In this document: positions 1 through 64,000 of the stretch, one piece after another
Position numbering within the stretch: position 1 is the stretch's first letter
Layout: every line of letters starts with the position of its first letter
NCBI RefSeq assembly: GCF_040412085.2
Contig: NZ_CP115921.1
Location: 1,612,001 to 1,676,000 of the forward strand
Direction: 5' to 3'
DNA length: 64,000 bases
Source of the DNA: Vibrio sp. CB1-14
GTDB lineage: Bacteria > Pseudomonadota > Gammaproteobacteria > Enterobacterales > Vibrionaceae
The notes under the pieces: model-generated
What the model was told of the DNA's origin: nothing
What the model saw: only the letters and a program-made list of their open reading frames with translations
Databases searched by the model: none
Position numbers and translations under genes: made by a program

Positions 1-1
1 A

Positions 2-478
2 GTAGGTTCTCATCCTTCCGGTGAAATGGGTGAAGATCCTCAGGGGATCCCAAACAACCTAATGCCATTTGTATCTCAAGTTGCTGTGGGTCGACGTGAA
101 TGTCTATCGGTCTTTGGTGACGACTATCCAACACCCGATGGTACGGGCGTTCGTGATTATATTCACGTAATGGATCTGGCAGATGGTCACATCGCCGCTC
201 TGAAAACGTTAAATGGCAAAGAAGCGCTCTCTATATACAACCTAGGAACAGGTAACGGAAGCAGCGTACTGCAAATGGTTAAAGCGTTTGAAGAAGCCTC
301 TGGTAAGCCAGTTCCTTACAAAGTTGTGGAACGTCGCCCAGGTGATATCGCTGAATGCTGGGCAGATCCTAGCAAAGCTAACAAAGAGCTTGGCTGGAAG
401 GCGACACGTACCTTATCCGATATGACAGCAGATGGATGGCGCTGGCAGTCGCAGAATCCGACTGGTTATCCAGAGTAA
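2..478 (+). CDS. galE: UDP-glucose 4-epimerase, C-terminal part (5' end outside window)
   Basis: The reading frame is open from the left edge, so only about the last 158 residues are present. It starts inside the conserved stretch [19 protein letters not shown] and continues through QVAVGRR and the [18 protein letters not shown] block, which are hallmark segments of GalE of the short-chain dehydrogenase/reductase superfamily. The enzyme interconverts UDP-glucose and UDP-galactose in the cytoplasm with bound NAD, feeding the Leloir pathway and surface polysaccharide precursors. The stop is followed closely by a rho-independent terminator, so this is the last gene of its transcription unit. Identification is secure; the N-terminal NAD-binding half cannot be assessed. 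Confidence 0.95.
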
Positions 479-505
479 TCTGGTGGTTTGTCGCATAAAC
501 TTAAC

Positions 506-531
506 AAAAGGCGCTAAAAGCGCCTTTTTTT
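506..531 (+). terminator. rho-independent terminator after galE
   Basis: The inverted repeat AGGCGC-TAAA-GCGCCT is followed by a run of T residues, 28 bases after the galE stop codon. Confidence 0.85.
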
Positions 532-646
532 GATCCAAGTCGCCTTATTTATTGAATAAAAAATATCATATTGTTGAATATTTGCTAAAATGGTTTCAGT
601 ACTTAATTTAACCAGTAAAATTAGTCTTGAACCACAAGGAGACTCC

Positions 647-721
647 ATGGAGTTAGCACTCATCATTGCTTTCGTTGTAGCTGCGGTTGTAATGGTTAAA
701 AAAGAAATGGCTGCAAAATAG
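647..721 (+). CDS. 24-residue single-span membrane peptide
   Basis: A short frame starts at ATG 647, six bases after AAGGAG, which is a strong ribosome binding site. It encodes an acidic N-terminus (MELAL), a hydrophobic run of about 14 residues rich in Ala, Val and Ile, and a basic C-terminus (VKKEMAAK). This is the layout of a small inner-membrane peptide. It sits alone between the galE terminator and its own terminator at 775-800, so it looks like a separate transcription unit. I do not recognise a named family. The support is the ribosome site, the amphipathic layout and the bracketing terminators, since the length alone proves little. Confidence 0.6.
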   Translation: MELALIIAFVVAAVVMVKKEMAAK

Positions 722-774
722 TCTTCATTCATACATTTTATTTACAAATCTTTTAACTGAATGAAAGTATTAAC

Positions 775-800
775 AAAAACCGACGAAAGTCGGTTTTTTT
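775..800 (+). terminator. rho-independent terminator after the 24-residue ORF
   Basis: The stem AAACCGAC-GAAA-GTCGGTTT is followed by further T residues, about 55 bases downstream of the small ORF. Confidence 0.8.
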
Positions 801-964
801 ATGCGTGAAATCTGCGTATTCAACAACAACTTTTCTTTGTCGTCACGACTAAAAACAATCGTTTTATTTTTAATTGCTAAACTCTTAAGGTGCACGCTCT
901 TTCCGGTCGTTCGTAACCGGCGTTTCACACTCATAAAACAATATACCTAAAAGAGGATACTGCC

Positions 965-1870
965 ATGCGCATTGCGATTCTATCTCGCAACGAAAACTTG
1001 TACTCAACTCGTCGCCTAAAAGAAGCAGGGGAAGCGAGGGGACATCAAGTGGATATCATAGATACCCTGCATTGCTATATGGATATTACTAGTAGTAACT
1101 CTAAAGTCCGTTATATGGGTGAGGAGTTGCCTCAATACGATGCGGTGATTCCACGAATTGGTTCATCTATTACTTTCTACGGAACCGCTGTGGTTCGTCA
1201 GTTTGAAATGATGGGTACTTTCTGTGTTAACGAGTCGGTAGCGATTAGCCGTTCACGTGACAAACTGCGTTCCCTGCAGTTGCTATCACGTAAAGGCATT
1301 GGTCTACCTCGCACTGGTTTTGCAAGCAAGCCAGACGACATTCCAGATTTGATTAAAAATGTTGGTGGCGCGCCACTTGTTATCAAGCTTCTTGAAGGTA
1401 CTCAGGGCATTGGTGTGGTGCTCGCAGAGACACAAAAAGCTGCAGAAAGTGTTATCGAAGCTTTCATGGGTCTAAAAGCCAACATTTTGGTTCAAGAGTT
1501 TATCGAAGAAGCTAACGGTGCTGATATTCGTTGTTTTGTTGTCGGTGGAAAAGTGATTGCTGCAATGAAGCGACAAGCTGCCGAAGGTGAATTCCGTTCA
1601 AATCTACATCGTGGTGGTACTGCACAGCTAATCAAGCTCACTAAAGAAGAGCGTGCGACAGCGATAGCGGCTGCCAAGGCGATGGGGTTGAACTTGTGCG
1701 GGGTTGATATCCTTCAGTCGAAAAATGGTCCAGTGGTTATGGAAGTAAACTCATCACCAGGCCTAGAGGGAATTGAGAGCGCGACAAGTAAAGACGTGGC
1801 GGGCCTTATTTACGAATTTATCGAGAAAAATGCCAAGCCAAACAACAATAAAACGAAAGGACGTGGTTAA
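965..1870 (+). CDS. rimK: RimK, ATP-dependent glutamate ligase for ribosomal protein S6
   Basis: The 301-residue product matches the usual length of RimK (about 300). RimK adds glutamate residues to the C-terminus of ribosomal protein S6. The N-terminal pre-ATP-grasp segment ([18 protein letters not shown]) is followed by an ATP-grasp fold with the loop LEGTQGIGV near residue 144, the [20 protein letters not shown] segment, and the metal/ATP-binding [12 protein letters not shown] near residue 260. AGAGGATACTGCC precedes the ATG. The next gene starts three bases after the stop, and a third gene follows five bases after that, so this is the first gene of a three-gene operon. The same trio of families (RimK, a deacylase-like protein, a RimB-like protease) is known from pseudomonads. 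Confidence 0.95.
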
Positions 1871-1872
1871 AA

Positions 1873-2892
1873 ATGGCTAAAGAGCTTGTCATAGCGGGCG
1901 TAGAAATACGCCCTGGTGAGCGTAAAGAAATCGATATCCCAGTTGCGAAATTATACACGGACGCAGAAGTAAGTATCCCAGTCCAAGTAATACGAGCAAA
2001 GAAAGAAGGACCAGTGGTGTTTGTGAGCGCCGCTGTCCACGGGGATGAGTTAAATGGCATAGAGATTATTAGTCGCCTAATTGCAGAAAACTTAAAACTG
2101 CAGTGCGGCACGTTAATTTATGTACCTATGGTCAACGTATATGGTGTTCTAAACCAGAGCCGCTATATGCCAGACCGCCGAGATCTAAACCGTTGTTTTC
2201 CTGGCTCAAAGAAAGGATCGCTGGCTGGACGTCTAGCGCATACTTTCCTAGAGAGTATTGTTTCGCATTGTGACTATGGTATCGACCTACACACAGGCGC
2301 TATTCATCGTTCTAACTTGCCGCAAATTCGAGCAAACTTAGAAGACGAAGAAACAAAGCGTCTTGCAGAGGCCTTTGCTGTGCCGGTTTTGCTTAATGCC
2401 AACATTCGAGATGGCTCATTACGTGAAGCCGCTGTTAACCACGGCGCTCGCGTACTTCTGTATGAAGCAGGCGAGGCGCTACGATTTGATGAGCTATCTA
2501 TTCAGACCGGTGTCAAAGGCGTACTTCGCGTACTTAAAGCGCTAGGTATGACTCGCAAACGTGTATCAAAGGCAAAAACGGATCCCTTTATTGCCAACCG
2601 TAGTGACTGGACGCGTGCAGATGCGAGTGGATTTGTTAAAGAATACGTTCATTTGGGCTCTATGGTCGAGAAAGGCGAGATCCTAGCCGACATTAACGGC
2701 CCGCTGGGTAACAATATTGGTCAGGTTACGTCAAACCGCACTGGTATCATTATCGGCAAGCAAAACATTCCTCTGGTTCAAGAAGGGGAAGCTATGTATC
2801 ACATTGCGTATTTTGGAGATAACGCAGAAGAGGTATTTGAACACATCGAAATCATGCAAGAGTCGATTGTTCCAGTAGAACCGAGCATGTAA
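1873..2892 (+). CDS. succinylglutamate desuccinylase/aspartoacylase-family zinc hydrolase
   Basis: The 339-residue protein belongs to the M14-like AstE/AspA family. The visible zinc ligands are His56 and Glu59 in AAVHGDELNGIE and His140 in GIDLHTG. DRRDLNRCFPG near residues 101-111 supplies the substrate-binding Asn and Arg, and LLYEAGEALRF carries the likely catalytic Glu. A C-terminal beta domain follows. The substrate cannot be read from sequence. Because it sits between rimK and a RimB-like gene with almost no spacing, a role in removing or modifying the C-terminal glutamates added by RimK is plausible, but this is inference. It is distinct from true AstE, which lies in the arginine catabolic ast operon. 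Confidence 0.88.
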   Translation: MAKELVIAGVEIRPGERKEIDIPVAKLYTDAEVSIPVQVIRAKKEGPVVFVSAAVHGDELNGIEIISRLIAENLKLQCGTLIYVPMVNVYGVLNQSRYMPDRRDLNRCFPGSKKGSLAGRLAHTFLESIVSHCDYGIDLHTGAIHRSNLPQIRANLEDEETKRLAEAFAVPVLLNANIRDGSLREAAVNHGARVLLYEAGEALRFDELSIQTGVKGVLRVLKALGMTRKRVSKAKTDPFIANRSDWTRADASGFVKEYVHLGSMVEKGEILADINGPLGNNIGQVTSNRTGIIIGKQNIPLVQEGEAMYHIAYFGDNAEEVFEHIEIMQESIVPVEPSM

Positions 2893-2896
2893 CACT

Positions 2897-3334
2897 ATGC
2901 CAAACACATATAACGACAGAATGATCATTGGCAACTTGGAAGTTTGTAGCCTTCCTGAGTTGGGTATTTTTGATTTAGAAGTACGCATTGATACAGGTGC
3001 AAAAACCTCTTCGCTTCACGTTGACAACTTACAGCGTGTGAAACGAGATGGTCGTTTATACGTCCAATATGACTTGCATCCAGACATCTATCATTTAGAT
3101 GAGATCGTACATTGTGAATCGTTAATTTACGACTCAAGACGTATCAAATCATCCAACGGTGATTCAGAACAGCGCTGCGTTATCCAAACCTTGTTCAAAC
3201 TTGGTGACAGAGAGTGGCCCATTGAGATCACGCTAAGCAATCGCCAAGACATGTCTTATATGATGCTGTTGGGGCGTGAAGCTATGATCGACAAAGTATA
3301 CGTGGATCCAAGCAGAGCGTTTCTGATTGATTAA
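2897..3334 (+). CDS. RimB-like retropepsin-fold protein (RimK/LysX 'ATP-dependent zinc protease' family)
   Basis: The 145-residue protein carries the aspartic-protease-like motif IDTGAKTSSLH with Asp32, followed by beta-rich segments ending in MLLGREAM, as in PF05618 proteins. In Pseudomonas, the family member RimB is encoded with RimK and acts as a protease on modified S6. The gene starts five bases after the preceding stop and is the last of the rimK operon, ending at a terminator at 3359-3383. There is no signal peptide, so it is cytoplasmic. A second, lipid-anchored member of the same family lies at 45534-46217. Confidence 0.85.
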   Translation: MPNTYNDRMIIGNLEVCSLPELGIFDLEVRIDTGAKTSSLHVDNLQRVKRDGRLYVQYDLHPDIYHLDEIVHCESLIYDSRRIKSSNGDSEQRCVIQTLFKLGDREWPIEITLSNRQDMSYMMLLGREAMIDKVYVDPSRAFLID

Positions 3335-3358
3335 TCAGTCTGACTAACCAGCTTTCCT

Positions 3359-3383
3359 AGCCGCCTTTGGGCGGCTTTGTTTT
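3359..3383 (+). terminator. terminator of the rimK operon
   Basis: The stem AGCCGCC-TTT-GGGCGGCT is followed by TTGTTTT, 25 bases after the last stop of the operon. Confidence 0.85.
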
Positions 3384-3478
3384 GCTCGTATATTGGGAAC
3401 GAGAACAACCGACAGTTTCTGCCGTTAGAATGTGGTATTGAGAAATGGAGAAAGAGGGGGGAGTGAGAAAGTGGCGAC

Positions 3479-3509
3479 AAAAAAAAGCAGAGCGCTAGGC
3501 TCTACTTTT
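3479..3509 (-). terminator. terminator of maoP
   Basis: Arms of 11 bases (3483-3493 and 3499-3509) with one mismatch enclose a 5-base loop. On the minus strand the stem is followed by a T run. It lies 24 bases past the maoP stop. Confidence 0.65.
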
Positions 3510-3533
3510 GCGTTTAGGAGGAAAGATCACAAC

Positions 3534-3902
3534 TTATGCTGGCTCTAAAACGTCGTCGTTTTCCATGTCGTAATCATAGTCTTTCGCGGCTTCATGAAAC
3601 TTAGATTTACTATTCAACGTATGGAAAGCTCGTCTTCCGCGCGCCAAGCGAACGTATTTAAGCCAGGTGTGTTCCAGTTTGGATTTCGCTTTGCTAGGGT
3701 TAACAATCACTTTTGTGAAGTGTTTTTCTTCGGCGTTTTCTGGGGTAATGTCACCGCGTTCAAGCGCTAACATGGTTTCTCCGTAAGTTACCAAGATGTC
3801 TTCTTCAATCAGTGTAAAGTCACCCGATTTCGCGAATCCGCGTGGGAACTTTACTGCATCATAAAAACGTTTCTTGCCGTGGCGAAATTGAGTTTCAGTC
3901 AT
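3534..3902 (-). CDS. maoP: MaoP/YifE, DUF413 macrodomain-Ori organising protein
   Basis: The frame is open further upstream, but homology begins at MTETQFRHGKKRFYDAV, so the start is placed at 3902 (122 residues). The segments FPRGFAKSGDFT, an acidic middle, W.KY...R and RFHTLNSK match E. coli MaoP (formerly YifE). MaoP is required, with its site maoS, for organising the Ori macrodomain of the nucleoid. The gene is divergent from an hdfR-like LysR gene, the same pairing as yifE/hdfR in E. coli, which supports both calls. Confidence 0.9.
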   Translation of the reverse strand: MTETQFRHGKKRFYDAVKFPRGFAKSGDFTLIEEDILVTYGETMLALERGDITPENAEEKHFTKVIVNPSKAKSKLEHTWLKYVRLARGRRAFHTLNSKSKFHEAAKDYDYDMENDDVLEPA

Positions 3903-4155
3903 AGAGACCTCAAAGCAAATAGGTAGTAAAGCAAGGTAATTCAAGGGACTTTTTGCCATCCAAAGACGCCGAGAAGCCTTAGAATCCCGTGCTGGTTCGA
4001 TGCTGAAAATAGTTGGAAATGAACAAGAAAGAAAACGAATTGTTTTTGTCGAATGCACAAAATTTCTTTATGCTTAACTAAGCTTAATTGTGTAAGAATA
4101 CGTGGCTAACCAGAACGTTAGCTCAATCTATTAGAAATATCTTAAGAGTCACATT

Positions 4156-5043
4156 ATGGACGTAAAAGTATTCCAAACCTTCCTTGAAGTCGCTAAGGAG
4201 AAACACTTTGGTCGCGCATCCGAAAACCTCTACATCACGCAGGCCGCGGTGAGTGCACGTATCAAACAGCTCGAAGAATACTTTGATACGCGGTTGTTTA
4301 CCCGACATCGCAACAATATTCAATTGACCTCAGCGGGTCAAAGGTTGGTGGGGTACGCAGAGGTGATGGTTTCGACGCTTAAGCAGGCAACCTTTGATTT
4401 ATCTCTTGAGAGTAATAAGGCGCTGCAATTAACTCTAGGCGGCACACCCAATATCTGGGACGCATATTTGCAAAATGGTTTGAGTGTGGTGACAGACTCT
4501 TTGACTGGTTATGGCTTTGTCGCAGAGTCGTTAGGTCGCGAGCAGCTAAACCGCAAGTTGCTTGAGCGCACGTTGGATGTCGCATTTTCTTTCGATCCAT
4601 TTAAGGTGGAAGAGTTCAAGAGTCACCAAATTGCCGAACTGTCTTTGGTGTTAGTATCAACAGAACCAAATAACATTGAATCTGCGTTCAACAGTAAATA
4701 TGTTTATGTAGATTGGGGAACGCAGTTCGCGTTTGAACATGCCGATCGACACCCTAATATTCCAGCTCCTTACCTGCGTACGTCAACGGGGCGTATTGCG
4801 TTGGATTTTGTTTTGGAGAAGGGAGGCTGTGCCTATCTTCCTGCGTCGCTTGTGGAGCCTTTCATAGAGTCTGAGCAGCTATTTAGAGTCGAGGGAGCCG
4901 ATGAATGGGCTCGGCCTTTGTACATAAGTTACCGTAAAAACAGCACCTCATTAGAGGCGATTTTACAAGTTGAATCACTCATCAACACTGTTAAGCCAAC
5001 TACCTCGTTCGTCGTACAGCAGGCGGGTGAAAGTGTGGAATAA
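4156..5043 (+). CDS. hdfR: HdfR, LysR-type transcriptional regulator
   Basis: The 295-residue protein has an N-terminal winged helix-turn-helix (residues 1-60, with TFLEVAKEKHFGRASENLYITQAAVS and the LFTRHRNNI block) and a C-terminal effector-binding domain. The N-terminus closely matches E. coli HdfR ([27 protein letters not shown]), an H-NS-dependent repressor of flhDC. It is divergent from maoP, as in enterobacteria. Vibrios lack flhDC, so the target here must differ. A clean terminator follows at 5053-5077. Confidence 0.88.
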   Translation: MDVKVFQTFLEVAKEKHFGRASENLYITQAAVSARIKQLEEYFDTRLFTRHRNNIQLTSAGQRLVGYAEVMVSTLKQATFDLSLESNKALQLTLGGTPNIWDAYLQNGLSVVTDSLTGYGFVAESLGREQLNRKLLERTLDVAFSFDPFKVEEFKSHQIAELSLVLVSTEPNNIESAFNSKYVYVDWGTQFAFEHADRHPNIPAPYLRTSTGRIALDFVLEKGGCAYLPASLVEPFIESEQLFRVEGADEWARPLYISYRKNSTSLEAILQVESLINTVKPTTSFVVQQAGESVE

Positions 5044-5052
5044 AGACTTTAT

Positions 5053-5077
5053 AAAAGCCTCTTGTTAGAGGCTTTTT
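5053..5077 (+). terminator. terminator of hdfR
   Basis: The stem AAAAGCCTCT-TGTT-AGAGGCTTTTT starts nine bases after the hdfR stop. It may also serve the convergent ATPase gene. Confidence 0.85.
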
Positions 5078-5092
5078 CCTTCAGCGTTAGAG

Positions 5093-6259
5093 TTAATCAA
5101 ATCGCTTTTCAGGGATGTCAATGTCTTGCCAAACTGCATCAATGAGCCCATACAGTTCGACAATAACTTTCTTATTGGGGAGTGAGCTAATTATCATTTT
5201 TGACTCTAGTTTTCGCTCTGCGGCTTGTACCGCGCTTCGGGTTGCTTTACCGCCGATTTTCTTTACAAACGCCTGAGAAGCTTCACTGTAAATCCCACGC
5301 TGCGCATGGAGCAATAGCAAGACCGCTTTGTCTGTTTGCGTTAAGTTCTTAATGATGTCCTTATGTCCTTCCTCGGCACGAATCGCCTCTCTGATAAAAT
5401 TAACACCTTGGTTAAGCGTTCGTTGATTGGCGACCAATTCACGCATCAGGTTAATTATCCAGTGTGGTGAGTGATCAATTTCGTTCCAGAAGTCGAGCAG
5501 CTCCAAGCGGTTAATATGAATGTTATAAGAATCCTTGAGCCGGTTGGTGCAATGCTCAATGAAACCGTCATCAATCACAGGAAATTCGTTCACTTGTGCA
5601 GACTGATAGAAGGGCACTTTGTCGTCTTCAAAAGCCGCTTTCATGCCTGTCCTGCTTGAGCCAGTAAAGATCACGGTAATTCTAGAGCCGTAAGAGTCGA
5701 ACAGAGTTCTCAGGGTGTAGAGAAAGTTGTCAAAAGCACTAGATGTAGAAAGGTGTTGGAATTCATCCAATATGAAGACTACCTTAGAACCGCCAGCAGC
5801 CTCTATCACGGATTTAAGATGACTCTTAATGTTGAGTATATCTGCGTCGCTGGCAGACCTTGGTTTAAACTCGAGTTCAACTTTGGCAATTTGATTGCCA
5901 ATCGCGAGTTTTTTTATTTCTGTATTGAGGAGCCGCTTCAGCGCGCCTTCTTGCTTTATTTCATCAAGCGCTCTTGCTAACTGTTCAGCGAATTCGGTAT
6001 GAGGTGCACTCTTGTTGCCCCACATGTTGATATAGATAGGCAACAGACCGTTGTTGATAAGCTCGGGGCTTAAATCACTTAAGAAGAACGATGTCTTGCC
6101 AATCCTGCGCGTACCTAAGTACACCATTCGAGAAAATAGCGTGTCTTTACACATATTTGTTATGTGCTGTGCTAATACTGGGCGATGATAAAACCATGGG
6201 TCAGAATAAGGAATGTAACTGGGCTTACTCATAGTTGTATGACTCGGTGTACTTTTCAT
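5093..6259 (-). CDS. AAA/STAND-type ATP-binding protein of unknown role
   Basis: The 388-residue product has a Walker A motif GTRRIGKTS (about residues 49-57), a Walker B motif VVFILDEFQ (about 160-168) and a sensor-like VIFTGSSRTG (about 196-205). A C-terminal region resembles a winged helix (LTQTDKAVLLLLHAQ...). This layout is typical of archaeal-type/STAND ATPases, which are scattered among accessory genes of bacteria. No partner gene is adjacent. The start is uncertain: ATG 6259 lies only nine bases from a perfect -10 element (TATAAT, minus strand 6273-6268), while an in-frame ATG at 6232 would leave a 30-base leader. Neither has a good ribosome site. A 23-bp palindrome at 6282-6304 covers the likely -35 zone. 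The function is unknown. Confidence 0.75.
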   Translation of the reverse strand: MKSTPSHTTMSKPSYIPYSDPWFYHRPVLAQHITNMCKDTLFSRMVYLGTRRIGKTSFFLSDLSPELINNGLLPIYINMWGNKSAPHTEFAEQLARALDEIKQEGALKRLLNTEIKKLAIGNQIAKVELEFKPRSASDADILNIKSHLKSVIEAAGGSKVVFILDEFQHLSTSSAFDNFLYTLRTLFDSYGSRITVIFTGSSRTGMKAAFEDDKVPFYQSAQVNEFPVIDDGFIEHCTNRLKDSYNIHINRLELLDFWNEIDHSPHWIINLMRELVANQRTLNQGVNFIREAIRAEEGHKDIIKNLTQTDKAVLLLLHAQRGIYSEASQAFVKKIGGKATRSAVQAAERKLESKMIISSLPNKKVIVELYGLIDAVWQDIDIPEKRFD

Positions 6260-6281
6260 TGTAATTCATTATAGCAAAATG

Positions 6282-6304
6282 AATTCATCACGTCGTGATG
6301 AATT
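6282..6304. promoter_or_regulatory. perfect 23-bp palindrome upstream of the ATPase gene
   Basis: AATTCATCACG and its exact complement CGTGATGAATT flank a single central T. The palindrome lies nine bases upstream of the TATAAT element of the ATPase gene, where the -35 hexamer would be. This is the expected place for a repressor site. No regulator is encoded beside it. Confidence 0.55.
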
Positions 6305-6447
6305 AAGGTGAAGTTAGGCAGAGCAGTGGCAGTAAGACACTAGACGGCGAGCCAGATAGGGAATTGGTATTCGCTTAAAAAGAAAAATTCCCGCTTGAGC
6401 GGAGGGGCTGGCGGTTCTGGTCGTGAACCGATCTGAACCTTCGGGGT

Positions 6448-6645
6448 ATGGTGCTCTGCGAGCCGAATGTTGAGGTGTGTCGTATCCCTTTTGCGAAACC
6501 TCGTGACGTATTAGTAGCTGCATTAGGATCAGAGCATCAATGGCTACCCGTACTGATTCTGGAGGATAAACAGACCATCACTGAGCCTGAAGCGATCATT
6601 GATTACTTGGCGGAGCAATTTAGTGGGCCTCAAGTCCTCCCTTGA
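6448..6645 (+). pseudogene. remnant of a thioredoxin-fold DUF3088-like protein
   Basis: The frame encodes 65 residues containing VCRIPFAKPRDVLVAALG and HQWLPVLILED, followed by ITEPEAIIDYLAEQFSGP. These resemble the middle and C-terminal parts of DUF3088 proteins (thioredoxin/GST-N-like fold, normally about 110 residues). The N-terminal half with its Cys-containing segment is missing, the frame is stopped upstream at 6424-6426, and there is no ribosome site before the ATG. I read it as a decayed gene. It could instead be a truncated glutathione S-transferase N-domain. Confidence 0.45.
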
Positions 6646-6695
6646 ATAGTGAAAGGGGACGATGCCCCCTTTGGTACACCAAATAATGTGTGACA

Positions 6696-7151
6696 CTAGA
6701 TGCGTTCAGCCAAGTAAGCATCATAGTCTGGAATTTCAATATCCACTTCTTGCGAGAGTAGATTAGATTCAAACAAAAAGTTCGCGGTAGCGCGGTTGGT
6801 TGCGACAGGGATGTTCCATACGCTGGCAATACGTAGCAGGGCTTTTACATCAGGGTCGTGTGGTACTGCGTTAAGAGGATCCCAGAAGAAGATCAACATA
6901 TCCAGTTTCCCTTCAGAAATGAGCGCACCGATTTGTTGGTCGCCACCCATTGAGCCACTGATCATGCTTTTGATGGCAAGGCCAGTTTCCTTACTAAGCA
7001 TATTACCCGTTGTCCCTGTTGCATACAGAAAGTGACCTTGTAACTTTTCCTTGTTCTCTTGAACCCAGCGCAGAAGCTCAGGTTTGTAATGATCATGAGC
7101 CACCAGTGCGATGTGCTTGTGTGCCGGCATTGTGCGAATCGTTTTCTGCAT
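6696..7151 (-). CDS. mgsA: methylglyoxal synthase
   Basis: The 151-residue protein matches MgsA, which converts dihydroxyacetone phosphate to methylglyoxal and phosphate, a bypass of lower glycolysis under phosphate limitation. Visible motifs are [13 protein letters not shown] at the N-terminus, the phosphate-binding ATGTTG near residue 45, the catalytic MGGDQQIG, and [20 protein letters not shown] followed by [12 protein letters not shown]. It is a cytoplasmic single gene. A long inverted repeat lies about 43 bases upstream (7194-7240). Confidence 0.95.
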
Positions 7152-7193
7152 GTACTTTTGTTCCTAATTATCTATTTTTGAATTCTGCTCGTT

Positions 7194-7240
7194 CTAATTC
7201 GAATGCACACAATAGGCTGACGTGAGTGCATTCGAATTAG
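7194..7240. repeat. 15-bp perfect inverted repeat between torT and mgsA
   Basis: The left arm CTAATTCGAATGCAC (7194-7208) is perfectly complemented by GTGCATTCGAATTAG (7226-7240), with a 17-base spacer. It is downstream of torT and upstream of mgsA, both minus strand. No T run follows on either strand, so it is not a standard terminator. It could be an operator or an RNA hairpin in the mgsA leader. Confidence 0.6.
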
Positions 7241-7329
7241 TTTGATTTAAGTTATTGATATTAAAATCAAGCTTCATACTACGCATCACAACCAAAGCTC
7301 GCAATGAGCTTCCTTGGTATCTGTGACAA

Positions 7330-8358
7330 TTAATGCTCTTCGACACTAAAAATAGGCCTGAATGCACTGGGAGACAAGGATTCCCCGATGATTTGTTCAT
7401 CAAGTGAATCAGGTGTTAGCACTTCAATTTTAGGTGCAAGATCTGTTTCGTAGGGCTCATCTCGTAAATAATGTACGGCTTGACGGATAGACAATTGACC
7501 TTGCTCTACCATTTTGTCTGTCGGTGCAAACTCTACTTTGTTGCGAAGTAAGCCGCGATATACCCCGTGACTCAGGTAAATCGATAGAAGCTTGATATCA
7601 GAGTGGTGCGGCTGTGCACGTAGCTCACTAATAGCAGCTTCAATAGCAACTGCGCTGCCAACGACATAATCGAGGTTCGGGTAGTTTTCAATGACCTCTT
7701 GAACTAGGTTACGTTGTAACTCCTTGTCATTGTCTGCCCATAGGGTTTCAACAATGTTTACATCACTGTGTTTGACTGCTTCTAGAAATCCAAGAATGAC
7801 AGGCTTTGTCCCACCACTTGATTCTGGGCCAGGAAGAAAAGCCACATCGACGACACCACTGCCTTTAGGGTGCTGCTCTGCCAAGTGTTTACCGACTCGA
7901 TGACCCATCCAGTACCAATCAACGCCGACAACACCTTTTACGTGTTGACGTTGCGCTTTATCGACAATGAGATGATTTACTGTCGCAAATACAGGCGTGT
8001 CTTGTGTGTAGCGACTTAAATCCTGGCTAAATGCGGTGGGAGAGACGGTACCAAGAATGATCGCATCGGCGCCCCAGTCGCGGCAGGCGATAAGTTGCGC
8101 ACGCTGTTTGTCTATATTCGGATAACCCCCAGACTCCAAGACCTTGAGGGTAATATTCTGCTTCTCTGCCTCTGTCACCATCCCATAGTTTACGGATAGC
8201 CAGTATGAGTCTTTAAGGTGTGGGTAAATGGCGCACACTTTTTCTGACTCCGGTGCGTTCTTAACAGTAGTGGCATTTGCTGCATTACTGCTCAGTGGAA
8301 CACTGGTGGCAATCATTAGCGCACAAATTGTCGAAAAAAAGTGAGTTTTATTAGGCAT
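7330..8358 (-). CDS. torT: TorT, periplasmic TMAO-sensing protein
   Basis: The 342-residue protein equals the length of E. coli TorT and shares its diagnostic stretches: CAIYPHLKDSYWLSVNYGM, LKVLESGGY, FLPGPESSGGTKPVILGF, ADNDKELQRNLVQEV and IYLSHGVYRGL. The N-terminus is a signal peptide (hydrophobic core up to about SNAANA). TorT is a periplasmic-binding-protein-like subunit that presents trimethylamine N-oxide to the sensor kinase TorS. It is divergent from torS (93 bases from its start to the torS frame opening). The response regulator TorR and the reductase genes are not in the window. Confidence 0.93.
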   Translation of the reverse strand: MPNKTHFFSTICALMIATSVPLSSNAANATTVKNAPESEKVCAIYPHLKDSYWLSVNYGMVTEAEKQNITLKVLESGGYPNIDKQRAQLIACRDWGADAIILGTVSPTAFSQDLSRYTQDTPVFATVNHLIVDKAQRQHVKGVVGVDWYWMGHRVGKHLAEQHPKGSGVVDVAFLPGPESSGGTKPVILGFLEAVKHSDVNIVETLWADNDKELQRNLVQEVIENYPNLDYVVGSAVAIEAAISELRAQPHHSDIKLLSIYLSHGVYRGLLRNKVEFAPTDKMVEQGQLSIRQAVHYLRDEPYETDLAPKIEVLTPDSLDEQIIGESLSPSAFRPIFSVEEH

Positions 8359-8550
8359 ATCGTCAACGTTTAGTGGTATCTAGCTCTGCTACACTGCAAA
8401 ATATAGCGTAATACAGTCCAATGAGCGTCGGCAAGCGCTAAGTGTCGATGAGTGGGCGTAATTTTAGTAGTTTGCGTGCTTCTTTCAGGTTCCGATCGAT
8501 ATTGGAATGGCAATCCTGGATGGAATCGAAGTAAAGTCAATGGAGTGGGT

Positions 8551-11463
8551 ATGTTGCTCTCTAAAGCCAGTATTGGCCGTAAGTTATTATTTTCCTTTTT
8601 AGTGATGGCATTACTCGTATTGCTGTCGACGGCGATTGGCGTGTCTGGATTCTCATTTGTTGCTAAGACAGAGCGCAATGTGGTTGATACAGCCATTCCT
8701 TCAATGCTTGAAGCTCGTGAAGTCTCTGAGTTAAGTTCGCGCATCATTGCATCAGTACAAGTGCTCTCGAACGCAAAAACCAAACCACAGCATCAAGAGG
8801 CTGGGCGTGTGTTGTTTTCGCGTCTCGAATCTTTGCTCCTGCACATAAAAAGTCTTGGCTCAGATTCGTTCGATTCCAAATTGCTCGATAGCCTTGAACA
8901 AACCGTTCAATCTATCATTGATAGTCTTGCAGAGCTGGGCAGCTCTGTGGAACAAACCATCACGCTCGATCAATCAATTTTACAACTGACGACTCAGCTA
9001 CGAGTGCAAGCGGAAGAGCTAGAGCAACTAACGCGCACCCAAGTTCTCAATACCAGTACGATTGCTGTTGCCAATGTGACTCATATTTACGGTTTGCTTG
9101 AAAAGGAAAAGAAAGCAGAAGCACTCAGTGCCTTGGACAGTCTAGTTGAAGTCGACCTTGATCTGTCCGAACGATTGCACGAGTTGCACCTTCTTGCCTT
9201 TAAAACACTCAATCAGATTGAGGAGGCGAGAACGGTTTCTGATCCTGGGCGTATCGATGAACTACAGCGTCAGTATCAGACCAACATTAATATCATGCAA
9301 AGACGGGTACCCGGCGTTGAGGATCCTACTCGCTCAGAGCAGATGGCTTCGCTTTTAGATGAACTGTCGTCTGGGAAAACGATTTTTACCTTACTCAAGC
9401 AAAAATACAACGAGAGGCAGCGGTCTAAAAGCTTAATGCACGAAACGCTCGAATTGTTTACCAAGCTCAATGAAACCATTTCAAAGCTTGTCGACCAATC
9501 TAATGCAGCGACAACGGCCGCTGTGGCCGACTTATCTGCGACATTAAAATACGCGCAGTGGACGTTGGGTATACTGTCTATTATCGGCTTTGTTGTGGTT
9601 GTATTGATTGTCTGGCGCGTGGTTTATGTGTCGGTAGTAAAACGACTGGCAGAATACTCTGGCGCGCTGCTATCTATAGCGAAAGGGCAGCTCAATGTTG
9701 ATGTCAGTGTAAAGGGTAATGATGAACTCGCCCATATGGGTCAAGCCATTATCACTGCTCGTAATACGGCACAGGCTCTTAAAGTTGTCGCTGAAGCTGA
9801 AATCAAAGCCAAGAAAGAGCTCGAGAATCATAGAAATCAGTTAGAACAAATCGTTACCGAGCGGACACTCCAGTTGCAAACCAGTAATGAAAAACTCAAC
9901 CAGGAAGTATTAAATCACGCCAAAGCACGCAATGCGGCTGAACAAGCGAGCCGCGCTAAGTCTGCATTTCTAGCGACCATGAGTCATGAGATCCGGACTC
10001 CGATGAACGGGGTACTTGGCACCGCAGCCTTAATGGAAGATACCTCGCTGAACTCTCAGCAACGTAATTACTTGCAAGTGATTAATCGTAGTGGGCAGAA
10101 TTTGCTTGCGATTCTCAATGATATTTTGGACTACTCGAAAATAGAGGCTGGCCACCTTGAGATCCGAAACAAACCGTTTGATCTTTATCGAATGGTGCAA
10201 GATTGTTATCAGCTAATGCTCGGCAAGGCTCTGGAGAAGAACCTAGATTTTCGTTTTCATATCGAGAGTGATGTATCTGATGTTTATTGCGGTGACGTTA
10301 CCCGCCTAAGCCAAGTGCTTAACAACTTGGTTGGTAATGCGATTAAGTTTACCTCGTCCGGTCAGGTTGATATCTACGTATCTCTAGACCCTGATGATGA
10401 AACTTGTGTGATGATCGAGGTCTCTGATACTGGTGTTGGGATTAGCCCTGATGACCAATTGCGCTTGTTTGAAGCCTTTACTCAGGCGGAAAATGGTCAC
10501 AGTACCATTGGTGGTACTGGGCTCGGTCTAGCAATAAGCCAAAGGCTTGTACATGCGATGAATGGCGAGATCTACGTTGATTCCTATCTTGGGGAAGGAA
10601 GTCGTTTCTGGTTTGTCATTCCTTTGGAGCAATGTGCACTTGAAGGGCAAGAAATACAAACGCCTATTGGTGGCACTGAAACAGTAAACGGTCGCGTGCT
10701 GTTGATAGAAGATAACGCGGTGAATCTCATGGTTGCAGAAGGTTTTCTGGTCAATATGGGGCATCATGTGATTGCAGCGGAAACAGGAGAGGATGCCAAA
10801 ATTATGTTTTCCGAGCATGATTTTGATATTGCACTCGTTGACATTAACCTACCAGACTGTAGTGGTGTTGATTTATTGAAAGCATTCAGACAAATAGAAA
10901 AAAACAAAGCTGCGAACGAAAAGACACCAATGATTGCGGTATCAGCTCACGTATTTAACGAAGAAGTCGAGTCATACTTAGAAGCAGGCTTTGACGGCTA
11001 TCTTCCAAAACCCGTCGACAGAGAAGAACTGCGAGACACAATACAGCAGCATCTTGCCAATAAGGTGACGACCTACTTGGCTTCGGAAGCGCAACCCTCT
11101 CAAACTGAGTTGGACACGTTGGAAGAATCGATGATTATTGATGAAAAAGTACTGCGTGATGACTTGTCGATATTAGGTCATGACAGAGTAAAAAAAATTG
11201 TTGATGTGTTTGTTGAGTCGAGTCAGCAGATCATTGAAGAGCTAGAAAGTGCGGCACAAACGGATGATGGGCATGAAGTTAAAGCATTAGCTCACAAACT
11301 CAAAGGTAGCGCGGCTGCACTAGGCTTAACGCAACTATTTGAAATCTGCCTTGCTATCGAAACGGCCGATGATCATATTGGTCGATTGCTGTCAGTCCTA
11401 GAGCTTTTAATTCTGTCAAGGCAACAGTCCGTTAATCGTTTACAAGGTCTGCTAAACAACTGA
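8551..11463 (+). CDS. torS: TorS, hybrid sensor histidine kinase for TMAO
   Basis: The frame opens at 8452, but ATG 8551 preceded by GGAGTGGGT gives the natural N-terminus MLLSKASIGRKLLFSF and a 970-residue protein. In order it has a first membrane helix (about 8-32), a periplasmic helical sensor region, a second membrane helix near residue 340 (LGILSIIGFVVVVLIVW), a HAMP linker, a coiled coil, HisKA with His479 (SHEIRTPMNG), an HATPase domain (NLVGNAIKF, DTGVGI, GGTGLGLAIS), a receiver domain with Asp764 (LVDINLPD) and an Hpt domain with His915 (AHKLKGSAA). All phosphorelay residues are intact. It senses TMAO with TorT. No torR lies next to it. Confidence 0.93.
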   Translation: MLLSKASIGRKLLFSFLVMALLVLLSTAIGVSGFSFVAKTERNVVDTAIPSMLEAREVSELSSRIIASVQVLSNAKTKPQHQEAGRVLFSRLESLLLHIKSLGSDSFDSKLLDSLEQTVQSIIDSLAELGSSVEQTITLDQSILQLTTQLRVQAEELEQLTRTQVLNTSTIAVANVTHIYGLLEKEKKAEALSALDSLVEVDLDLSERLHELHLLAFKTLNQIEEARTVSDPGRIDELQRQYQTNINIMQRRVPGVEDPTRSEQMASLLDELSSGKTIFTLLKQKYNERQRSKSLMHETLELFTKLNETISKLVDQSNAATTAAVADLSATLKYAQWTLGILSIIGFVVVVLIVWRVVYVSVVKRLAEYSGALLSIAKGQLNVDVSVKGNDELAHMGQAIITARNTAQALKVVAEAEIKAKKELENHRNQLEQIVTERTLQLQTSNEKLNQEVLNHAKARNAAEQASRAKSAFLATMSHEIRTPMNGVLGTAALMEDTSLNSQQRNYLQVINRSGQNLLAILNDILDYSKIEAGHLEIRNKPFDLYRMVQDCYQLMLGKALEKNLDFRFHIESDVSDVYCGDVTRLSQVLNNLVGNAIKFTSSGQVDIYVSLDPDDETCVMIEVSDTGVGISPDDQLRLFEAFTQAENGHSTIGGTGLGLAISQRLVHAMNGEIYVDSYLGEGSRFWFVIPLEQCALEGQEIQTPIGGTETVNGRVLLIEDNAVNLMVAEGFLVNMGHHVIAAETGEDAKIMFSEHDFDIALVDINLPDCSGVDLLKAFRQIEKNKAANEKTPMIAVSAHVFNEEVESYLEAGFDGYLPKPVDREELRDTIQQHLANKVTTYLASEAQPSQTELDTLEESMIIDEKVLRDDLSILGHDRVKKIVDVFVESSQQIIEELESAAQTDDGHEVKALAHKLKGSAAALGLTQLFEICLAIETADDHIGRLLSVLELLILSRQQSVNRLQGLLNN

Positions 11464-11548
11464 TACTGTATAAATATACAGTTAGTGGCTTTTCGCTACT
11501 TTTTTGACCATTAGAAAAGCTTTTTAGTCACTAAAAATCCAAACCAGA

Positions 11549-11574
11549 AAAAGGGCTCACATTGAGCCCTTTTT
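11549..11574. terminator. shared terminator between torS and the cti unit
   Basis: The stem AAAGGGCTCA-CAT-TGAGCCCTTTTT lies between convergent genes, 85 bases after the torS stop and 22 bases past the stop of the 61-residue gene. Confidence 0.8.
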
Positions 11575-11596
11575 CGTTATACAGTTGGGTATGACC

Positions 11597-11782
11597 TTAC
11601 CAATCATCATCAAGATAGGTTCGGTGTTCAACTGCATAGGGATCTTCATCAATCCCTTTGTTAGAGAGTCCTCTCAAGTGTTCGAGTTGGTGTTCCAACA
11701 TGTTAACGGTCTCGTAGTCACCGTCTGAACAGGCAACATAAATCTGTTGCTCGATGGCTTCAATGCTATCTCTAATGCTCAT
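11597..11782 (-). CDS. small acidic conserved hypothetical protein (61 aa)
   Basis: The longer frame begins at 11812, but ATG 11782 has an excellent ribosome site (TAGGAGGTGTAAG), giving MSIRDSIEAIEQQIYVACSDGDYE and 61 residues. The protein is acidic, predicted helical (residues 1-40), ends in TYLDDDW, and contains one Cys. No signal or membrane segment is seen and I do not recognise a family. It starts 51 bases after the cti stop on the same strand with no terminator between, so it is probably cotranscribed with cti. Confidence 0.75.
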   Translation of the reverse strand: MSIRDSIEAIEQQIYVACSDGDYETVNMLEHQLEHLRGLSNKGIDEDPYAVEHRTYLDDDW

Positions 11783-11833
11783 CTTACACCTCCTAAGAGT
11801 TCCCGCGAGCACCTATCTGTTCTTAAGTCGATT

Positions 11834-14188
11834 CTATCTATTCTCAAACCGATTATAGTCCAACAGCCCGAATTCGATAGGTTGAGTGCGCTGGTAAAAC
11901 TCATGAACTTGGTCGCTAAATTGCCAAAAATCAGGAGAGCTACGTCTAACTGCATAATTGTCGAGCAGTTTTACATAGTCCTCTTCGCCGTTGATATTAC
12001 GAAGTGCAACGACAAAATTTTCGATCTCTGACTCTTTGAAACTTAGATACGCGCTGGGATAACTCCCGATCACACCTCGAACAAAGGTAAGGTCATCGTT
12101 CTTATAATCGCGATTCTTCTGTTCAGAGAACAAGCTTGAGATGTTGATGTGTGCATTATTGTGAAGCAGAGTAAACAGTTGTTGATTCCCATTGTCCGCT
12201 TCAATCATCACCATGACAATTTGAGGTACGGTTTGAAGTCCTTCTCCTCTAATGTCATCGATACTGCGAAGCAATGCTTCGTTTTTCTCAGACAAACCCG
12301 TGTTCACGATTTTGAATCGATCGTGAATTACTGGCTCGAGTTTGCTCTGTAACTTGCCATACAACTCTTGCTTATAGTTCTCGGTTAAATAGAGCTCTTG
12401 AGTTGGTTGGCTAAAGGGCTTGATGTTGCGTTGTAAAAACTCACTAAATTGTGGGCTTTGCTCTTGATACCAGCTACTGAACTCTTGGTGACGTACCGTA
12501 TTTGGCAATAGGGCTAAGAAGTTACTTTCACCTTCCATTCGCAAGAAGTCCATGAACATACGAGTGATCAATTGATGGCCAAAGTTACCATAGACGTCAA
12601 AACCGGCCACCAGCAAATAATGGATACGTTCTAGAAGGGCGTAATCAAGGATCCACGCCGTTTTAGGTGGCGTGCCCACCATCCCCTGAACTACAGATGC
12701 ACTATCGAAATGGCGGAAAACGGTCAGAGCTGCGTTTGGGTTCTCGCCATTACCGGTCCAAAGTACGTCGGTAGTCAGGTGTTTGCCGCCTTCAAACCAT
12801 TTGTTCATGAACTCCGATTTTGCTTCAAGGTAGCGAGTTTGTTGATTTGCATATTTAACCCAGTTAGTAATTGGGACTGTATTGCTTTCAAGCTCACTTG
12901 GCAGCTTCAGGTTGTCTGCTTGCTGCTGATAAAATGCATTCACTTCTGGTAAATCTGCTTTGTCTGGGTCGAGGAAGAAGACCCAAAAGCGATCATTAAT
13001 GACGTTGAGAGCGAGCTGACCGCGACACACTGGCCCTTTGATATAGGCCATGATAGTATTCTGAGCGTTATCAAGCATAAACTTGAAACGTGCATTCACG
13101 GGAAGATCTCTAAATGCTGTCATTGGGTTCGCAGAGACTGCGATATCATAGCTAGGAAGGCTATTAACCTCATAGTCTGGCTTAATGAACCATTGGTACC
13201 AGGACTCGAGCCTCGGCATGTTAAGCGCAAAAGGCATATGAGTTTTATCAACAATCGTGCTTCTTACCGGTACTAGGCGGTAATAGACGCGGTCAACACC
13301 TGGGGCATCATAAGGTCTCCGAGCTACGATCCTGTCTATAGGTTTACCAGGCGGAGTGGCGGAACGAACTATAGTGAAAAAGCGCTGCTCGGTTTCCACT
13401 TCTGAGAAATAGAGGTGAGCAAGATAGAGGTGCTCATAGATATACCTTGCCGTCAGCTGGTTTTTTAAGTCGTCATGATTGAGTAGCTTTTCATATTCAT
13501 TGACTAGGCTTTGCTCTTCATCAGTAAGTGGCAGTGGTGAATTCATTTTTGCGCCATTACCAAGCCATGAGATGAGCGTTTGGTACTCTGTGTTGGTAAT
13601 GCCTGGCATACCATAAGGCATACCCCAAAGAGGGTAATCGGCTTCGTACGCATCGTATTCTTCGATCGTTGGGCAAACTTGCGTACGATCGATGGAGAAA
13701 TCAAATCCTTCAAGCTGATCCGTTTCTGGCAAAGGGTGACGTGCTTTCTGTGTTAGCATTCTCGCAACTAAGCCAGCATCTAAGTTACCTGACAGAGATT
13801 GTTCGCGCTCATTTAGCACTGGAAAAAAACCTAACTTTCTCCACTCGGCGGTGGACTGAGCGTCTTCAAATAGACGAGTTGGCTGCGAAGCAGTCAAACG
13901 GGTGCCTTGATAGACAAGTTCTTTGCTTGAGCCACGGTCAATACCATCAACAGAAGAGAGTTTGAGCTGACAAGGGGCATCGTAGCATGCGTGACAAACG
14001 ACACAGCGATTGTCGATGATAGGTTTAACCTCAGAGAGGAAGAAGTCTGATTCGGGGGAAGAGACGGGAACGGTACGTTCTCTTACTTCAGGTTTGCCAA
14101 ATAGCTGGTCATAGTTGAGCCCTGCGTAAGTGGCACATCCGGAAAAAATCAGGATAAGCAGGGTGAGTGAAAATCGTTTTATTGTCAT
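11834..14188 (-). CDS. cti: fatty acid cis/trans isomerase
   Basis: The 784-residue protein has an export signal ending in a possible lipobox (IFSGC, Cys18) and a c-type heme site CVVCH (Cys62, Cys65, His66) within CVVCHACYDAPC. These are the hallmarks of Cti, a periplasmic hemoprotein that converts cis-unsaturated fatty acids of membrane phospholipids to trans without moving the double bond, an emergency response to solvents and heat. The length is typical (about 770-790). A conserved Pseudomonas-like region (KTAWILDYALLERIHYLLVAGFDVYGN, split here by description only) supports the call. Lipid anchoring is a prediction. Confidence 0.92.
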   Translation of the reverse strand: MTIKRFSLTLLILIFSGCATYAGLNYDQLFGKPEVRERTVPVSSPESDFFLSEVKPIIDNRCVVCHACYDAPCQLKLSSVDGIDRGSSKELVYQGTRLTASQPTRLFEDAQSTAEWRKLGFFPVLNEREQSLSGNLDAGLVARMLTQKARHPLPETDQLEGFDFSIDRTQVCPTIEEYDAYEADYPLWGMPYGMPGITNTEYQTLISWLGNGAKMNSPLPLTDEEQSLVNEYEKLLNHDDLKNQLTARYIYEHLYLAHLYFSEVETEQRFFTIVRSATPPGKPIDRIVARRPYDAPGVDRVYYRLVPVRSTIVDKTHMPFALNMPRLESWYQWFIKPDYEVNSLPSYDIAVSANPMTAFRDLPVNARFKFMLDNAQNTIMAYIKGPVCRGQLALNVINDRFWVFFLDPDKADLPEVNAFYQQQADNLKLPSELESNTVPITNWVKYANQQTRYLEAKSEFMNKWFEGGKHLTTDVLWTGNGENPNAALTVFRHFDSASVVQGMVGTPPKTAWILDYALLERIHYLLVAGFDVYGNFGHQLITRMFMDFLRMEGESNFLALLPNTVRHQEFSSWYQEQSPQFSEFLQRNIKPFSQPTQELYLTENYKQELYGKLQSKLEPVIHDRFKIVNTGLSEKNEALLRSIDDIRGEGLQTVPQIVMVMIEADNGNQQLFTLLHNNAHINISSLFSEQKNRDYKNDDLTFVRGVIGSYPSAYLSFKESEIENFVVALRNINGEEDYVKLLDNYAVRRSSPDFWQFSDQVHEFYQRTQPIEFGLLDYNRFENR

Positions 14189-14313
14189 ATTGTGTTCTCA
14201 ATGCATCGCATAGTGCGAGTGATTCCTTTTGCATAAAGGTAATTTTCATTGATAACTCGATAATTTTCCAACTATATATCCAAATCAGCGGATTTATAAT
14301 GTTCTGAAGAAAC

Positions 14314-14344
14314 AAAAAAAGCCTGACGATTTATCGTCAGGCTT
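14314..14344 (-). terminator. terminator of the MFS carrier gene
   Basis: On the minus strand the stem AAGCCTGACGAT-AA-ATCGTCAGGCTT is followed by a T run, 31 bases after the stop at 14375. Confidence 0.85.
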
Positions 14345-14374
14345 CGATGCGATGGTACTTTTAAAGTAAGAGAA

Positions 14375-15607
14375 TTACGCTGTTTTTAGCTCAGCTGCTT
14401 TCTCTTCAGAAATCGGTTTAGTCACAAGCGAAAGTACGATACATACGCCCATCATAACCGCAGAAATTGTGTACGCTAGGTTGTAACCACCACCATGAGT
14501 CATTGAGTAACCTACAATAGCCGCACCGATTGCGCCGCCAATACCCCAAGATGTGTAAAGTACGCCGTAGTTAGTACCGTAGTTCTTAAGGCCGTAGTAC
14601 TCAGCGGTTAGTGATGGGAATACCGCTAGCAGTGTACCGTAGCCAACTGCAGCAACGGCTGTACCGATGATCAACATGAACTCAGAAGTAAACGTTGAAA
14701 ACAGTACCATATTCACACCCTGTAGGATGAACGCTAGCATCAGTGTACGTACGCCGCCGATCTTATCAGACAGGATGCCTGCTGCAATACGACCGCCAGA
14801 GTTAAAGATAGCAAGTAGAGAAGCTAAGTAAACCGCGTTCGGTAGGTTAGCTTGCACGCTAGCAATGTTTGTGATGTTACCAATGATCATTAGACCAGCA
14901 GCAGCTGCAAACGCATACATAACCCATAGAGAGTAGAACTGAGGCGTTTTTAGCATTGCTTTCCAGCTCATGTCAGCCGCTTTCTTAACTTGTACCGGTG
15001 CTTGACCTGCTTTTACTTTTGGCTCTTGTGGCTGATAACCCGCTGGTGGGTTATTGATTGTTGCCGCAAGTGGTACAGCAACGATAAGGACGCCAACACC
15101 TAGCACCATAAATGTAGAGCTAATACCCATAGAACCAATCAGAGAAGAGGTTAGGGGAGCTAGGTATACTGCTGCTAGACCAAAACCAGCTGCGATAAGG
15201 CCATTAACCATGCCTTTCTTTGAAGGGTGGAACCATTTCATTGCTGAAGGAGATAGACATGCGTAACCGAAACCAATACCCGCACCAGTGATCATGCCGA
15301 AAGTGATATTAAGCATCATAACTGATTGAACAAAGCTTGAAGCAATCATGCCAAGGCCAGTTAGCGTTGCACCCAAGATAAGGATGTTACGTGGACCCAT
15401 ACGGTCTTGAAGTACGCCAGCCACAAGAAGACAGATAGAAAAAGTGATGGTCGCGATAGCGTAAGGAGATGACGCGTCAGCTGCACTCCAACCCCATTCA
15501 CTTACTAGGGCTTTGTTAAATACACTCCAAGCATACAGGATGCCAAGACAAAGGTTGATACAGAATCCTGCAATTAGGATTCGCATAGCTTTATCAATCT
15601 TGCTCAT
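14375..15607 (-). CDS. OFA-family (oxalate/formate antiporter-like) MFS transporter
   Basis: The 410-residue protein has about 12 hydrophobic segments. It begins with a conserved N-terminus, FCINLCLGILYAWSVFNKAL, and carries the MFS signature QDRMGPRNIL after helix 2 and SDKIGGVRTLM in the second half. The WGWSAADASSPYAI and GFGYACLSPSAMKWFHPSKKGM segments are typical of the OFA group (oxalate, lactate or other monocarboxylates). The substrate cannot be assigned. It is a single gene with its own terminator. Confidence 0.85.
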   Translation of the reverse strand: MSKIDKAMRILIAGFCINLCLGILYAWSVFNKALVSEWGWSAADASSPYAIATITFSICLLVAGVLQDRMGPRNILILGATLTGLGMIASSFVQSVMMLNITFGMITGAGIGFGYACLSPSAMKWFHPSKKGMVNGLIAAGFGLAAVYLAPLTSSLIGSMGISSTFMVLGVGVLIVAVPLAATINNPPAGYQPQEPKVKAGQAPVQVKKAADMSWKAMLKTPQFYSLWVMYAFAAAAGLMIIGNITNIASVQANLPNAVYLASLLAIFNSGGRIAAGILSDKIGGVRTLMLAFILQGVNMVLFSTFTSEFMLIIGTAVAAVGYGTLLAVFPSLTAEYYGLKNYGTNYGVLYTSWGIGGAIGAAIVGYSMTHGGGYNLAYTISAVMMGVCIVLSLVTKPISEEKAAELKTA

Positions 15608-16106
15608 TTTTGTTCTCTGATATGTCGAACAACGTTCGGGGGGTTAAACACTCAAAATTAGTTTGCGTTTATCAACAGATGACGCAAAGGAGCGCGGATT
15701 ATAACCAATATTCCTACAATTGGAATCGATTTTTCCGAATTAATTCAATTAACTTATTGATGTAACAAAGGTGTAAATTTGATATTAATTTGACGTGTGA
15801 ATTATTGGCGTGGTTCGTCGGATCACAAATTTAGCAAGTATTAAAAAAAACTGAGTTGTAAATACATTGTTACAATGGAACTTTGTTGATTGGTAAAATA
15901 CGTAACATACTGTTACCCAAGGCGATCTATATTTTCGATTGTTGTCTAAATGTAACGGGAAATGAATGGGTGAAATTTGCACTAAAAACGTTCAAAAAGT
16001 AAGCTTGAAATATCATCAATTAGGAATCACAATACAGGCAAAATGAGATTTCAAAATTGAAAATGGACATTTCAAACACGTTTTTGATTATTTGTTGAGG
16101 TGACGT
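15608..16106. other. AT-rich divergent intergenic region
   Basis: Nearly 500 bases separate the MFS carrier gene (minus) from a small membrane protein gene (plus). The DNA is strongly AT-rich and must carry both promoters. I found no ORF with a ribosome site, no RNA gene and no operator I could name. Confidence 0.5.
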
Positions 16107-16478
16107 ATGTTCATGACCAAAATTCTAATGTTGCTCGGTGTCTCTCTTGGAGCAGGCTACGCAGCTGCTGACCACATTCACTCTTATCTACTTGGTTTGT
16201 CTATTGCTTCTTTAGCGGTTGGAGCTTGCTACATGATCGCATTTGCGAGTACACGTTTCCCGCAATTCGCTATGGGTCTTTTACTCCTAGGAACGATCGC
16301 GAAGCTGACAGTCACCGTGGTGGGGGTAGGGTTAAGTATTTCGAATGATTTGATCACCTCACCAATCGTATTTGCGCTGTCTTATTTGTTCTACATCATT
16401 GCAGTGAGCTATTTGTGGTTCAGCTACCGCGATAGCATTACGCCAGCGCCTAAAGGACTAAAAGCGCACGTAGCATAG
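16107..16478 (+). CDS. small membrane protein with about four helices
   Basis: The 123-residue protein is hydrophobic through most of its length, with four likely membrane segments near residues 5-20, 28-47, 54-78 and 87-106, and a short basic cytoplasmic tail (RDSITPAPKGLKAHVA). GAGGTG lies four bases from the first ATG; a second in-frame ATG at 16113 is an alternative start. I do not recognise the family. It has its own promoter region and terminator, so it is monocistronic. Confidence 0.7.
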   Translation: MFMTKILMLLGVSLGAGYAAADHIHSYLLGLSIASLAVGACYMIAFASTRFPQFAMGLLLLGTIAKLTVTVVGVGLSISNDLITSPIVFALSYLFYIIAVSYLWFSYRDSITPAPKGLKAHVA

Positions 16479-16509
16479 CTGCCTCATAAGGTATGTTACC
16501 TAAACATAG

Positions 16510-16546
16510 AAAAGCGCCGATTCACATGGATGAATCGGCGCTTTTT
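16510..16546 (+). terminator. terminator of the small membrane protein gene
   Basis: The stem AAAGCGCCGATTCA-CATGGA-TGAATCGGCGCTTT is followed by TT, 32 bases after the stop. Confidence 0.9.
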
Positions 16547-16725
16547 CCTTTTCGAGTGTTACTTGTTAACTTTAGGCTATCCGTTTTCATGAAGCAGTTG
16601 GCTATGACTTAATCGAGCTCTATGCAGGGGGATACAATAAATTGAGCAACGAATCATTAACGAATATAGGCTGACATTAAAATTGAGAGATGTGGCGGCA
16701 CTGATACGCCGCCACCTTTAACTCA

Positions 16726-18927
16726 CTAGAACAAGTATTCTAAAGTAACTGACCAGTTTCGACCCGGTTGGGTATGAAGGTCGTAGTTCTTTGGGGACAT
16801 TGAACCTGGTACTACTGTCTTCGACCTCAAGTCATCATGTAGCCAATACTTAGTGTCAAATGCGTTAAACAGACCTGCACGTAAGGTAAGGTCCTGCATT
16901 GGACGGTAGTAGGCGGTAAGATCGACGACGGCATAACCAGGTGCATCGACGTTCTTTTTGTCCGCTTCCGCGTCATTATCCTGCCAATCAGTTTTTCGGC
17001 TTGCCATGGTTAACGAGCTCAATAATCCCCAATTGTTAGCTACGTTGTCATATCCGAGCGCAAACACCGAGCGCACAGGTGTAACAGTATCTAGTTGCTC
17101 GCCAGTTTTCCTATCTTCACCGTCGGTGTAGGTCAATGAAAAACGAGAGTACATACCTTGAGGTGCGCCTAGCCATTCATCAAGAGCCACATTGGTTGAA
17201 AACTCAACGCCTCGAATATCTACGTTGTCTAAGTTAACCATTGTGTACACTTCTTTACCGCTGTCAGGATCCGTTCCGAGATATTTTTGAGAGATAAAAT
17301 CGGTATATTGATTGTAGAAACCAACCAATTCATAAGTGGCATTTTGAGATTGGCTTCTAAAACCTAGCTCATAAGATGTGCTGCGTTCCGATGTTAGATT
17401 CGGGTTAGCCTCGATAATCGCGCCCTGATTATAGGTGTAGTACAGATCGTGAACAGTTGGCGCCTTAAAGCCTTGGCTTACCTGACCAAATACACTGTAC
17501 TGTTGGTTCAGGTGATAAACTGCGCCCAGTTTTGCAGAAAAGTCATCATCTTGGTAGGCGCTGACTTCATTGCTATATCCGTCGCTTTGTTTTGGATCAG
17601 TTTTAAAGCTGTCGTAACGTAAACCCGCATTCAAGACCAATTGTTCATTCAGCAAGAAGATCTGATCGTCAATAAACAAACCAAAGTTTGTGGTGGTCGC
17701 ATCGGGCACACCGGTAGACCCTACAGTACTACCAGTTTGCTTGTAGTCATCGTTATTCAGTTGAAAACGGTTGTCTTTGTAGCTAGTACCATAGGTAAGA
17801 AGGTGATAATGGCTGTCGAAATCCAATTGCTTGTTAAGTTTCGCATCAAATTGCCAAGAGCTGTCTTGGGCATCGCGTTGTCTTAGTCGATCGCCGTATA
17901 GATTAGTATTGTCAAAGTTTTTATTTAGGCTGCGACTATCTTGATAATTGACCGACCACTCCAAATCATCAGCGATTCCGCTATTGATTTGCCATTGGTG
18001 CTCGAATCCTAGTCGGAATCGTTTGTTCTCATCTGATGTATTTCTAGAGTTGTAGATGAAGTCCATCGGGCCCATCGGAATGCTAATACCGTAGTAGGAG
18101 AGTTCATCCTCTTTATGTGAATAATTGTAGTACTCACCCGTAAGCCCAATACGATGTTGGTCATTGACTTGGTAGTACGCTTTCGCTAAAACATTTCCTA
18201 GATTCTTACTCGCAGGGTTGGCGGCGCCTCGTTGATCGCCAATCACATTGGCACCACTGCCATGTGTTTTTGTTTCAGAGCCATCTGCATACGTTAGCAT
18301 CAGCAATGTTTCTAATTTGTCTTGGCGCATTGCCCAGGTTGCTGTGGTCTTGAAGTTTTCGTCTGCTGAGCTGTAACCCGTTTTGATACCAAAACGGTGC
18401 TCATTACCATCTGTGATTAGTACGTCATCTGGATTTTTGGTTCTCATCACAACAGCACCCGCGACCGCATCTGAGCCAAACAGGGACGAAGACGCACCCT
18501 TATTGACTTCGATCGTTGCCAGCGTGTCGACTTCAATGGCGTTGGGATATTTACGCTGCTCTCCCGCACCTGGGTTATAGCCTACAGGCTGTTGAACTCC
18601 ATCAACCATGATTTTGACTCGCGACCCGTTCATACCGCGAATGTTGAAACCAGAAAGCCCAAACCGGCCACTGCCTTCTGCTTCAACGCCGGGTAGATAC
18701 TTCACTGCTTGTTTAATATCGCTCGCCATATTTTTCTCAAATTCATCACTTGAGATCTTGCTAATGGAAGTTGAAACATCAGAGTAGGCTTGAGGTGTTT
18801 TTGTGCCAGAAACGACTACCACGTCGTCATAGGACTTGGCGTCTATTTCTGCGTGTAGTTGTGGCGCGAAGGCCAGCAATACTGAAGTAGCGATGAGCTG
18901 TCTTTTGAAGGGAAACTGGTACATCAA
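16726..18927 (-). CDS. hutR: TonB-dependent heme/hemoglobin-type outer membrane receptor, HutR-like
   Basis: The 733-residue protein has a signal peptide (cleavage likely after LHA, residue 26), a TonB box-like DVVVVSG near residue 35, a plug domain (SGRFGLSGFNIRGMNGSRV..VDGV), and a 22-strand barrel ending in LEYLF. The heme-receptor landmarks FKAP (FRAP) and NPNL are both present, with a His between them (VHDLYY), the arrangement of HemR/HutA-class receptors. A Fur box at 18996-19014 lies in the promoter. A yhaJ-like LysR gene is divergent. The family call is strong; the symbol hutR, rather than another heme receptor, is less certain. Confidence 0.85.
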   Translation of the reverse strand: MMYQFPFKRQLIATSVLLAFAPQLHAEIDAKSYDDVVVVSGTKTPQAYSDVSTSISKISSDEFEKNMASDIKQAVKYLPGVEAEGSGRFGLSGFNIRGMNGSRVKIMVDGVQQPVGYNPGAGEQRKYPNAIEVDTLATIEVNKGASSSLFGSDAVAGAVVMRTKNPDDVLITDGNEHRFGIKTGYSSADENFKTTATWAMRQDKLETLLMLTYADGSETKTHGSGANVIGDQRGAANPASKNLGNVLAKAYYQVNDQHRIGLTGEYYNYSHKEDELSYYGISIPMGPMDFIYNSRNTSDENKRFRLGFEHQWQINSGIADDLEWSVNYQDSRSLNKNFDNTNLYGDRLRQRDAQDSSWQFDAKLNKQLDFDSHYHLLTYGTSYKDNRFQLNNDDYKQTGSTVGSTGVPDATTTNFGLFIDDQIFLLNEQLVLNAGLRYDSFKTDPKQSDGYSNEVSAYQDDDFSAKLGAVYHLNQQYSVFGQVSQGFKAPTVHDLYYTYNQGAIIEANPNLTSERSTSYELGFRSQSQNATYELVGFYNQYTDFISQKYLGTDPDSGKEVYTMVNLDNVDIRGVEFSTNVALDEWLGAPQGMYSRFSLTYTDGEDRKTGEQLDTVTPVRSVFALGYDNVANNWGLLSSLTMASRKTDWQDNDAEADKKNVDAPGYAVVDLTAYYRPMQDLTLRAGLFNAFDTKYWLHDDLRSKTVVPGSMSPKNYDLHTQPGRNWSVTLEYLF

Positions 18928-18995
18928 TTTAATCCATAAATAAAAATGTGAGTAATGCCTTTAGAGGATGCTTGGGTGATAATACAGATCAAAAT

Positions 18996-19014
18996 GATAA
19001 TTACTATTATTATC
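18996..19014. promoter_or_regulatory. Fur box in the receptor promoter
   Basis: GATAATTACTATTATTATC matches 15 of 19 positions of the Fur consensus GATAATGATAATCATTATC. It lies 69 bases before the receptor start and 119 bases before the divergent yhaJ-like start, so iron repression of the receptor is expected. Confidence 0.8.
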
Positions 19015-19132
19015 GTTAAATGAATTGATCGAGCGAGCAAAAATTGTTCATCTTGTATAACTCGATAAGTTTTGCTATCACTGACAGACAGTTAGACAAT
19101 ACCCACCAAATTGTCGGTGATAAGGAATAGAA

Positions 19133-20020
19133 ATGTCGGTGTCGATTACATTGGAAGCGTTAACCATATTGGATGCCATTGAAAGAAGAGGCTCCTTTGC
19201 CGCCGCTGCGGCTGAGTTCGACCGTGCGACTTCATCGCTCAGTTATCAAATGCAAAAGCTTGAGCAAGATTTGGATATCATGATTTTCGATCGCTCTGGC
19301 CATAAAGCGACACTGACCGAAGCAGGGAAACTGATTCTAGAAAGGGGTAGAGTCATTCTTCAGGCAACGGAGAGCATGATTAATGAAGCAAGATTGCTCG
19401 CTAATGGTTGGGAACTCGATCTAACCATTGCTTACGACAGCATTATTCCAGTTGCTAACTTTTTTGACCTTGTTGATAAGCTAGGCAATGTCAGCAAAAC
19501 ACGAGTCAAATTAGAAGAAGAAGTCCTTGCTGGATGCTGGGAGGCGTTGAGTGAAGGGCGTTGTGACTTGCTTGTTTGTCCACAGCCAGATGTTTTGCCA
19601 CAGGGAGTTAAAGCACAGCGTCTTGGTGAAATGTCGATGACATGGGTTGCCGCAACGGATCACTATGTACATAAACGTAATGGTGAGTTTGATAGCGAAG
19701 CACGCAGTAAATACCGAGTGATTGCCATTGCTGATACTGCTCGTGAACAGCCTGCATTAAGCGTCAATATTTTAGAGAAACAGCCACGATTAACGGTGTC
19801 TAATTTAGACGCGAAAGTTGAGGCTTTGGTCTCTGGGTTAGGAGTTGGAACATTGCCAACACAAGTCGCGGATAGACTGATAGCAGAAGGAAAGCTCAAA
19901 GTTATTAAAGATACTGAAGTGAGCAGTATCGATGTAGTTTTGGCATGGAAACGTAATCACATTGGTGAAGCAAAATCTTGGTGTATTCGACATCTCACTA
20001 AAACGTGGGATTTAAAATAA
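19133..20020 (+). CDS. yhaJ: YhaJ-like LysR-type regulator
   Basis: The 295-residue protein has a LysR winged helix N-terminus (LEALTILDAIERRGSFAAAAAEFDRA, SSLSYQMQKLEQDL, IFDRSGHKATLTEAG). Matches to E. coli YhaJ run the whole length, including LDKQPRLTVS-like (EKQPRLTVSNLDAK) and the C-terminal MAWRR..GEAKSWC-like WKRNHIGEAKSWCIRHL. E. coli YhaJ responds to quinone-type aromatics and affects virulence genes; the ligand here is unknown. It is divergent from the TonB receptor and ends in a hairpin overlapping its stop codon. Confidence 0.85.
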   Translation: MSVSITLEALTILDAIERRGSFAAAAAEFDRATSSLSYQMQKLEQDLDIMIFDRSGHKATLTEAGKLILERGRVILQATESMINEARLLANGWELDLTIAYDSIIPVANFFDLVDKLGNVSKTRVKLEEEVLAGCWEALSEGRCDLLVCPQPDVLPQGVKAQRLGEMSMTWVAATDHYVHKRNGEFDSEARSKYRVIAIADTAREQPALSVNILEKQPRLTVSNLDAKVEALVSGLGVGTLPTQVADRLIAEGKLKVIKDTEVSSIDVVLAWKRNHIGEAKSWCIRHLTKTWDLK

Positions 20021-20037
20021 GGGGCTTTCGCCCCTTT
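20019..20037. terminator. bidirectional terminator between yhaJ and patZ
   Basis: AAGGGGC-TTTC-GCCCCTTT lies between the convergent stops of yhaJ (overlapping its TAA) and patZ, 11 bases from the latter. Confidence 0.75.
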
Positions 20038-20047
20038 ATCATTTCAT

Positions 20048-22732
20048 TTAATCAAGTCTCAACACCATATCGGCAACGCCATCCTCAAACTGCACATCGA
20101 GTTCAAAGCCAAGCTTTTGAGCGAGGGTAAGCATGCCGCGATTAGTGGGCATCGTCATGCCTGAGATTTGCTTGGTTTGCTTGCTCTTGCAGTAATCGAT
20201 GACCTTGTTCATCAAGATACGACCAAGTCCATTACCTTTAAGATCTGAGCGGATCAAGATAGCAAACTCAGCATCGCTGTTATCCGGCGTGACGAGCACT
20301 CGAGATACCCCAATGATATGTGGCGTTTGCTGGCCCATATCAACAGCAACAAACGCCATCTCTCGGTCATAGTCAATTTGAGTGAAGTTCGCTAAAGCTT
20401 CATGATTGAACTCTCCCACATCGGAAAAGAATCGCTTGTAGAGATCTTCTTTGGTGACGTTATTGATGAAGTCCGCATGGTAGGGCTCATCTTCAGGTCG
20501 AATGGGGCGCAGGAGTACTTGAGTCTCATCACGCAGCGTTAATGTTTGTTCCATTTCAGTTGGATAAGGTCTAATCGCCAGCCTGGATTGCGGCTCTCCT
20601 TCATAGCGTTTAATCACGACGGAAGCATCGAGAATGGTAATGTCATCGCCATTAAGAAGTAGTGGATGAATATCCAGTTCGTGGATTTCAGGGCAGGCCA
20701 CCACAATCTGAGAGATCTTTACTAAGAAGCCAGCAAGCTTGGCGAGATTGACCGCATTGGGCGATTGTTGGAACTTAAGTGTCCCTTTATTAATCGCGTT
20801 AATAATCAAATAGCGGGCGAGTGCCATGTTTAAAGGTGGCAACGCGGTGACGGCCTCACGCTCAATATTCCATTCTGAGCCACCTTGTCCTATAAAAATA
20901 GCCGGGCCAAATGTTGGGTCGCTAAGCACTTTGACACGAATTTCTTGACCGCCGGCTACTTTCGCCATCTGTTGTACCGTAAGACCCTCGATACGCGCAT
21001 CAGGGTAAGAGAGTCGGGTGCGATCAAGAATGGACTGGGCAGCATTCGACACTTCTTGCGCATCTTTAAGATTAAGCATTACCCCGTGAATATCAGATTT
21101 GTGGGCGATATCCGGAGAGCGAAGTTTTACAGCAACGGGATAGCCAATATTATCGGCTAAGTGTATAGCTTCGCTTGGATCGTGGGCCAACCATGTGGGG
21201 AGTGTCGGTAAATTGAGAAGACCAAATAGCTGTTCACAGACATGAGATTCGAGCGATGAAGATCCGTTCGCTTCTGGCAATGTGGAGATTTGTCCTGCCA
21301 GCCATTCGTGTGCTTTGTCGAGTTGCTCCGTTGAATAGGAATCCGTCGTGGTCGGCGTTTCCATGAGCTGCCATTGATTTCGTCGGTACTCGACAAGGTG
21401 CATGAAAGCAGTCACCGCACTCTCAGGCGTTCGATAGGTCGGTATACCTTGACGGGTGAACAGAAGACGTGCTTCTTTCGCTGTCGCTTCACCGGACCAG
21501 TTCGTAAGGATATTAAAGCGTTTTGCTTTAGGGTGTGCTTGGATGGTTTCTATAACTTCATGCGCAGTTTGTGAAGGCTCGGCTGTTGCTGATGGGCTGT
21601 GCATGATAAGCAGTGCGTCAATGTCTTCACTGTCGAGTATACACCGTATCGCTTGGCAGTATCGCGCGGATGTCGCATCACCGCCCAAATCGACAGGATT
21701 CGATTTAGGCCAGTTTGTAGGCAGTACTTTATCAAACTCGTCAATAGTGTTCGCTGATAGTTGGGCTAAACTCCCCCCTTTATCCGCGAGCGTATCGAGC
21801 GCCATTAACGCAGGCCCCATACCATTGGTAATAATGGCTAAACGCTCCCCTCTGAGTGGAACAGAGTGGGTAAGTGTTTCTACCGCAGCAAACAGTTCAT
21901 GAGTGTTATTTACTCGCAACATACCTGCTCTTTGAATCGCGGAGTCATACACAATATCGAAAGAGCGTGAACTCTGATGAGGTTGAGTCAAACTACCTGT
22001 TGTGTGTCGACCGGCTTTTAGTACCAAAATACGACGATTACGAGAAGCAGCACGTGCTGCAGAGAGAAAGCGTCTTGCATCTCGAATGGAGTCCACGTAG
22101 AGCAAGATAGCTTCCGTTTTACTGTCACGAGACAAATAATCAAGAATGTCATCGAAATCGACATCGCTACCATTGCCGATGGAGATGAATGCCGAAAAAC
22201 CGATATTCTTGTCGTTAGCCCAATCCAAAATCGTTGTGCAGACGGCTGAAGACTGGGAAATGAATGCCAACTTCCCGGGTAAACAGTCAACTGGTGAAAA
22301 AGAGGCGTTGAAATTTTGCCAAGGCAGCAATACCCCAAGACTGTTTGGACCGACGATTTTCATTCCTGCTTGCTGAGCGATGCGCAAACATGTTTGTTCT
22401 ATCGTATTGTCATTGTCATAAGGCACGGACATGTCCGAGGCCATTATGATCGCAACTTTAACCCCAGCGACCGCTAAATCGTTTATCAAATCAACATTTC
22501 TATCACCTCGGGTACAAAGGATTGCAATGTCCGGAACCAGTGGTAATTCACTCACAGAGCGATAACATAGAATCCCATTAACAGATTTGTATTTAGGGTG
22601 AACCGGTAAGATGGTGCCTTGATATCCGCCCATGAGAAGATTCTTGATGACGACGCTACCTGCACGATTCGGTTTACGAGAAGCTCCGATTACGGCGATA
22701 GAGCTGGGTTTGAAAAGCGTATCCAACGACAT
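20048..22732 (-). CDS. patZ: Pat/YfiQ protein lysine acetyltransferase (acyl-CoA synthetase-like plus GNAT)
   Basis: The frame reaches 22783, but ATG 22732 after CAGGGAGACGCT gives MSLDTLFKPSSIAVIGAS and 894 residues, close to E. coli PatZ (886). The N-terminus is a CoA-binding Rossmann domain of ADP-forming acyl-CoA synthetases, followed by a succinyl-CoA-synthetase-like region, an ATP-grasp-like region (YPVAVKLRSPDIAHKSDIHGV near residue 540, abbreviated here), and a C-terminal GNAT domain (about residues 730-890) with VDMGQQTPHIIGVSRV and the acetyl-CoA loop RSDLKGNGLGRILM. In enterobacteria it acetylates and inactivates acetyl-CoA synthetase and other proteins. Confidence 0.92.
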   Translation of the reverse strand: MSLDTLFKPSSIAVIGASRKPNRAGSVVIKNLLMGGYQGTILPVHPKYKSVNGILCYRSVSELPLVPDIAILCTRGDRNVDLINDLAVAGVKVAIIMASDMSVPYDNDNTIEQTCLRIAQQAGMKIVGPNSLGVLLPWQNFNASFSPVDCLPGKLAFISQSSAVCTTILDWANDKNIGFSAFISIGNGSDVDFDDILDYLSRDSKTEAILLYVDSIRDARRFLSAARAASRNRRILVLKAGRHTTGSLTQPHQSSRSFDIVYDSAIQRAGMLRVNNTHELFAAVETLTHSVPLRGERLAIITNGMGPALMALDTLADKGGSLAQLSANTIDEFDKVLPTNWPKSNPVDLGGDATSARYCQAIRCILDSEDIDALLIMHSPSATAEPSQTAHEVIETIQAHPKAKRFNILTNWSGEATAKEARLLFTRQGIPTYRTPESAVTAFMHLVEYRRNQWQLMETPTTTDSYSTEQLDKAHEWLAGQISTLPEANGSSSLESHVCEQLFGLLNLPTLPTWLAHDPSEAIHLADNIGYPVAVKLRSPDIAHKSDIHGVMLNLKDAQEVSNAAQSILDRTRLSYPDARIEGLTVQQMAKVAGGQEIRVKVLSDPTFGPAIFIGQGGSEWNIEREAVTALPPLNMALARYLIINAINKGTLKFQQSPNAVNLAKLAGFLVKISQIVVACPEIHELDIHPLLLNGDDITILDASVVIKRYEGEPQSRLAIRPYPTEMEQTLTLRDETQVLLRPIRPEDEPYHADFINNVTKEDLYKRFFSDVGEFNHEALANFTQIDYDREMAFVAVDMGQQTPHIIGVSRVLVTPDNSDAEFAILIRSDLKGNGLGRILMNKVIDYCKSKQTKQISGMTMPTNRGMLTLAQKLGFELDVQFEDGVADMVLRLD

Positions 22733-22964
22733 AGCGTCTCCCTGAGCGATGGAGTGATGGGTATAAGATGCATTATTCAACAATACTAGACTAGCTTTGA
22801 ATCGATTAAAGTTGGTTTGCTCTTAAATTTAGATATAACGTATTGCTGTGCCTCAATTATTGTGTAACATGTCACAGGTAGTTAAGACAGGGTTTTGGAA
22901 TCATCGTTAGATGATATTCCTGTCTGATAAAGGATAGACAATAGTTAATTCAGGCAGTGATACG

Positions 22965-23594
22965 ATGAAGAAAGTGGTAATAGTGAGCTTAGCTACCATG
23001 TTGGCAGCTTGTTCGTCTGGTGAGTTCACAGCAGAAGTGAAATCTGAAAGTTATCGTGAGGACTATCAACCGGTAGCAACAACCGCTGCGCCTGTTGCTG
23101 TCGCGACAACAGCAGTTGCAAATGCTGAGTCAGAAAAAGTAGCGAAGAGTGAAACAGTAGAACGTCAGCCTGCAAAAGCTCAAGCAGCGTCGGCTCAAAC
23201 AGCATCTACTGCGACTAAACAAAAAGCAGCTCCAACAAAAGCACAGCCTGTTCAGGACAACAAAGTTGTTAAGATTGTCCCGCCGTCTAAAAAGCAAGCA
23301 GAGCAAAACGTTCGCTTTGGGTATACGATTCAAGTTGTTGCCGTAGGTAGCCAAGATAAAGTAACTCGCTTTGCAAATAAGCTACCGAACAGTAGCCAAC
23401 CGGTATGGCAAAACTACAAAGTGGTAAATGGCACCAAGTGGTATGCGTTATTATACGGAGATTTTGCGTCTAAAGCGAAAGCGCAGCAAGCTATCAAAAC
23501 TTTACCCCAGGAATTCCAAGACTTAAAACCTTTCGTTCGCAGCATCGACAAGATCAAAAAGTCCGATTACCCTACATTGAGCAAGCTTAATTAG
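22965..23594 (+). CDS. SPOR-domain lipoprotein
   Basis: The 209-residue protein begins with a lipoprotein signal, MKKVVIVSLATMLAAC, with the lipidated Cys at residue 16. A low-complexity Ala/Thr/Gln/Lys linker (about 35-115) leads to a SPOR domain (about 117-200) with YTIQVVAVGS, VNGTKWYALLYGDF and the final beta strand. SPOR domains bind denuded septal peptidoglycan, so a place at the division site is likely. The residue after the Cys is Ser, which favours outer-membrane sorting. It is a single gene with its own terminator. Confidence 0.85.
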   Translation: MKKVVIVSLATMLAACSSGEFTAEVKSESYREDYQPVATTAAPVAVATTAVANAESEKVAKSETVERQPAKAQAASAQTASTATKQKAAPTKAQPVQDNKVVKIVPPSKKQAEQNVRFGYTIQVVAVGSQDKVTRFANKLPNSSQPVWQNYKVVNGTKWYALLYGDFASKAKAQQAIKTLPQEFQDLKPFVRSIDKIKKSDYPTLSKLN

Positions 23595-23611
23595 TAAAAT
23601 GAATTACCAAG

Positions 23612-23643
23612 ATGCCCAGCGCTTAGATGCACTGGGCATTTTT
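23612..23643 (+). terminator. terminator of the SPOR lipoprotein gene
   Basis: ATGCCCAG pairs with CTGGGCAT across a 13-base loop and is followed by five T residues, 18 bases after the stop. Confidence 0.75.
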
Positions 23644-23756
23644 GTATGCAAACTGCTCATCCGAGTGAATAAATGGCAAATTTAACAGATTTAGAACTGA
23701 ATCTTGCTGTTCAATCGTTTATGATTCTTTGAAAGCAATCTAAGGACAAGCTTAAG

Positions 23757-24752
23757 ATGTCAAAACTGAATATCCTGCTTCTATGTGGCGGCGGCTCTGC
23801 TGAACATGAAGTCTCTCTCGTCTCTGCGAACTATCTAGAAAGCCAACTCAAATTGAACACGAAGTTCAATGTCACCAGAGTTGAAATCACCAAAGAAGGT
23901 TGGAAGTGTAGCGATGGTCACCTCGTTGTTTTGGATCTCAACCAAAAGGCATTGGTGGGAGAACATCTTAAACTTAATATCGACTATGTCGTTCCTTGTA
24001 TTCATGGATTCCCAGGAGAAACAGGTGACATTCAATCACTGTTTGAAATGGCGGGTATCCCGTATCTAGGTTGTGGACCAGAGGCAAGCAGTAACAGCTT
24101 CAATAAAATCACTTCTAAGTTATGGTACGACACCCTAGATATTCCTAACACACCATACCTTTTCCTCACTGAAAATGACGAAAAGTCTCACCAGGCAGCA
24201 AACCAAGCGTTTGATAAATGGGGTAAAGTGTTCGTTAAAGCGGCCAAGCAAGGGTCTTCAGTGGGTTGTTACAGTGTAACTGAGAAGTCTGCGCTAAACG
24301 ATGCCATTGACGCAGCATTCGGTTACTCAGACCAAGTTGTCGTAGAGCAAGCGGTGAAACCACGTGAACTTGAAGTAGCGGCCTATGAATATCAAGGCAA
24401 ACTGGTTATTACTCAGCCTGGCGAAGTGACAGCTCCAGATGGTGCGTTTTATAGCTATGATGAAAAGTACAGTGCAGATAGCCACTCGACGACTACCGTA
24501 GAAGCGACCAACTTAACAGACGAGCAACGCGTCATTATTCATGAGTCGGCTCACAAAGTGTTCACTCGAATGAAGCTTAAGCACTTGTCACGCATAGATT
24601 TTTTCCTTACAGAAGACAACAAAATCTATCTAAATGAAGTCAATACATTTCCAGGAATGACACCGATTTCCATGTTCCCAAAAATGGTAGAGCATTCAGG
24701 TGTGCCTTTTTCTGAGTTTTTAACTGATTGTATCGAATCTGCTTTTAATTAA
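23757..24752 (+). CDS. ddl: D-alanine--D-alanine ligase
   Basis: The 331-residue ATP-grasp enzyme joins two D-alanines for peptidoglycan synthesis. Seen are the N-terminal GGGSAEHEVSLVSA, the CIHGFPGETGDIQSLFE substrate segment, the PYLGCGP motif, VKAAKQGSSVGC, and the C-terminal LNEVNTFPGMTPISMFPKM with the Mg-binding Glu/Asn and Ser. The length is that of DdlA-type enzymes. It is a stand-alone gene rather than the copy inside the division and cell wall cluster, so a second ddl likely exists elsewhere. Its stop codon overlaps the stop of the convergent recombinase gene by four bases. Confidence 0.94.
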   Translation: MSKLNILLLCGGGSAEHEVSLVSANYLESQLKLNTKFNVTRVEITKEGWKCSDGHLVVLDLNQKALVGEHLKLNIDYVVPCIHGFPGETGDIQSLFEMAGIPYLGCGPEASSNSFNKITSKLWYDTLDIPNTPYLFLTENDEKSHQAANQAFDKWGKVFVKAAKQGSSVGCYSVTEKSALNDAIDAAFGYSDQVVVEQAVKPRELEVAAYEYQGKLVITQPGEVTAPDGAFYSYDEKYSADSHSTTTVEATNLTDEQRVIIHESAHKVFTRMKLKHLSRIDFFLTEDNKIYLNEVNTFPGMTPISMFPKMVEHSGVPFSEFLTDCIESAFN

Positions 24753-25705
24753 TCGTGATCTTTCTTAGTCTTGAAGAGTGATTTTTGCTCTTCTGACAGC
24801 GACGTTTTGCCACTGTATTGCAGTGGCATCGCTGGACTTGCCCATCGACCAAACTCTTGTATTTCTCTGATTTTCAGACCTTCGCGAGACAACGCCTGAA
24901 CCGCGCCAACGCGTCCTGATTGAGAAGAAAAACTGAGTGCTTCATCCAAACCAAGTAACTGACTTGCACGCTTCAGTACCCGATGTATTGAAGAGTCATC
25001 GAGCGGCGAATCGCTGATATTACCGTGTCTATCGATAGCTCTGAACAGAACAGAGTAGGGAACATAGTCTAACCAACGCTGAATACTCTCACCCCCATAC
25101 TCACTTAATCTATATTGTCTGTCATCAAATGTTACAGTGTAACCATCTTCGTCTTGTGCGATATCCTCGGCTGCTAAGGACTTTAGATCCCGGCGCTTTA
25201 GTGCACATTCGTACAATAGAAAGTAGATAGCCAAATCACGAATGTCTTTCTTTTCATCACTGTAAGATAAGAGGCTATGTAGCTTTGCCAAATGGTCAGC
25301 AGTAAAAGGGGTGGTTTGTTTGACTTTAGTGTAGCTAGCAATTTTCAATTGATTCATCACCAATCCTACCTGCCGTGAACGAGTAGGGTCTTTATAATCA
25401 AACAGATAGTGAACGACGGATATGGTGACAATGTAACGCCTGACGCTACTGTACTTTTTTTCTTGTCTCGTATACTCGATAAATTCAAGTAAGGTTGCTT
25501 CGGAGGCTGGCAATGAAGGATGACTATGTAAGTTACAAAACTCATTGAAAGTGCGCCAATCTTTAGACATAGCCAGATTTGTACTACGTGAGTAACAATT
25601 AGCAGTCATGTCAGCGAACTCTTGATAGCTGATCGAAGAACGTAACAATCCTTTAAATCTGTTAGCTTCGTCAGGTTCTGTTATTTGTGGGATGTCTTTT
25701 TTCAT
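24749..25705 (-). CDS. Cre-like tyrosine recombinase family protein with altered catalytic residues
   Basis: The 318-residue protein has a core-binding-like N-domain (CYSRSTNLAMSKDWRTFNEFC) and a C-terminal catalytic-like domain. The signature SQSGRVGAVQ ... IREIQEFGRW ... LQYSGKT aligns with Cre's HSARVGAARD ... IPEIMQAGGW ... MNYIRN. It gives Arg265, Trp288 and Tyr297. The His of the HxxR motif is Gln262, and the first catalytic Arg appears to be Lys170 (ALKRRDL against xLRxxEL). It may therefore be a weak or non-catalytic relative, for example a DNA-binding protein. Its 3' end overlaps ddl by four bases on the opposite strand. Activity is uncertain. Confidence 0.75.
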   Translation of the reverse strand: MKKDIPQITEPDEANRFKGLLRSSISYQEFADMTANCYSRSTNLAMSKDWRTFNEFCNLHSHPSLPASEATLLEFIEYTRQEKKYSSVRRYIVTISVVHYLFDYKDPTRSRQVGLVMNQLKIASYTKVKQTTPFTADHLAKLHSLLSYSDEKKDIRDLAIYFLLYECALKRRDLKSLAAEDIAQDEDGYTVTFDDRQYRLSEYGGESIQRWLDYVPYSVLFRAIDRHGNISDSPLDDSSIHRVLKRASQLLGLDEALSFSSQSGRVGAVQALSREGLKIREIQEFGRWASPAMPLQYSGKTSLSEEQKSLFKTKKDHD

Positions 25706-25798
25706 ACTAATGCACTATAACTTAATTGATTGACTTACAATACCTGATAACATGTCAGGTGGACAGTGTTACTACAACGATACAAGAGAAAAGTCTTT

Positions 25799-26167
25799 AT
25801 GGCTCTAGCGAGTTATCGAGGGTTTACCCTTAAATCTATCGGCTCTTCCAATCAAACATGGAAAGTCACTATTAAAAACCGCGAATTACAGGGTAACCTT
25901 GCTGCTGTAAAAAAGAGCATTGACTGGTGGTGCGACACCGCGTCGATCATTGACCCAGCGACATTAGCCGCAAGTTCCGAAAAAGCCCCAGCGAAAGGTG
26001 CTCAAGAAAACTTCAACGGGTTTACTATTCGTAATGATACGGGTGAAAACAACGCCTGGTACTGTATGTTTAATGGTAAACTTATCAAAGGTGGTAAGCT
26101 TGCTATACAAAGACATATCGAAGCGTACCTAATTGCAAAGAAAAAAGCCGAACTAGCAAAGAAATAA
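25799..26167 (+). CDS. DUF3319-like conserved protein
   Basis: ATG 25799 gives MALASYRGFTLKSIGSSNQTW and 122 residues; an upstream extension lacks support. The protein contains two similar short blocks: FTLKSIGSSNQTWKVTIKNRELQGNLAAVKKSIDWW and FTIRNDTGENNAWYCMFNGKLIKGGKLAIQRHIEAY (both abbreviated in meaning as F-W-x-G-K/N-x-G plus a helix). This suggests an internal duplication, with a Lys-rich C-terminus. It fits the Vibrio DUF3319 family as I remember it. yciH starts one base after its stop, so the two are cotranscribed and probably translationally coupled. Confidence 0.72.
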   Translation: MALASYRGFTLKSIGSSNQTWKVTIKNRELQGNLAAVKKSIDWWCDTASIIDPATLAASSEKAPAKGAQENFNGFTIRNDTGENNAWYCMFNGKLIKGGKLAIQRHIEAYLIAKKKAELAKK

Positions 26168-26168
26168 T

Positions 26169-26480
26169 ATGACTCTCGTATACTCAACGGAAACAGGCCG
26201 TATCAAAGAAGAAAAACAAAAGCCAGAGCGTCCCAAAGGCGATGGCATTGTTCGAATCCAAAAACAGACTAAAGGCCGCAAAGGAAAAGGAGTTTCGATC
26301 ATCACTGGTTTAGACCTAGATGATGCGCCGCTCAAATTACTTGCAGCAGAACTTAAAAAAGTTTGTGGCTGTGGCGGCTCAGTAAAAGATGGCGCTATCG
26401 AAATCCAAGGCGATGCCCGAGATAAGATTAAAGCCGCTCTTGAAAAGAAAGGCTACACAGTAAAGTTAGCTGGCGGTTAA
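26169..26480 (+). CDS. yciH: YciH, SUI1/eIF1-family translation factor
   Basis: The 103-residue protein carries the SUI1 fold: GDGIVRIQKQTKGRKGKGVSIITGL with a basic loop, then LAAELKKVCGCGGSVKDGAIEIQGD and a final KGYTVKLAGG. The GCGGSVKDG motif is diagnostic. E. coli YciH (108 aa) discriminates initiator tRNA and start codons in vitro like eIF1 and affects stress translation. It follows the DUF3319-like gene with one base between them and ends at a strong terminator. Confidence 0.9.
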   Translation: MTLVYSTETGRIKEEKQKPERPKGDGIVRIQKQTKGRKGKGVSIITGLDLDDAPLKLLAAELKKVCGCGGSVKDGAIEIQGDARDKIKAALEKKGYTVKLAGG

Positions 26481-26497
26481 TCAAACCAGAATAAAGC

Positions 26498-26528
26498 AAA
26501 AGCCAGCATAATTCAGGTGCTGGCTTTT
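26498..26528 (+). terminator. terminator after yciH
   Basis: AAAAGCCAGC pairs with GCTGGCTTTT across an 11-base loop, 17 bases after the yciH stop. Confidence 0.8.
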
Positions 26529-26538
26529 CTGTATCTAG

Positions 26539-26577
26539 AACCACATTATCTAAATCGCAGATTAAGATAATGTGGTT
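26539..26577. repeat. 13-bp perfect inverted repeat
   Basis: AACCACATTATCT (26539-26551) is perfectly complemented by AGATAATGTGGTT (26565-26577), with a 13-base spacer. It lies just beyond the yciH terminator at the edge of the decayed gap. No T run follows on the plus strand. It may be an element end or a second hairpin. Confidence 0.5.
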
Positions 26578-26799
26578 ATTAGGTATTTTATGGTAAATCG
26601 CTGTTATGGTTAAATTGAACATGTTTGAGGGATAGAGGAGCGAGAAAGGTAAACAAATCAAGCTCCCTCACACTTTATTTAACATAATATACATAATACG
26701 CACTAAGGTTGTGGGCGCAAAGTCGTAATGTCACTATTTACCAAAGTTAAAATGTCCTCCTAAGCTTTAATCATAGTTGGCTTATGAGGCCCTTAACTG

Positions 26800-26949
26800 A
26801 TGCTAATTGCTATGAGTGATCACGAGATAAGTCGATTCAAAGTCCTGACGGATTTGCGAGAAAAACATTTAAGACAAATCGACGCTGCTGATATTTTGCA
26901 TATCTCTACTCAACATGTCAGAACCCTAATAAATCACCTGGCAACTTAA
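26800..26949 (+). pseudogene. transposase remnant (helix-turn-helix N-terminus, ISNCY/IS1202-like)
   Basis: The 49-codon frame reads MSDHEISRFKVLTDLREKH, then LRQIDAADILHISTQHVRTL, and stops. The pattern 'S..E..R...L..L.....Q..AA..L..S..QVR.L' is the N-terminal helix-turn-helix of the ISNCY-type transposases. The next codons contain several stops and I cannot follow the catalytic domain, so only a fragment survives. Two AATGTC-containing repeats lie 40-80 bases upstream, as is common at element ends. Confidence 0.5.
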
Positions 26950-27755
26950 GGTCTTCAAAGCTAGGTTCATGCAACTCAGGCCATCCATGAAACCGCCGTA
27001 ATGATGATCGCTTTCGTATCATAATGCCACTAATGAATCATCCTACAACTGGTATCACGACATTCCTCCTTTGCCATATTCGGTGACTAATGGGCGAAAT
27101 CTTTGCCGCTATCAAATTATCCGTTCAAAACCTACTGTTGTTGGTCATTAACAATCATTCCTTTAGTTCCTATCACTCATGGTTCAACAGTGAGCTGAAA
27201 ATCTGTCGTTTATTTTGATATTCGTACATACAGCTTTTGTAGCAAGTCCGCGAAAGAAAATATAGTTACAACGTAACTGCTACTAGTAGTTCATTGGGTT
27301 TAGTTCTTTACCTTAGATGTTATGTAATTTAGAAAACTCAAGTAAAGCAATATGTGGCCGTAGCAATAGTTAGCATCAAGAAATAATTAGTTATAGTGCG
27401 TTATGGTGGAACCTATCAGTGCGCATGACGTAATCACTCAATCTACTCCAGATTAGAATTTTCGTACCCTTCGTAACTAAAACACTTGATCGACTCTGAA
27501 ATAAAAACCGAACAACGCGACATCAATTAGATTAGTTACAGCGTAACCAAAGAGCTTTAATTCAATATGCCCTTGTGCTGGCAAGAAAATCAATAGTTGC
27601 CCAACGGATCTAAAAGAAAGTGCGCATTCAAAGCTAGTAAGTTTGTAAACACCTACTGTCTCTGAAAGTCCCGCGTTAAAAGCAGCATAAAACTCTAGTG
27701 GTTTACACTAAAGAAAATCGGCCTGTAATTAAATTACACAACTGCAATCCCAAGA

Positions 27756-27783
27756 TTGTCACGATAGTGTTTTATGCTATAGT
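27756..27783 (+). promoter_or_regulatory. possible sigma-70 promoter in the gap
   Basis: TTGTCA and TATAGT are separated by 16 bases. About 36 bases downstream a mini-ORF (27820-27855, 11 codons, MLETMLRRRER) follows GGA at six bases. The context would fit a small RNA or leader peptide, but no recognised gene follows on the plus strand. Confidence 0.3.
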
Positions 27784-27890
27784 AAGTTATTGTTTTAACG
27801 GGGTGTGTATGGAATTTATATGTTAGAAACAATGTTGCGTCGCCGCGAAAGATGACTTATTGGATTTTTATATAGGTGGATTCCGGGCAC

Positions 27891-27913
27891 AAAAAAACCC
27901 ACCTTTTGGTGGG
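27891..27913 (-). terminator. terminator of yoaH
   Basis: On the minus strand CCCACC-AAAA-GGTGGG is followed by seven T residues, about 20 bases after the yoaH stop. Confidence 0.85.
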
Positions 27914-27932
27914 CTGATTATGCTAATCGCGA

Positions 27933-28088
27933 CTATTTGTCTTCTTTATTGCTCATATCTTCACGAATTTCTTCCGCTACTATCTTGATAGCTTGGGCAG
28001 TACTAATGCCCTGCTTCATGAGCTCTTGAATTTTTTCGACAGCCGCTTGTTGTTGTTCATGGCTTAAGGTTGGTAAGTCATCAAACAT
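27933..28088 (-). CDS. yoaH: YoaH family (UPF0181) small protein
   Basis: This 51-residue gene starts at ATG 28088 after [32 protein letters not shown] followed by [20 protein letters not shown] matches E. coli YoaH ([41 protein letters not shown]) over almost its full length. The function is unknown. It lies downstream of the TraF-like gene on the same strand with its own terminator behind it. Confidence 0.9.
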
Positions 28089-28164
28089 ATAGTCCTCCAG
28101 TTACAACGGACATTTGTGATTGGAGGACTATAGACGAATTCAGGTTAAGCGCAAGTCATTTAGA

Positions 28165-29310
28165 TTAGTAGGTTGCTAGGAAGTTGACCGATGCACCCAT
28201 CGCTTTTGGAGATGTATAGCTTGCCGCAACGGAAAGTTCAAATAGGTTAAGTGGACTTAGTCCGATACCCGCGGTTAATGTTCCTTCAGAATCTCGGGCG
28301 AGGTTTTTGTGATACCCTCCCCTTAACTGTATTTGACGAACTAAATCGACCTCAATACCAGCACGGAACATTTGCACGTCGTCATCAAATTGGGTGAATT
28401 TTTTTTCTTTGTTCAGATCGTAGTCGATAGATAGCTGGAAATAGTCTGCAATAAAGCCAGCGCCTACTGTGTAGAGCGGCTGTAATTGATATTGATAGCC
28501 ATAGGCAACATCGCGTCCACCTACAGTAACGAAACCACTTTTAGTGTCTATATTTCTTGAAAACAGGTTTCTCCCTGATATGCCCGCTCTAAAAGGGCCA
28601 TGAAACCACAGAGCACCTGCATCTAAGTTAAACGCAGTTTCACCCGTAGAATCCTCACGAATATTGTCAAACTTAAAATCTTGTAGTGAATTCACACTAG
28701 TGTAGGTGTAGATCCGTTGCAGTTTTGGTGAGATACCAAATGAGAAGTGTTGGCCAAACAAGGTTTGGTATTTAGCTAACGATAACCCAACTTCTGTTAC
28801 CGCAACAGATGCAGTTTTAATCGCAGTATTCTGCGCCTGTGTTACAGGGTCACCCAAATCTGGTGCAATATCCGGCGTTGCCACATTTTCGATGTAAGCT
28901 TTTCCAAATATATTCGCTGCAATAAATCGATTTGGAAGACCAAATGCAACAGCCCCTCCAAAATCAACTTTAGCTTGCGTACCATCTAACGCTTGTAACG
29001 CTGCTTGCGTTGCTGCCGCGTCATTTCGATCCGCAGCACTGAATGCATCATCGACTTTGTCGAGTAATTGGTCTTGATCATCGTAGCTGATCCCTAAACT
29101 TGGTACCAACATACCTGCGTCGTCATTACGGCGGTAAATGGCCGTTAGAGCTGGATTGTAGAAAGGAGCGGTTAAATATGAAGCCGACACAACGCCAGTG
29201 CCCCCCATTGCATCTCCTCTGGCATCGATCGAAAGTGTCGACGCTACGAGTTGGTTTGATGCCGTTGCTGTAGTAACGAGAAAAGCGAGGGTTTTTAGTT
29301 TGGTCTTCAT
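28165..29310 (-). CDS. TraF-like outer-membrane beta-barrel protein
   Basis: ATG 29310 gives MKTKLKTLAFLVTTATASNQLVA, a signal peptide, and 381 residues. The mature start LSIDARGDAMGGTGVVSASYLTAPFYNPAL is characteristic of the FadL/TraF_2-type barrels often annotated 'conjugal transfer protein TraF' in vibrios. Alternating beta strands run to the C-terminal ASVNFLATY. No conjugation genes are near, so the TraF name should not be read as a function. A terminator-like hairpin with a T run ends immediately before the start codon, and there is no clear ribosome site. It lies downstream of the vxr genes and may belong to that operon. Confidence 0.78.
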   Translation of the reverse strand: MKTKLKTLAFLVTTATASNQLVASTLSIDARGDAMGGTGVVSASYLTAPFYNPALTAIYRRNDDAGMLVPSLGISYDDQDQLLDKVDDAFSAADRNDAAATQAALQALDGTQAKVDFGGAVAFGLPNRFIAANIFGKAYIENVATPDIAPDLGDPVTQAQNTAIKTASVAVTEVGLSLAKYQTLFGQHFSFGISPKLQRIYTYTSVNSLQDFKFDNIREDSTGETAFNLDAGALWFHGPFRAGISGRNLFSRNIDTKSGFVTVGGRDVAYGYQYQLQPLYTVGAGFIADYFQLSIDYDLNKEKKFTQFDDDVQMFRAGIEVDLVRQIQLRGGYHKNLARDSEGTLTAGIGLSPLNLFELSVAASYTSPKAMGASVNFLATY

Positions 29311-29355
29311 ATAAAAAATAACGCCGTTAATCCTTTGTGTAGGTATTAACGGCGT
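29311..29355 (-). terminator. hairpin with T run between vxrC-like gene and traF-like gene
   Basis: On the minus strand ACGCCGTTAAT pairs with ATTAACGGCGT across 13 bases, followed by TTATTTTTTAT that runs directly into the ATG at 29310. It may terminate the vxrABC transcript partially (attenuation) or fully. Confidence 0.7.
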
Positions 29356-29403
29356 CAATTATAAATTCTTTAGCGTGTATGCTAGGAAATTAGTGAAAAT
29401 GTG

Positions 29404-30282
29404 TTACTCGTCAGCAGATACATCAAATGTCTTGTTTATGATCTGCGCGCGTTCAAATCGAATTGGGCCTTGCCAGCGACTTTGCTTCATAGAAACTGCT
29501 AACACATATCGATCTGGTGCAATACCTTTCGTATCAAGTGTGGTTGGATAATCTGATTCGTATTCCTGTCCCCAGACCTGAGTATATTTGCCATCGATGT
29601 AATCAAATAGTCCGACTTCAAGTTTTGGCAACGGGCAATATGGGTTGAGAAGCGCGTTCTTTTCTACCTGCCACTTGTCTTTTGATGCCCATCTAACCGT
29701 TTGTTTTAACGCTTGATTAGTCAATATTAGCCATTGGCTCCAACTCTCACCGTTAACTAGTGAAACATCTAGACGATATAAACCGACTTCTAGTGGCGAT
29801 GCTAAGTTATAGCGAATACCGTAAGTGGTCTCATCGGTGACGCCGTCACTACTTCCAGTAACATAGAACTCACTGTCGTTAGATACTCGTTTATCAACCC
29901 AACGCTTAAGGCTGATTTCCGAAACTACTTTATTTGAGTCCAGTTCAATCGTTGATAAATAAGTATCCCGACCTGGACTTTGAATTGTTTGCTGCTTCAC
30001 TACAACATTTTCAACCCAATCAGGTAATGGCTGCGATGAATAGCCTTTACCGCAATCTACACTGAGTGATTGCAGAAACAGCTTATTGATATGCGATCTT
30101 ATGCTTTTACTTGGCTGCTGTTGCCACTCTTCAACTAACGATTGAAACATAGATTCCAGATCATTATTGAGCAAATGCTTATGCGCTTGAGAAATGGTTG
30201 AGGTTCCCTCAAACCAATCGGCACCAACAGATGTTGATGCCGACAGTAACGCTATGATTGCAAGTTTACGTGCGTTAACCAT
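29404..30282 (-). CDS. vxrC: DUF2861 protein, VxrC-like
   Basis: The 292-residue protein has a signal peptide (IIALLSASTSVGA) and a periplasmic body with no membrane spans; two Cys are visible in SVDCGKG and NPYCPLP. It matches my memory of DUF2861, encoded directly after the VxrAB/WigKR response regulator in V. cholerae (vxrC). The start overlaps the vxrB stop by one base (TAATG), showing translational coupling. The function is not established; a periplasmic role in envelope-stress signalling is inferred from the operon. Confidence 0.78.
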   Translation of the reverse strand: MVNARKLAIIALLSASTSVGADWFEGTSTISQAHKHLLNNDLESMFQSLVEEWQQQPSKSIRSHINKLFLQSLSVDCGKGYSSQPLPDWVENVVVKQQTIQSPGRDTYLSTIELDSNKVVSEISLKRWVDKRVSNDSEFYVTGSSDGVTDETTYGIRYNLASPLEVGLYRLDVSLVNGESWSQWLILTNQALKQTVRWASKDKWQVEKNALLNPYCPLPKLEVGLFDYIDGKYTQVWGQEYESDYPTTLDTKGIAPDRYVLAVSMKQSRWQGPIRFERAQIINKTFDVSADE

Positions 30283-30941
30283 TAGCCCTTCATTTTGTAG
30301 CCAACACCGCGAAGTGTTTCAATTTCCAATCCTGGAAGTTTTTGACGAAGCTGAAGTACGTGTGTATCAACAGTACGAGTCGTTGGGAAGTGATTGTAAC
30401 CCCATACGTGATCAAGCAGTTCATCACGAGTAAACACACGACCTAAGTTGCTAGCTAAGAACAACAGCAAATCGAACTCAGTACGGGTCAGCGTAATAAG
30501 ATCACCTTTGTAATTTACTTCACGAGTAGCTTTGTCGATAACAAGGCTATCTGTCACTACTTTAGAGGCATCTTCAGCATCCGCTTCTGGAGCACGAAGC
30601 TGAGCACGAATACGTGCAAAAAGCTCTGCTTCAGCGAATGGTTTTGTGAGGTAGTCGTTTGCACCCGCATCAAGACCGGTTACTTTATCTTTCACGGTCA
30701 CTAATGCAGTGAGCAAAATAACTGGAACATCTTTGGTTTGCTTCCAACCAGCTAGGTGCTGTACCGAATCACCATCAGGAAGCTGTCTGTCGAGAATTAC
30801 CAAGTCTGCTTGTTCCCAATACTGTTCGACCTGAGAAATAAGCTCGGCGTGCAGGACGTTGTAACCCGCTAGTTCCAAACTTACCAATAGGCCATCAGCT
30901 AGATTCTTGTCGTCTTCAACAAGTAGCAGTGTCTGTTTCAC
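30282..30941 (-). CDS. vxrB: VxrB/WigR-like OmpR-family response regulator
   Basis: The start is GTG 30941, preceded by GGAGATACCTT, giving (M)KQTLLLVEDDKNLADGL and 219 residues. The receiver domain has Asp51 (LVILDRQLPDGD), the Thr/Ala switch and Lys (NDYLTKPF). It is followed by an OmpR-type winged helix (LTRTEFDLLLFLASNLGRVFTR, then RTVDTHVLQLRQKL). It overlaps the kinase gene upstream by 26 bases and the DUF2861 gene downstream by one base. In V. cholerae this pair regulates type VI secretion, biofilm and cell-wall repair after beta-lactam damage. The targets here are inferred. Confidence 0.88.
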   Translation of the reverse strand: MKQTLLLVEDDKNLADGLLVSLELAGYNVLHAELISQVEQYWEQADLVILDRQLPDGDSVQHLAGWKQTKDVPVILLTALVTVKDKVTGLDAGANDYLTKPFAEAELFARIRAQLRAPEADAEDASKVVTDSLVIDKATREVNYKGDLITLTRTEFDLLLFLASNLGRVFTRDELLDHVWGYNHFPTTRTVDTHVLQLRQKLPGLEIETLRGVGYKMKG

Positions 30942-32415
30942 AAGGTATCTCCAATATAAAAGTTGTTGGTGGGCCAACTAGGGACATTTTACCGCCCATT
31001 CGGCCAACCATGGATTCTACTATTGTAAGTCCTAGCCCTAATCCGGCCTTACTTACAAATGGCTTACGAAGCTCTCGCCAGTCCTTAGCTGTTAACTGTC
31101 CGTTGTCTATCACTTCAATTTTGAGTGAGTTCGATGACGTCACGACATTGACGCTCACAGGTGCAACACCATATTTAATTGCGTTGCGAATCAAGTTATC
31201 GATGCAGGTTCCAAGCCAATAGATGTTAATCTTAGCGGCTACATCTTGATTAATAGTCAATTTTACGTCAGCTTCAAACTCTTCTTCTGCTTTATAGCTT
31301 AGCCAATCCTGTACAGAAGGCAGCCATTCAGTCGCTAACGGCTTATTATCGGACTGCAAATAGTCTTTACTGGCCTCCGCCAATTGTCGCAGTCGGCGAG
31401 TATCTTCACAAAGACGTCGAAACTCATCATATACAGTTTCTGGTAAGTGCTCAAATTCTCGACGAAAACCTTCAACAGTTAAAGATAGACTCGCGATTGG
31501 AGTACGTAACTCATGAGTCAATATTTGCAGAACCAACATACGACTTTTCATCTCTTGTCGTTTAGAGTTCCAACGATATATCGACCAACCGATGACCAGC
31601 AAGATATTGGCAATGATCAGTACGATCATACTGATTCTTAGTACATCAGAATGATCTTCTACTTCCCAACACAAGTTGCCTCGTTGTACAAAACAAGTAT
31701 TTGTCTGTGAAGCTAATTTAAAGTTCAATCCAGCTTGCTTGGCATTCTCGCGCCACATTGCCGAGTCAAACAAATAGTAACTATCCCCTCGCCTTAGCCA
31801 AAGTTCTGAGTTCTCGACAAACATAGATGAGCCACGAATTAGAGAGATCACCGTTGCTTCATCCATAATTTGTAAGCGCCCTAACAGAGAGCCTGGCGGT
31901 GCAAGTTCACGCTCCTTAATATGCATGTACTTTTGCAGCACGTCTTTTTTATCCGGATACTTGATGATATACCGCGCCGCATAAGTACCTCCCCCGGGGT
32001 GAATCAAACCACTTCGAGCAAACCATTTAGTCGAAAGCTGACGTCCGCCACACATAGCCCGAGTGTATACTAAAGGCTCCGTAATCAATGGGCTTAGTGG
32101 CAAAGTGCCGCTACAGTTTTCTGCTAAACGATATAACTGCTGTATTTCTTTCAGAGGATACTTCGTCGTTTGCGGTAACATAGACACCGGCGTAAGTAGC
32201 TGCGTCGGGTAATCAGCTTGAATGACTCGAACATCGTATGAAGCGGTCGCTTGTTCATAATCGAAAAACTCTACGAACTTATCGATTCGTTCAGGCAAAG
32301 ACTCAGCCATTACCGTATGGGAATAACTCAGAGGCAGTGACAGCAATAAGGTGTAAAGTAAGTTCTTCAAAAGACGCGTCTTGTAGATCGTTTGTTGGCA
32401 TGGATTTTTACACAT
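30916..32415 (-). CDS. vxrA: VxrA/WigK-like sensor histidine kinase (DUF3404 sensor domain)
   Basis: The frame is open to 32442; ATG 32415 gives 499 residues. A signal/anchor segment (LLKNLLYTLLLSLPLSYSHT) precedes a large periplasmic DUF3404-type domain (about residues 38-258). Next come a membrane helix (about 260-280, ISMIVLIIANILLVIGW), HisKA with His301 (LTHELRTPIASL), and a HATPase domain with NLIRNAIKYG, DNGQ and GLGLGLTIVESMVG. The sensor architecture and the order vxrA-vxrB-vxrC match the V. cholerae wall-stress system. Several Cys in the periplasmic part (101, 122, 241, 249) could form disulfides. Confidence 0.86.
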   Translation of the reverse strand: MCKNPCQQTIYKTRLLKNLLYTLLLSLPLSYSHTVMAESLPERIDKFVEFFDYEQATASYDVRVIQADYPTQLLTPVSMLPQTTKYPLKEIQQLYRLAENCSGTLPLSPLITEPLVYTRAMCGGRQLSTKWFARSGLIHPGGGTYAARYIIKYPDKKDVLQKYMHIKERELAPPGSLLGRLQIMDEATVISLIRGSSMFVENSELWLRRGDSYYLFDSAMWRENAKQAGLNFKLASQTNTCFVQRGNLCWEVEDHSDVLRISMIVLIIANILLVIGWSIYRWNSKRQEMKSRMLVLQILTHELRTPIASLSLTVEGFRREFEHLPETVYDEFRRLCEDTRRLRQLAEASKDYLQSDNKPLATEWLPSVQDWLSYKAEEEFEADVKLTINQDVAAKINIYWLGTCIDNLIRNAIKYGVAPVSVNVVTSSNSLKIEVIDNGQLTAKDWRELRKPFVSKAGLGLGLTIVESMVGRMGGKMSLVGPPTTFILEIPCETDTATC

Positions 32416-32486
32416 TATCGGCAAGAAGAAAGCTAAGTGCACGCAATTATTTTGTTAATTCACTGTTTGTTGATGTAAATGTGTAC

Positions 32487-32513
32487 AAAAAAAGCCAGCA
32501 ATCGCTGGCTTTT
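32487..32513 (-). terminator. terminator of pntAB
   Basis: On the minus strand AAAAGCCAGC-GATT-GCTGGCTTTTTTT lies 34 bases past the pntB stop and separates pntAB from vxrA. Confidence 0.85.
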
Positions 32514-32546
32514 GAGAGTTAAGAGCTTGAATTGACTTATATCGTC

Positions 32547-33950
32547 TTAAAGCGCTTTTGAAATCGCATCGACACTGTCTTTCGCATCGCCAAATAGCAT
32601 CGACGTGTTTTCTTTGAAGAACAGTGGGTTTTGAACGCCTGCATAACCGGTGTTCATCGAACGTTTAAATACAATAACGTTTTGCGCGTTCCAAACTTCA
32701 AGTACTGGCATACCAGCAATTGGGCTGTTTGGATCCTCAAGTGCCGCCGGGTTGACCGTATCGTTCGCACCGATAACAAGAACAGTATCAGTTTCGCCAA
32801 AGTCATCATTGAGCTCGTCCATTTCAAGCACGATGTCATAAGGTACTTTTGCTTCTGCTAGTAGTACGTTCATGTGACCTGGTAGACGACCCGCTACTGG
32901 GTGAATACCGAAGCGAACTTCAATACCTTGTGCACGAAGCTTTTCAGTAATCTCATGGACTGGGTACTGAGCTTGCGCAACCGCCATGCCGTATCCAGGG
33001 GTAATGATGACAGACTTACTGTTTTTCAGCATCTCTGCCACTTCTTCAGCTGTTGTCTCGCGGTGTTCGCCTTGCTCTTCATCACTAGAAATGACGATTT
33101 CTTGACCAAAGCCGCCAGCAATAACACTGACGAATGAGCGGTTCATCGCTTTACACATGATGTAAGAAAGAATGGCACCTGATGAGCCTACCAATGCACC
33201 TGTTACAATTAGAAGGTCGTTCGACAACATGAAACCTGCCGCCGCCGCCGCCCAACCAGAGTATGAGTTCAGCATTGAAACCACAACTGGCATATCAGCA
33301 CCACCGATAGACGCAACCAAGTGGTAACCAAACACAAGAGCAATCGCCGTCATCACTAATAACGCGAACATGCTGCCATCAGCTTTCACGAAGTAGATCA
33401 TTAGCAGTGTTGAAACAACGACAGCTGCGAGATTCCACTTGTGCTTATGAGGGATATTCAGTGGCGACGATGAAATTACACCGCGTAGTTTTCCGAAAGC
33501 AACAATAGAACCAGTAAAGGTCACTGCACCGATGAACACACCTAAGAACACTTCTACTAGGTGAATAACGTGGTGAGCGTGAACTTCAGCTGCTGCCAAT
33601 GTTTCTACATTTGGAATTGCAGGTGGATCGATATAGCTGTTGTAACCAACAAGCACTGCTGCCAAACCCACAAAGCTGTGAAGAATCGCAACCAGTTCTG
33701 GCATTTCAGTCATTTCTACTTTCTTAGCGTAGAAAATACCAATCGCAGCACCGATAACCATTGCAACAATGATCCATGCGAAGCCTTGCGCATCTGGGCT
33801 AAAGATCGTCGCAATCAGTGCGATCGTCATACCCGCGATACCGTAGTAGTTACCGTTGCGAGCTGACTCTTGCTTAGACAGTCCCGCCAAACTCATGATA
33901 AAAAATAGTGCAGCTACAATGTAGGCTGCTTGTACTAATCCTGCAGACAT
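32547..33950 (-). CDS. pntB: NAD(P) transhydrogenase subunit beta
   Basis: The 467-residue protein has an N-terminal membrane domain of about nine helices (residues 1-260) and a C-terminal NADP-binding Rossmann domain ([51 protein letters not shown]). With PntA it uses the proton-motive force to transfer hydride from NADH to NADP+. The length matches E. coli PntB (462). It begins nine bases after pntA with a good site (AAGGAGTCACA). Confidence 0.95.
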
Positions 33951-33959
33951 TGTGACTCC

Positions 33960-35498
33960 TTATTTATCTTTACGGAACATTTCAAGCATGCGCTTGGTGA
34001 CGGTGAAACCACCGAAAATGTTGATACTGGCAATCAATACAGCGATGAACGCCAAGAAAGAGACAACGCCATTGCCTTGACCTATCTGTAGCAGTGCACC
34101 AACTACGATAATGCCCGAGATCGCATTTGTAACTGACATCAGCGGTGTATGTAGAGCGTGAGTTACGTTCCATACAACGTAGTAACCGACAACACAAGCC
34201 AGTACAAATACCGTAAAGTGAGATAGGAATGCTGCAGGTGCAACGGATGCAATCCAACCAAATACACCTAGTGCCGCCACAAGTCCAGCCAGTTTTTTAA
34301 CTGGAGAAGTCGGCTCTTCTACTTTTTCAGCTGGTTTTGGTGCTTGCGCTTTTGGCGCTTCAGGTTGTGCTGAAACTTGAATAGGTGGCGCAGGCCATGT
34401 GACCTCGCCTTCTTTCACGACAGTAACACCACGAAGAACGACATCTTCAAAGTTGATGTCGATGTTGCCATCTTTTTCTTTGCAGAGCAGTTTTAGAAGG
34501 TTAACAAGGTTTGTCGCGTAAAGCTGAGAAGACTGAGTAGGTAGACGACCAACCATGTCGGTGTAACCGATCACTTTTACACCGTTGTCAGTAGTAATCA
34601 CTTGATCTGCGACCGTGTATTCACAGTTACCGCCGTTGGCTGCAGCGAGGTCAACGATAACGCTACCCGGCTTCATGGCGTCAACCATTTCTTTAGTGAC
34701 AAGTTTTGGAGCTGGACGGCCAGGAATAAGTGCCGTTGTGATGATGATATCGACGTCTTTAGCTTGCTCCATATAAAGCTCGGCAGCTTTTTTATTGAAG
34801 TCATCAGACATCTCTTTGGCGTAACCATCGCCAGAGCCCGTATTTTCTTGGTAGTCAACTTCTAGGAACTCAGCGCCCATTGACTCAACTTGCTCTTTTA
34901 CTTCTGGTCGAACGTCAAACGAGCGAACAATCGCACCTAAGCTACCTGCAGCACCGATTGCTGCAAGACCCGCCACACCGGCACCGGCTACGAAGACTTT
35001 AGCAGGTGGTACTTTGCCTGCCGCAGTAATTTGACCTGTGAAGAATCGGCCAAACTCGTGTGCTGCTTCAACAACGGCACGATAACCTGCAATGTTCGCC
35101 ATAGAACTTAGTGCATCAAGAGCTTGAGCACGAGAAATACGCGGTACCGCATCCATAGCCATAACGTTAATGTTTTTGCTAGAGAGCTTTTCCATTAACT
35201 CTGGATTTTGTGCTGGCCAAACAAAACTAATCAGGCTCGCGCCTTCTTTAAGTGATTCAATCTCTTCATCATTTGGCGCATTTACTTTCAGAACTAAGTC
35301 TGACTGCCAAACTTCTTGTGATGAGATAATCGTTGCTCCAGCAGCTTCATAAGCTGCGTCGTCGAAGCTTGCAAGCACACCCGCTTGCGATTCCACTGAG
35401 ACATCAAATCCCAGCTTTAACAGCTGCTCGACCGATTTCGGCGTTGCAGCGACTCGCGTTTCTCCCGCGAGGGTTTCTCTTGGCACACCTATCAACAA
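33960..35498 (-). CDS. pntA: NAD(P) transhydrogenase subunit alpha
   Basis: The frame is open to 35519, but AAGGAGTCAGTT positions a TTG start at 35498, giving (M)[19 protein letters not shown] and 512 residues, the E. coli length (510). The NAD-binding domain shows [40 protein letters not shown] and the [18 protein letters not shown] segment. A Pro/Ala/Lys linker (about residues 370-395) leads to a C-terminal membrane domain of four helices. It is the first gene of pntAB. Confidence 0.95.
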
Positions 35499-35910
35499 AA
35501 CTGACTCCTTGTGTATCAACTTGTGAATACTTTTCTTACCAAACAGAAGTCAAAGGGGTGCTTGGAGCATTTTGGCACGCCAATTTGCATAGCCATTCCT
35601 TAACTATTGGCAGAAGTATTGTTCTTTTTTAACCAACTGGGTTCGTAACATCAAGCTATTTGTAACTAAAAGACATAATTTCATTACATATAACGGAAAG
35701 TAATGACTTTTAAACAAACCAATCTAGTAAAAAAACCACACGAAAACCCCATATTAGAGGTCATACCAGTGCAATATTACCTATACTTGGGAAATTTTCG
35801 TGTAAGTAGGTCATATTATGACAATATTTGCTGCAAACAGATGACCAACGTCAATTAAATCAATCAACTGAAACTGGTCTTTCCAGAACAAAAATGCATC
35901 AAAAATAGGG
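35499..35910. other. intergenic region upstream of pntA
   Basis: About 410 AT-rich bases lie between the pntA start and the end of the PF10115 gene. It must hold the pntAB promoter. I note only a perfect 13-bp palindrome, GTCATATTATGAC at 35810-35822. No ORF with a ribosome site or RNA gene is evident. Confidence 0.45.
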
Positions 35911-36186
35911 TTAGAAAATCTTCTCACCCATTTGGTCTATGAACATTTGCGCTTTCTTAAGCATGAGTTCATTGGCGTCACCCTCGGTTCCGAGTACATC
36001 AGAGCGAATGAATCTGTGTTCTTTGACTTCGTCGTCAAATGTCTTAGTGATTCGACCAGCAATACGATATTGGCCATTTTCTGCAATGGCTTCTTGGTAA
36101 ATGAGGAACCCTTTGTACTCAACAGGTTCGACTTGCTTTGGCTCTGGCGATTTACCGCCACCAAACAATTTTGAAAACAGTCCCAC
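35911..36186 (-). CDS. PF10115 (HlyU-named) small protein
   Basis: The 91-residue protein starts with GTG 36186, seven bases after AAGGAAAGCCT. The N-terminus MGLFSKLFGGGKSP is followed by a beta-rich core (VEYKGFLIYQEAIAENGQYRIAGRITKTF, abbreviated) and the conserved HRFIRSDV...A.FIDQMGEKIF. It resembles the PF10115 family named after HlyU; note that the true V. cholerae and V. vulnificus HlyU regulators are ArsR-type and unrelated to this fold. No DNA-binding motif is visible, so 'transcriptional regulator' would be a label only. Confidence 0.7.
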   Translation of the reverse strand: MGLFSKLFGGGKSPEPKQVEPVEYKGFLIYQEAIAENGQYRIAGRITKTFDDEVKEHRFIRSDVLGTEGDANELMLKKAQMFIDQMGEKIF

Positions 36187-36494
36187 AGGCTTTCCTTAAC
36201 GGCAAGTTATCTTATAAAAGCTCATGTTCGCTATTTTCCATTTTAGGGTCAACTTGAATCTCGCAAAGTTGTCGAGCTAATGCCGAATTGAATTGATTAT
36301 TCCCGCAGCGATTCTATGGTTTCTAATGACATGAAATTTCTAAACATTTAATTGCAAACCGTATTTTTATAAACATTGCGGGAAAGGATCAGGTTTTGGA
36401 CTTCTAAATGACAAAATACTTGGCAAAACATTAAATTACCGTATGCTAAAGCACTGTATAATAATCTCTATTGAAGTACCTGAGTTCTTATTTA
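36187..36494. other. divergent intergenic region upstream of the diguanylate cyclase gene
   Basis: About 300 bases separate the PF10115 gene (minus) from the GGDEF gene (plus). I see no additional gene, hairpin or recognisable operator. Confidence 0.45.
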
Positions 36495-37733
36495 ATGGCG
36501 ACCTCTTTTACCAGTTCAAACCTATTTCGTCTCTTCATGCCCGTGTTGATGATGATTGGTGTATTGGCTGGTGTAAATCACATCATTGACGCTACTCAAG
36601 CTAACTCCGGCTTCGTCACCAACCTCCCTTATATCTTGTTTGCTACGGCAATCGCGCTTAGCCACACTTTTAAGCAGTCTCGAATGGCAATGGTGGCTCT
36701 ATCAATGCTACTTGCTTACTTAGTCGTGCAAGTTCGTCTGCAAAGTCCACTAAGTTCTGGCACTACATTACTCGAGTTGTCATTGTTGAGTTTGTTGCTC
36801 CCAGTTTCTTGCTGTCTCGTTTATCTGTTTTCTGACACTGGTGTAATTAGCCGCGGCATGGCGATCTTTGGTGTTACGATTATGAGCTTCGTTGGCTGGA
36901 CCGCACTAATACTGTCTCATTTTGCTGGCGGTGGATTTCTAGGGTTTGAAAGTGACTTGCTGATGGCGTTTCCTCAAATCTCACGGCTACCATTGGTTTT
37001 AGTGCTTTTTACTGTAGCGATAGTCGGGGCGACTGGTATATTTCTGCTTAACTACAACCGCCCTATTGACGCTGCAGTCTTTGCCTCAATATTTATGGCA
37101 GGCGGCACGTTCATCTTCTTTCATATCCCTTACATTTCGAGCACGCTATTTTCGTTATCAGGTGTATTGATCATTATTTACGTCATTTCCGCTAGTCATC
37201 AAATGGCGTTCAACGATCGATTGACAAACATACCAGGCCGACGCGCACTCGAAATGGACATGAAGCATTTGGGAAGAAAGTTCACCATCGCTATGCTCGA
37301 TGTTGATCACTTTAAATCATTCAATGATACTTACGGCCACGATACTGGTGATGACGTACTTAAACTGGTCGCATCACGCATGACTGGTGTTGGTGGTAAT
37401 GCAAAAGTATACCGTTATGGTGGTGAGGAGTTCACTATCTTGTTCAAAGGTAAAACTGCAAAAGATAGTAAACCCTACTTGGATGAACTGCGTGAGCAAA
37501 TTCAAGACTATCAGATGGTTATTCGAGACGAGACCAAGCGCCCTGCCAATACAAAACAAGGCGTGAAAAAGCGCGGAACTAAAAATGATCAGTCAACGGT
37601 GAGTGTCACTGTTAGTATTGGTGCAGCCGACAGCAAGACGACTCGCAAACCTGAAGACGTGCTTAAAAAGGCGGATAAAGCGCTTTACAGCGCTAAAGAG
37701 AAAGGCCGAAACCAAGTACAGTGCGCGCGATAA
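36495..37733 (+). CDS. membrane-bound diguanylate cyclase (GGDEF)
   Basis: ATG 36495 gives 412 residues (a TTG at 36471 would add eight; neither has a strong ribosome site). About seven or eight hydrophobic segments occupy residues 1-235. A GGDEF domain follows with MLDVDHFKSFNDTYGHDTGDDVL and an intact active-site YRYGGEEF. The RxxD product-inhibition site before GGEEF is absent. A Lys/Thr-rich insertion of about 22 residues (RPANTKQGVKKRGTKN region) interrupts the domain before the SIGAA strand. It should make cyclic di-GMP from GTP at the inner membrane. The signal sensed is unknown. Confidence 0.85.
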   Translation: MATSFTSSNLFRLFMPVLMMIGVLAGVNHIIDATQANSGFVTNLPYILFATAIALSHTFKQSRMAMVALSMLLAYLVVQVRLQSPLSSGTTLLELSLLSLLLPVSCCLVYLFSDTGVISRGMAIFGVTIMSFVGWTALILSHFAGGGFLGFESDLLMAFPQISRLPLVLVLFTVAIVGATGIFLLNYNRPIDAAVFASIFMAGGTFIFFHIPYISSTLFSLSGVLIIIYVISASHQMAFNDRLTNIPGRRALEMDMKHLGRKFTIAMLDVDHFKSFNDTYGHDTGDDVLKLVASRMTGVGGNAKVYRYGGEEFTILFKGKTAKDSKPYLDELREQIQDYQMVIRDETKRPANTKQGVKKRGTKNDQSTVSVTVSIGAADSKTTRKPEDVLKKADKALYSAKEKGRNQVQCAR

Positions 37734-37757
37734 CCACATTGTTCTCAATCAAAGACG

Positions 37758-38714
37758 TTACTCCTGGTTAAAGAACAGTACTATACTGCCCCCTTTCAAG
37801 TCACTACCGTAATTGACGCTGAGTCCAATTCCAACATTGTCGACCATCGGAATGTGAAATGGCGGCGTTAGCAACCAACCCACCGTCCCTTCATAGTAAT
37901 GACTCGAGCCTAATATCCCTATTGTGTCACCGCCGATATCGACTCTTCGTATACTGGTATAAACCGTTTGAATCGAGCGACCCCAGTCAGTCACATCATA
38001 AAAGAGCTTCGCTTCATTTGACCAATACCATCCTTCCGGCGTGCCAACATCTCCATCATTTGCTTGTCCCCAACCATAACCAGAAAAGTAGTTAAAGTTA
38101 GATCTAAATTTCACCTCACCCCAGTCTTTATCTTTGGTGTAATTGAATCCGACTTTTGGTTGAATCGATGTCGACCAAGCCGTTGTATTCACAAGCTTTC
38201 CATCAATAAAAGGCTGAAACAACTTGGAAAATGGGGATTGAAAATCGTAATTACTATTGAGGTATTGAAGATGGATACCGACGCCAGTTTCAAATGTCCA
38301 GTTTGGTGTAAAGTTGATTTCTTGCTCATAACCACTAAAGACACCGAGGACATATTTTCTGTGGCTATCTGGCCCATCTATAATTTGATCTTCAATCCTA
38401 AGCGCAGAAAAGCGTATGACAGCACGTTGTTGGAACATCTTATCATCGGAAAGATCGAAAGTAAGAGGCAATGCTGATACAGCAATATTCTTGCGCTTGT
38501 CGAGTGCGTCTTGGGAACCAATATTTTCGTTGTCGATATTAAATACGGTATTGGGATCAAAGTCTTTAAACCCGAGCGTCAAAGCTTCACTGTCCGTAAG
38601 AATAATTGCGGCAGCAAAGTCCTCTTCGAAGATGTCCCTAAACTCCGGGTCAGCCTGAGCTGAAAAGTGACAAATTATCGCTGCAGCCACAAAGCTTTGA
38701 GAGACTTTTAACAA
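37758..38714 (-). CDS. outer-membrane beta-barrel, solitary autotransporter-like (Omp_AT/DUF3233-like)
   Basis: The 318-residue protein has a signal peptide (FVAAAIICHFSAQA), an N-terminal segment DPEFRDIFEEDFAAAIILTDSEALTLGF (described in part), and then amphipathic strands ending in GGSIVLFFNQE. The layout fits the Vibrio 'solitary outer membrane autotransporter-like beta-barrel' family, which lacks a passenger domain. It is convergent with the diguanylate cyclase gene, with 24 bases between stops and no clear terminator. The function is unknown. Confidence 0.7.
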   Translation of the reverse strand: MLKVSQSFVAAAIICHFSAQADPEFRDIFEEDFAAAIILTDSEALTLGFKDFDPNTVFNIDNENIGSQDALDKRKNIAVSALPLTFDLSDDKMFQQRAVIRFSALRIEDQIIDGPDSHRKYVLGVFSGYEQEINFTPNWTFETGVGIHLQYLNSNYDFQSPFSKLFQPFIDGKLVNTTAWSTSIQPKVGFNYTKDKDWGEVKFRSNFNYFSGYGWGQANDGDVGTPEGWYWSNEAKLFYDVTDWGRSIQTVYTSIRRVDIGGDTIGILGSSHYYEGTVGWLLTPPFHIPMVDNVGIGLSVNYGSDLKGGSIVLFFNQE

Positions 38715-38919
38715 AACAACCTCATAAATGAACCACTAAAAACCTGACTAACTGGCTTATTAATTTACTTACTTGAATCGAGCCTAAGGCTAAGAATAGC
38801 AAAAGCATCACCCGATAAAGTAACGCTTTGTCATGACGGTAGCTAAAATTCGTCTTAACCAATCACTTTGAATAAGTGCTTAGTCGTTGTTTTAACAACC
38901 ATTGATAGGATAAGAGATA

Positions 38920-39903
38920 TTATGAAGTCGTACTAATGATATCGCTCTCTAGCTGCAATACGTAGCGATTACGACCACTTCGTTTCGCTTGATAGAGCAG
39001 CTTGTCGGCTCTTTCATACAGCTCATTAATGGATTCAGTCCCTGTTGGGATAGCACTATAAACACCAAGTGACAGCGTCACTCTATCTGCAGTTTGAGAG
39101 TACTCGTGTGGAATGTTCAACGATACTATCCCGTCTTTTACTCGTGCTGCATTTTCTTCTGCTTCGGCTATATCACTTCGACTGAGCAATATAACGAACT
39201 CCTCCCCACCATAACGCCCTACATACTCACCAGAACGGATGAACATGACGTCTAAAAACTGAGCAATGTTAATTAAACACTGGTCGCCTTCGGTATGTCC
39301 GTAGTTATCGTTGAACGCTTTGAAATGATCGACATCCATTAGAATCACAGAAAGCGGCATTTGATGTCGGCCGTGCCACTGGATCAGCTCGGTCAATTTT
39401 TGATCCATATAACGGCGATTAAACAGTTTGGTTAGGCCATCTTCATTTGCTTGATGCTGAAGCGCTCGGTTCGCTTCTTCCAACTGAGAACTGGCTTGTT
39501 TTAACTCACGTCTCATGTGAGCAATACGCTGCATAGCAATCAATTTTGATTGCAACACAATCTTGTTGACGGGTTTTACAAGATAATCGTCACCACCCGC
39601 ATCGATCGCTTTAGCGATCATTTCCGGCTCATCGTGACTACTTAGGAAAATGATAGGGATCCAATCGGCTTTGTAGCGTAGACGTATCTCTGAGGCGACT
39701 TCAAACCCGTCCATTTCAGGCATTGAGATATCTAGGAGCACCAACTCAGGGTCAAACGTCGGATAAAGCGCGAGAGCCTCTCGCCCACTCGCTGCAACCT
39801 CAACCTCATGCCCCAGTTGTTTGAGGCGTATCTGCAACTGCATTCTTTCCAACTGAGCGTCATCAACGAGGAGTATTTTCATCGAAGATTCTATGGACAT
39901 CAT
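38920..39903 (-). CDS. response regulator with diguanylate cyclase output (REC-GGDEF)
   Basis: The frame extends to 39981, but ATG 39903, five bases after AAGGA, is the best start (327 residues). The receiver domain has the acidic pair in LLVDDAQ, Asp58 (LVLLDISMPEMDGFEV) and Lys in DDYLVKPVNK. A helical linker (about 125-170) leads to GGDEF with LMDVDHFKAFNDNYGHTEGDQ and an intact GRYGGEEF. The inhibitory site reads RSGE instead of RxxD, so feedback control may be weakened. Domain order is that of PleD/WspR-like cyclases. No cognate kinase is adjacent. Confidence 0.88.
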   Translation of the reverse strand: MMSIESSMKILLVDDAQLERMQLQIRLKQLGHEVEVAASGREALALYPTFDPELVLLDISMPEMDGFEVASEIRLRYKADWIPIIFLSSHDEPEMIAKAIDAGGDDYLVKPVNKIVLQSKLIAMQRIAHMRRELKQASSQLEEANRALQHQANEDGLTKLFNRRYMDQKLTELIQWHGRHQMPLSVILMDVDHFKAFNDNYGHTEGDQCLINIAQFLDVMFIRSGEYVGRYGGEEFVILLSRSDIAEAEENAARVKDGIVSLNIPHEYSQTADRVTLSLGVYSAIPTGTESINELYERADKLLYQAKRSGRNRYVLQLESDIISTTS

Positions 39904-40117
39904 AAGCATCCTTGTCTTTGTATTACGCCGATGTATTGTTAATATAAACCACATATTAGGACAATATTCAAACAGTCCCACAAAAATCGCAATAATAACA
40001 GCTTGTTTAGGCCGAAAACGAAGTTTTGGCTGGGCATTATCTAATGAGTTGGATTATTATTGTCTTTTAGGAAGGTAATCGCAGGATTATCGATAAACGT
40101 TATACAGAGAAAGCTGC

Positions 40118-40555
40118 ATGTCTGACACACAAAATACTGAAACCCCAATCGTAGACCTAGAAACGATATCCGCTGAGCTAAAGCAGGTTATCCTATTTGA
40201 CGAGGTGCCAGAAGAGCTTTACAACATGGTAGTATCGATTCACGAAGTGACTGAAGAAGCAGTTCGTGAAGCATGGGATTCACTGCCAGCCAGTGCTCAA
40301 AACATCCTAGACAACTTTGAACAGTTCCACGCGTTGATCTCGGTTAGCCAAGCTTTCGCTGGTGTAAGCGCTCTTGAAGAGTTTACAACAATGGAACTTC
40401 CAGCAGATATGAGCGACGAAGATAAAGAATCTTACAAAGCTGAGCTTCTTGATAAAGTACTGCAAAACTGCATCAAAGACATGGTTAAGCAAATCAAGAA
40501 AGCGCGTCGTGACGCGATTCTAAAGCGTGACTTCAAAGAAGTATTCGTGAAGTAA
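40118..40555 (+). CDS. DUF3069-like acidic conserved protein
   Basis: The 145-residue protein is acidic and helical, with ILFDEVPEELYNMVVSIHEVTEEAVREAWDSLPASAQNILDNF (in part) and a basic C-terminal stretch KQIKKARRDAILKRDFKEVF. It has no signal, membrane span or Cys-rich motif. It fits DUF3069, known from Vibrio and Shewanella, with unknown function. It is monocistronic with a clear terminator. Confidence 0.72.
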   Translation: MSDTQNTETPIVDLETISAELKQVILFDEVPEELYNMVVSIHEVTEEAVREAWDSLPASAQNILDNFEQFHALISVSQAFAGVSALEEFTTMELPADMSDEDKESYKAELLDKVLQNCIKDMVKQIKKARRDAILKRDFKEVFVK

Positions 40556-40570
40556 TCGCTATAGAAGATC

Positions 40571-40600
40571 AAAAAGCCACATTGTCACGTGGCTTTTTTT
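40571..40600. terminator. bidirectional terminator between the DUF3069 gene and modC
   Basis: AAAAAGCCAC-(ATTGTCAC)-GTGGCTTTTTTT lies 15 bases after the DUF3069 stop and overlaps the modC stop. Confidence 0.75.
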
Positions 40601-41711
40601 ATAGGTGGGGTTCAAGCGCGACGTCTTTTTGCGCGACACTCACACCTTTAATTTGAGCGTACACCGATTGGCCTACGTTCAATTGCAGGTCATCCACTGC
40701 CCACTGGGTAACCGTCGCAACAAGTTCACAGCGACCTCCTAAAGACAATACCACTTCAACACTTTGTCTTGGGGTTCCTTTTCCGCCCTGAGCAATTGTT
40801 TTAATGGTACAAGGTAAAATATTTCGAATGGACGTATTTATCGCTCGGCTTAGTGCAATTGAAACGTCGTTAGCTCTAACTCGCAATCGCACTGTTTCAC
40901 CGACGGCCGCTTCCGTTCGCTGCACCCATAAGTAGTGATCGTTCGTTAACGCCACTTTCGTCAGGCCATACGTATCATTTTGAGCGACCACCTCACCTTT
41001 AAATAGTGCGCTTTTGTCAGAAAACGATTGCCACGATTGCATGATTTTCGTACCCCACACATGCTCAATCAAACCGGATTCGACAATGCAACCCTCATCA
41101 ATAATAACCAGGTGCTGTGCCAGTCGCAAAATCTCATTAAGGCTATGTGTCACGTATAGAATCGGGATATCAACACGACTCGACAATGCTTCTAGAAAAG
41201 GCATTAACTCGCGTTTTCTCGGATTATCAAGTGACGCTAATGGTTCATCCATGAGCAATACCTTAGGCTTGCTCAGTAGTGCGCGTCCGATAGCAACTCG
41301 CTGTTTCTCCCCTCCAGACAACGAACTTGGATAGCGATTCAAAAGCGGCTCAATAGCAAGCAGCTCTACAATTTCATTAAAATGCCCTGCATCATTTTTA
41401 GTGACCCCGTAACGCAAATTGCGCTCTACAGACAAATGAGGAAATAAACGTGCGTCTTGGAATACATAGCCTATTTCTCGCTTTTCTATCGCGAGATCAA
41501 TCCCCTGGCTGGAATCAAATATCGTTCGACCATTAAAGTGAATATGCCCTGAATCTGGTTGGACTAACCCACTAATAAGGTTTATTAACGTGGTCTTACC
41601 CGCGCCAGAGCGCCCAAAGATGGCACTGATACCACTCGAAGGCAATGAAGCTTTTAGATGGAATGCTTGCTCACCAAATTTTTTGGTTACATCGATATCT
41701 AACCTTGTCAT
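40599..41711 (-). CDS. modC: molybdate ABC transporter ATP-binding protein
   Basis: ATG 41711 (after GGAGTGACACA) gives 370 residues. Walker A is FGRSGAGKTTL, the ABC signature LSGGEKQR, and Walker B VLLMDEPLASLD followed by the switch His in VTHSL. The C-terminal third is a molybdate-binding (Mop/TOBE) domain (VRLRVRANDVSIALSRA, CELVATVTQWAVDDLQL), which in ModC proteins gives feedback by molybdate. The start overlaps the modB stop by four bases (ATGA), indicating translational coupling. Confidence 0.93.
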   Translation of the reverse strand: MTRLDIDVTKKFGEQAFHLKASLPSSGISAIFGRSGAGKTTLINLISGLVQPDSGHIHFNGRTIFDSSQGIDLAIEKREIGYVFQDARLFPHLSVERNLRYGVTKNDAGHFNEIVELLAIEPLLNRYPSSLSGGEKQRVAIGRALLSKPKVLLMDEPLASLDNPRKRELMPFLEALSSRVDIPILYVTHSLNEILRLAQHLVIIDEGCIVESGLIEHVWGTKIMQSWQSFSDKSALFKGEVVAQNDTYGLTKVALTNDHYLWVQRTEAAVGETVRLRVRANDVSIALSRAINTSIRNILPCTIKTIAQGGKGTPRQSVEVVLSLGGRCELVATVTQWAVDDLQLNVGQSVYAQIKGVSVAQKDVALEPHL

Positions 41712-42400
41712 TGTGTCACTCCTAAGCGGCGTGCCACCCACCGGTTAAGCGATTCAGAGAAATAGAGTGACGCTAGCGATATCACAATAGAGATGATACA
41801 CAGTCTCATCGCTGCGTCTTCAGCGCCCGGGGTTTCTAAAAAACTGTACATGGCTAAAGGGATCGTTTGGGTTTCACCGGGAATATTCGATACAAAACTG
41901 ATCGTTGCGCCAAACTCACCAAGGCTTCGAGCGAACGACAGCATGGTACCGCTAATAATACCCGGAATAACAAGCGGTAGCGTGATGGTGAAAAACACCT
42001 TTCTCGGCGATGCGCCTAGCGTTCTAGCGGCCTGTTCTAGCTTGTGATCGACACTATCCATCGACAAGCGAATGGAACGAACCATCAAGGGCAGCGCAAC
42101 GATAATGCAGGCTAATACTGCACCTCGCCAGCTAAAACTAAAACTAACGCCAGTTAGCTGATAAATAAACTGGCCTATGACCCCTTGCTTTCCCATGGAA
42201 ACCAAAAGCAAATAACCCACGACAACCGGCGGCAGAACTAAGGGCAAATGAATCACGCTGTCTAAAACACTTTTACCAATGAACTGCTTTTTGCTTAGTA
42301 GCCACGCGAAAAATACGCCAATTGGAATCAACCAGAGAATGGCGACACCGGCCACCTTCACACTGAGCTGTATCGCTTCAACTTCATAGTCAGTCAGCAT
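41708..42400 (-). CDS. modB: molybdate ABC transporter permease
   Basis: ATG 42400, one base after the modA stop, gives MLTDYEVEAIQLSVKVA and 230 residues, as in E. coli ModB (229). Five or so helices are visible, with the EAA-type loop EQAARTLGASPRKVFFTITLP that contacts ModC, and the conserved ARSLGEFGATISFVSNIPGETQTIP. Confidence 0.93.
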   Translation of the reverse strand: MLTDYEVEAIQLSVKVAGVAILWLIPIGVFFAWLLSKKQFIGKSVLDSVIHLPLVLPPVVVGYLLLVSMGKQGVIGQFIYQLTGVSFSFSWRGAVLACIIVALPLMVRSIRLSMDSVDHKLEQAARTLGASPRKVFFTITLPLVIPGIISGTMLSFARSLGEFGATISFVSNIPGETQTIPLAMYSFLETPGAEDAAMRLCIISIVISLASLYFSESLNRWVARRLGVTQ

Positions 42401-42401
42401 A

Positions 42402-43178
42402 TTAAAGTTTTGCTTCCTTATCTGTGATAAATCCATGTTGTCTTAATATGGTTTGCCCTTGTTCTGAAGCGACAAACTCAGCAAACTGCTTGGTCTGCAT
42501 GTCATGGTTGAGTGTCACTAAAGGATAGTCGATAGCATCGTGACTCGAAGCCGGAAATTCAGCCAGTTTAGTGACACCGTCACTAGCCATTAAATCCGAA
42601 CTGTATACGATACCTAAAGGTGCCTCTTTCCTATCCACGAGTGCCAGAACCTGCCTTACATTGTTCACCGGCGCTAATTGACTACGCACAGTTGACCACA
42701 GCTTTAACGATTCCAATGCCTGTTTCGCGTAAATACCCGCTGGTACTGCGTTAACTTGTCCGATTGCTATTCGGTCATCATTAAGGTACCGCTGCCAATC
42801 ACTTTGGTTTGAAATATCAAATGACCTTACTTCACCCTTTGATTTGCTAGTGATTAGAACCAACTTATTTCTGGCGATATGTTGAATATCATCTGAGCTG
42901 ATCACCTTTTGGGAGACGAGATAATCAACCCAGCGCGCGTTGGCAGAAATGAACACATCCGCGGGCGCCTCTCTTTGAATCTGTCTCGCCAATGAAGATG
43001 AGCCCGCGTACACTGCCCTTACTTCAATGCCATACTTATGTTCAAACGTTTGAGCGAGTTCATTGACTGCATTGGTCATAGAGCTTGCAGCAAATACGGT
43101 GAGTGGTTTAGCCATTGCAGGTTGAACCATTGCAATATGTGACAGCGTAACTAAAAGGAGAGTAATTACAGTTCGCAT
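42402..43178 (-). CDS. modA: molybdate-binding periplasmic protein
   Basis: ATG 43178 after GAGGAAACGCC gives a clean signal peptide, MRTVITLLLVTLSHIAMVQPAMA, and 258 residues. The mature protein starts KPLTVFAASSMTNAVNELA, with the oxyanion-binding Ser pair (AASS, GSSSLARQ) and NARWVDYL, VNAVPAGIYAKQAL and GIVYSSDL typical of ModA. The gene starts 16 bases after the cobQ stop, so the transporter is cotranscribed with cobQ. Confidence 0.93.
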   Translation of the reverse strand: MRTVITLLLVTLSHIAMVQPAMAKPLTVFAASSMTNAVNELAQTFEHKYGIEVRAVYAGSSSLARQIQREAPADVFISANARWVDYLVSQKVISSDDIQHIARNKLVLITSKSKGEVRSFDISNQSDWQRYLNDDRIAIGQVNAVPAGIYAKQALESLKLWSTVRSQLAPVNNVRQVLALVDRKEAPLGIVYSSDLMASDGVTKLAEFPASSHDAIDYPLVTLNHDMQTKQFAEFVASEQGQTILRQHGFITDKEAKL

Positions 43179-43194
43179 TAACGGCGTTTCCTCT

Positions 43195-44682
43195 TCAGAA
43201 CTCTTTATCTTTTTTCCCTGATAATTCAAGATCAGGCCACAGTTTTACAAGGTCTAGATGCTGTTCAATCGCATCCGCGATTCTATCGATGGCCGACTCT
43301 TTCTCATCGTTGATCGCAAACGACTCAATATCCGCTCCGTTCACCCAGCGGCAGACCAACTGAGTCACTTCCGGAGAATCAAAGAAACCATGTACGTAGG
43401 TGCCAAACACTTGATTGTCACTGCTGACCGCTCCATCAAACTGCTTATCATCAAAGCTAACCGGCTGCTTGTCGCCAACAGTTGATCGGCCTGCATGAAT
43501 TTCATAGCCAGAGAATGGTGCAGAGCGATTTTCAAGAGTAAGGGTTCCATTAACGTTGGTAAGCTGCTTCTCACTTTCCAATACAGTGTCGAGTTGAAGC
43601 AGGTTCAAGCCATCACTACTTCCAGCGGAGCCTTCTATTCCTTTAGGATCTGCAATAGTATTGCCAAGCATTTGATAACCTCCGCATATCCCCATCACTT
43701 TGCCGCCAAAACGCAGATGCTTGTAGATATCTTTATCCCACCCCTGCTCTCGAAGATAAGCAAGATCATCGCGCACAGATTTAGTCCCAGGCAATACAAT
43801 CAAATCAGCGTTATCTAAACGTTCACCTTTACCTACATATCTAAAATCGATATCAGGATGCAGACGAAGTGCATCAAAGTCGGTGTGATTGCTGATACGT
43901 GTTAATACAGGGACTGCGACACTGAGCTTTGTACTGGACTTAATATCATGTGAGGCATCTATGGCGTCTTCTGCTTCGATATTTAGGCCATGCAAAAAAG
44001 GTAATACACCGATAACGGGCTTACCCGTTTTTTCCTCTAGCCAATCTAAACCGGGTTCTAGTAATGATATATCACCACGAAAACGATTGATGACAAAACC
44101 CTTCACGCGCTGCTGCTCAGATTCCGATAATAAGGCCAGGGTGCCGTAAAGATGGGCGAAAACACCACCTCGGTCTATGTCTGCGACGATAATAACAGGG
44201 ATATCTGCTTCTTCTGCGAACCCCATATTGGCGATGTCATTCGCTCTGAGGTTAATCTCTGCTGGGCTACCTGCGCCTTCAATAACCACGGAATCAAAAC
44301 GGCTACTAAGCTTCTCAAACGAGTCAAGCACATAAGGCATAGCAAAGCGTTTGTAATCATGAAAACCCACTGCGTCCATATTCGCATGGGCTTTGCCTTG
44401 GATAATTATTTGCGCGCCGGTATCAGAATTTGGCTTAATCAACACCGGATTCATATCAACGGTAGCCACTACATTCGCAGCTTGGGCTTGAACCGCCTGA
44501 GCGCGTCCAATTTCACCGCCATCTTCAGTAACTGCACTGTTTAATGCCATATTTTGTGGTTTAAATGGGGCAACCATTATCCCTTGGCGTGCTAGAACGC
44601 GGCATAACCCTGCCACTAATACACTTTTACCCGCATCGGATGTCGTGCCTTGAACCATAAGTGCTTGTGAAGTGCGGCGCAT
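43195..44682 (-). CDS. cobQ: cobyric acid synthase (adenosylcobyrate amidotransferase)
   Basis: ATG 44682 gives [22 protein letters not shown] and 495 residues. The N-terminal dethiobiotin-synthetase-like ATPase domain has the P-loop [21 protein letters not shown] and [13 protein letters not shown]; a class I-like glutamine amidotransferase domain follows with [10 protein letters not shown] (nucleophile Cys) and [10 protein letters not shown] (His). The enzyme amidates four carboxylates of the corrin ring in cobalamin synthesis. No other cobalamin gene is in the window, and it heads the modABC transcription unit, which is unusual. Confidence 0.92.
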
Positions 44683-44921
44683 ATCGTGCAAATTTCCTTA
44701 ATCAATAGTCCGATTAGTTTACCTTTTTTACTCATCACGACCAACGCTTCACATTGAAACTTAACGAATTATTCGACACCCAATTGACTAAAGCTTCGTC
44801 AATTATGCCTACAAGCTCTCGATATCGTTAAAATGGTCTGTATTTTGCAATTAGTTTTTTTATATACTTAGTCAATTCAAAATTCGAGATTATATCGATA
44901 TCTTTTTATCATGGAGTCCTC

Positions 44922-45458
44922 ATGCTAGGTAAAGCAAGTCGAGCTGCGCTGTTAACATTGGCAGTTGCCGCCCCTACGCTGGTTCAAGCGAACAATTTTA
45001 ACTATAACTCTTTCGAAGTCCGCTTAGGTGCTAACCCAGGTACAGTAGGAGCTGAGTTTACGACCTTCTTTACGGAAAATACGCATATTATTGCTCGTGC
45101 AGACAGTCGCTTTGAAGGTGACTGGGATGTTGCCGGTGGTTTAGGCTTTAACGGCCCCATTGGTCAATTCGCCGATGTTTTCGGTCAACTTTTGGTGCAC
45201 AATGTGAAAACCAAGGACGACGAAAAATTTGATAGCGAATTTATGTCTGAGTTCAATATCGGTTCACGCGTTTGGCTTCTTCAGAATGTTGAAGGTGTAG
45301 GTCAAGTCGGTATGCTAAATCGCCGTGATGATACCGTGTTTATTTGGAGTGTGGGCGCGCGTTTCCACTCTACTGACGCACTATCACTAGGTGCAGACAT
45401 CAAAGATAGCGGTATTTACGGTCCTCAAGTACAGATGTCCGTAGAGTTTGGCTTCTAA
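44922..45458 (+). CDS. small outer-membrane beta-barrel-like protein
   Basis: The 178-residue protein has a signal peptide (ALLTLAVAAPTLVQA) preceded by ATGGAGTCCTC. The mature part alternates polar and hydrophobic residues in short strands (FEVRLGANPGTVGAEFTTFF, HIIARADSRF, DVAGGLGF) and ends VQMSVEFGF, with a terminal Phe as in outer-membrane barrels. An eight-strand barrel would fit the size. I do not recognise a named family. It is monocistronic. Confidence 0.7.
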   Translation: MLGKASRAALLTLAVAAPTLVQANNFNYNSFEVRLGANPGTVGAEFTTFFTENTHIIARADSRFEGDWDVAGGLGFNGPIGQFADVFGQLLVHNVKTKDDEKFDSEFMSEFNIGSRVWLLQNVEGVGQVGMLNRRDDTVFIWSVGARFHSTDALSLGADIKDSGIYGPQVQMSVEFGF

Positions 45459-45497
45459 ACTCTACTGTATTATCTATTCACCACGCTGCGAAGAATT

Positions 45498-45535
45498 AAA
45501 AAGGGCTTTCCAAATATGGAAAGCCCTTTTGTTTT
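45498..45535. terminator. shared terminator between convergent genes
   Basis: AAAAAGGGCTTTCC-AAATAT-GGAAAGCCCTTTT is a long, stable stem between the small barrel gene and the RimB-like lipoprotein gene, overlapping the latter's stop. Confidence 0.88.
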
Positions 45536-46217
45536 ATTTGGTTGGTTTTGGCTGAACGTATTTACGGCTTACGTCTACAATTGCCACATCTCTAAAGAAA
45601 CTTCTACCTAATAATACTGGGTATTTTAGGTGGGTTCTATCAGCAAGAGTAAATTCCGTCTTGCTAGTCATGTCACCAATTTTAATCACCGAAACGATGA
45701 CTGGGCGCTTATCACTCTCTTCTGAGCTTGACTGCTTTACTTTTACCCAACGGTCAACTGGCATCGATACTTCTTTAGATTCCACACCATCGTGCTTCAC
45801 TTTAAATTTAACCCAATCTTTACCATCACGCTCAAATGGGACAATATCAATGGCGCTAAGCGAAGAGGTTGTCGCACCAGTATCGACACGTGCCTTTGTC
45901 GTCACTTTCATATCCATAAGGCGAACATATTCTTGCTCACCTAGGATTAACTTGCCGTCGTCACTCTTAACTGGAGCTGGCTTTGGCTTCTCCGCTGGTT
46001 TGGTTTCTTTTACTGGCTCCTCCGGCTTTTCCGGTTTCGCTTCAGTCACCTTCTCTTCCGGTTTTACTTCTGGCTCAACCGGTTCAGCTTTTGGTGCTTC
46101 TGGCGTCGCTTCTGCTGCCGGTGGCTCAACCGGTGGCGGAGTTTGTGTCGGTGTTGTCGAACACGCAACCAAGCCACCAGATAACATTAATGGCAATATC
46201 GCTTTCCAAGGTTTCAT
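45534..46217 (-). CDS. RimB-like retropepsin-fold lipoprotein
   Basis: The 227-residue protein has a lipoprotein signal (MLSGGLVAC, Cys19) and a long Pro/Glu/Lys linker (about residues 24-85). A PF05618-type domain follows with ARVDTGATTSSLSAI (Asp112) and PVLLGRSFFRDVAIVDVSR. The family is called 'ATP-dependent zinc protease', but the visible motif is that of a retropepsin-like aspartic protease. The linker could span periplasm or peptidoglycan. It is a paralogue of the cytoplasmic member at 2897-3334, with a different location and so probably a different substrate. Confidence 0.85.
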   Translation of the reverse strand: MKPWKAILPLMLSGGLVACSTTPTQTPPPVEPPAAEATPEAPKAEPVEPEVKPEEKVTEAKPEKPEEPVKETKPAEKPKPAPVKSDDGKLILGEQEYVRLMDMKVTTKARVDTGATTSSLSAIDIVPFERDGKDWVKFKVKHDGVESKEVSMPVDRWVKVKQSSSEESDKRPVIVSVIKIGDMTSKTEFTLADRTHLKYPVLLGRSFFRDVAIVDVSRKYVQPKPTK

Positions 46218-46258
46218 TCATTCACCTTTATTATTTTTAGTAGTTTCTATTATCGTCT

Positions 46259-47445
46259 TTATTTTTGACTAACAGCGGCTAATGCATCGGCAACATATGG
46301 CAATTGAGACTCAGAAAGTCCAGCGATGTTAATACGTCCATCGTCAACACCATAAATAGCATAGTCCGTGCGCAATCGTTGCATTTGCTCTGCTGTAAAT
46401 CCTAGCACAGTAAACATGCCTTTGTGAGACATGATGAAGTCAAAATCAGTCGATGAGCCAGTTTGCTTCACTGCTTTACATAAGCCATCACGCAAAGATA
46501 CAAGTCGTTGTTGCATCTCAGAAAGCTCTGTTGTCCACATAGTAGTTAAATGGTCATCTTTTAGAATCGTTTTAACCAGCGCCGCACCGTGGTCAGGTGG
46601 CATGGTGTATGTTGAACGCGCAAGCGTTAGCAGCTTACCTTTAGCATTATTCGCTTCAGCTGCGTTTTTCCAATGACAATCGCTGCACCTGTACGCTCAC
46701 GGTACAAGCCAAAGTTTTTGGAACAAGACGTAGTCAACAGCATCTCTTCCACATTTTCTGCCATGTGACGAAGACCCAATGCATCTTGCTCTAGCCCATC
46801 ACCAAAACCTTGGTAAGCAACATCGACAAAAGGAACAAAACCGTTTTTAACGCTAAGCTCGGTGATCGCTTTCCAGTCGTCTAGCGCAATGTCCGCGCCT
46901 GTTGGATTATGGCAACAACCATGCAGCAATACTACATCGCCCTGACCTGCTTGACTAAGATCGGTCAGCATCGCATCTCGATCCACTTGCTTTGTTACTA
47001 CATCGAAGTAGCGATAAAACTTAACCTGCAAGCCAGCAGCTTCCATAACAGGCTTATGGTTTACATAGCTTGGGTTTGATAACCATACTGTTGTACCTGG
47101 GGCAGCTACATTCATTAGGTCACCCAGCATACGCAAGCCACCACTTGCACCAGGGGTTTGAATGACCGACATACGGTCGTAAATAGGTGTTTCACCAAAA
47201 ACCACTTTCGCGATGCTTTGGTTAAATTCTTCACATCCGGCAAGCCCAACGTAGGCTTTAGTCTGTTGCTCTGAAGTCACAATGCGCTGAGCTTCGGCAA
47301 TAGCCTTCATGATTGGAGTTTGACCGTCGCTATTTCTATATACACCAATGCCAAGATCGACTTTGTCGGTACGAGGATCATTTCGGTAAGCTACGGAAAG
47401 AGAAAGAATAGGATCGAGCACTGGCTCGGGTAACTGAGAGAACAT
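46259..47445 (-). pseudogene. tyrB: aromatic/aspartate aminotransferase (AspC/TyrB type) with a one-base frameshift
   Basis: The gene is read in two frames. The first (47445 to 46627) runs from MFSQLPEPVLDPILSLSVAYR through the PLP-Lys site (SCSKNFGLYRERTGAAIVIGK), then departs and stops. The second (through 46259) continues with the expected MPPDHGAALVKTIL and ends normally. Adding one A to the five-A tract at 46665-46669 (T on the plus strand) restores GKNAAEANNAKGKLL and a 395-residue protein, the length of AspC/TyrB. It is fold-type I PLP aminotransferase material for aspartate or aromatic amino acids. It may be a true mutation or a homopolymer sequencing error; the rest of the gene shows no decay. 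Confidence 0.85.
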
Positions 47446-47633
47446 GAAAGTCACAACCCTTTGAAATTCAAGCAATGGCCTTCACGTTATCATTAGATTA
47501 AAAATATTGAAATAGTTTTGTTATTGGTGAGGGCGATTCATTCTGTAAACCTAACTGTAAACCAGATTAACTCCTCTCCATATGTTGCATAAAAGATCAT
47601 CAGTTCCAATGAAATTAAGTGCTCTGCGGCATT

Positions 47634-47661
47634 AAAAAAGGAGCCGAAGCTCCTTTTTTTT
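47634..47661 (-). terminator. terminator of nrdDG
   Basis: AAAAAAGGAGC-CGAA-GCTCCTTTTTTTT lies 13 bases beyond the nrdG stop (minus strand). Confidence 0.88.
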
Positions 47662-47673
47662 GCATAATCAATG

Positions 47674-48144
47674 TTACACATTTGTAAATCGGTGTATAAC
47701 CTGGTTTGCACTTCCGCGCCATTCTAACTCTGGATCGGCGAGATCTTTCTCGAATTTGCCGTCCACCAGCACATCAATAAGATCAACCACTTGCTTTTGT
47801 TCTGTACTCAGGTCTGTAAGCACATACCCAGTCCAAAGCCAAATATCCTTTCCTTCACACTCTGCTCGTACACGCTCCACCAGTTTAAGTACAGCGCTCA
47901 CATTCGCAGGATGAAGTGGATCTCCCCCAGATAACGACAGACCGCGCTTTCTAATTCGACTGTCGTTTAAGTCCGCTATGATTTGGTCTTCAAGCTCTTG
48001 GGTAAACAAATGACCAGAATGCAATGACAGAGTCGACTGATTATAACAACCACGGCATTGATGCACACAACCAGAAACAAAGAGAGTACAACGCGTACCA
48101 GGTCCATTGACCACGTCGATTGGATGATACTGGTGATAATTCAT
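47674..48144 (-). CDS. nrdG: anaerobic ribonucleoside-triphosphate reductase activating enzyme
   Basis: The 156-residue radical-SAM enzyme has the CxxxCxxC cluster motif CVHQCRGC (Cys26, 30, 33) preceded by GPGTRCTLFVSG, and the GGDPLHPAN SAM-binding segment. It uses a 4Fe-4S cluster and S-adenosylmethionine to make the glycyl radical on NrdD. The length matches E. coli NrdG (154). It is 38 bases downstream of nrdD. Confidence 0.95.
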   Translation of the reverse strand: MNYHQYHPIDVVNGPGTRCTLFVSGCVHQCRGCYNQSTLSLHSGHLFTQELEDQIIADLNDSRIRKRGLSLSGGDPLHPANVSAVLKLVERVRAECEGKDIWLWTGYVLTDLSTEQKQVVDLIDVLVDGKFEKDLADPELEWRGSANQVIHRFTNV

Positions 48145-48182
48145 GGGTTGTGACTCTCTTTACTGACTTCTTTGTTTAACGA

Positions 48183-50303
48183 TTACAGGTGCTTAACGCG
48201 GCGTTTAACTTCTTCTTGTTTACCGAAGTTAAAAGGACGAGCATCCGGGCTACCTAGATAGCCACACACACGGCGTGTTACTGACACGCGGGTAGAGTCA
48301 TGGTTACCACATTTAGGACACGTAAAGCCCTTACTTGTACAGTCAAACTCACCCATGTAGCCACATTCATAACACTCATCAATTGGTGTGTTTGTACCGT
48401 AATATGGCACTCGGCTGTAACTGTAATCCCACACGTTCTCTAGCGCTTCGATGTTACGCTGCATATTCGGGAACTCGCCATAGCAGATAAAGCCACCTGA
48501 CGAAATTTCTGGATACGGCATCTCGAAATCGATCTTGTCGTACGGGTTTACCTTTTTCTGCACATCTAGGTGGAAGCTGTTGGTGTAGTAACCTTTGTCT
48601 GTTACGCCTTCAATCACACCAAATTCTTTAGTATCAATTTGGCAGAAGCGGCTACATAGGTTTTCACTAGGTGTGCCGTATAGGCTAAATGCGTAACCTG
48701 TTTCTTCAGCCCACTTGTTCACAACTTCTTTCATATGTTTGATGATATCCAGCGCCATATCGCGCATTTGATTATCATCGTACATGTGAGTTTCTGTACC
48801 AAAAAGTGCAGTCATCGTCTCGTGGATACCAATGTAACCTAGAGAGATAGACGCACGACCATTTTTGAAGATTGGTGCAATGGAATCATCCGCTTTCAAT
48901 CGAACGCCACAAGCACCTTCCATATATAGAATAGGTGCAACGCGCGCTTTAACTTTTTCTAGACGACTAATGCGTGTTTCTAGTGCCTTACGAGCCAGTA
49001 ACAAACGGTCATTCAATAGCTCATAGAACTTATCAACGCTGCCCTTCGCTTTGATTGCGATACGTGGCAAGTTCAAGCTCACAACACCTAGGTTGTTACG
49101 ACCTTCATGTTGCAGTTCGCCATTCTCTTCGTAAGTATTCAGGAAGCTGCGGCAACCCATCGGAGTTTTGAACGAGCCTGTTACTTCAACCACTTTGTCG
49201 TAGTTTAAGATGTCTGGATACATTCGCTTAGATGCACACTCCAAAGCCAACTGCTTAACATCGTAGTTTGGATCCTCTGACTTGTGGTTCAATCCATCTT
49301 TAATTGCGAATACCAGTTTCGGGAACACCGCTGTTTTTGCGTTTTTACCAAGGCCAGCGATACGGTTCTTAAGGATCGAAGTTTGGATCAACTTCGATTC
49401 CCAGCTCGTACCTAGACCAAAGCCAAAGGTAACAAAAGGAGTTTGACCATTCGCGGTATGAAGTGTGTTTACTTCGTACTCAAGAGATTGGAATGCGTCA
49501 TAACACTCTTTCTCAGTACGTGATTGAGCGAACGCTTCTGGTTGATGAATATCCCAGTCTTTCGCGATTTCAAAATGTTTGTCGTAGCTTGCTTTTACAT
49601 AAGGCGCGAGTACTTCATCAATGCGGTTGATCGTAGTACCACCATAAATATGGCTGGCTACCTGCGCAATGATTTGTGCCGTTACCGCTGTCGCAGTTGA
49701 AATTGATTTCGGTGTATCAATTTCTGCATTACCCATCTTAAAGCCATGCGTCAGCATGCCTTTTAAATCGATAAGCATACAGTTAAACATAGGGAAGAAA
49801 GGTGCGTAATCTAGATCGTGATAGTGAATATCACCCTCATCGTGTGCCTGAACCACATCGCGTGGCAAGATGCGAGTTTTCGCATAGTGCTTAGCAACGA
49901 TGCCAGCCAGCAGGTCACGTTGGGTTGGAATCACTTTACCGTCTTTGTTAGCGTTCTCATTAAGAAGATCGGCATTGCTCTCTTCAATAAGGCCTTCGAT
50001 CTCTTTAGTCAGAGCGCTTTTCTTTTCGCGTGAAATATCACGGTCATGACGATACTCGATGTAAGAACGTGCTAGCCCTTTGTATGGACCTTGCATCAAC
50101 TCGTTCTCTACGAGAGTTTGGATTTCCTGAATATCCACATGTTCGCAATCCTGCAGCTTGAGCTCGACCGCTAACGCTACATTTTTAGCATAGATTTCGA
50201 GTTCCTTATCTGCATGTTCCGCCGCACTTACCACAGCAGCTTCAATACGATCCTTTGTAAACGGAGCACGAGAGCCATCTCTCTTGATTACGATTGTTTT
50301 CAC
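48183..50303 (-). CDS. nrdD: anaerobic ribonucleoside-triphosphate reductase
   Basis: The 706-residue protein starts with GTG 50303 after AAGGAGAAAGG. An N-terminal ATP-cone (MKTIVIKRDGSRAPFTKDRIEAAV) for allosteric control is followed by the ten-stranded barrel core, a C-terminal zinc site (CYECGY ... CPKCG) and the glycyl-radical site RRVCGYLG with Gly681, the same number as in E. coli. It reduces NTPs to dNTPs without oxygen. Two NrdR boxes and an FNR box lie upstream. Confidence 0.96.
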   Translation of the reverse strand: MKTIVIKRDGSRAPFTKDRIEAAVVSAAEHADKELEIYAKNVALAVELKLQDCEHVDIQEIQTLVENELMQGPYKGLARSYIEYRHDRDISREKKSALTKEIEGLIEESNADLLNENANKDGKVIPTQRDLLAGIVAKHYAKTRILPRDVVQAHDEGDIHYHDLDYAPFFPMFNCMLIDLKGMLTHGFKMGNAEIDTPKSISTATAVTAQIIAQVASHIYGGTTINRIDEVLAPYVKASYDKHFEIAKDWDIHQPEAFAQSRTEKECYDAFQSLEYEVNTLHTANGQTPFVTFGFGLGTSWESKLIQTSILKNRIAGLGKNAKTAVFPKLVFAIKDGLNHKSEDPNYDVKQLALECASKRMYPDILNYDKVVEVTGSFKTPMGCRSFLNTYEENGELQHEGRNNLGVVSLNLPRIAIKAKGSVDKFYELLNDRLLLARKALETRISRLEKVKARVAPILYMEGACGVRLKADDSIAPIFKNGRASISLGYIGIHETMTALFGTETHMYDDNQMRDMALDIIKHMKEVVNKWAEETGYAFSLYGTPSENLCSRFCQIDTKEFGVIEGVTDKGYYTNSFHLDVQKKVNPYDKIDFEMPYPEISSGGFICYGEFPNMQRNIEALENVWDYSYSRVPYYGTNTPIDECYECGYMGEFDCTSKGFTCPKCGNHDSTRVSVTRRVCGYLGSPDARPFNFGKQEEVKRRVKHL

Positions 50304-50345
50304 CCTTTCTCCTTACCCCTAGCATACTCACAGACTTATCCACAA

Positions 50346-50361
50346 ACACACTATATAGGGT
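50346..50361. promoter_or_regulatory. NrdR box (distal from consensus)
   Basis: ACACACTATATAGGGT matches 13 of 16 positions of ACACAATATATTGTGT and lies 33 bases (about three helical turns) from a second, stronger box. Paired boxes of this phasing are the usual NrdR operator. Confidence 0.7.
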
Positions 50362-50378
50362 TGTTACTTTTTCTTCTG

Positions 50379-50394
50379 ACACAATATATTGTGG
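50379..50394. promoter_or_regulatory. NrdR box
   Basis: ACACAATATATTGTGG is a near-perfect NrdR box, 76 bases upstream of nrdD. NrdR is the ATP/dATP-dependent repressor of ribonucleotide reductase genes. Confidence 0.85.
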
Positions 50395-50425
50395 TGTATT
50401 TAACGAGAAGCACCAACTGAAAGTA

Positions 50426-50439
50426 TTGATTTAGATCAA
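50426..50439. promoter_or_regulatory. FNR box upstream of nrdD
   Basis: TTGATTTAGATCAA is a perfect match to TTGAT-N4-ATCAA. It lies 123 bases upstream of the nrdD start codon, on the far side of the NrdR boxes, fitting anaerobic activation. Confidence 0.8.
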
Positions 50440-50587
50440 TAAAAACTGGGTAGTGAACAAGAAGAATTCGATCTAAATGAACTGGATCTCATACCGTGTA
50501 ATTTCAAAATAAGACACGAATTTTTGGTCAAAAACAGTTGCATTTCTGCCAAGGCTTACGGCACATTGCCTGAAAGAAGTTTTATAA

Positions 50588-51508
50588 ATGGCAAGGACAA
50601 TGATAAGAACAAACAGTTATGAATACTTAGTTACAACCTTATTTGTTGGAATATCTCTTTTTCCTACATTAAGTATTGCGAAAGACGAATCTCTAACTTT
50701 GATGACTTGGAATCTTGAGTGGTTAACTTCAACTCCATCTAAAAAATTTCCAACGAGTTATCGTTCCGAAGACGACTTTTCCGCGCTGAAGACACAGTTC
50801 ATGGGGTTCAGCCCTGATATTCTCGCCTTTCAAGAAGTGGACAGCGTAGAGGCCATTTCTCGGGTTGTGGGATCCGATTACGAAATCTACCTCTCAGACC
50901 GGTCATTACCTAACAATAAGCGGCATCAGTTCTCTGGAATAAATCAATATACAGGCTTTGCCGTTCGTCATGGACATACCGTAAAAGACGTCGCTGACTT
51001 TCCCCTAAGTAAAGGAGGACGACTTCGATTTGCCTCTGCTATTGAATTAACGTTAGAAGATGGGGCTACGGTTAAGCTTCTTTCTGTTCACCTTAAAGCC
51101 GGATGCAGTGGTAAATACACATCTCATCACTCGTGCAAGACACTCAAGCAACAAGGCAGAGTTCTTAACAGTTGGCTTAAGCAGCTAGAATCTAGTGACG
51201 AATCGTATGTATTACTTGGTGACTTCAACCACAACCTCGCTTATTCGGGCGACTGGCTCTGGACAATACTCACCAAAGACCTCAATACTGTGCCTAGGCT
51301 TACAACGAAGTCAACCAAAGCCGAATGTAAAGTACGTTCTAATCGCACCCCCAACAAGACCCATCAGTTTCGGTCGTTAATCGACCATATTGTCGTCAGT
51401 CCCAACTTACGCAGCAGTCCGGCCAGACAAGACGTCATGCCGACCAAAAGTGTTCTCAACTACCAGATGAGCGATCATTGCCCTATTTCATTGATACTGT
51501 ATAAATAA
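50588..51508 (+). CDS. secreted endonuclease/exonuclease/phosphatase-family protein
   Basis: The 306-residue protein has an N-terminal export signal (TTLFVGISLFPTLSIA, cleavage near residue 31). The EEP fold follows with all landmark motifs: MTWNLEWL (metal Asn), LAFQEVD (metal Glu), LLSVHLKAGC (catalytic His), LLGDFNHN (Asp and Asn), IDHIVVS and MSDHCPISL (final Asp-His pair). Three Cys lie in GCSGKYTSHHSC and KAECKV. It may hydrolyse extracellular nucleic acid or a phosphoester; the substrate is not readable. It is a single gene between nrdD and the DUF2892 gene. Confidence 0.85.
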   Translation: MARTMIRTNSYEYLVTTLFVGISLFPTLSIAKDESLTLMTWNLEWLTSTPSKKFPTSYRSEDDFSALKTQFMGFSPDILAFQEVDSVEAISRVVGSDYEIYLSDRSLPNNKRHQFSGINQYTGFAVRHGHTVKDVADFPLSKGGRLRFASAIELTLEDGATVKLLSVHLKAGCSGKYTSHHSCKTLKQQGRVLNSWLKQLESSDESYVLLGDFNHNLAYSGDWLWTILTKDLNTVPRLTTKSTKAECKVRSNRTPNKTHQFRSLIDHIVVSPNLRSSPARQDVMPTKSVLNYQMSDHCPISLILYK

Positions 51509-51599
51509 ATAGACATCAGTAAAGATGGCTAAGCTTAGAAGCACAAGAATTATCTGACTTTGTAATCATTGTTGTCGATGCCTCATCGCTTAAATAGGA

Positions 51600-51788
51600 T
51601 TATTCCTTTAGACCAAGCTTTAACAACCATCTTCGTGGTGGGCAAAAACCTGTGAAACCACTTTGAATCAGGTTGAAACCGATGAACACCGTAAACCAGA
51701 CAAAATAGTGACTGACGTAGATGGTAAGAAATAGCGAAATCAAAATCATTGTTCCTGCGAGAATTCGGATACCATTTTCCACTTTCAT
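51600..51788 (-). CDS. DUF2892-like small inner-membrane protein
   Basis: ATG 51788, seven bases after AAGGAG, gives a 62-residue protein. KVENGIRILAGTMILISLFLTIYVS and FVWFTVFIGFNLIQSGFTGFCP (two membrane segments) and the ending PPRRWLLKLGL match the DUF2892 domain, which often occurs with rhodanese domains (YgaP) and in sulfur-related operons. A Cys lies in GFCPPRR. It precedes no other gene on its strand. An ATAAG-N6-CTAAT element, one base from the motif found in front of the RND and reductase genes, lies at 51802-51817. Confidence 0.8.
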   Translation of the reverse strand: MKVENGIRILAGTMILISLFLTIYVSHYFVWFTVFIGFNLIQSGFTGFCPPRRWLLKLGLKE

Positions 51789-51832
51789 AATCAACTCCTT
51801 AATAAGCCATATCTAATGTAACATTTAAAAAT

Positions 51833-51859
51833 AAAGCCCCGCACCCAAAGCGGGGCCTT
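51833..51859 (-). terminator. terminator of the RND efflux operon
   Basis: On the minus strand AAGGCCCCGC-TTTGGGT-GCGGGGCTTT follows the permease stop by 17 bases. Confidence 0.85.
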
Positions 51860-51876
51860 CTAGTGAAGGGAGTGTT

Positions 51877-54800
51877 TTAGACCGTTGCTGTCACAATCCC
51901 ACGCTTTAGCGCTACGTAATATAAAATTGGGATAACCAATAGCGTCAATACTGTCGATACGAAGATACCGAATATCAAACTGATCGCGAGTCCATTGAAG
52001 ATAGGGTCATCTAGGATAAAGACAGCGCCAATCATCGCAGCCAGTGCGGTAAGCATAATTGGTTTGGCACGGACGATAGCCGATTCAATCACTGCCTCGC
52101 CCAATTCCATTCCATCTCTTAACTGATGATTAATAAAATCAACCAACAGTATCGAGTTTCGAACGATAATACCGGCGAGCGCTATCATGCCTATCATCGA
52201 TGTCGCTGTGAACTGAGCTCCCAATAGCGCATGACCCGGCATAACCCCAATGATGGTCAATGGAATCGGTGCCATGATAATGAGTGGCACTAAGTACGAT
52301 TTGAACTGCGCGACCACTAACAGATATATCAGTATCATGCCAACTGCATAGGCAATACCCATGTCGCGAAATGTCTCGTAAGTAATCGTCCATTCACCAT
52401 CCCAGAAGATCTCGATTCCTTTAAGCCCCGATGGTTGGTCAACAAAGTACTGCTCGGCATTCAGTCCATTGTCCGCTAGGCTCGATGAAATATCGGCCAT
52501 GCCATAAAGAGGACTATCTAAATCGCCAGTCATATCACCGACAACCATGATCATTGGAACAAGGTTTTTATGAACGATGTAATTATCCATCGCTTGCTCT
52601 CTTACCTTAATCAAATCCGCAAGAATATACTGCGTACCCGAAGCAGAGTTTATCTTCATATTCATCACCTGATCCAAACGCACCTTGGCACTCTCTTTGG
52701 CCTGGATTTGGATTGGGATCGGATATTTGCTCTGCTCACTATGCAAATAGCTCACCGGCTTACCACCTACCGCCGTCGCGAGTGAATCGACTATCGATGA
52801 GTAAGCCACGCCCAAGCGAGAGGCTTTACTGCGATCAATCACTACCTGCCATTTTTGATGTGCTTCTGGTAAGTAGAGATCGACATCCACAATGTCATCC
52901 GTCTCACGGAAAATCTCTCTAAGTTTCAACGCGGCTTGTTCACGAACTTCCTGAGTCGGCCCGTACACCTCTGCCAGAATTGGCGACCAAACTGGTGAGC
53001 CAGGTGGCACTTCAACTACCTTAACTTTGCCGCCAAATTTCTGTGCGATCTCTACAAGCTTTGGTCTCACTGCGACAGCGATCTCATGGCTCGAACGATC
53101 ACGCTCTGACTTATCCACCAAGTTAACTTGGATATCCCCTTTTTCTGGTGCTTGGCGCATGAAGTAGTGACGCACTAAGCCATTAAAGTTAATCGGCGCC
53201 GCAGTACCTGCATAGATCTGGTAGTCACTGACTTCTTCGACGTCATTCAAAGCATTACTAAGCTCAAACAACACGCGCTGCGTGCGCTCTAGTGAGTTGC
53301 CTTCAGGCATATCCAATATCACTTGGAACTCAGATTTATTGTCAAACGGCAGCATTTTCATGACCACGAGTTGCTGAACCGGCAGCCACATTGACACGGC
53401 AATCGCCACCAATACGCCCACACCTAACAACATGCGATTGCGTTTTTGTACTCGACTCACGACAAACGGTGACATCACCTTTTTAAAGAAAACCGATTGT
53501 TTACTGCTGACTGCTTCTTCGTGGGCATTGCCCTCTTTAAGCAGAATGCGCGCTAACCAAGGTGTTAACACAAACGCGATAATCAGCGAGATCAACATCC
53601 CCATCGAGGCATTGATCGGGATTGGGCTCATATACGGCCCCATTAACCCCGATACAAAGGCCATCGGTAACAAAGCTGCGATAACGGTTAATGTCGCCAA
53701 TATAGTAGGACCACCTACCTCATCAACGGCGCCCGGAATCAGCTCTGCCAGTTTCTGTTTACCTTTCACCATATGACGGTGAATATTTTCCACCACCACA
53801 ATGGCGTCATCGACCAAAATACCGATAGAGAAAATAAGCGCGAACAGAGAGACACGATTGAGAGTGAAGCCCCAAGCCCATGACGCAAACAGCGTCAGCA
53901 ACAAAGTGATAATAACTGCGACACCAACAACGACCGCTTCGCGTACGCCCATGGTCACGAGAACCAACAGAACTACCGCGCCCGTAGCAAAAGCAAGTTT
54001 ACCAATCAGCGTATTGGCTTTATCTGCCGCGGTCTGGCCGTAGTCGCGGGTGACATCTACTTGGATGGTATCCGGAATTAAAGTGCTTTCTAACTGACCT
54101 ATGCGTTCATCAACCGCTTTGGCGACATCTACTGCGTTCTCACCGCTTTTCTTCGCAATTGCAATAGTCACGGCTGGTTTAATGTCGCTCTTGTCACTTG
54201 TCCAAACAACTTGCGTTGGCGTATCTGTCCCTAAATTTATCTCGGCAATGTCTGCCAAATAAACAGGCTGACCATCATGCAAACCAACCACTAACTGTTT
54301 CACTTCATCGACGTTAGTAAGGAACTCGCCGATTTGTAGAGGTATGGATTGGTTGTCTTGCGTCAAGCTCAGCATAGGTGATGCAGAATTAGCATCTGGC
54401 AACATCTGATTAAGCGAATCAATAGTGACGCCGTAACCTGACATTTTCGCTGGGTCGAGCCTAACATCAACAATCGTTGGCTGACGACCAACCGTGTAGA
54501 TATCTCGCGTACCTGGAATGCGCTTTAGCTCGGTTTCAAGCCCGTGCGCAACACTGGTGATCTCTTGTAGCGTTGCCGAGTCCGATTTAGGTGATAAGGT
54601 CACGTTTACAATAGGCACATCTTCGATACCACGAGGCTTGATAATAGGCTGTCCGACGCCCATGTTCGCTGGCATCCAATCATTGTTGGAATAGAGCTTA
54701 TTGTATATCTTAACGACGGCTTCGTTTCTTGGAATCCCGACTTCGAATATCGCAACAATCATTGCGCCGCCAGGTTGAGAGAACGAGTATATTTTGTCGA

Positions 54801-55065
54801 TGCCGTTGATCTCCGAGATAATTTGCTCAGCCGGATTGGTGACTAAACTCTCGACTTCTCTAGGTGAGGCACCTGGAAACGGAATATAAACATCAGCAAA
54901 AGTGACATCAATTTGCGGCTCTTCTTCTTTGGGCGTAACAGCAATCGCCATCAAACCGAGCAACAATGCAACTAAAGCCAATAAAGGCGTCATTGCCGAT
55001 GACTGGAATGCGGCCGCGATGCGCCCCGAAATCCCCATCTTATCGTTTTCTGTATCGTGACTCAT
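51877..55065 (-). CDS. RND-family efflux transporter permease subunit
   Basis: The 1062-residue protein has the RND layout: a first membrane helix near residue 30, two large periplasmic loops, and about 12 helices. The EEPQIDVTFADVYIPFPGASPREVESLVTNPAE start (in part), GIEDVPIVNVTL, the FSIGILVDDAIVVVENIHRH motif with the proton-relay Asp pair in helix 4, and the GMIALAGIIVRNSILLVDFI repeat in the second half are all typical. It forms a tripartite pump with the adjacent adaptor; no outer-membrane TolC-like channel is encoded here. The substrate is unknown. It starts eight bases after the adaptor stop. Confidence 0.93.
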   Translation of the reverse strand: MSHDTENDKMGISGRIAAAFQSSAMTPLLALVALLLGLMAIAVTPKEEEPQIDVTFADVYIPFPGASPREVESLVTNPAEQIISEINGIDKIYSFSQPGGAMIVAIFEVGIPRNEAVVKIYNKLYSNNDWMPANMGVGQPIIKPRGIEDVPIVNVTLSPKSDSATLQEITSVAHGLETELKRIPGTRDIYTVGRQPTIVDVRLDPAKMSGYGVTIDSLNQMLPDANSASPMLSLTQDNQSIPLQIGEFLTNVDEVKQLVVGLHDGQPVYLADIAEINLGTDTPTQVVWTSDKSDIKPAVTIAIAKKSGENAVDVAKAVDERIGQLESTLIPDTIQVDVTRDYGQTAADKANTLIGKLAFATGAVVLLVLVTMGVREAVVVGVAVIITLLLTLFASWAWGFTLNRVSLFALIFSIGILVDDAIVVVENIHRHMVKGKQKLAELIPGAVDEVGGPTILATLTVIAALLPMAFVSGLMGPYMSPIPINASMGMLISLIIAFVLTPWLARILLKEGNAHEEAVSSKQSVFFKKVMSPFVVSRVQKRNRMLLGVGVLVAIAVSMWLPVQQLVVMKMLPFDNKSEFQVILDMPEGNSLERTQRVLFELSNALNDVEEVSDYQIYAGTAAPINFNGLVRHYFMRQAPEKGDIQVNLVDKSERDRSSHEIAVAVRPKLVEIAQKFGGKVKVVEVPPGSPVWSPILAEVYGPTQEVREQAALKLREIFRETDDIVDVDLYLPEAHQKWQVVIDRSKASRLGVAYSSIVDSLATAVGGKPVSYLHSEQSKYPIPIQIQAKESAKVRLDQVMNMKINSASGTQYILADLIKVREQAMDNYIVHKNLVPMIMVVGDMTGDLDSPLYGMADISSSLADNGLNAEQYFVDQPSGLKGIEIFWDGEWTITYETFRDMGIAYAVGMILIYLLVVAQFKSYLVPLIIMAPIPLTIIGVMPGHALLGAQFTATSMIGMIALAGIIVRNSILLVDFINHQLRDGMELGEAVIESAIVRAKPIMLTALAAMIGAVFILDDPIFNGLAISLIFGIFVSTVLTLLVIPILYYVALKRGIVTATV

Positions 55066-55073
55066 ACTGCCCC

Positions 55074-56078
55074 CTACTTCTCAGCCAAGAAGCTGACTAC
55101 ATCGGTGACGATCTCATCACCCACTTCTAGACCACTAAGTACTTCAAGTTGACCGTTACGCGATTGACCAACACGCACAGGATTCATTGTGACTTTTTCA
55201 CCTTCCAAACGATAAACAACACTCAACTCGCCACGGCGAATGACGGCTGATTCTGGAATTTCAATCGACGGTCTATCATCATAAGTAAAGGCGACCTTCA
55301 CCCACTCGCCTGGCAGTAAATTTTGTGGCTGCTCAAGAAGCTCAAGACGAAGGCGGAAAGCACGAGATTTTTCATGAGCGTAATTGAACAGTTTCGCCTC
55401 ATAAGGCTCAAGGATCTCTCCATTTAGAGTGGTTATAGAAAACTGACTGGCATCCTCTACCTTTTCGCGATAGCGCTGAGGGATTTCTGTTACCACTCGA
55501 AGCGGAGACAATGAAAAGCCAGTCATCAATTGGCTACCTGGTGCGACGGTTTCACCAAGTTCGACATGACGTTGAGTGACAACACCGGTATACGGAGCGC
55601 GTATGCTGGTGTAGCCCAATGATTCTTTGGCCTGCGCGACAGCCGCTTTCGCTTGCTTGACTTCGGCAACGGAAGAGCGCGCTTCAGCTTCTGCTGCATC
55701 TAAACGCTCGCGCGAAATTGCGCCCTTGGGAAACAGGTCGCGGTAGCGCTTCACTTGAGCCGTTGCTTTGATGTTTTGCGCATTGGCGCTGTTAAGCTGA
55801 GCCAACGCCGCATCCAGTGACGCAGATTGTTGCTCTGCGCTGATTTCCAGTAACACATCGCCTTGATTGACGATGTCATTCACATCAGCATTCACCGCCA
55901 CTATTCTTCCGGATGTTTGTGCCGAGAGCGTACCGCGATTCACGGCTTCTACTGTTGCGTCTAACTCAACAACGGAATCAATGTTGTTTACTTCAATAAT
56001 GGTGGTGTCATAAGCGCTTGCTGTTGCGCTGAATACTGCGCTAGCAATCACTGCCCACTTTAGAAAGCTGACTTTCAT
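55074..56078 (-). CDS. RND efflux periplasmic adaptor (membrane fusion protein)
   Basis: The 334-residue protein has a signal peptide (WAVIASAVFSATASA), no lipobox, and the adaptor layout of two lipoyl half-motifs around a helical hairpin. The first half-motif (GRIVAVNADVNDIVNQGDVLLEIS, in part) precedes the coiled coil (about residues 80-150), and the second contains GYTSIRAPYTGVVTQRHVELGETVAPGSQL (in part). A C-terminal beta-barrel follows. It is the first gene of the pump operon. Three palindromic boxes (56098-56164) lie in its promoter, two of them identical in pattern to one upstream of the persulfide reductase gene. Confidence 0.92.
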   Translation of the reverse strand: MKVSFLKWAVIASAVFSATASAYDTTIIEVNNIDSVVELDATVEAVNRGTLSAQTSGRIVAVNADVNDIVNQGDVLLEISAEQQSASLDAALAQLNSANAQNIKATAQVKRYRDLFPKGAISRERLDAAEAEARSSVAEVKQAKAAVAQAKESLGYTSIRAPYTGVVTQRHVELGETVAPGSQLMTGFSLSPLRVVTEIPQRYREKVEDASQFSITTLNGEILEPYEAKLFNYAHEKSRAFRLRLELLEQPQNLLPGEWVKVAFTYDDRPSIEIPESAVIRRGELSVVYRLEGEKVTMNPVRVGQSRNGQLEVLSGLEVGDEIVTDVVSFLAEK

Positions 56079-56097
56079 ATTTACCTCATTATCATTA

Positions 56098-56113
56098 ATT
56101 AGTTAAATCTAAT
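56098..56113. promoter_or_regulatory. ATTAG-N6-CTAAT box 1, RND operon promoter
   Basis: ATTAGTTAAATCTAAT has perfect ATTAG and CTAAT arms, 20 bases upstream of the adaptor start codon. It is a candidate site for the ArsR-family regulator at 57267-57560. Confidence 0.6.
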
Positions 56114-56125
56114 ATAAACACATTC

Positions 56126-56141
56126 ATTAGCAATGTCTAAT
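56126..56141. promoter_or_regulatory. ATTAG-N6-CTAAT box 2, RND operon promoter
   Basis: ATTAGCAATGTCTAAT has perfect arms and lies 28 bases from box 1. Confidence 0.62.
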
Positions 56142-56148
56142 TCTTTTG

Positions 56149-56164
56149 TTTAGATTTTGCTAAA
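56149..56164. promoter_or_regulatory. variant box 3 (TTTAG-N6-CTAAA), RND operon promoter
   Basis: TTTAGATTTTGCTAAA is a palindrome of the same geometry with one symmetric base change. It lies 23 bases from box 2. Confidence 0.5.
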
Positions 56165-56214
56165 TTAAAGTACTGATGATGACTTCTTATGTGACTGGTT
56201 GAATTATAGGCAAT

Positions 56215-56243
56215 AAAAAAGCCCGGTTTTTCAACCGAGCTTT
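56215..56243 (-). terminator. terminator of the YeeE/YedE gene pair
   Basis: On the minus strand AGCTCGGTT-GAAA-AACCGGGCT, with one mismatch, is followed by a T run, 50 bases past the stop of the second gene. Confidence 0.75.
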
Positions 56244-56292
56244 CAAATTCTAATCTTAATATCAGAAAGTTAACTAGACGCCTAATGAAAGG

Positions 56293-56736
56293 CTATGACT
56301 GTTTGGCCATATTGACTTGCTTGTTCTTACCTAACAATACATCACCAATGAACATTCCTACCAACATGGCAAAAACAAAACCAACAATCCCCAGATTGCC
56401 ATTAGCGATAGAGGAAATGGCGGGGCCAGGACAAATACCTGCTATGCCCCAACCCAACCCAAATAGCGCTGACCCGCTTAGTAGTTGAACATCAAGTTTT
56501 TTGTTCTCAGACAGGCAAAACTGATCAGTACAAACTGGCTCAGCTTTACGACGAATAACAAGCCAATAGCTAGGCGCAAACACCAATAGCGCTCCACCCA
56601 TAACAAAAGCTAGGTCTGGCGACCATTGTCCGAAAATATCTAGAAATGCCATCACATTGGCAGGATCGCTCATGCCAGAAACAATCATACCCGCGCCAAA
56701 CAAAAAACCACTAATCAATGCAATCAATCGAAACAT
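56293..56736 (-). CDS. pmpB: YeeE/YedE-type sulfur transport protein, second half (PmpB/DUF6691-like)
   Basis: ATG 56736, after ATAGGAGATGACC, gives 147 residues. Four membrane segments carry GFLFGAGMIVSGMSDPANVMAFLD and the Cys motif GWGIAGICPGPAIS. A Cys pair lies in PVCTDQFCLS. Together with the preceding gene it forms a split YeeE/YedE (TsuA-like) channel for thiosulfate or a related sulfur compound. The two genes are nine bases apart. The symbol follows the PmpA/PmpB naming and is tentative. Confidence 0.83.
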   Translation of the reverse strand: MFRLIALISGFLFGAGMIVSGMSDPANVMAFLDIFGQWSPDLAFVMGGALLVFAPSYWLVIRRKAEPVCTDQFCLSENKKLDVQLLSGSALFGLGWGIAGICPGPAISSIANGNLGIVGFVFAMLVGMFIGDVLLGKNKQVNMAKQS

Positions 56737-56745
56737 GGTCATCTC

Positions 56746-57162
56746 CTATAATACGTGCAGCATAATGGTAGTGGTTGCCATCGCGACCGCCATGAAAGTC
56801 ATAGTCGCAGCGATTGAACGTTTAGAGAGACGCCCCATACCACAAATACCATGACCACTGGTACAACCGTTACCAAGCTTAGTGCCAATACCGACAAGTA
56901 AGCCTGCCACCAGTACTAGCGGGGTAGAAACCACCATAGCCACTGGTGCTATGTTTAGCGCTTTAGCTGAAACAACGCCACCTAAAATCATTCCAAGTAC
57001 GAACAATATACGCCAGCTTGTATCACCCTTACGGCCTTTATAGATACGACCAACAATACCGCTGATACCCGCAATTTTGCCATTGAACAACAGCAATAAC
57101 GTGGCCGATACGCCTAAAAGCATGCCGCCGAGCAAAGATGCCCAAGGAAATGTAAACTCCAT
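56746..57162 (-). CDS. pmpA: YeeE/YedE-type sulfur transport protein, first half (PmpA-like)
   Basis: The 138-residue protein has four membrane segments. It carries LGVSATLLLLFNGKIAGISGIVG and the conserved Cys motif GNGCTSGHGICGMGRLSKRS, the thiol-bearing signature of YeeE/YedE transporters. It lies downstream of an ArsR gene with the cysteine spacing of a persulfide sensor (105 bases between the ArsR stop and this start) and so is likely induced by sulfide or persulfide. A 10-bp inverted repeat lies in the gap. Confidence 0.85.
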   Translation of the reverse strand: MEFTFPWASLLGGMLLGVSATLLLLFNGKIAGISGIVGRIYKGRKGDTSWRILFVLGMILGGVVSAKALNIAPVAMVVSTPLVLVAGLLVGIGTKLGNGCTSGHGICGMGRLSKRSIAATMTFMAVAMATTTIMLHVL

Positions 57163-57201
57163 ACTTACCTCTTGAATTTCAAACTTAAAATTGATTTAAG
57201 T

Positions 57202-57230
57202 TGCAAAATTCATCCGAAAAATTTTGCAAG
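57202..57230. repeat. 10-bp perfect inverted repeat upstream of the pmpA-like gene
   Basis: TTGCAAAATT (57202-57211) and AATTTTGCAA (57221-57230) flank a 9-base spacer, 40 bases before the gene start. There is no T run, so an operator or RNA hairpin is more likely than a terminator. Confidence 0.5.
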
Positions 57231-57266
57231 TTAAACCAGCTACAGATAGAAAATTAAGTACGAGGC

Positions 57267-57560
57267 TTAGTGGCAGTAAAGATTATGAAGCTGCTGAATC
57301 AGTCCCACCACACGTTCATCTTTAAGCGCATAATAAACGTGTTGCGATTCTTTGCGAGATGTCACCAAATCGGCCTTCTTTAACACCGATAAATGCTGTG
57401 AGAATGCAGATTGGCTTAAATTCGAATTGGCTTGTAGTTGCCCAGCTCCCTGTTCACCTTCAACTAATTGGCACAACACAAACAAGCGATCTGGATGAGC
57501 GAGCGTCTTGAGTACTTCCGCTACGTCCACTGCGCGTTCTTTCATTTGCAGTAAGTCCAC
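57267..57560 (-). CDS. ArsR-family regulator of the persulfide-sensing (BigR/SqrR/YgaV-like) type
   Basis: The 97-residue protein starts with GTG 57560 (site GAGGTAACAAA). The winged helix shows LKTLAHPDRLFVLCQLVEGEQGAG, then SNLSQSAFSQHLSVLKKADLV and the wing SRKESQHVYYAL. Two Cys, Cys30 and Cys96 (LYCH), are 66 residues apart, exactly the spacing of the sensing pair in BigR (42/108), SqrR (41/107) and HlyU (38/104). The metal-binding ELCVCDL motif of ArsR is absent. It is divergent from the persulfide reductase gene and upstream of the YeeE/YedE pair. Confidence 0.88.
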   Translation of the reverse strand: MDLLQMKERAVDVAEVLKTLAHPDRLFVLCQLVEGEQGAGQLQANSNLSQSAFSQHLSVLKKADLVTSRKESQHVYYALKDERVVGLIQQLHNLYCH

Positions 57561-57613
57561 TTTGTTACCTCTGTGTGTTGATATGATGTCGTCATTATCT
57601 ACACACTCATTTA

Positions 57614-57629
57614 TTTAGTCAATGCTTAA
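57614..57629. promoter_or_regulatory. degenerate ATTAG-type box near the arsR start
   Basis: TTTAGTCAATGCTTAA keeps the TTTAG-N6 geometry, but its right arm deviates (CTTAA). It lies in the divergent promoter, 54 bases upstream of the arsR start codon. Confidence 0.3.
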
Positions 57630-57658
57630 TTAGTATTTCTATATTTAGATTAAAATAC

Positions 57659-57674
57659 ATTAGACAAAGCTAAT
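57659..57674. promoter_or_regulatory. ATTAG-N6-CTAAT box in the arsR/reductase promoter
   Basis: ATTAGACAAAGCTAAT has perfect arms identical to those of the two boxes in the RND promoter. It lies 79 bases upstream of the reductase start and 99 bases upstream of the regulator start. Confidence 0.62.
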
Positions 57675-57752
57675 TTTAGTCGTTATAGTGGCTCTCATTC
57701 ACGATTAACATGCATTTTGGATAAGCATCCAAGACAAGTAATGAGGTAAGGT

Positions 57753-59414
57753 ATGACTAAGATCGTAATTGTAGGTGGTGTTGCTGGTGGTGCTTCTGCT
57801 GCTGCTCGTGCGCGACGTTTAAGCGAAGACGCTGAAATTATCATGTTAGAGCGCGGTCCTTTTGTGTCGTTCGCGAACTGTGGTCTTCCTTACCACATTG
57901 GTGGTGATATTAAAGACCGCTCTAAGCTACTTTTGCAAACTCCAGAGAGCTTTCTAGCGCGTTTTAATGTTGATGTGCGCGTGATGAATGAAGTCGTATC
58001 AATCAACCGTGCCGACAAGACTGTCACCATTAAAAACCTAATTGATGCCAGCGAATACAATGAGTCTTATGACTTTTTGCTACTAAGCCCAGGTGCTGCG
58101 CCATTCATTCCAGCGATCGCCGGTATTGATAACCCTCTAACCTACTCGCTGCGCAATATCCCAGATATGGATCGCATCATTCAAACCATCCAAACCAACA
58201 AACCAAAGCACGCAACGGTTGTGGGCGGAGGATTTATCGGTTTAGAAATGATGGAGGCGTTCCACCAGCTTGGTATTGAAACCACTCTTATCGAAATGGC
58301 CGATCAAGTTATGACGCCAGTAGACAAAGAAATGGCGGGTTTTGCACATGCAGAGATCAAACAGCGCGGTATTGACCTCCGTTTGGGCGTTGCTCTGGAG
58401 TCAGTTGAGTTTATTCCGGAAGAAGACAATACTGGCAAGCTTGCGCTTACCCTCAATAATGGCGACACATTGAGTACTGAGCTGCTCATCATGTCGATCG
58501 GCGTTCGCCCAGAAACGAAGCTAGCACAAGAGGCGGGCTTACAGTTAGGTGAACTTGGCGGCATCTACACTGATAGCAGCATGCAAACCAGTGACCCTGC
58601 TATCTTTGCTGTAGGCGATGCTATTGAAGATACAGATTTTGTCACGGGCAAATCAGGGTTTGTTCCACTAGCGGGACCTGCCAACCGTCAAGGCCGCATG
58701 GCTGCGGACAACATGCTTGGCCGTTCTGAAACCTATCAAGGCACTCAAGGTACGTCGATAGTTAAGATCTTCGATCTCGCAGTAGCTTCAGTAGGTAAGA
58801 ACGAGAAGGTACTGAAACGTGAAGGTATCGCTTACGAAAAGGTCTACGTGCACACAGCTAGTCACGCCGGCTACTATCCTGGCGCAGAGATTGTATCTCT
58901 AAAAATGTTGTTTAGCCCTGAAACCGGCAAAATCTTAGGGGCGCAAGCCGCGGGTAAAGACGGTGTAGATAAGCGTATTGACGTACTGGCAGTCGCGCAG
59001 CGCGCAGGCATGACGGTTGAGCAGCTTCAACACCTGGAACTTACCTATGCGCCTCCATACGGAAGTGCTAAAGATGTCATTAACCAGGCTGCGTTTGTGG
59101 CGAATAACATCCTTAAAGGTGATGCAACGCCAATCCATTTCAATGAGATTGATAACCTAACGGAAGATCAGATCCTGTTGGACGTTCGCAACCCAGGCGA
59201 ACTGGAAAACGTTGGGTTTATTGAAGGTGCTATTAACATCCCTGTTGACCAACTACGTGGACGCATGAATGAGCTACCAAAAGACAAAGAGATCGTGATC
59301 TACTGTCAAGTAGGACTTCGTGGCAACGTTGCGTATCGTCAGCTTGTCAACAATGGTTTCAAAGCTCGAAACTTGATTGGTGGCTACCGCACCTACAAGT
59401 TTGCGCAAGCTTAA
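57753..59414 (+). CDS. CoA-disulfide/NADH-dependent persulfide reductase with rhodanese domain
   Basis: The 553-residue protein joins an FAD pyridine-nucleotide-disulfide oxidoreductase (about residues 1-445) to a rhodanese domain (about 465-553). Seen are the FAD motif VIVGGVAGGASAAARARR, the single-Cys active site FANCGLPY (Cys43, the CoADR hallmark), the NADH motif VVGGGFIGLEM, the FAD motif FAVGDAIE, and the rhodanese loop YCQVGLRG (Cys518). Shewanella Npsr and bacillary CoADR-Rhd share this fusion and reduce CoA- and glutathione-persulfides. It is divergent from the ArsR gene. Confidence 0.93.
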   Translation: MTKIVIVGGVAGGASAAARARRLSEDAEIIMLERGPFVSFANCGLPYHIGGDIKDRSKLLLQTPESFLARFNVDVRVMNEVVSINRADKTVTIKNLIDASEYNESYDFLLLSPGAAPFIPAIAGIDNPLTYSLRNIPDMDRIIQTIQTNKPKHATVVGGGFIGLEMMEAFHQLGIETTLIEMADQVMTPVDKEMAGFAHAEIKQRGIDLRLGVALESVEFIPEEDNTGKLALTLNNGDTLSTELLIMSIGVRPETKLAQEAGLQLGELGGIYTDSSMQTSDPAIFAVGDAIEDTDFVTGKSGFVPLAGPANRQGRMAADNMLGRSETYQGTQGTSIVKIFDLAVASVGKNEKVLKREGIAYEKVYVHTASHAGYYPGAEIVSLKMLFSPETGKILGAQAAGKDGVDKRIDVLAVAQRAGMTVEQLQHLELTYAPPYGSAKDVINQAAFVANNILKGDATPIHFNEIDNLTEDQILLDVRNPGELENVGFIEGAINIPVDQLRGRMNELPKDKEIVIYCQVGLRGNVAYRQLVNNGFKARNLIGGYRTYKFAQA

Positions 59415-59444
59415 TCGTCGGTCCAACATTACTTAACTAGACGT

Positions 59445-59473
59445 AAAAAAGGAGCACCTCGGTGCTCCTTTTA
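59445..59473. terminator. terminator between the reductase and cytochrome b562 genes
   Basis: AAAAAAGGAGCACC-TC-GGTGCTCCTTTT lies 30 bases after the reductase stop and 22 bases past the convergent stop. Confidence 0.88.
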
Positions 59474-59495
59474 AGTTTGTGTCAGTCTCACTCAA

Positions 59496-59930
59496 TTAAC
59501 CAAACAGCTTCTTCCAAATACTCGGATTGCGCTTGTCATGATATTCAAGACGGAGACTATCGACTTCGCGCAAAGATTGCTTTGCGGCTTCTAGATTGCC
59601 CTTTTTAAGCTCCGCATCAACATTATCAATTGCTAGCGAAAGCTTTTTGAACCCCTCTAAGTAAAGATCTGCTTTTTCTGGTGGGTAATCGCCTTGTTTA
59701 GAATCTGCAATCAATTGATCAAGTTCAGCAATCGGGGTTTGCATCGCTTCCACAGACTGTGCTTCTGCAGCCTGTTTAAACGCGAGTTTCATCGCTTGCA
59801 TGTTCTTTTTAAGGTCAACACCACCTGATGCCATTGGTGACGTAGAGATAGCAATGCAGAGGGTCATCAGACTGAGAAGTTGAACTGGTTTAGCGAACGT
59901 TTTCGTTTTTATAAGCGCTGTCGTTGTCAT
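59496..59930 (-). CDS. cybC: cytochrome b562-family periplasmic protein
   Basis: ATG 59930 (site AAAGGATATAGA) gives 144 residues with a signal peptide (VQLLSLMTLCIAISTSPMASG). The mature part is a four-helix bundle. The likely axial ligands are the Met in DLKKNMQAMKLAF near the start and the His in LRLEYHDKRNP near the end, as in E. coli cytochrome b562 (Met7, His102). The physiological role of this family is unclear. It stands alone on its strand. Confidence 0.82.
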   Translation of the reverse strand: MTTTALIKTKTFAKPVQLLSLMTLCIAISTSPMASGGVDLKKNMQAMKLAFKQAAEAQSVEAMQTPIAELDQLIADSKQGDYPPEKADLYLEGFKKLSLAIDNVDAELKKGNLEAAKQSLREVDSLRLEYHDKRNPSIWKKLFG

Positions 59931-60056
59931 TCTATATCCTTTTGAGAGCAAAAGACCCCAGCTTCCTGAGGTCTTAGCCATTGTACTCGAAGTTCCTGCA
60001 ACAACGGGACAAAAAATTGCATCAAAACATGTAACGTTTGCGCTACACCGATTTAC

Positions 60057-60800
60057 TTAAAATTCGCTGAACTCAGCGATAGGCTCTCGACCTCTAAGAG
60101 CTAGGAAATCGAGAAATTGGCGCGCAGATGCTGTAATGATTTTCTCAACAGGCATTTCTACTTCAGTGAGCAATTGGCTAGTCAGTTCGAACTCACCAAT
60201 TGTGTCATAAAAATGAGAGTCACTCCCGGTCGTAATATATCCGCCTGCCGATTTCACCGCTCTGGCAATCTCATAACAGCGGTCAACACTCCCGACTCGG
60301 CTATGCCCTTTCAGTGTTGAGTTATTAATTTCAATAGCAACATGATGCTCCGCGGCACACTTTGCAACGGCAGCAAAGTCAAAATCAAAGTTTGGGTTAC
60401 CTAAATGACCTAAGGCATCGATGTTACCGCTTTTAATCACGTTAATGAGCGCTTCGGTGTGTTCTTCTTTGCTAGCCGGTTGAAACACGGGTTCATGAAA
60501 ACTGCCAATAATCCAGTCGAGCGCCTTGTATGATGTCGGATTAACGTCAATCTCACCCTGAGTATTCAGAATGTTGGCTTCAATCCCGCGAATGATAGCG
60601 ACACCAGAAAGAAACCTAGGAATCACTCGTTGGTTTGAGAAAAACCAAAAGTGCGGAGCGCCTGGCATGGACTCTGCGTGATCCGTGGTACATAGAATTT
60701 CCAATCCATTGGCCTTTGCTGCCTGAGCATTCTCGGTAATGGTGCTGTATGCATGACCGCTGGCGTAGGTATGCGTGTGCGTATCAACCACAAACTTCAT
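60057..60800 (-). CDS. ycdX: YcdX-like PHP-domain phosphatase
   Basis: The 247-residue protein has PHP metal-binding motifs [45 protein letters not shown] and [11 protein letters not shown]. These would hold the trinuclear zinc cluster of E. coli YcdX, a cytoplasmic phosphoesterase of uncertain natural substrate linked to swarming. The length matches (245). It appears to be a single gene. Confidence 0.92.
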
Positions 60801-60908
60801 TCTTCTCTCCTCGATAAACCGATACTTTGATTAAGTATCGGTCACTGATATTGCAGTTTTGTTCTAGATCCTTTTAAACTCAACGCTACTATTGACAACA
60901 ATGCGTAA

Positions 60909-61424
60909 CTAGAAGAAATCGATGGAGCCGCGTCCGCTATTAGGATCTTTACTGCCCTTTTGATTCGATTTGCTTGAGTTTGATTTGTTCGACTTATTGG
61001 TTTTTTCTGACGATTGACCAGGCTTGTTGGACTTCGTCTTTTTGTTGTTTTGTTTGTCTTTTTGCGGCTTGTTTTGTTTCGATTGCGCAGCTTTTGGCTC
61101 AGGTTTTCTCTCTACCTTAACCTCTTCTGGCTCGCTAGCTGGCTGGTCACAAACAACAACGTAGTACTCTTGGTTAAATTCAAAGAAGTCACCATCGTAC
61201 ATTTTGCGGCGCTTGCGCGTTTCCAGTTCACCATTTACAGCAACATAACCTTCAGCAATAAAGTGTTTCGCTTCACCGCCACCACCCACTAAATTAGCAA
61301 CTTTAAACAGTTTATATAGCTCAATAGGATGGCTTGAGACTTCGATTCCGATGGCTTCAATTTCGATCTCTTCGCCTTCTTGATCGTCAAATTCTTCGGG
61401 CTCGTTTAGGTATTCTTGATTCAT
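60909..61424 (-). CDS. S4-domain RNA-binding protein with a long low-complexity tail (YbcJ-like core)
   Basis: ATG 61424 gives 171 residues (a frame extension of ten codons exists). An acidic N-terminus precedes an S4 domain (about residues 30-100) with ELYKLFKVANLVGGGGEAKHFIAEGYVAVNGE (in part) and TRKRRKMYDGDFFEF, resembling E. coli YbcJ (70 aa). The last 70 residues are Lys/Ser/Asn/Gln-rich, surely disordered and basic, ending GRGSIDFF. The tail may add non-specific RNA affinity. The gene follows a terminator at 61484-61512. Confidence 0.85.
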   Translation of the reverse strand: MNQEYLNEPEEFDDQEGEEIEIEAIGIEVSSHPIELYKLFKVANLVGGGGEAKHFIAEGYVAVNGELETRKRRKMYDGDFFEFNQEYYVVVCDQPASEPEEVKVERKPEPKAAQSKQNKPQKDKQNNKKTKSNKPGQSSEKTNKSNKSNSSKSNQKGSKDPNSGRGSIDFF

Positions 61425-61483
61425 TGTCTTTATCGCTTGTGGCTTTTTTTGCATTGTACTGCCTTGGCTATCGACAAGCTATT

Positions 61484-61512
61484 AAAAAGCCTCGCAATAG
61501 CGAGGCTTTTTG
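61484..61512 (-). terminator. terminator of the LruC/lipoprotein unit
   Basis: AAAAAGCCTCGC-AATA-GCGAGGCTTTTT lies about 40 bases past the lipoprotein stop on the minus strand. Confidence 0.88.
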
Positions 61513-61551
61513 TCTTTTACCGATACGTTACGTATCTATCTAGTACGCTTT

Positions 61552-62043
61552 TTACCAAGTTAAGTTCTCACTTGAGGCGTTCACCAGTTTTTTCACTGGA
61601 TCATTGCCATCATAAGTCCATATCTCTACTAAAAATGCCCCTACGTGTTCTGCAGCATTAAAGTTAAGCTCCGCTTTACCGTTTCGCAGTGCTTGCGACG
61701 CTACTTTACTCTCGTAGTTAGGTTCTAACTCGCCGGATGACTTTTCAACAAACTCTGTATAGATCGAAACAAACGCTCTGCCATTTACATCGTTAGTGGC
61801 GTCGACTATCAATGAGTACGCTTCTATGGGTTGGTAGTCAAAATCATCAGGGATCGACAAATCTTCCATCGTTCTTTCTGTGACTACTACTGGCGTTGGC
61901 GCTGGTACTGGAGCCGGTGCAGGGTCTGGTGCCGTCGCCGGTGGTGTCGATACACTGCCACCTGAGTCGCTACCGCCACCGCCGCCTCCACAGCCGACTA
62001 ACAGCCCAAGAGAAATTATTGAGGTTACTGTAAGTGCTTTCAT
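61552..62043 (-). CDS. surface lipoprotein with Gly/Pro linker
   Basis: ATG 62043 after AGGAGAAATATC gives 163 residues. The lipoprotein signal is ISLGLLVGC with Cys at residue 18, followed by a poly-Gly/Ser stretch (GGGGGGSDSGGS) and a Pro/Ala linker (APDPAPAPVPAPTP). The C-terminal domain (about residues 55-163) looks beta-rich, with FVSIYTEFVE and AFLVEIWTYDG. Its start is 10 bases after the stop of the LruC-domain gene, so the two are cotranscribed. I do not recognise the C-terminal domain; an extracellular or periplasmic beta-sandwich partner of the LruC protein is plausible. Confidence 0.75.
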   Translation of the reverse strand: MKALTVTSIISLGLLVGCGGGGGGSDSGGSVSTPPATAPDPAPAPVPAPTPVVVTERTMEDLSIPDDFDYQPIEAYSLIVDATNDVNGRAFVSIYTEFVEKSSGELEPNYESKVASQALRNGKAELNFNAAEHVGAFLVEIWTYDGNDPVKKLVNASSENLTW

Positions 62044-62053
62044 GATATTTCTC

Positions 62054-64000
62054 CTATGGGATGTAGCATTTGTCAGGGGTTGCGAATTGCGATTCAAACC
62101 AGTTTTCCGCTTGCTCACCGCTCGATTCCGCGTACGTTGCATACTGTGGATATGCCGCTAATAGATCCGTGGTTTCCGTTGGCCATAACCACTCGTCGTT
62201 AACCATAATTGCCCAAGGCAAGTTTTCGGCTGTTTTGAAATAGGTGTTGGTAGAAGCATTACTGACATCTCGTCCAAGACCTGCGAATAAATCAGCGTCG
62301 AATTGCTCAGTTGGTTCGTAGTTTGGCAAGTGAACTTCCCATTTTCTTCCTGGCTGGAAGTACCCTGCCCCATGGTAGTAATCTGGAGTTGCAAAGATAA
62401 ATGGGTCATATGGCATAGACATCATCGAAGAGGTATTAGTACCGTCTTTAACGTTTACATGAAGCGTAAAGTTGAGCTGTACATCTTCTGCGCCACATGA
62501 CATCAATGTACGGTGGAAGTCACAACCATCGAGTTTGTACACTGTCGTATCTTCACTAATCACGAAAATGGCTTCGTTCGATATCTGTTCTAGACCGCTG
62601 GTCTCAGACTGAACGTCATTTTTGATTAAGCGCGTTGTATCAGTATCAATGTCACTTCGGTTAAGTCCTTTAAGACGAAGCGCGAATCCATTGTGATATG
62701 ACGCTCCTACCGCTCCTAGGTAACCGTCGATTTTAGATTTGACGACATTGCCATCACGAAGGATTTCTGTAATTCGGTAACTGACAACCACATCATTCAT
62801 GTCGTAGTCCGCGGTATAAGGCCAGTTATCCTCAAAAGCAACGGTCACATAATCTGTTGCGTTAGGATAGTAGCGTACTGACAAGCCGTCACCCGTTACG
62901 GTTAATGGATGGTCTTCCACCTCACCCGATAGCGCGCCGCCAGCGTATCCTAACCCTTCCTGCTGACTAAAACGGAAACGACTCCAGGTCGTACCAATAT
63001 AAGCCGCTGCATCGACGGTAAACACTAAGTTGTTGTTTCCCGCTTGTAGCTGCCTATCTGCAAATACCTGCTCTCCCTCATCCGCAAAGTCACCATCTTG
63101 GTTCCAATCAAACCATGCTGATAGGTAGCCTGTAGTGGAGGCATTGACCGCGATAATGCTATCGAGACCTGGTTCAATAGCGGTGACAAAACCCACACCA
63201 TCTTCATCATCCAAACCCGTATCATCATCCGCTAAATTATTTACGCGACCATCTTGCTCTCCATCCGGCTCTGAATCACCAAGCCAAGTTACCCCATCAC
63301 GTCCGTGCCTTGGTCCATTGTCTGCCAATTTGGTTTGGTAGGTCGTTGGTGCATCACCAAAATCAACCTGTGAGTCTTCATCAATGATTGGGGCGTTGGC
63401 ACAGCGAGCACCATCGTTTTGGTTTGAATTCGGCCCAAAAGCAAACAATTGTGCCGTCACGTTGCCGTTTCCAATGTCAGACGCGTTATCTGGCGACAAG
63501 TCGATTCGAAAAATGTGGCCATCGGAATTACGTGATACATAGTAGTAGCCATTGACGTCAAAATAGCCAGCTCCAAAAGTCCCTGTCACTCCAGTATCAC
63601 CAATGTACGTCTCCTGTCCGGTTTCAACGTTAAAAGAGTAAAGCCCGCCTGAACCGTTATCGATACCATAAAGCTTGCCATCACTTGGATGAAAAGCGAA
63701 ATCCGTTAGATTGACAACGCCTCGTGTTGTGACTCGCTCGACGCTCAGTACTGCGCTCGGATCACTGTTTAACGGTGTAAGATCCACCTTAAACAACCCT
63801 TTGTTCTTACGATATAGGTAGTAAACACTTTCATAAACATCGCCGACAAAAAAGGTATGATCCGTAGGTAGGCCAGAGGTGTTCAGTATTTCAGCCTGAA
63901 AATCACCGCCAAGTCGCACCAAACGTTTGTTTGTGGTGTCGTAGCCGTAGATGTAACGCCCATCAAAATCAAAGCCCACACCATTGATGTTTGCATTTAA
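62054..64000 (-). CDS. LruC-domain extracellular protein (N-terminus beyond window)
   Basis: The frame is open to the right edge, giving at least 648 residues. In order are a beta-propeller-like segment with repeated 'YGID' and 'F.FHPSDGKLYGID' blocks (DUF6923-like), a VDFGDAPTTYQT segment, a GEVED domain ending GEVEDHPLTV (in the middle), and a C-terminal LruC/DUF4842-type region (DYDMNDVVVSYRITE, WAIMVNDEWLWPTE). Acidic D-x-D-x-D stretches (DWNQDGDFADEGE) suggest calcium binding. Such proteins are secreted or surface-exposed; the signal peptide would lie off the edge. It is cotranscribed with the downstream lipoprotein gene. Confidence 0.82.
   Translation of the reverse strand, partial: LNANINGVGFDFDGRYIYGYDTTNKRLVRLGGDFQAEILNTSGLPTDHTFFVGDVYESVYYLYRKNKGLFKVDLTPLNSDPSAVLSVERVTTRGVVNLTDFAFHPSDGKLYGIDNGSGGLYSFNVETGQETYIGDTGVTGTFGAGYFDVNGYYYVSRNSDGHIFRIDLSPDNASDIGNGNVTAQLFAFGPNSNQNDGARCANAPIIDEDSQVDFGDAPTTYQTKLADNGPRHGRDGVTWLGDSEPDGEQDGRVNNLADDDTGLDDEDGVGFVTAIEPGLDSIIAVNASTTGYLSAWFDWNQDGDFADEGEQVFADRQLQAGNNNLVFTVDAAAYIGTTWSRFRFSQQEGLGYAGGALSGEVEDHPLTVTGDGLSVRYYPNATDYVTVAFEDNWPYTADYDMNDVVVSYRITEILRDGNVVKSKIDGYLGAVGASYHNGFALRLKGLNRSDIDTDTTRLIKNDVQSETSGLEQISNEAIFVISEDTTVYKLDGCDFHRTLMSCGAEDVQLNFTLHVNVKDGTNTSSMMSMPYDPFIFATPDYYHGAGYFQPGRKWEVHLPNYEPTEQFDADLFAGLGRDVSNASTNTYFKTAENLPWAIMVNDEWLWPTETTDLLAAYPQYATYAESSGEQAENWFESQFATPDKCYIP

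Follow-up and report, generated by a model that had tools for sequence, protein, structure and literature searches.

The window, a 64,000-nucleotide stretch of the Vibrio sp. CB1-14 genome, carries an RND efflux pump, a two-part YeeE/YedE transporter and an ArsR-family regulator on the minus strand, and a reductase-rhodanese gene on the plus strand. The pump permease (51877..55065) matches PF00873 (ACR_tran) with 521 bits over residues 23–1051 of 1062, nearly its full length, and is partnered by an RND periplasmic adaptor (55074..56078) that scores 208.7 bits against TIGR01730 (cut-off 94.9). The NCBIfam cut-offs for RND multidrug permease subfamilies were not reached, the best being RND_permease_2 with 485 versus 1250 bits. 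We refer to this pump as type A; its permease is probably VexM-like and its adaptor probably VexL-like, names drawn from the comparison given below. The YedE half of the transporter (DUF6691; 56293..56742) matches PF20398 with 127 bits and the YeeE half (Sulf_transp; 56746..57162) matches PF04143 with 35.5 bits, a pairing which we take to define PmpAB. The ArsR protein (57267..57560, GTG start) has the family's winged helix (PF01022, 39 bits versus a cut-off of 22), and its best relatives of solved structure are HlyU (3jth), BigR (3pqj) and YgaV (3cuo). Its Cys30 and Cys96 are 66 residues apart, as are Cys38 and Cys104 of HlyU, and judged by position this pair is present in 100 of 104 BigR-type proteins. 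As the protein scores 93.4 bits against the BigR equivalog NF040642 (cut-off 155), we call it BigR-like rather than BigR proper. Divergently from it lies a CoA-disulfide/persulfide reductase with a C-terminal rhodanese domain, hereafter coADR (57753..59414; PF07992, PF02852, PF00581). Its translation contains SFANCGLPY and IYCQVGLRG, presumably the active-site cysteine loops of the reductase and the rhodanese, respectively; it remained below the TIGR03385 cut-off for CoA-disulfide reductases (492.6 versus 578.8 bits).

Three exact copies of the palindrome ATTAG-N6-CTAAT, all reported in the first-pass annotation, lie in this region: two in the pump promoter (box 3, 56098..56113, ATTAGTTAAATCTAAT; box 2, 56126..56141) and one between arsR and coADR (57659..57674, ATTAGACAAAGCTAAT). 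The window holds no other exact copy. The TTTAG-N6-CTAAA box of the same annotation was also found (box 1, pump promoter, 56149..56164, TTTAGATTTTGCTAAA), and a further copy that had escaped it, TTTAGTCAATGCTTAA at 57614..57629, differs by one mismatch from WTTAG-N6-CTAAW. In 100 dinucleotide shuffles of the window, exact copies averaged 0.04 and never exceeded one, so that none reached three. This bears out the earlier judgement that three perfect copies in 1.6 kb are unlikely to be accidental. The chance rate assumed there, one copy in several hundred kb, was an overestimate, as the shuffles give about one per 1.6 Mb. The boxes in the window are real and not a product of chance.

The boxes coincide with sigma70-like promoter sequences. 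In the pump promoter (56111..56139, minus strand, TAGACA-17-TATATT), box 2 lies over the −35 hexamer and box 3 overlaps the −10 hexamer. The one-mismatch box lies over the −35 of the arsR promoter (57594..57622, minus strand, TTGACT-17-GATAAT), and the exact box beside it over the −35 of the coADR promoter (57661..57689, plus strand, TAGACA-17-TATAGT). The region around the boxes is AT-rich. Promoter-like sites in the window hardly outnumber those in shuffled sequence (one found versus 1.2 expected on the pump side, three versus 1.7 on the arsR/coADR side), which counts against the explanation that we favour below. Among 101 boxed BigR-type loci, coADR adjoins in 90. In 81 of them the upstream-most box, read on the coADR strand, contains a −35-like hexamer that is followed after 16–18 bp by a −10-like one, and in 68 a box is overlapped by the highest-ranking promoter-like site of arsR. 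Between the yedE half and the pump promoter there is a terminator-like hairpin followed by a T run (56217..56244, minus strand, −17.7 kcal/mol, z −5.54); it was not listed by the consensus scan, and we count its position ahead of the pump promoter in favour of the same explanation.

To place these boxes in a wider context, we compared 148 Vibrio genomes, comprising 103 with BigR-type loci (104 loci, G035 having two), 41 that are BigR-less and four reduced or incomplete genomes in neither set (G026, G053, G118, G125). An Acidobacteria locus (L040, 23% identity, one of 9 loci) and L204 of G055, which has no arsR, were left out. In 100 of the 104 loci, WTTAG-N6-CTAAW is present in the 300 bp that precede the BigR-like arsR, against 0.37 loci expected from shuffles that treat each locus alone, the genomes being related and the loci therefore not independent; two or more boxes are present in 67 loci. 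The conservation that the first-pass annotation had proposed looking for in related vibrios is thus present. Its proposed genome-wide search likewise found the motif to be uncommon, with 5 exact copies in the 5.54 Mb (5,543,559 bases) of the strain's own genome, three of them in the window, and 10 of the reversed control pattern. Across the 148 genomes the mean is 5.95 exact copies versus 4.66 for the reversed control, and a bare match therefore tells little; when up to one mismatch to the degenerate box is allowed, the own genome has 643 sites versus 870 control sites. We accordingly rejected a genome-wide regulon drawn from the bare motif, counts being near or under those of the control. The information is positional, in that boxes recur at orthologous promoters. 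That the common boxes are chance matches or structural repeats devoid of regulatory meaning would agree with these near-control counts, but it is refuted by the orthologous arsR promoters and by the pump promoters described next, and we give it practically no credence. Very recent descent, the remaining escape for such an account, is opposed by the divergent flanks.

At the pump promoter, all 13 aligned relatives keep boxes 2 and 3 ahead of the adaptor gene, where they cover or adjoin the −35 and −10 regions, while the flanks diverge; box 1 is an exact WTTAG-N6-CTAAW in 10 of the 13. In G004 (L181) arsR lies behind the pump, and three boxes still precede the adaptor. An RND pump of either of two types is found at 67 of the 104 BigR-type loci; at the other 37, the stretch fetched contains no pump of either type. 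In 59 of the 67 pump loci the pump follows arsR and has no box of its own, so that its regulation would depend on transcripts running on from the arsR promoter. The link between pump and arsR is thus old, and the separate boxed pump promoter is a gain of the clade to which the window strain belongs. G055 has the pump, no BigR/HlyU match at E ≤ 1e-15 and no box within one mismatch, and we count this in favour of the explanation proposed below. The conserved placement of the boxes in Vibrio suggests that the pump is switched on together with the persulfide-detoxification genes. The first-pass annotation had inferred that the ArsR protein binds the boxes and that one persulfide/sulfide signal controls persulfide reduction, YeeE/YedE transport and efflux. 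A common operator type is supported for arsR, coADR and the RND pump, which are joined by boxes on −35- and −10-like hexamers. The yeeE/yedE genes have no box of their own, 57163–57266 containing no match within one mismatch, and are most likely transcribed from the arsR promoter.

HlyU is a virulence activator of exotoxin genes, and the window strain encodes its own HlyU, a second dithiol ArsR, elsewhere in the genome, at positions 3001981–3002268 of contig C1. In a midpoint-rooted FastTree phylogeny, 34 HlyU and 104 BigR-like proteins form separate clades without mixing (support 1.0 and 0.876, respectively), and the window ArsR falls outside the HlyU clade. The two proteins nevertheless share the cysteine spacing and most DNA-contact residues. 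In the BigR-less set, a box lies upstream of coADR in 9 of 9 cases and upstream of yeeE in 27 of 30 loci examined (33 genomes have yeeE). This set is defined by score, and one member, G112, carries a divergent BigR/HlyU-like gene beside yeeE; its yeeE locus has no box. As boxes persist in genomes that yielded HlyU and no BigR, HlyU probably recognises the same boxes as the BigR-like protein, and the window ArsR, to which the boxes are not uniquely tied, is probably not their sole reader. A third ArsR of about 35% identity, present in many genomes, is unlikely to be the general reader, since in seven BigR-less genomes HlyU is the only ArsR relative at E ≤ 1e-5 and the box is kept.

These observations, together with the HlyU gene of the window strain and a known hlyA operator that by eye is one mismatch from the W form of the box, would also suit HlyU as the only reader of the window boxes, the BigR-like protein having other or accessory sites. 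Such an arrangement is unlikely, because the boxes stand at arsR itself in nearly all BigR-type loci, as autoregulation predicts, because G102, which has BigR and no clear HlyU, keeps them, and because there is no exact box near hlyU. Autoregulation of hlyU was rejected on the latter ground: 30 loci (L250–L279, L269 among them being the yeeE neighbour of G112) lack an exact box, and 34 hlyU loci yielded two one-mismatch matches only, at −439 and −483. G021, which also has BigR and no clear HlyU, retains only decayed boxes, and we count this against the explanation proposed next.

With fairly good confidence, we propose that ATTAG-N6-CTAAT is the operator of a Vibrio persulfide regulon, bound by a BigR-like repressor, released by persulfide and probably shared with HlyU. 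Reduced BigR-like dimers would occupy the boxes at the coADR, arsR and pump promoters and block RNA polymerase, with yeeE/yedE transcribed by readthrough behind arsR. A rise in persulfide would form a sulfur bridge between Cys30 and Cys96, upon which the dimer would leave the DNA and the persulfide reductase, the YeeE/YedE transporter and the pump would be produced together. HlyU would probably act on the same boxes. The signal might instead be another thiol-reactive or a metal-organic stress, given that the relative YgaV is reportedly known from a study of tributyltin induction. We consider this improbable, as the partner genes are a persulfide-type reductase-rhodanese and YeeE/YedE, the cysteine pair is that of persulfide sensors, and HlyU in vitro is described as reacting with persulfide and not with peroxide, losing DNA binding upon persulfide treatment (PMC10509353). 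The regulator could also be an activator or anti-silencer, so that persulfide would turn the genes off; HlyU does activate hlyA, by a proposed countering of H-NS (PMC10509353), and AT-richness would fit such a role. However, boxes over −35 and −10 hexamers occupy the usual repressor position, and at hlyA the site is found some 173 bp ahead of the start (PMC4330345), which makes activation very unlikely here.

The arrangement resembles known systems in part. The bigR-blh operons of Xylella and Agrobacterium combine a dithiol ArsR repressor with a sulfur-transfer or oxidation enzyme, and yeeE-yedE-pdo2 of Acinetobacter baumannii adds YeeE/YedE to such a pair, as outlined in passages of PMC7315123 and PMC5823870. 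Unlike the BigR operons, the window encodes a CoA-disulfide/persulfide-type reductase with rhodanese rather than a persulfide dioxygenase, and its RND pump has the same boxes, RND control going unmentioned in those passages. SqrR, SoxR, sHdrR and YgaV belong to the same ArsR subfamily as the window protein, and targets of such repressors include RND pumps and YeeE-type transporters according to a 2025 paper (PMC12423496). The passages of that paper drawn on here give neither organism nor operator for the RND case. In view of these listed targets and of the frequency of pumps at BigR-type loci, the link to an RND pump, which the first-pass annotation had considered new or little described, is not peculiar to the window strain.

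The type A pump probably corresponds to VexLM (VCA0638–VCA0639) of V. cholerae. In G034 and G089, BigR and a type A pump lie on the smaller contig, much as vexLM is located on the small chromosome of V. cholerae (PMC10225521). The adaptor of G089 shares 96% identity with a protein of V. mimicus, and it is solely through these two genomes and V. mimicus that VexLM becomes the probable V. cholerae counterpart of the window pump. Their pump follows arsR without own boxes, whereas the window pump has its own boxed promoter. Literature passages on VexLM give neither its substrate nor its own regulator. Our reading offers a specific and testable regulator and stimulus for the RND pump family to which VexLM probably corresponds, so its function could be sought under sulfide or persulfide stress. 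More tentatively, and with the balance tipped somewhat against the full combination, HlyU may at root be a persulfide-responsive controller of vibrio sulfide-detoxification genes with an operator common to BigR, the VexLM-type pump may belong to the regulon and export a product of persulfide stress, and lineages that lost BigR may have handed its operators to HlyU. Our literature searches brought up no study that places HlyU at the promoters of coADR, yeeE or the pump; if HlyU does take part in sulfur-stress control, one DNA box would tie persulfide sensing, detoxification and virulence regulation together.

The two other exact sites of the own genome lie within a coding frame (L001) and 338 bp before cydA. 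We did not count cydA as a regulon member, as the exact −338 box is present in only three of eight clade genomes (the own genome, G039 and G059) and absent from G044, G052, G035, G004 and G056, as well as from six other genomes of the same search. Second copies of cydA in G044, G052, G035 and G042 have no exact box, while that of G147 has one at −75. Further box sites occur also in G122, G147 and G144.

The window carries, on the minus strand, genes for an ArsR regulator (57267-57560), a two-part YeeE/YedE transporter (56746-57162 and 56293-56742), an RND adaptor (55074-56078) and an RND permease (51877-55065); a CoADR-rhodanese gene (57753-59414) lies divergently from arsR on the plus strand. 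The adaptor's closest named relatives are from V. maritimus (94%) and V. variabilis (90%). The boxes reported in the first-pass annotation, three exact ATTAG-N6-CTAAT copies (56098-56113, 56126-56141 and 57659-57674) and one TTTAG-N6-CTAAA (56149-56164), were all confirmed, and a one-mismatch box on the arsR promoter (57614-57629) has to be added to them. Three exact boxes compare with 0.04 expected in the window. Genome-wide, there are five exact boxes, three of them inside the window, against ten copies of a reversed control pattern, and 148 Vibrio genomes average 5.95 exact boxes and 4.66 control copies. As these counts are near those of the control, it is where the boxes lie and how well they are conserved, and not how rare they are, that carries our case.

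The solved structures closest to the regulator include HlyU, BigR and YgaV. Because it misses the NCBIfam BigR cut-off (93.4 versus 155 bits), we call it BigR-like. In a tree, 104 BigR-like and 34 HlyU proteins formed two separate clades. The regulator has Cys30 and Cys96, spaced 66 residues apart, and a pair at matching positions is present in 100 of 104 relatives. Among the four exceptions, the L181 protein has both cysteines and a shifted reading start, and the L205 sequence is cut short. The other two are BigR-like proteins without Cys96 (L108, the second copy in G035) or without either sensing cysteine (L203, in G142), and in both loci the arsR-side boxes have decayed by one mismatch.

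All three promoters have a box over the -35 element. The coADR promoter (TAGACA-17-TATAGT) is covered by the arsR-coADR box, the arsR promoter (TTGACT-17-GATAAT) by the one-mismatch box, and the pump promoter (TAGACA-17-TATATT) by the box at 56126-56141, with that at 56098-56113 running into the -10 element. These are repressor-like positions. Consensus promoter matches are weak on their own (1 found versus 1.2 in shuffles, and 3 versus 1.7). Among 101 box-bearing loci, 81 have a -35-like hexamer in the upstream-most box on the coADR strand followed after 16-18 bp by a -10-like hexamer, which is TATAGT at exactly 17 bp in 58; 68 have a box that overlaps the best-matching promoter-like site of arsR. 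A T-run hairpin at 56217-56244 (-17.7 kcal/mol, z -5.54), not reported by the consensus scan, lies between the yedE half and the pump promoter. As this stable hairpin separates the two, the window pump is probably its own transcription unit.

The boxes are conserved across the genus. In close relatives, two or three boxes precede the adaptor gene in 8/8 Vibrio loci, and the arsR-coADR box is found in six of the seven loci that extend that far. In an alignment of 13 pump promoters (five from close relatives and eight from the genus sample), the boxes at 56126-56141 and 56098-56113 occur in all 13 and that at 56149-56164 in ten; ATTAGACA is invariant while the flanks diverge. In the V. mediterranei-type locus L108, the first two are spaced 38 bp instead of 28 bp, which is one extra helical turn. 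The 148 genomes yielded 104 BigR-type loci in 103 genomes. The search at arsR orthologues of related vibrios that the first-pass annotation had suggested bore out its motif: 100 of the 104 loci have WTTAG-N6-CTAAW no more than 300 bp upstream of arsR, with two or more copies in 67, and 84 have the strict box, where shuffles predict 0.37 (degenerate) and 0.09 (strict) loci. The commonest spacings of successive boxes are 45, 24 or 69 bp. Of the four misses, L108, L109 and L203 show similarly placed copies with one or two mismatches, and in L181, where arsR has been relocated, the nearest box is ~320 bp off.

The adaptor-first pump of the window (type A) is present in 40 of the 104 loci, with permeases 66-100% identical to that of the window over the best segment. 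Another 27 have a permease-first pump (type B), whose permease is ~36-43% identical to that of the window in the 16 loci showing the match, and 37 have neither within the stretch fetched. In 66/67 pump loci the pump follows arsR on the same strand and starts within 3.3 kb; the lone exception is L181, where arsR sits behind the pump. The occurrence of two unlike pumps in one slot suggests a recurrent need for a pump in the BigR-like regulon. Boxes directly precede the pump in eight loci (L101-L105, L107, L108 and L181). The other 59 have no box between arsR and the pump, and these pumps would rely on the arsR promoter. L111, L117, L129 and the remaining type B loci have, in the type A slot, a distinct RND pair with its genes in reversed order. 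An nrdD-like gene follows the type B pump in L111 and L129, and the window too has one close to its pump. In L114 (G136), a type B pump directly follows arsR with neither coADR nor yeeE/yedE nearby, and the pump is the regulator's sole partner.

Boxes also persist in the 41 genomes assigned to a BigR-less set. coADR (E<=1e-150) is present in nine, with a box within 190 bp in 9/9, and yeeE (E<=1e-20) in 33. Among the 30 yeeE loci examined, a box lies within 700 bp in 27 and within 130 bp in 25 of those. Of the three without one, two carry one-mismatch copies; in the third (G112), yeeE has a divergent regulator gene next to it. In 18 genomes of the set (L232-L249), arsR is gone and a double box with 24 bp spacing directly precedes yeeE, which looks like an excision of the regulator gene from behind its own promoter. 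There, conservation reaches 100% in the half-sites, 99% in the N6 and 97% in the 8 bp linker, against 55% for the 60 bp upstream, 71% for the 50 bp downstream and an average yeeE pairwise identity of 81% (minimum 70%). Since the 40 bp block is preserved as a whole, some of this conservation may reflect the core promoter.

HlyU is the candidate second reader of these boxes. HlyU-like genes (E<=1e-15) occur in 38 of the 41 genomes, G112 uncounted. In seven (G014, G027, G070, G075, G078, G126 and G137) no ArsR relative other than HlyU appears at E<=1e-5, and each of them has a box upstream of yeeE (at -235 in G078). Neither BigR nor HlyU has a match at E<=1e-15 in G055 and G028, and both genomes lack coADR and yeeE at the cut-offs applied; the type A pump of G055 has no box even when one mismatch is allowed. 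According to PMC4330345, the HlyU site at hlyA contains ATTAATTCAGACTAAA, which has two mismatches to the strict box and one to the degenerate form. Of the 15 HlyU residues studied there, nearly all BigR-like proteins share Arg33, Ser62, Gln63, His64, Leu65, Lys78, Gln81 and Tyr85, and most share Lys26 and Arg69. The two groups differ at Asn30, Arg32, Ala66, Trp67 and Arg70, the last mostly replaced by Lys. Operator sharing between the BigR-like regulator and HlyU is probable, and it is the most surprising part of our finding. The lack of an exact box near hlyU counts against it, and so does G102, which has BigR and no clear HlyU and has kept its boxes, so that BigR alone also suffices. G021, likewise with BigR and no clear HlyU, has decayed boxes only, a single case that would fit a need for HlyU in box upkeep.

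The boxes form a real, conserved regulatory link between regulator, persulfide genes and pump. Its most likely working, in which we infer the steps after the boxes, is that reduced dimers at the boxes would repress and that persulfide would jointly induce reductase, transporter and pump. According to PMC10509353, a persulfide bridging both HlyU cysteines abolishes DNA binding, and V. cholerae BigR is called uncharacterised. The system is a variant of known persulfide-repressor operons, with pump coupling as an added feature. This coupling had been proposed to be new or little described. Our literature search on RND efflux, persulfide, ArsR and promoter yielded no paper, and further searches, judged mostly by titles and abstracts, gave no report of BigR controlling RND pumps in Vibrio or of HlyU controlling coADR or yeeE. 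As far as these searches reach, it is the operator evidence for the coupling that is new. PMC12423496 names RND pumps among the targets of this persulfide-sensing ArsR family, so the RND link as such had already been heard of.

The type A pump is likely VexLM, given its small-chromosome location, genomes G034 and G089, V. mimicus and what we take to be the VexLM locus tags. According to PMC10225521, none of the compounds tested was a VexLM substrate.

In one genome, an exact box (L338, G147:C1:1255885-1255900) stands 75 bp ahead of a second cytochrome bd gene; the second copies in four other genomes showed none. Most first copies of cydA examined (L321-L333, except L325-type variants) have tandem palindromes of the type ATTAGC-N4-GCTATA and ATTAGC-N4-GCTTAA ~150-185 bp upstream.
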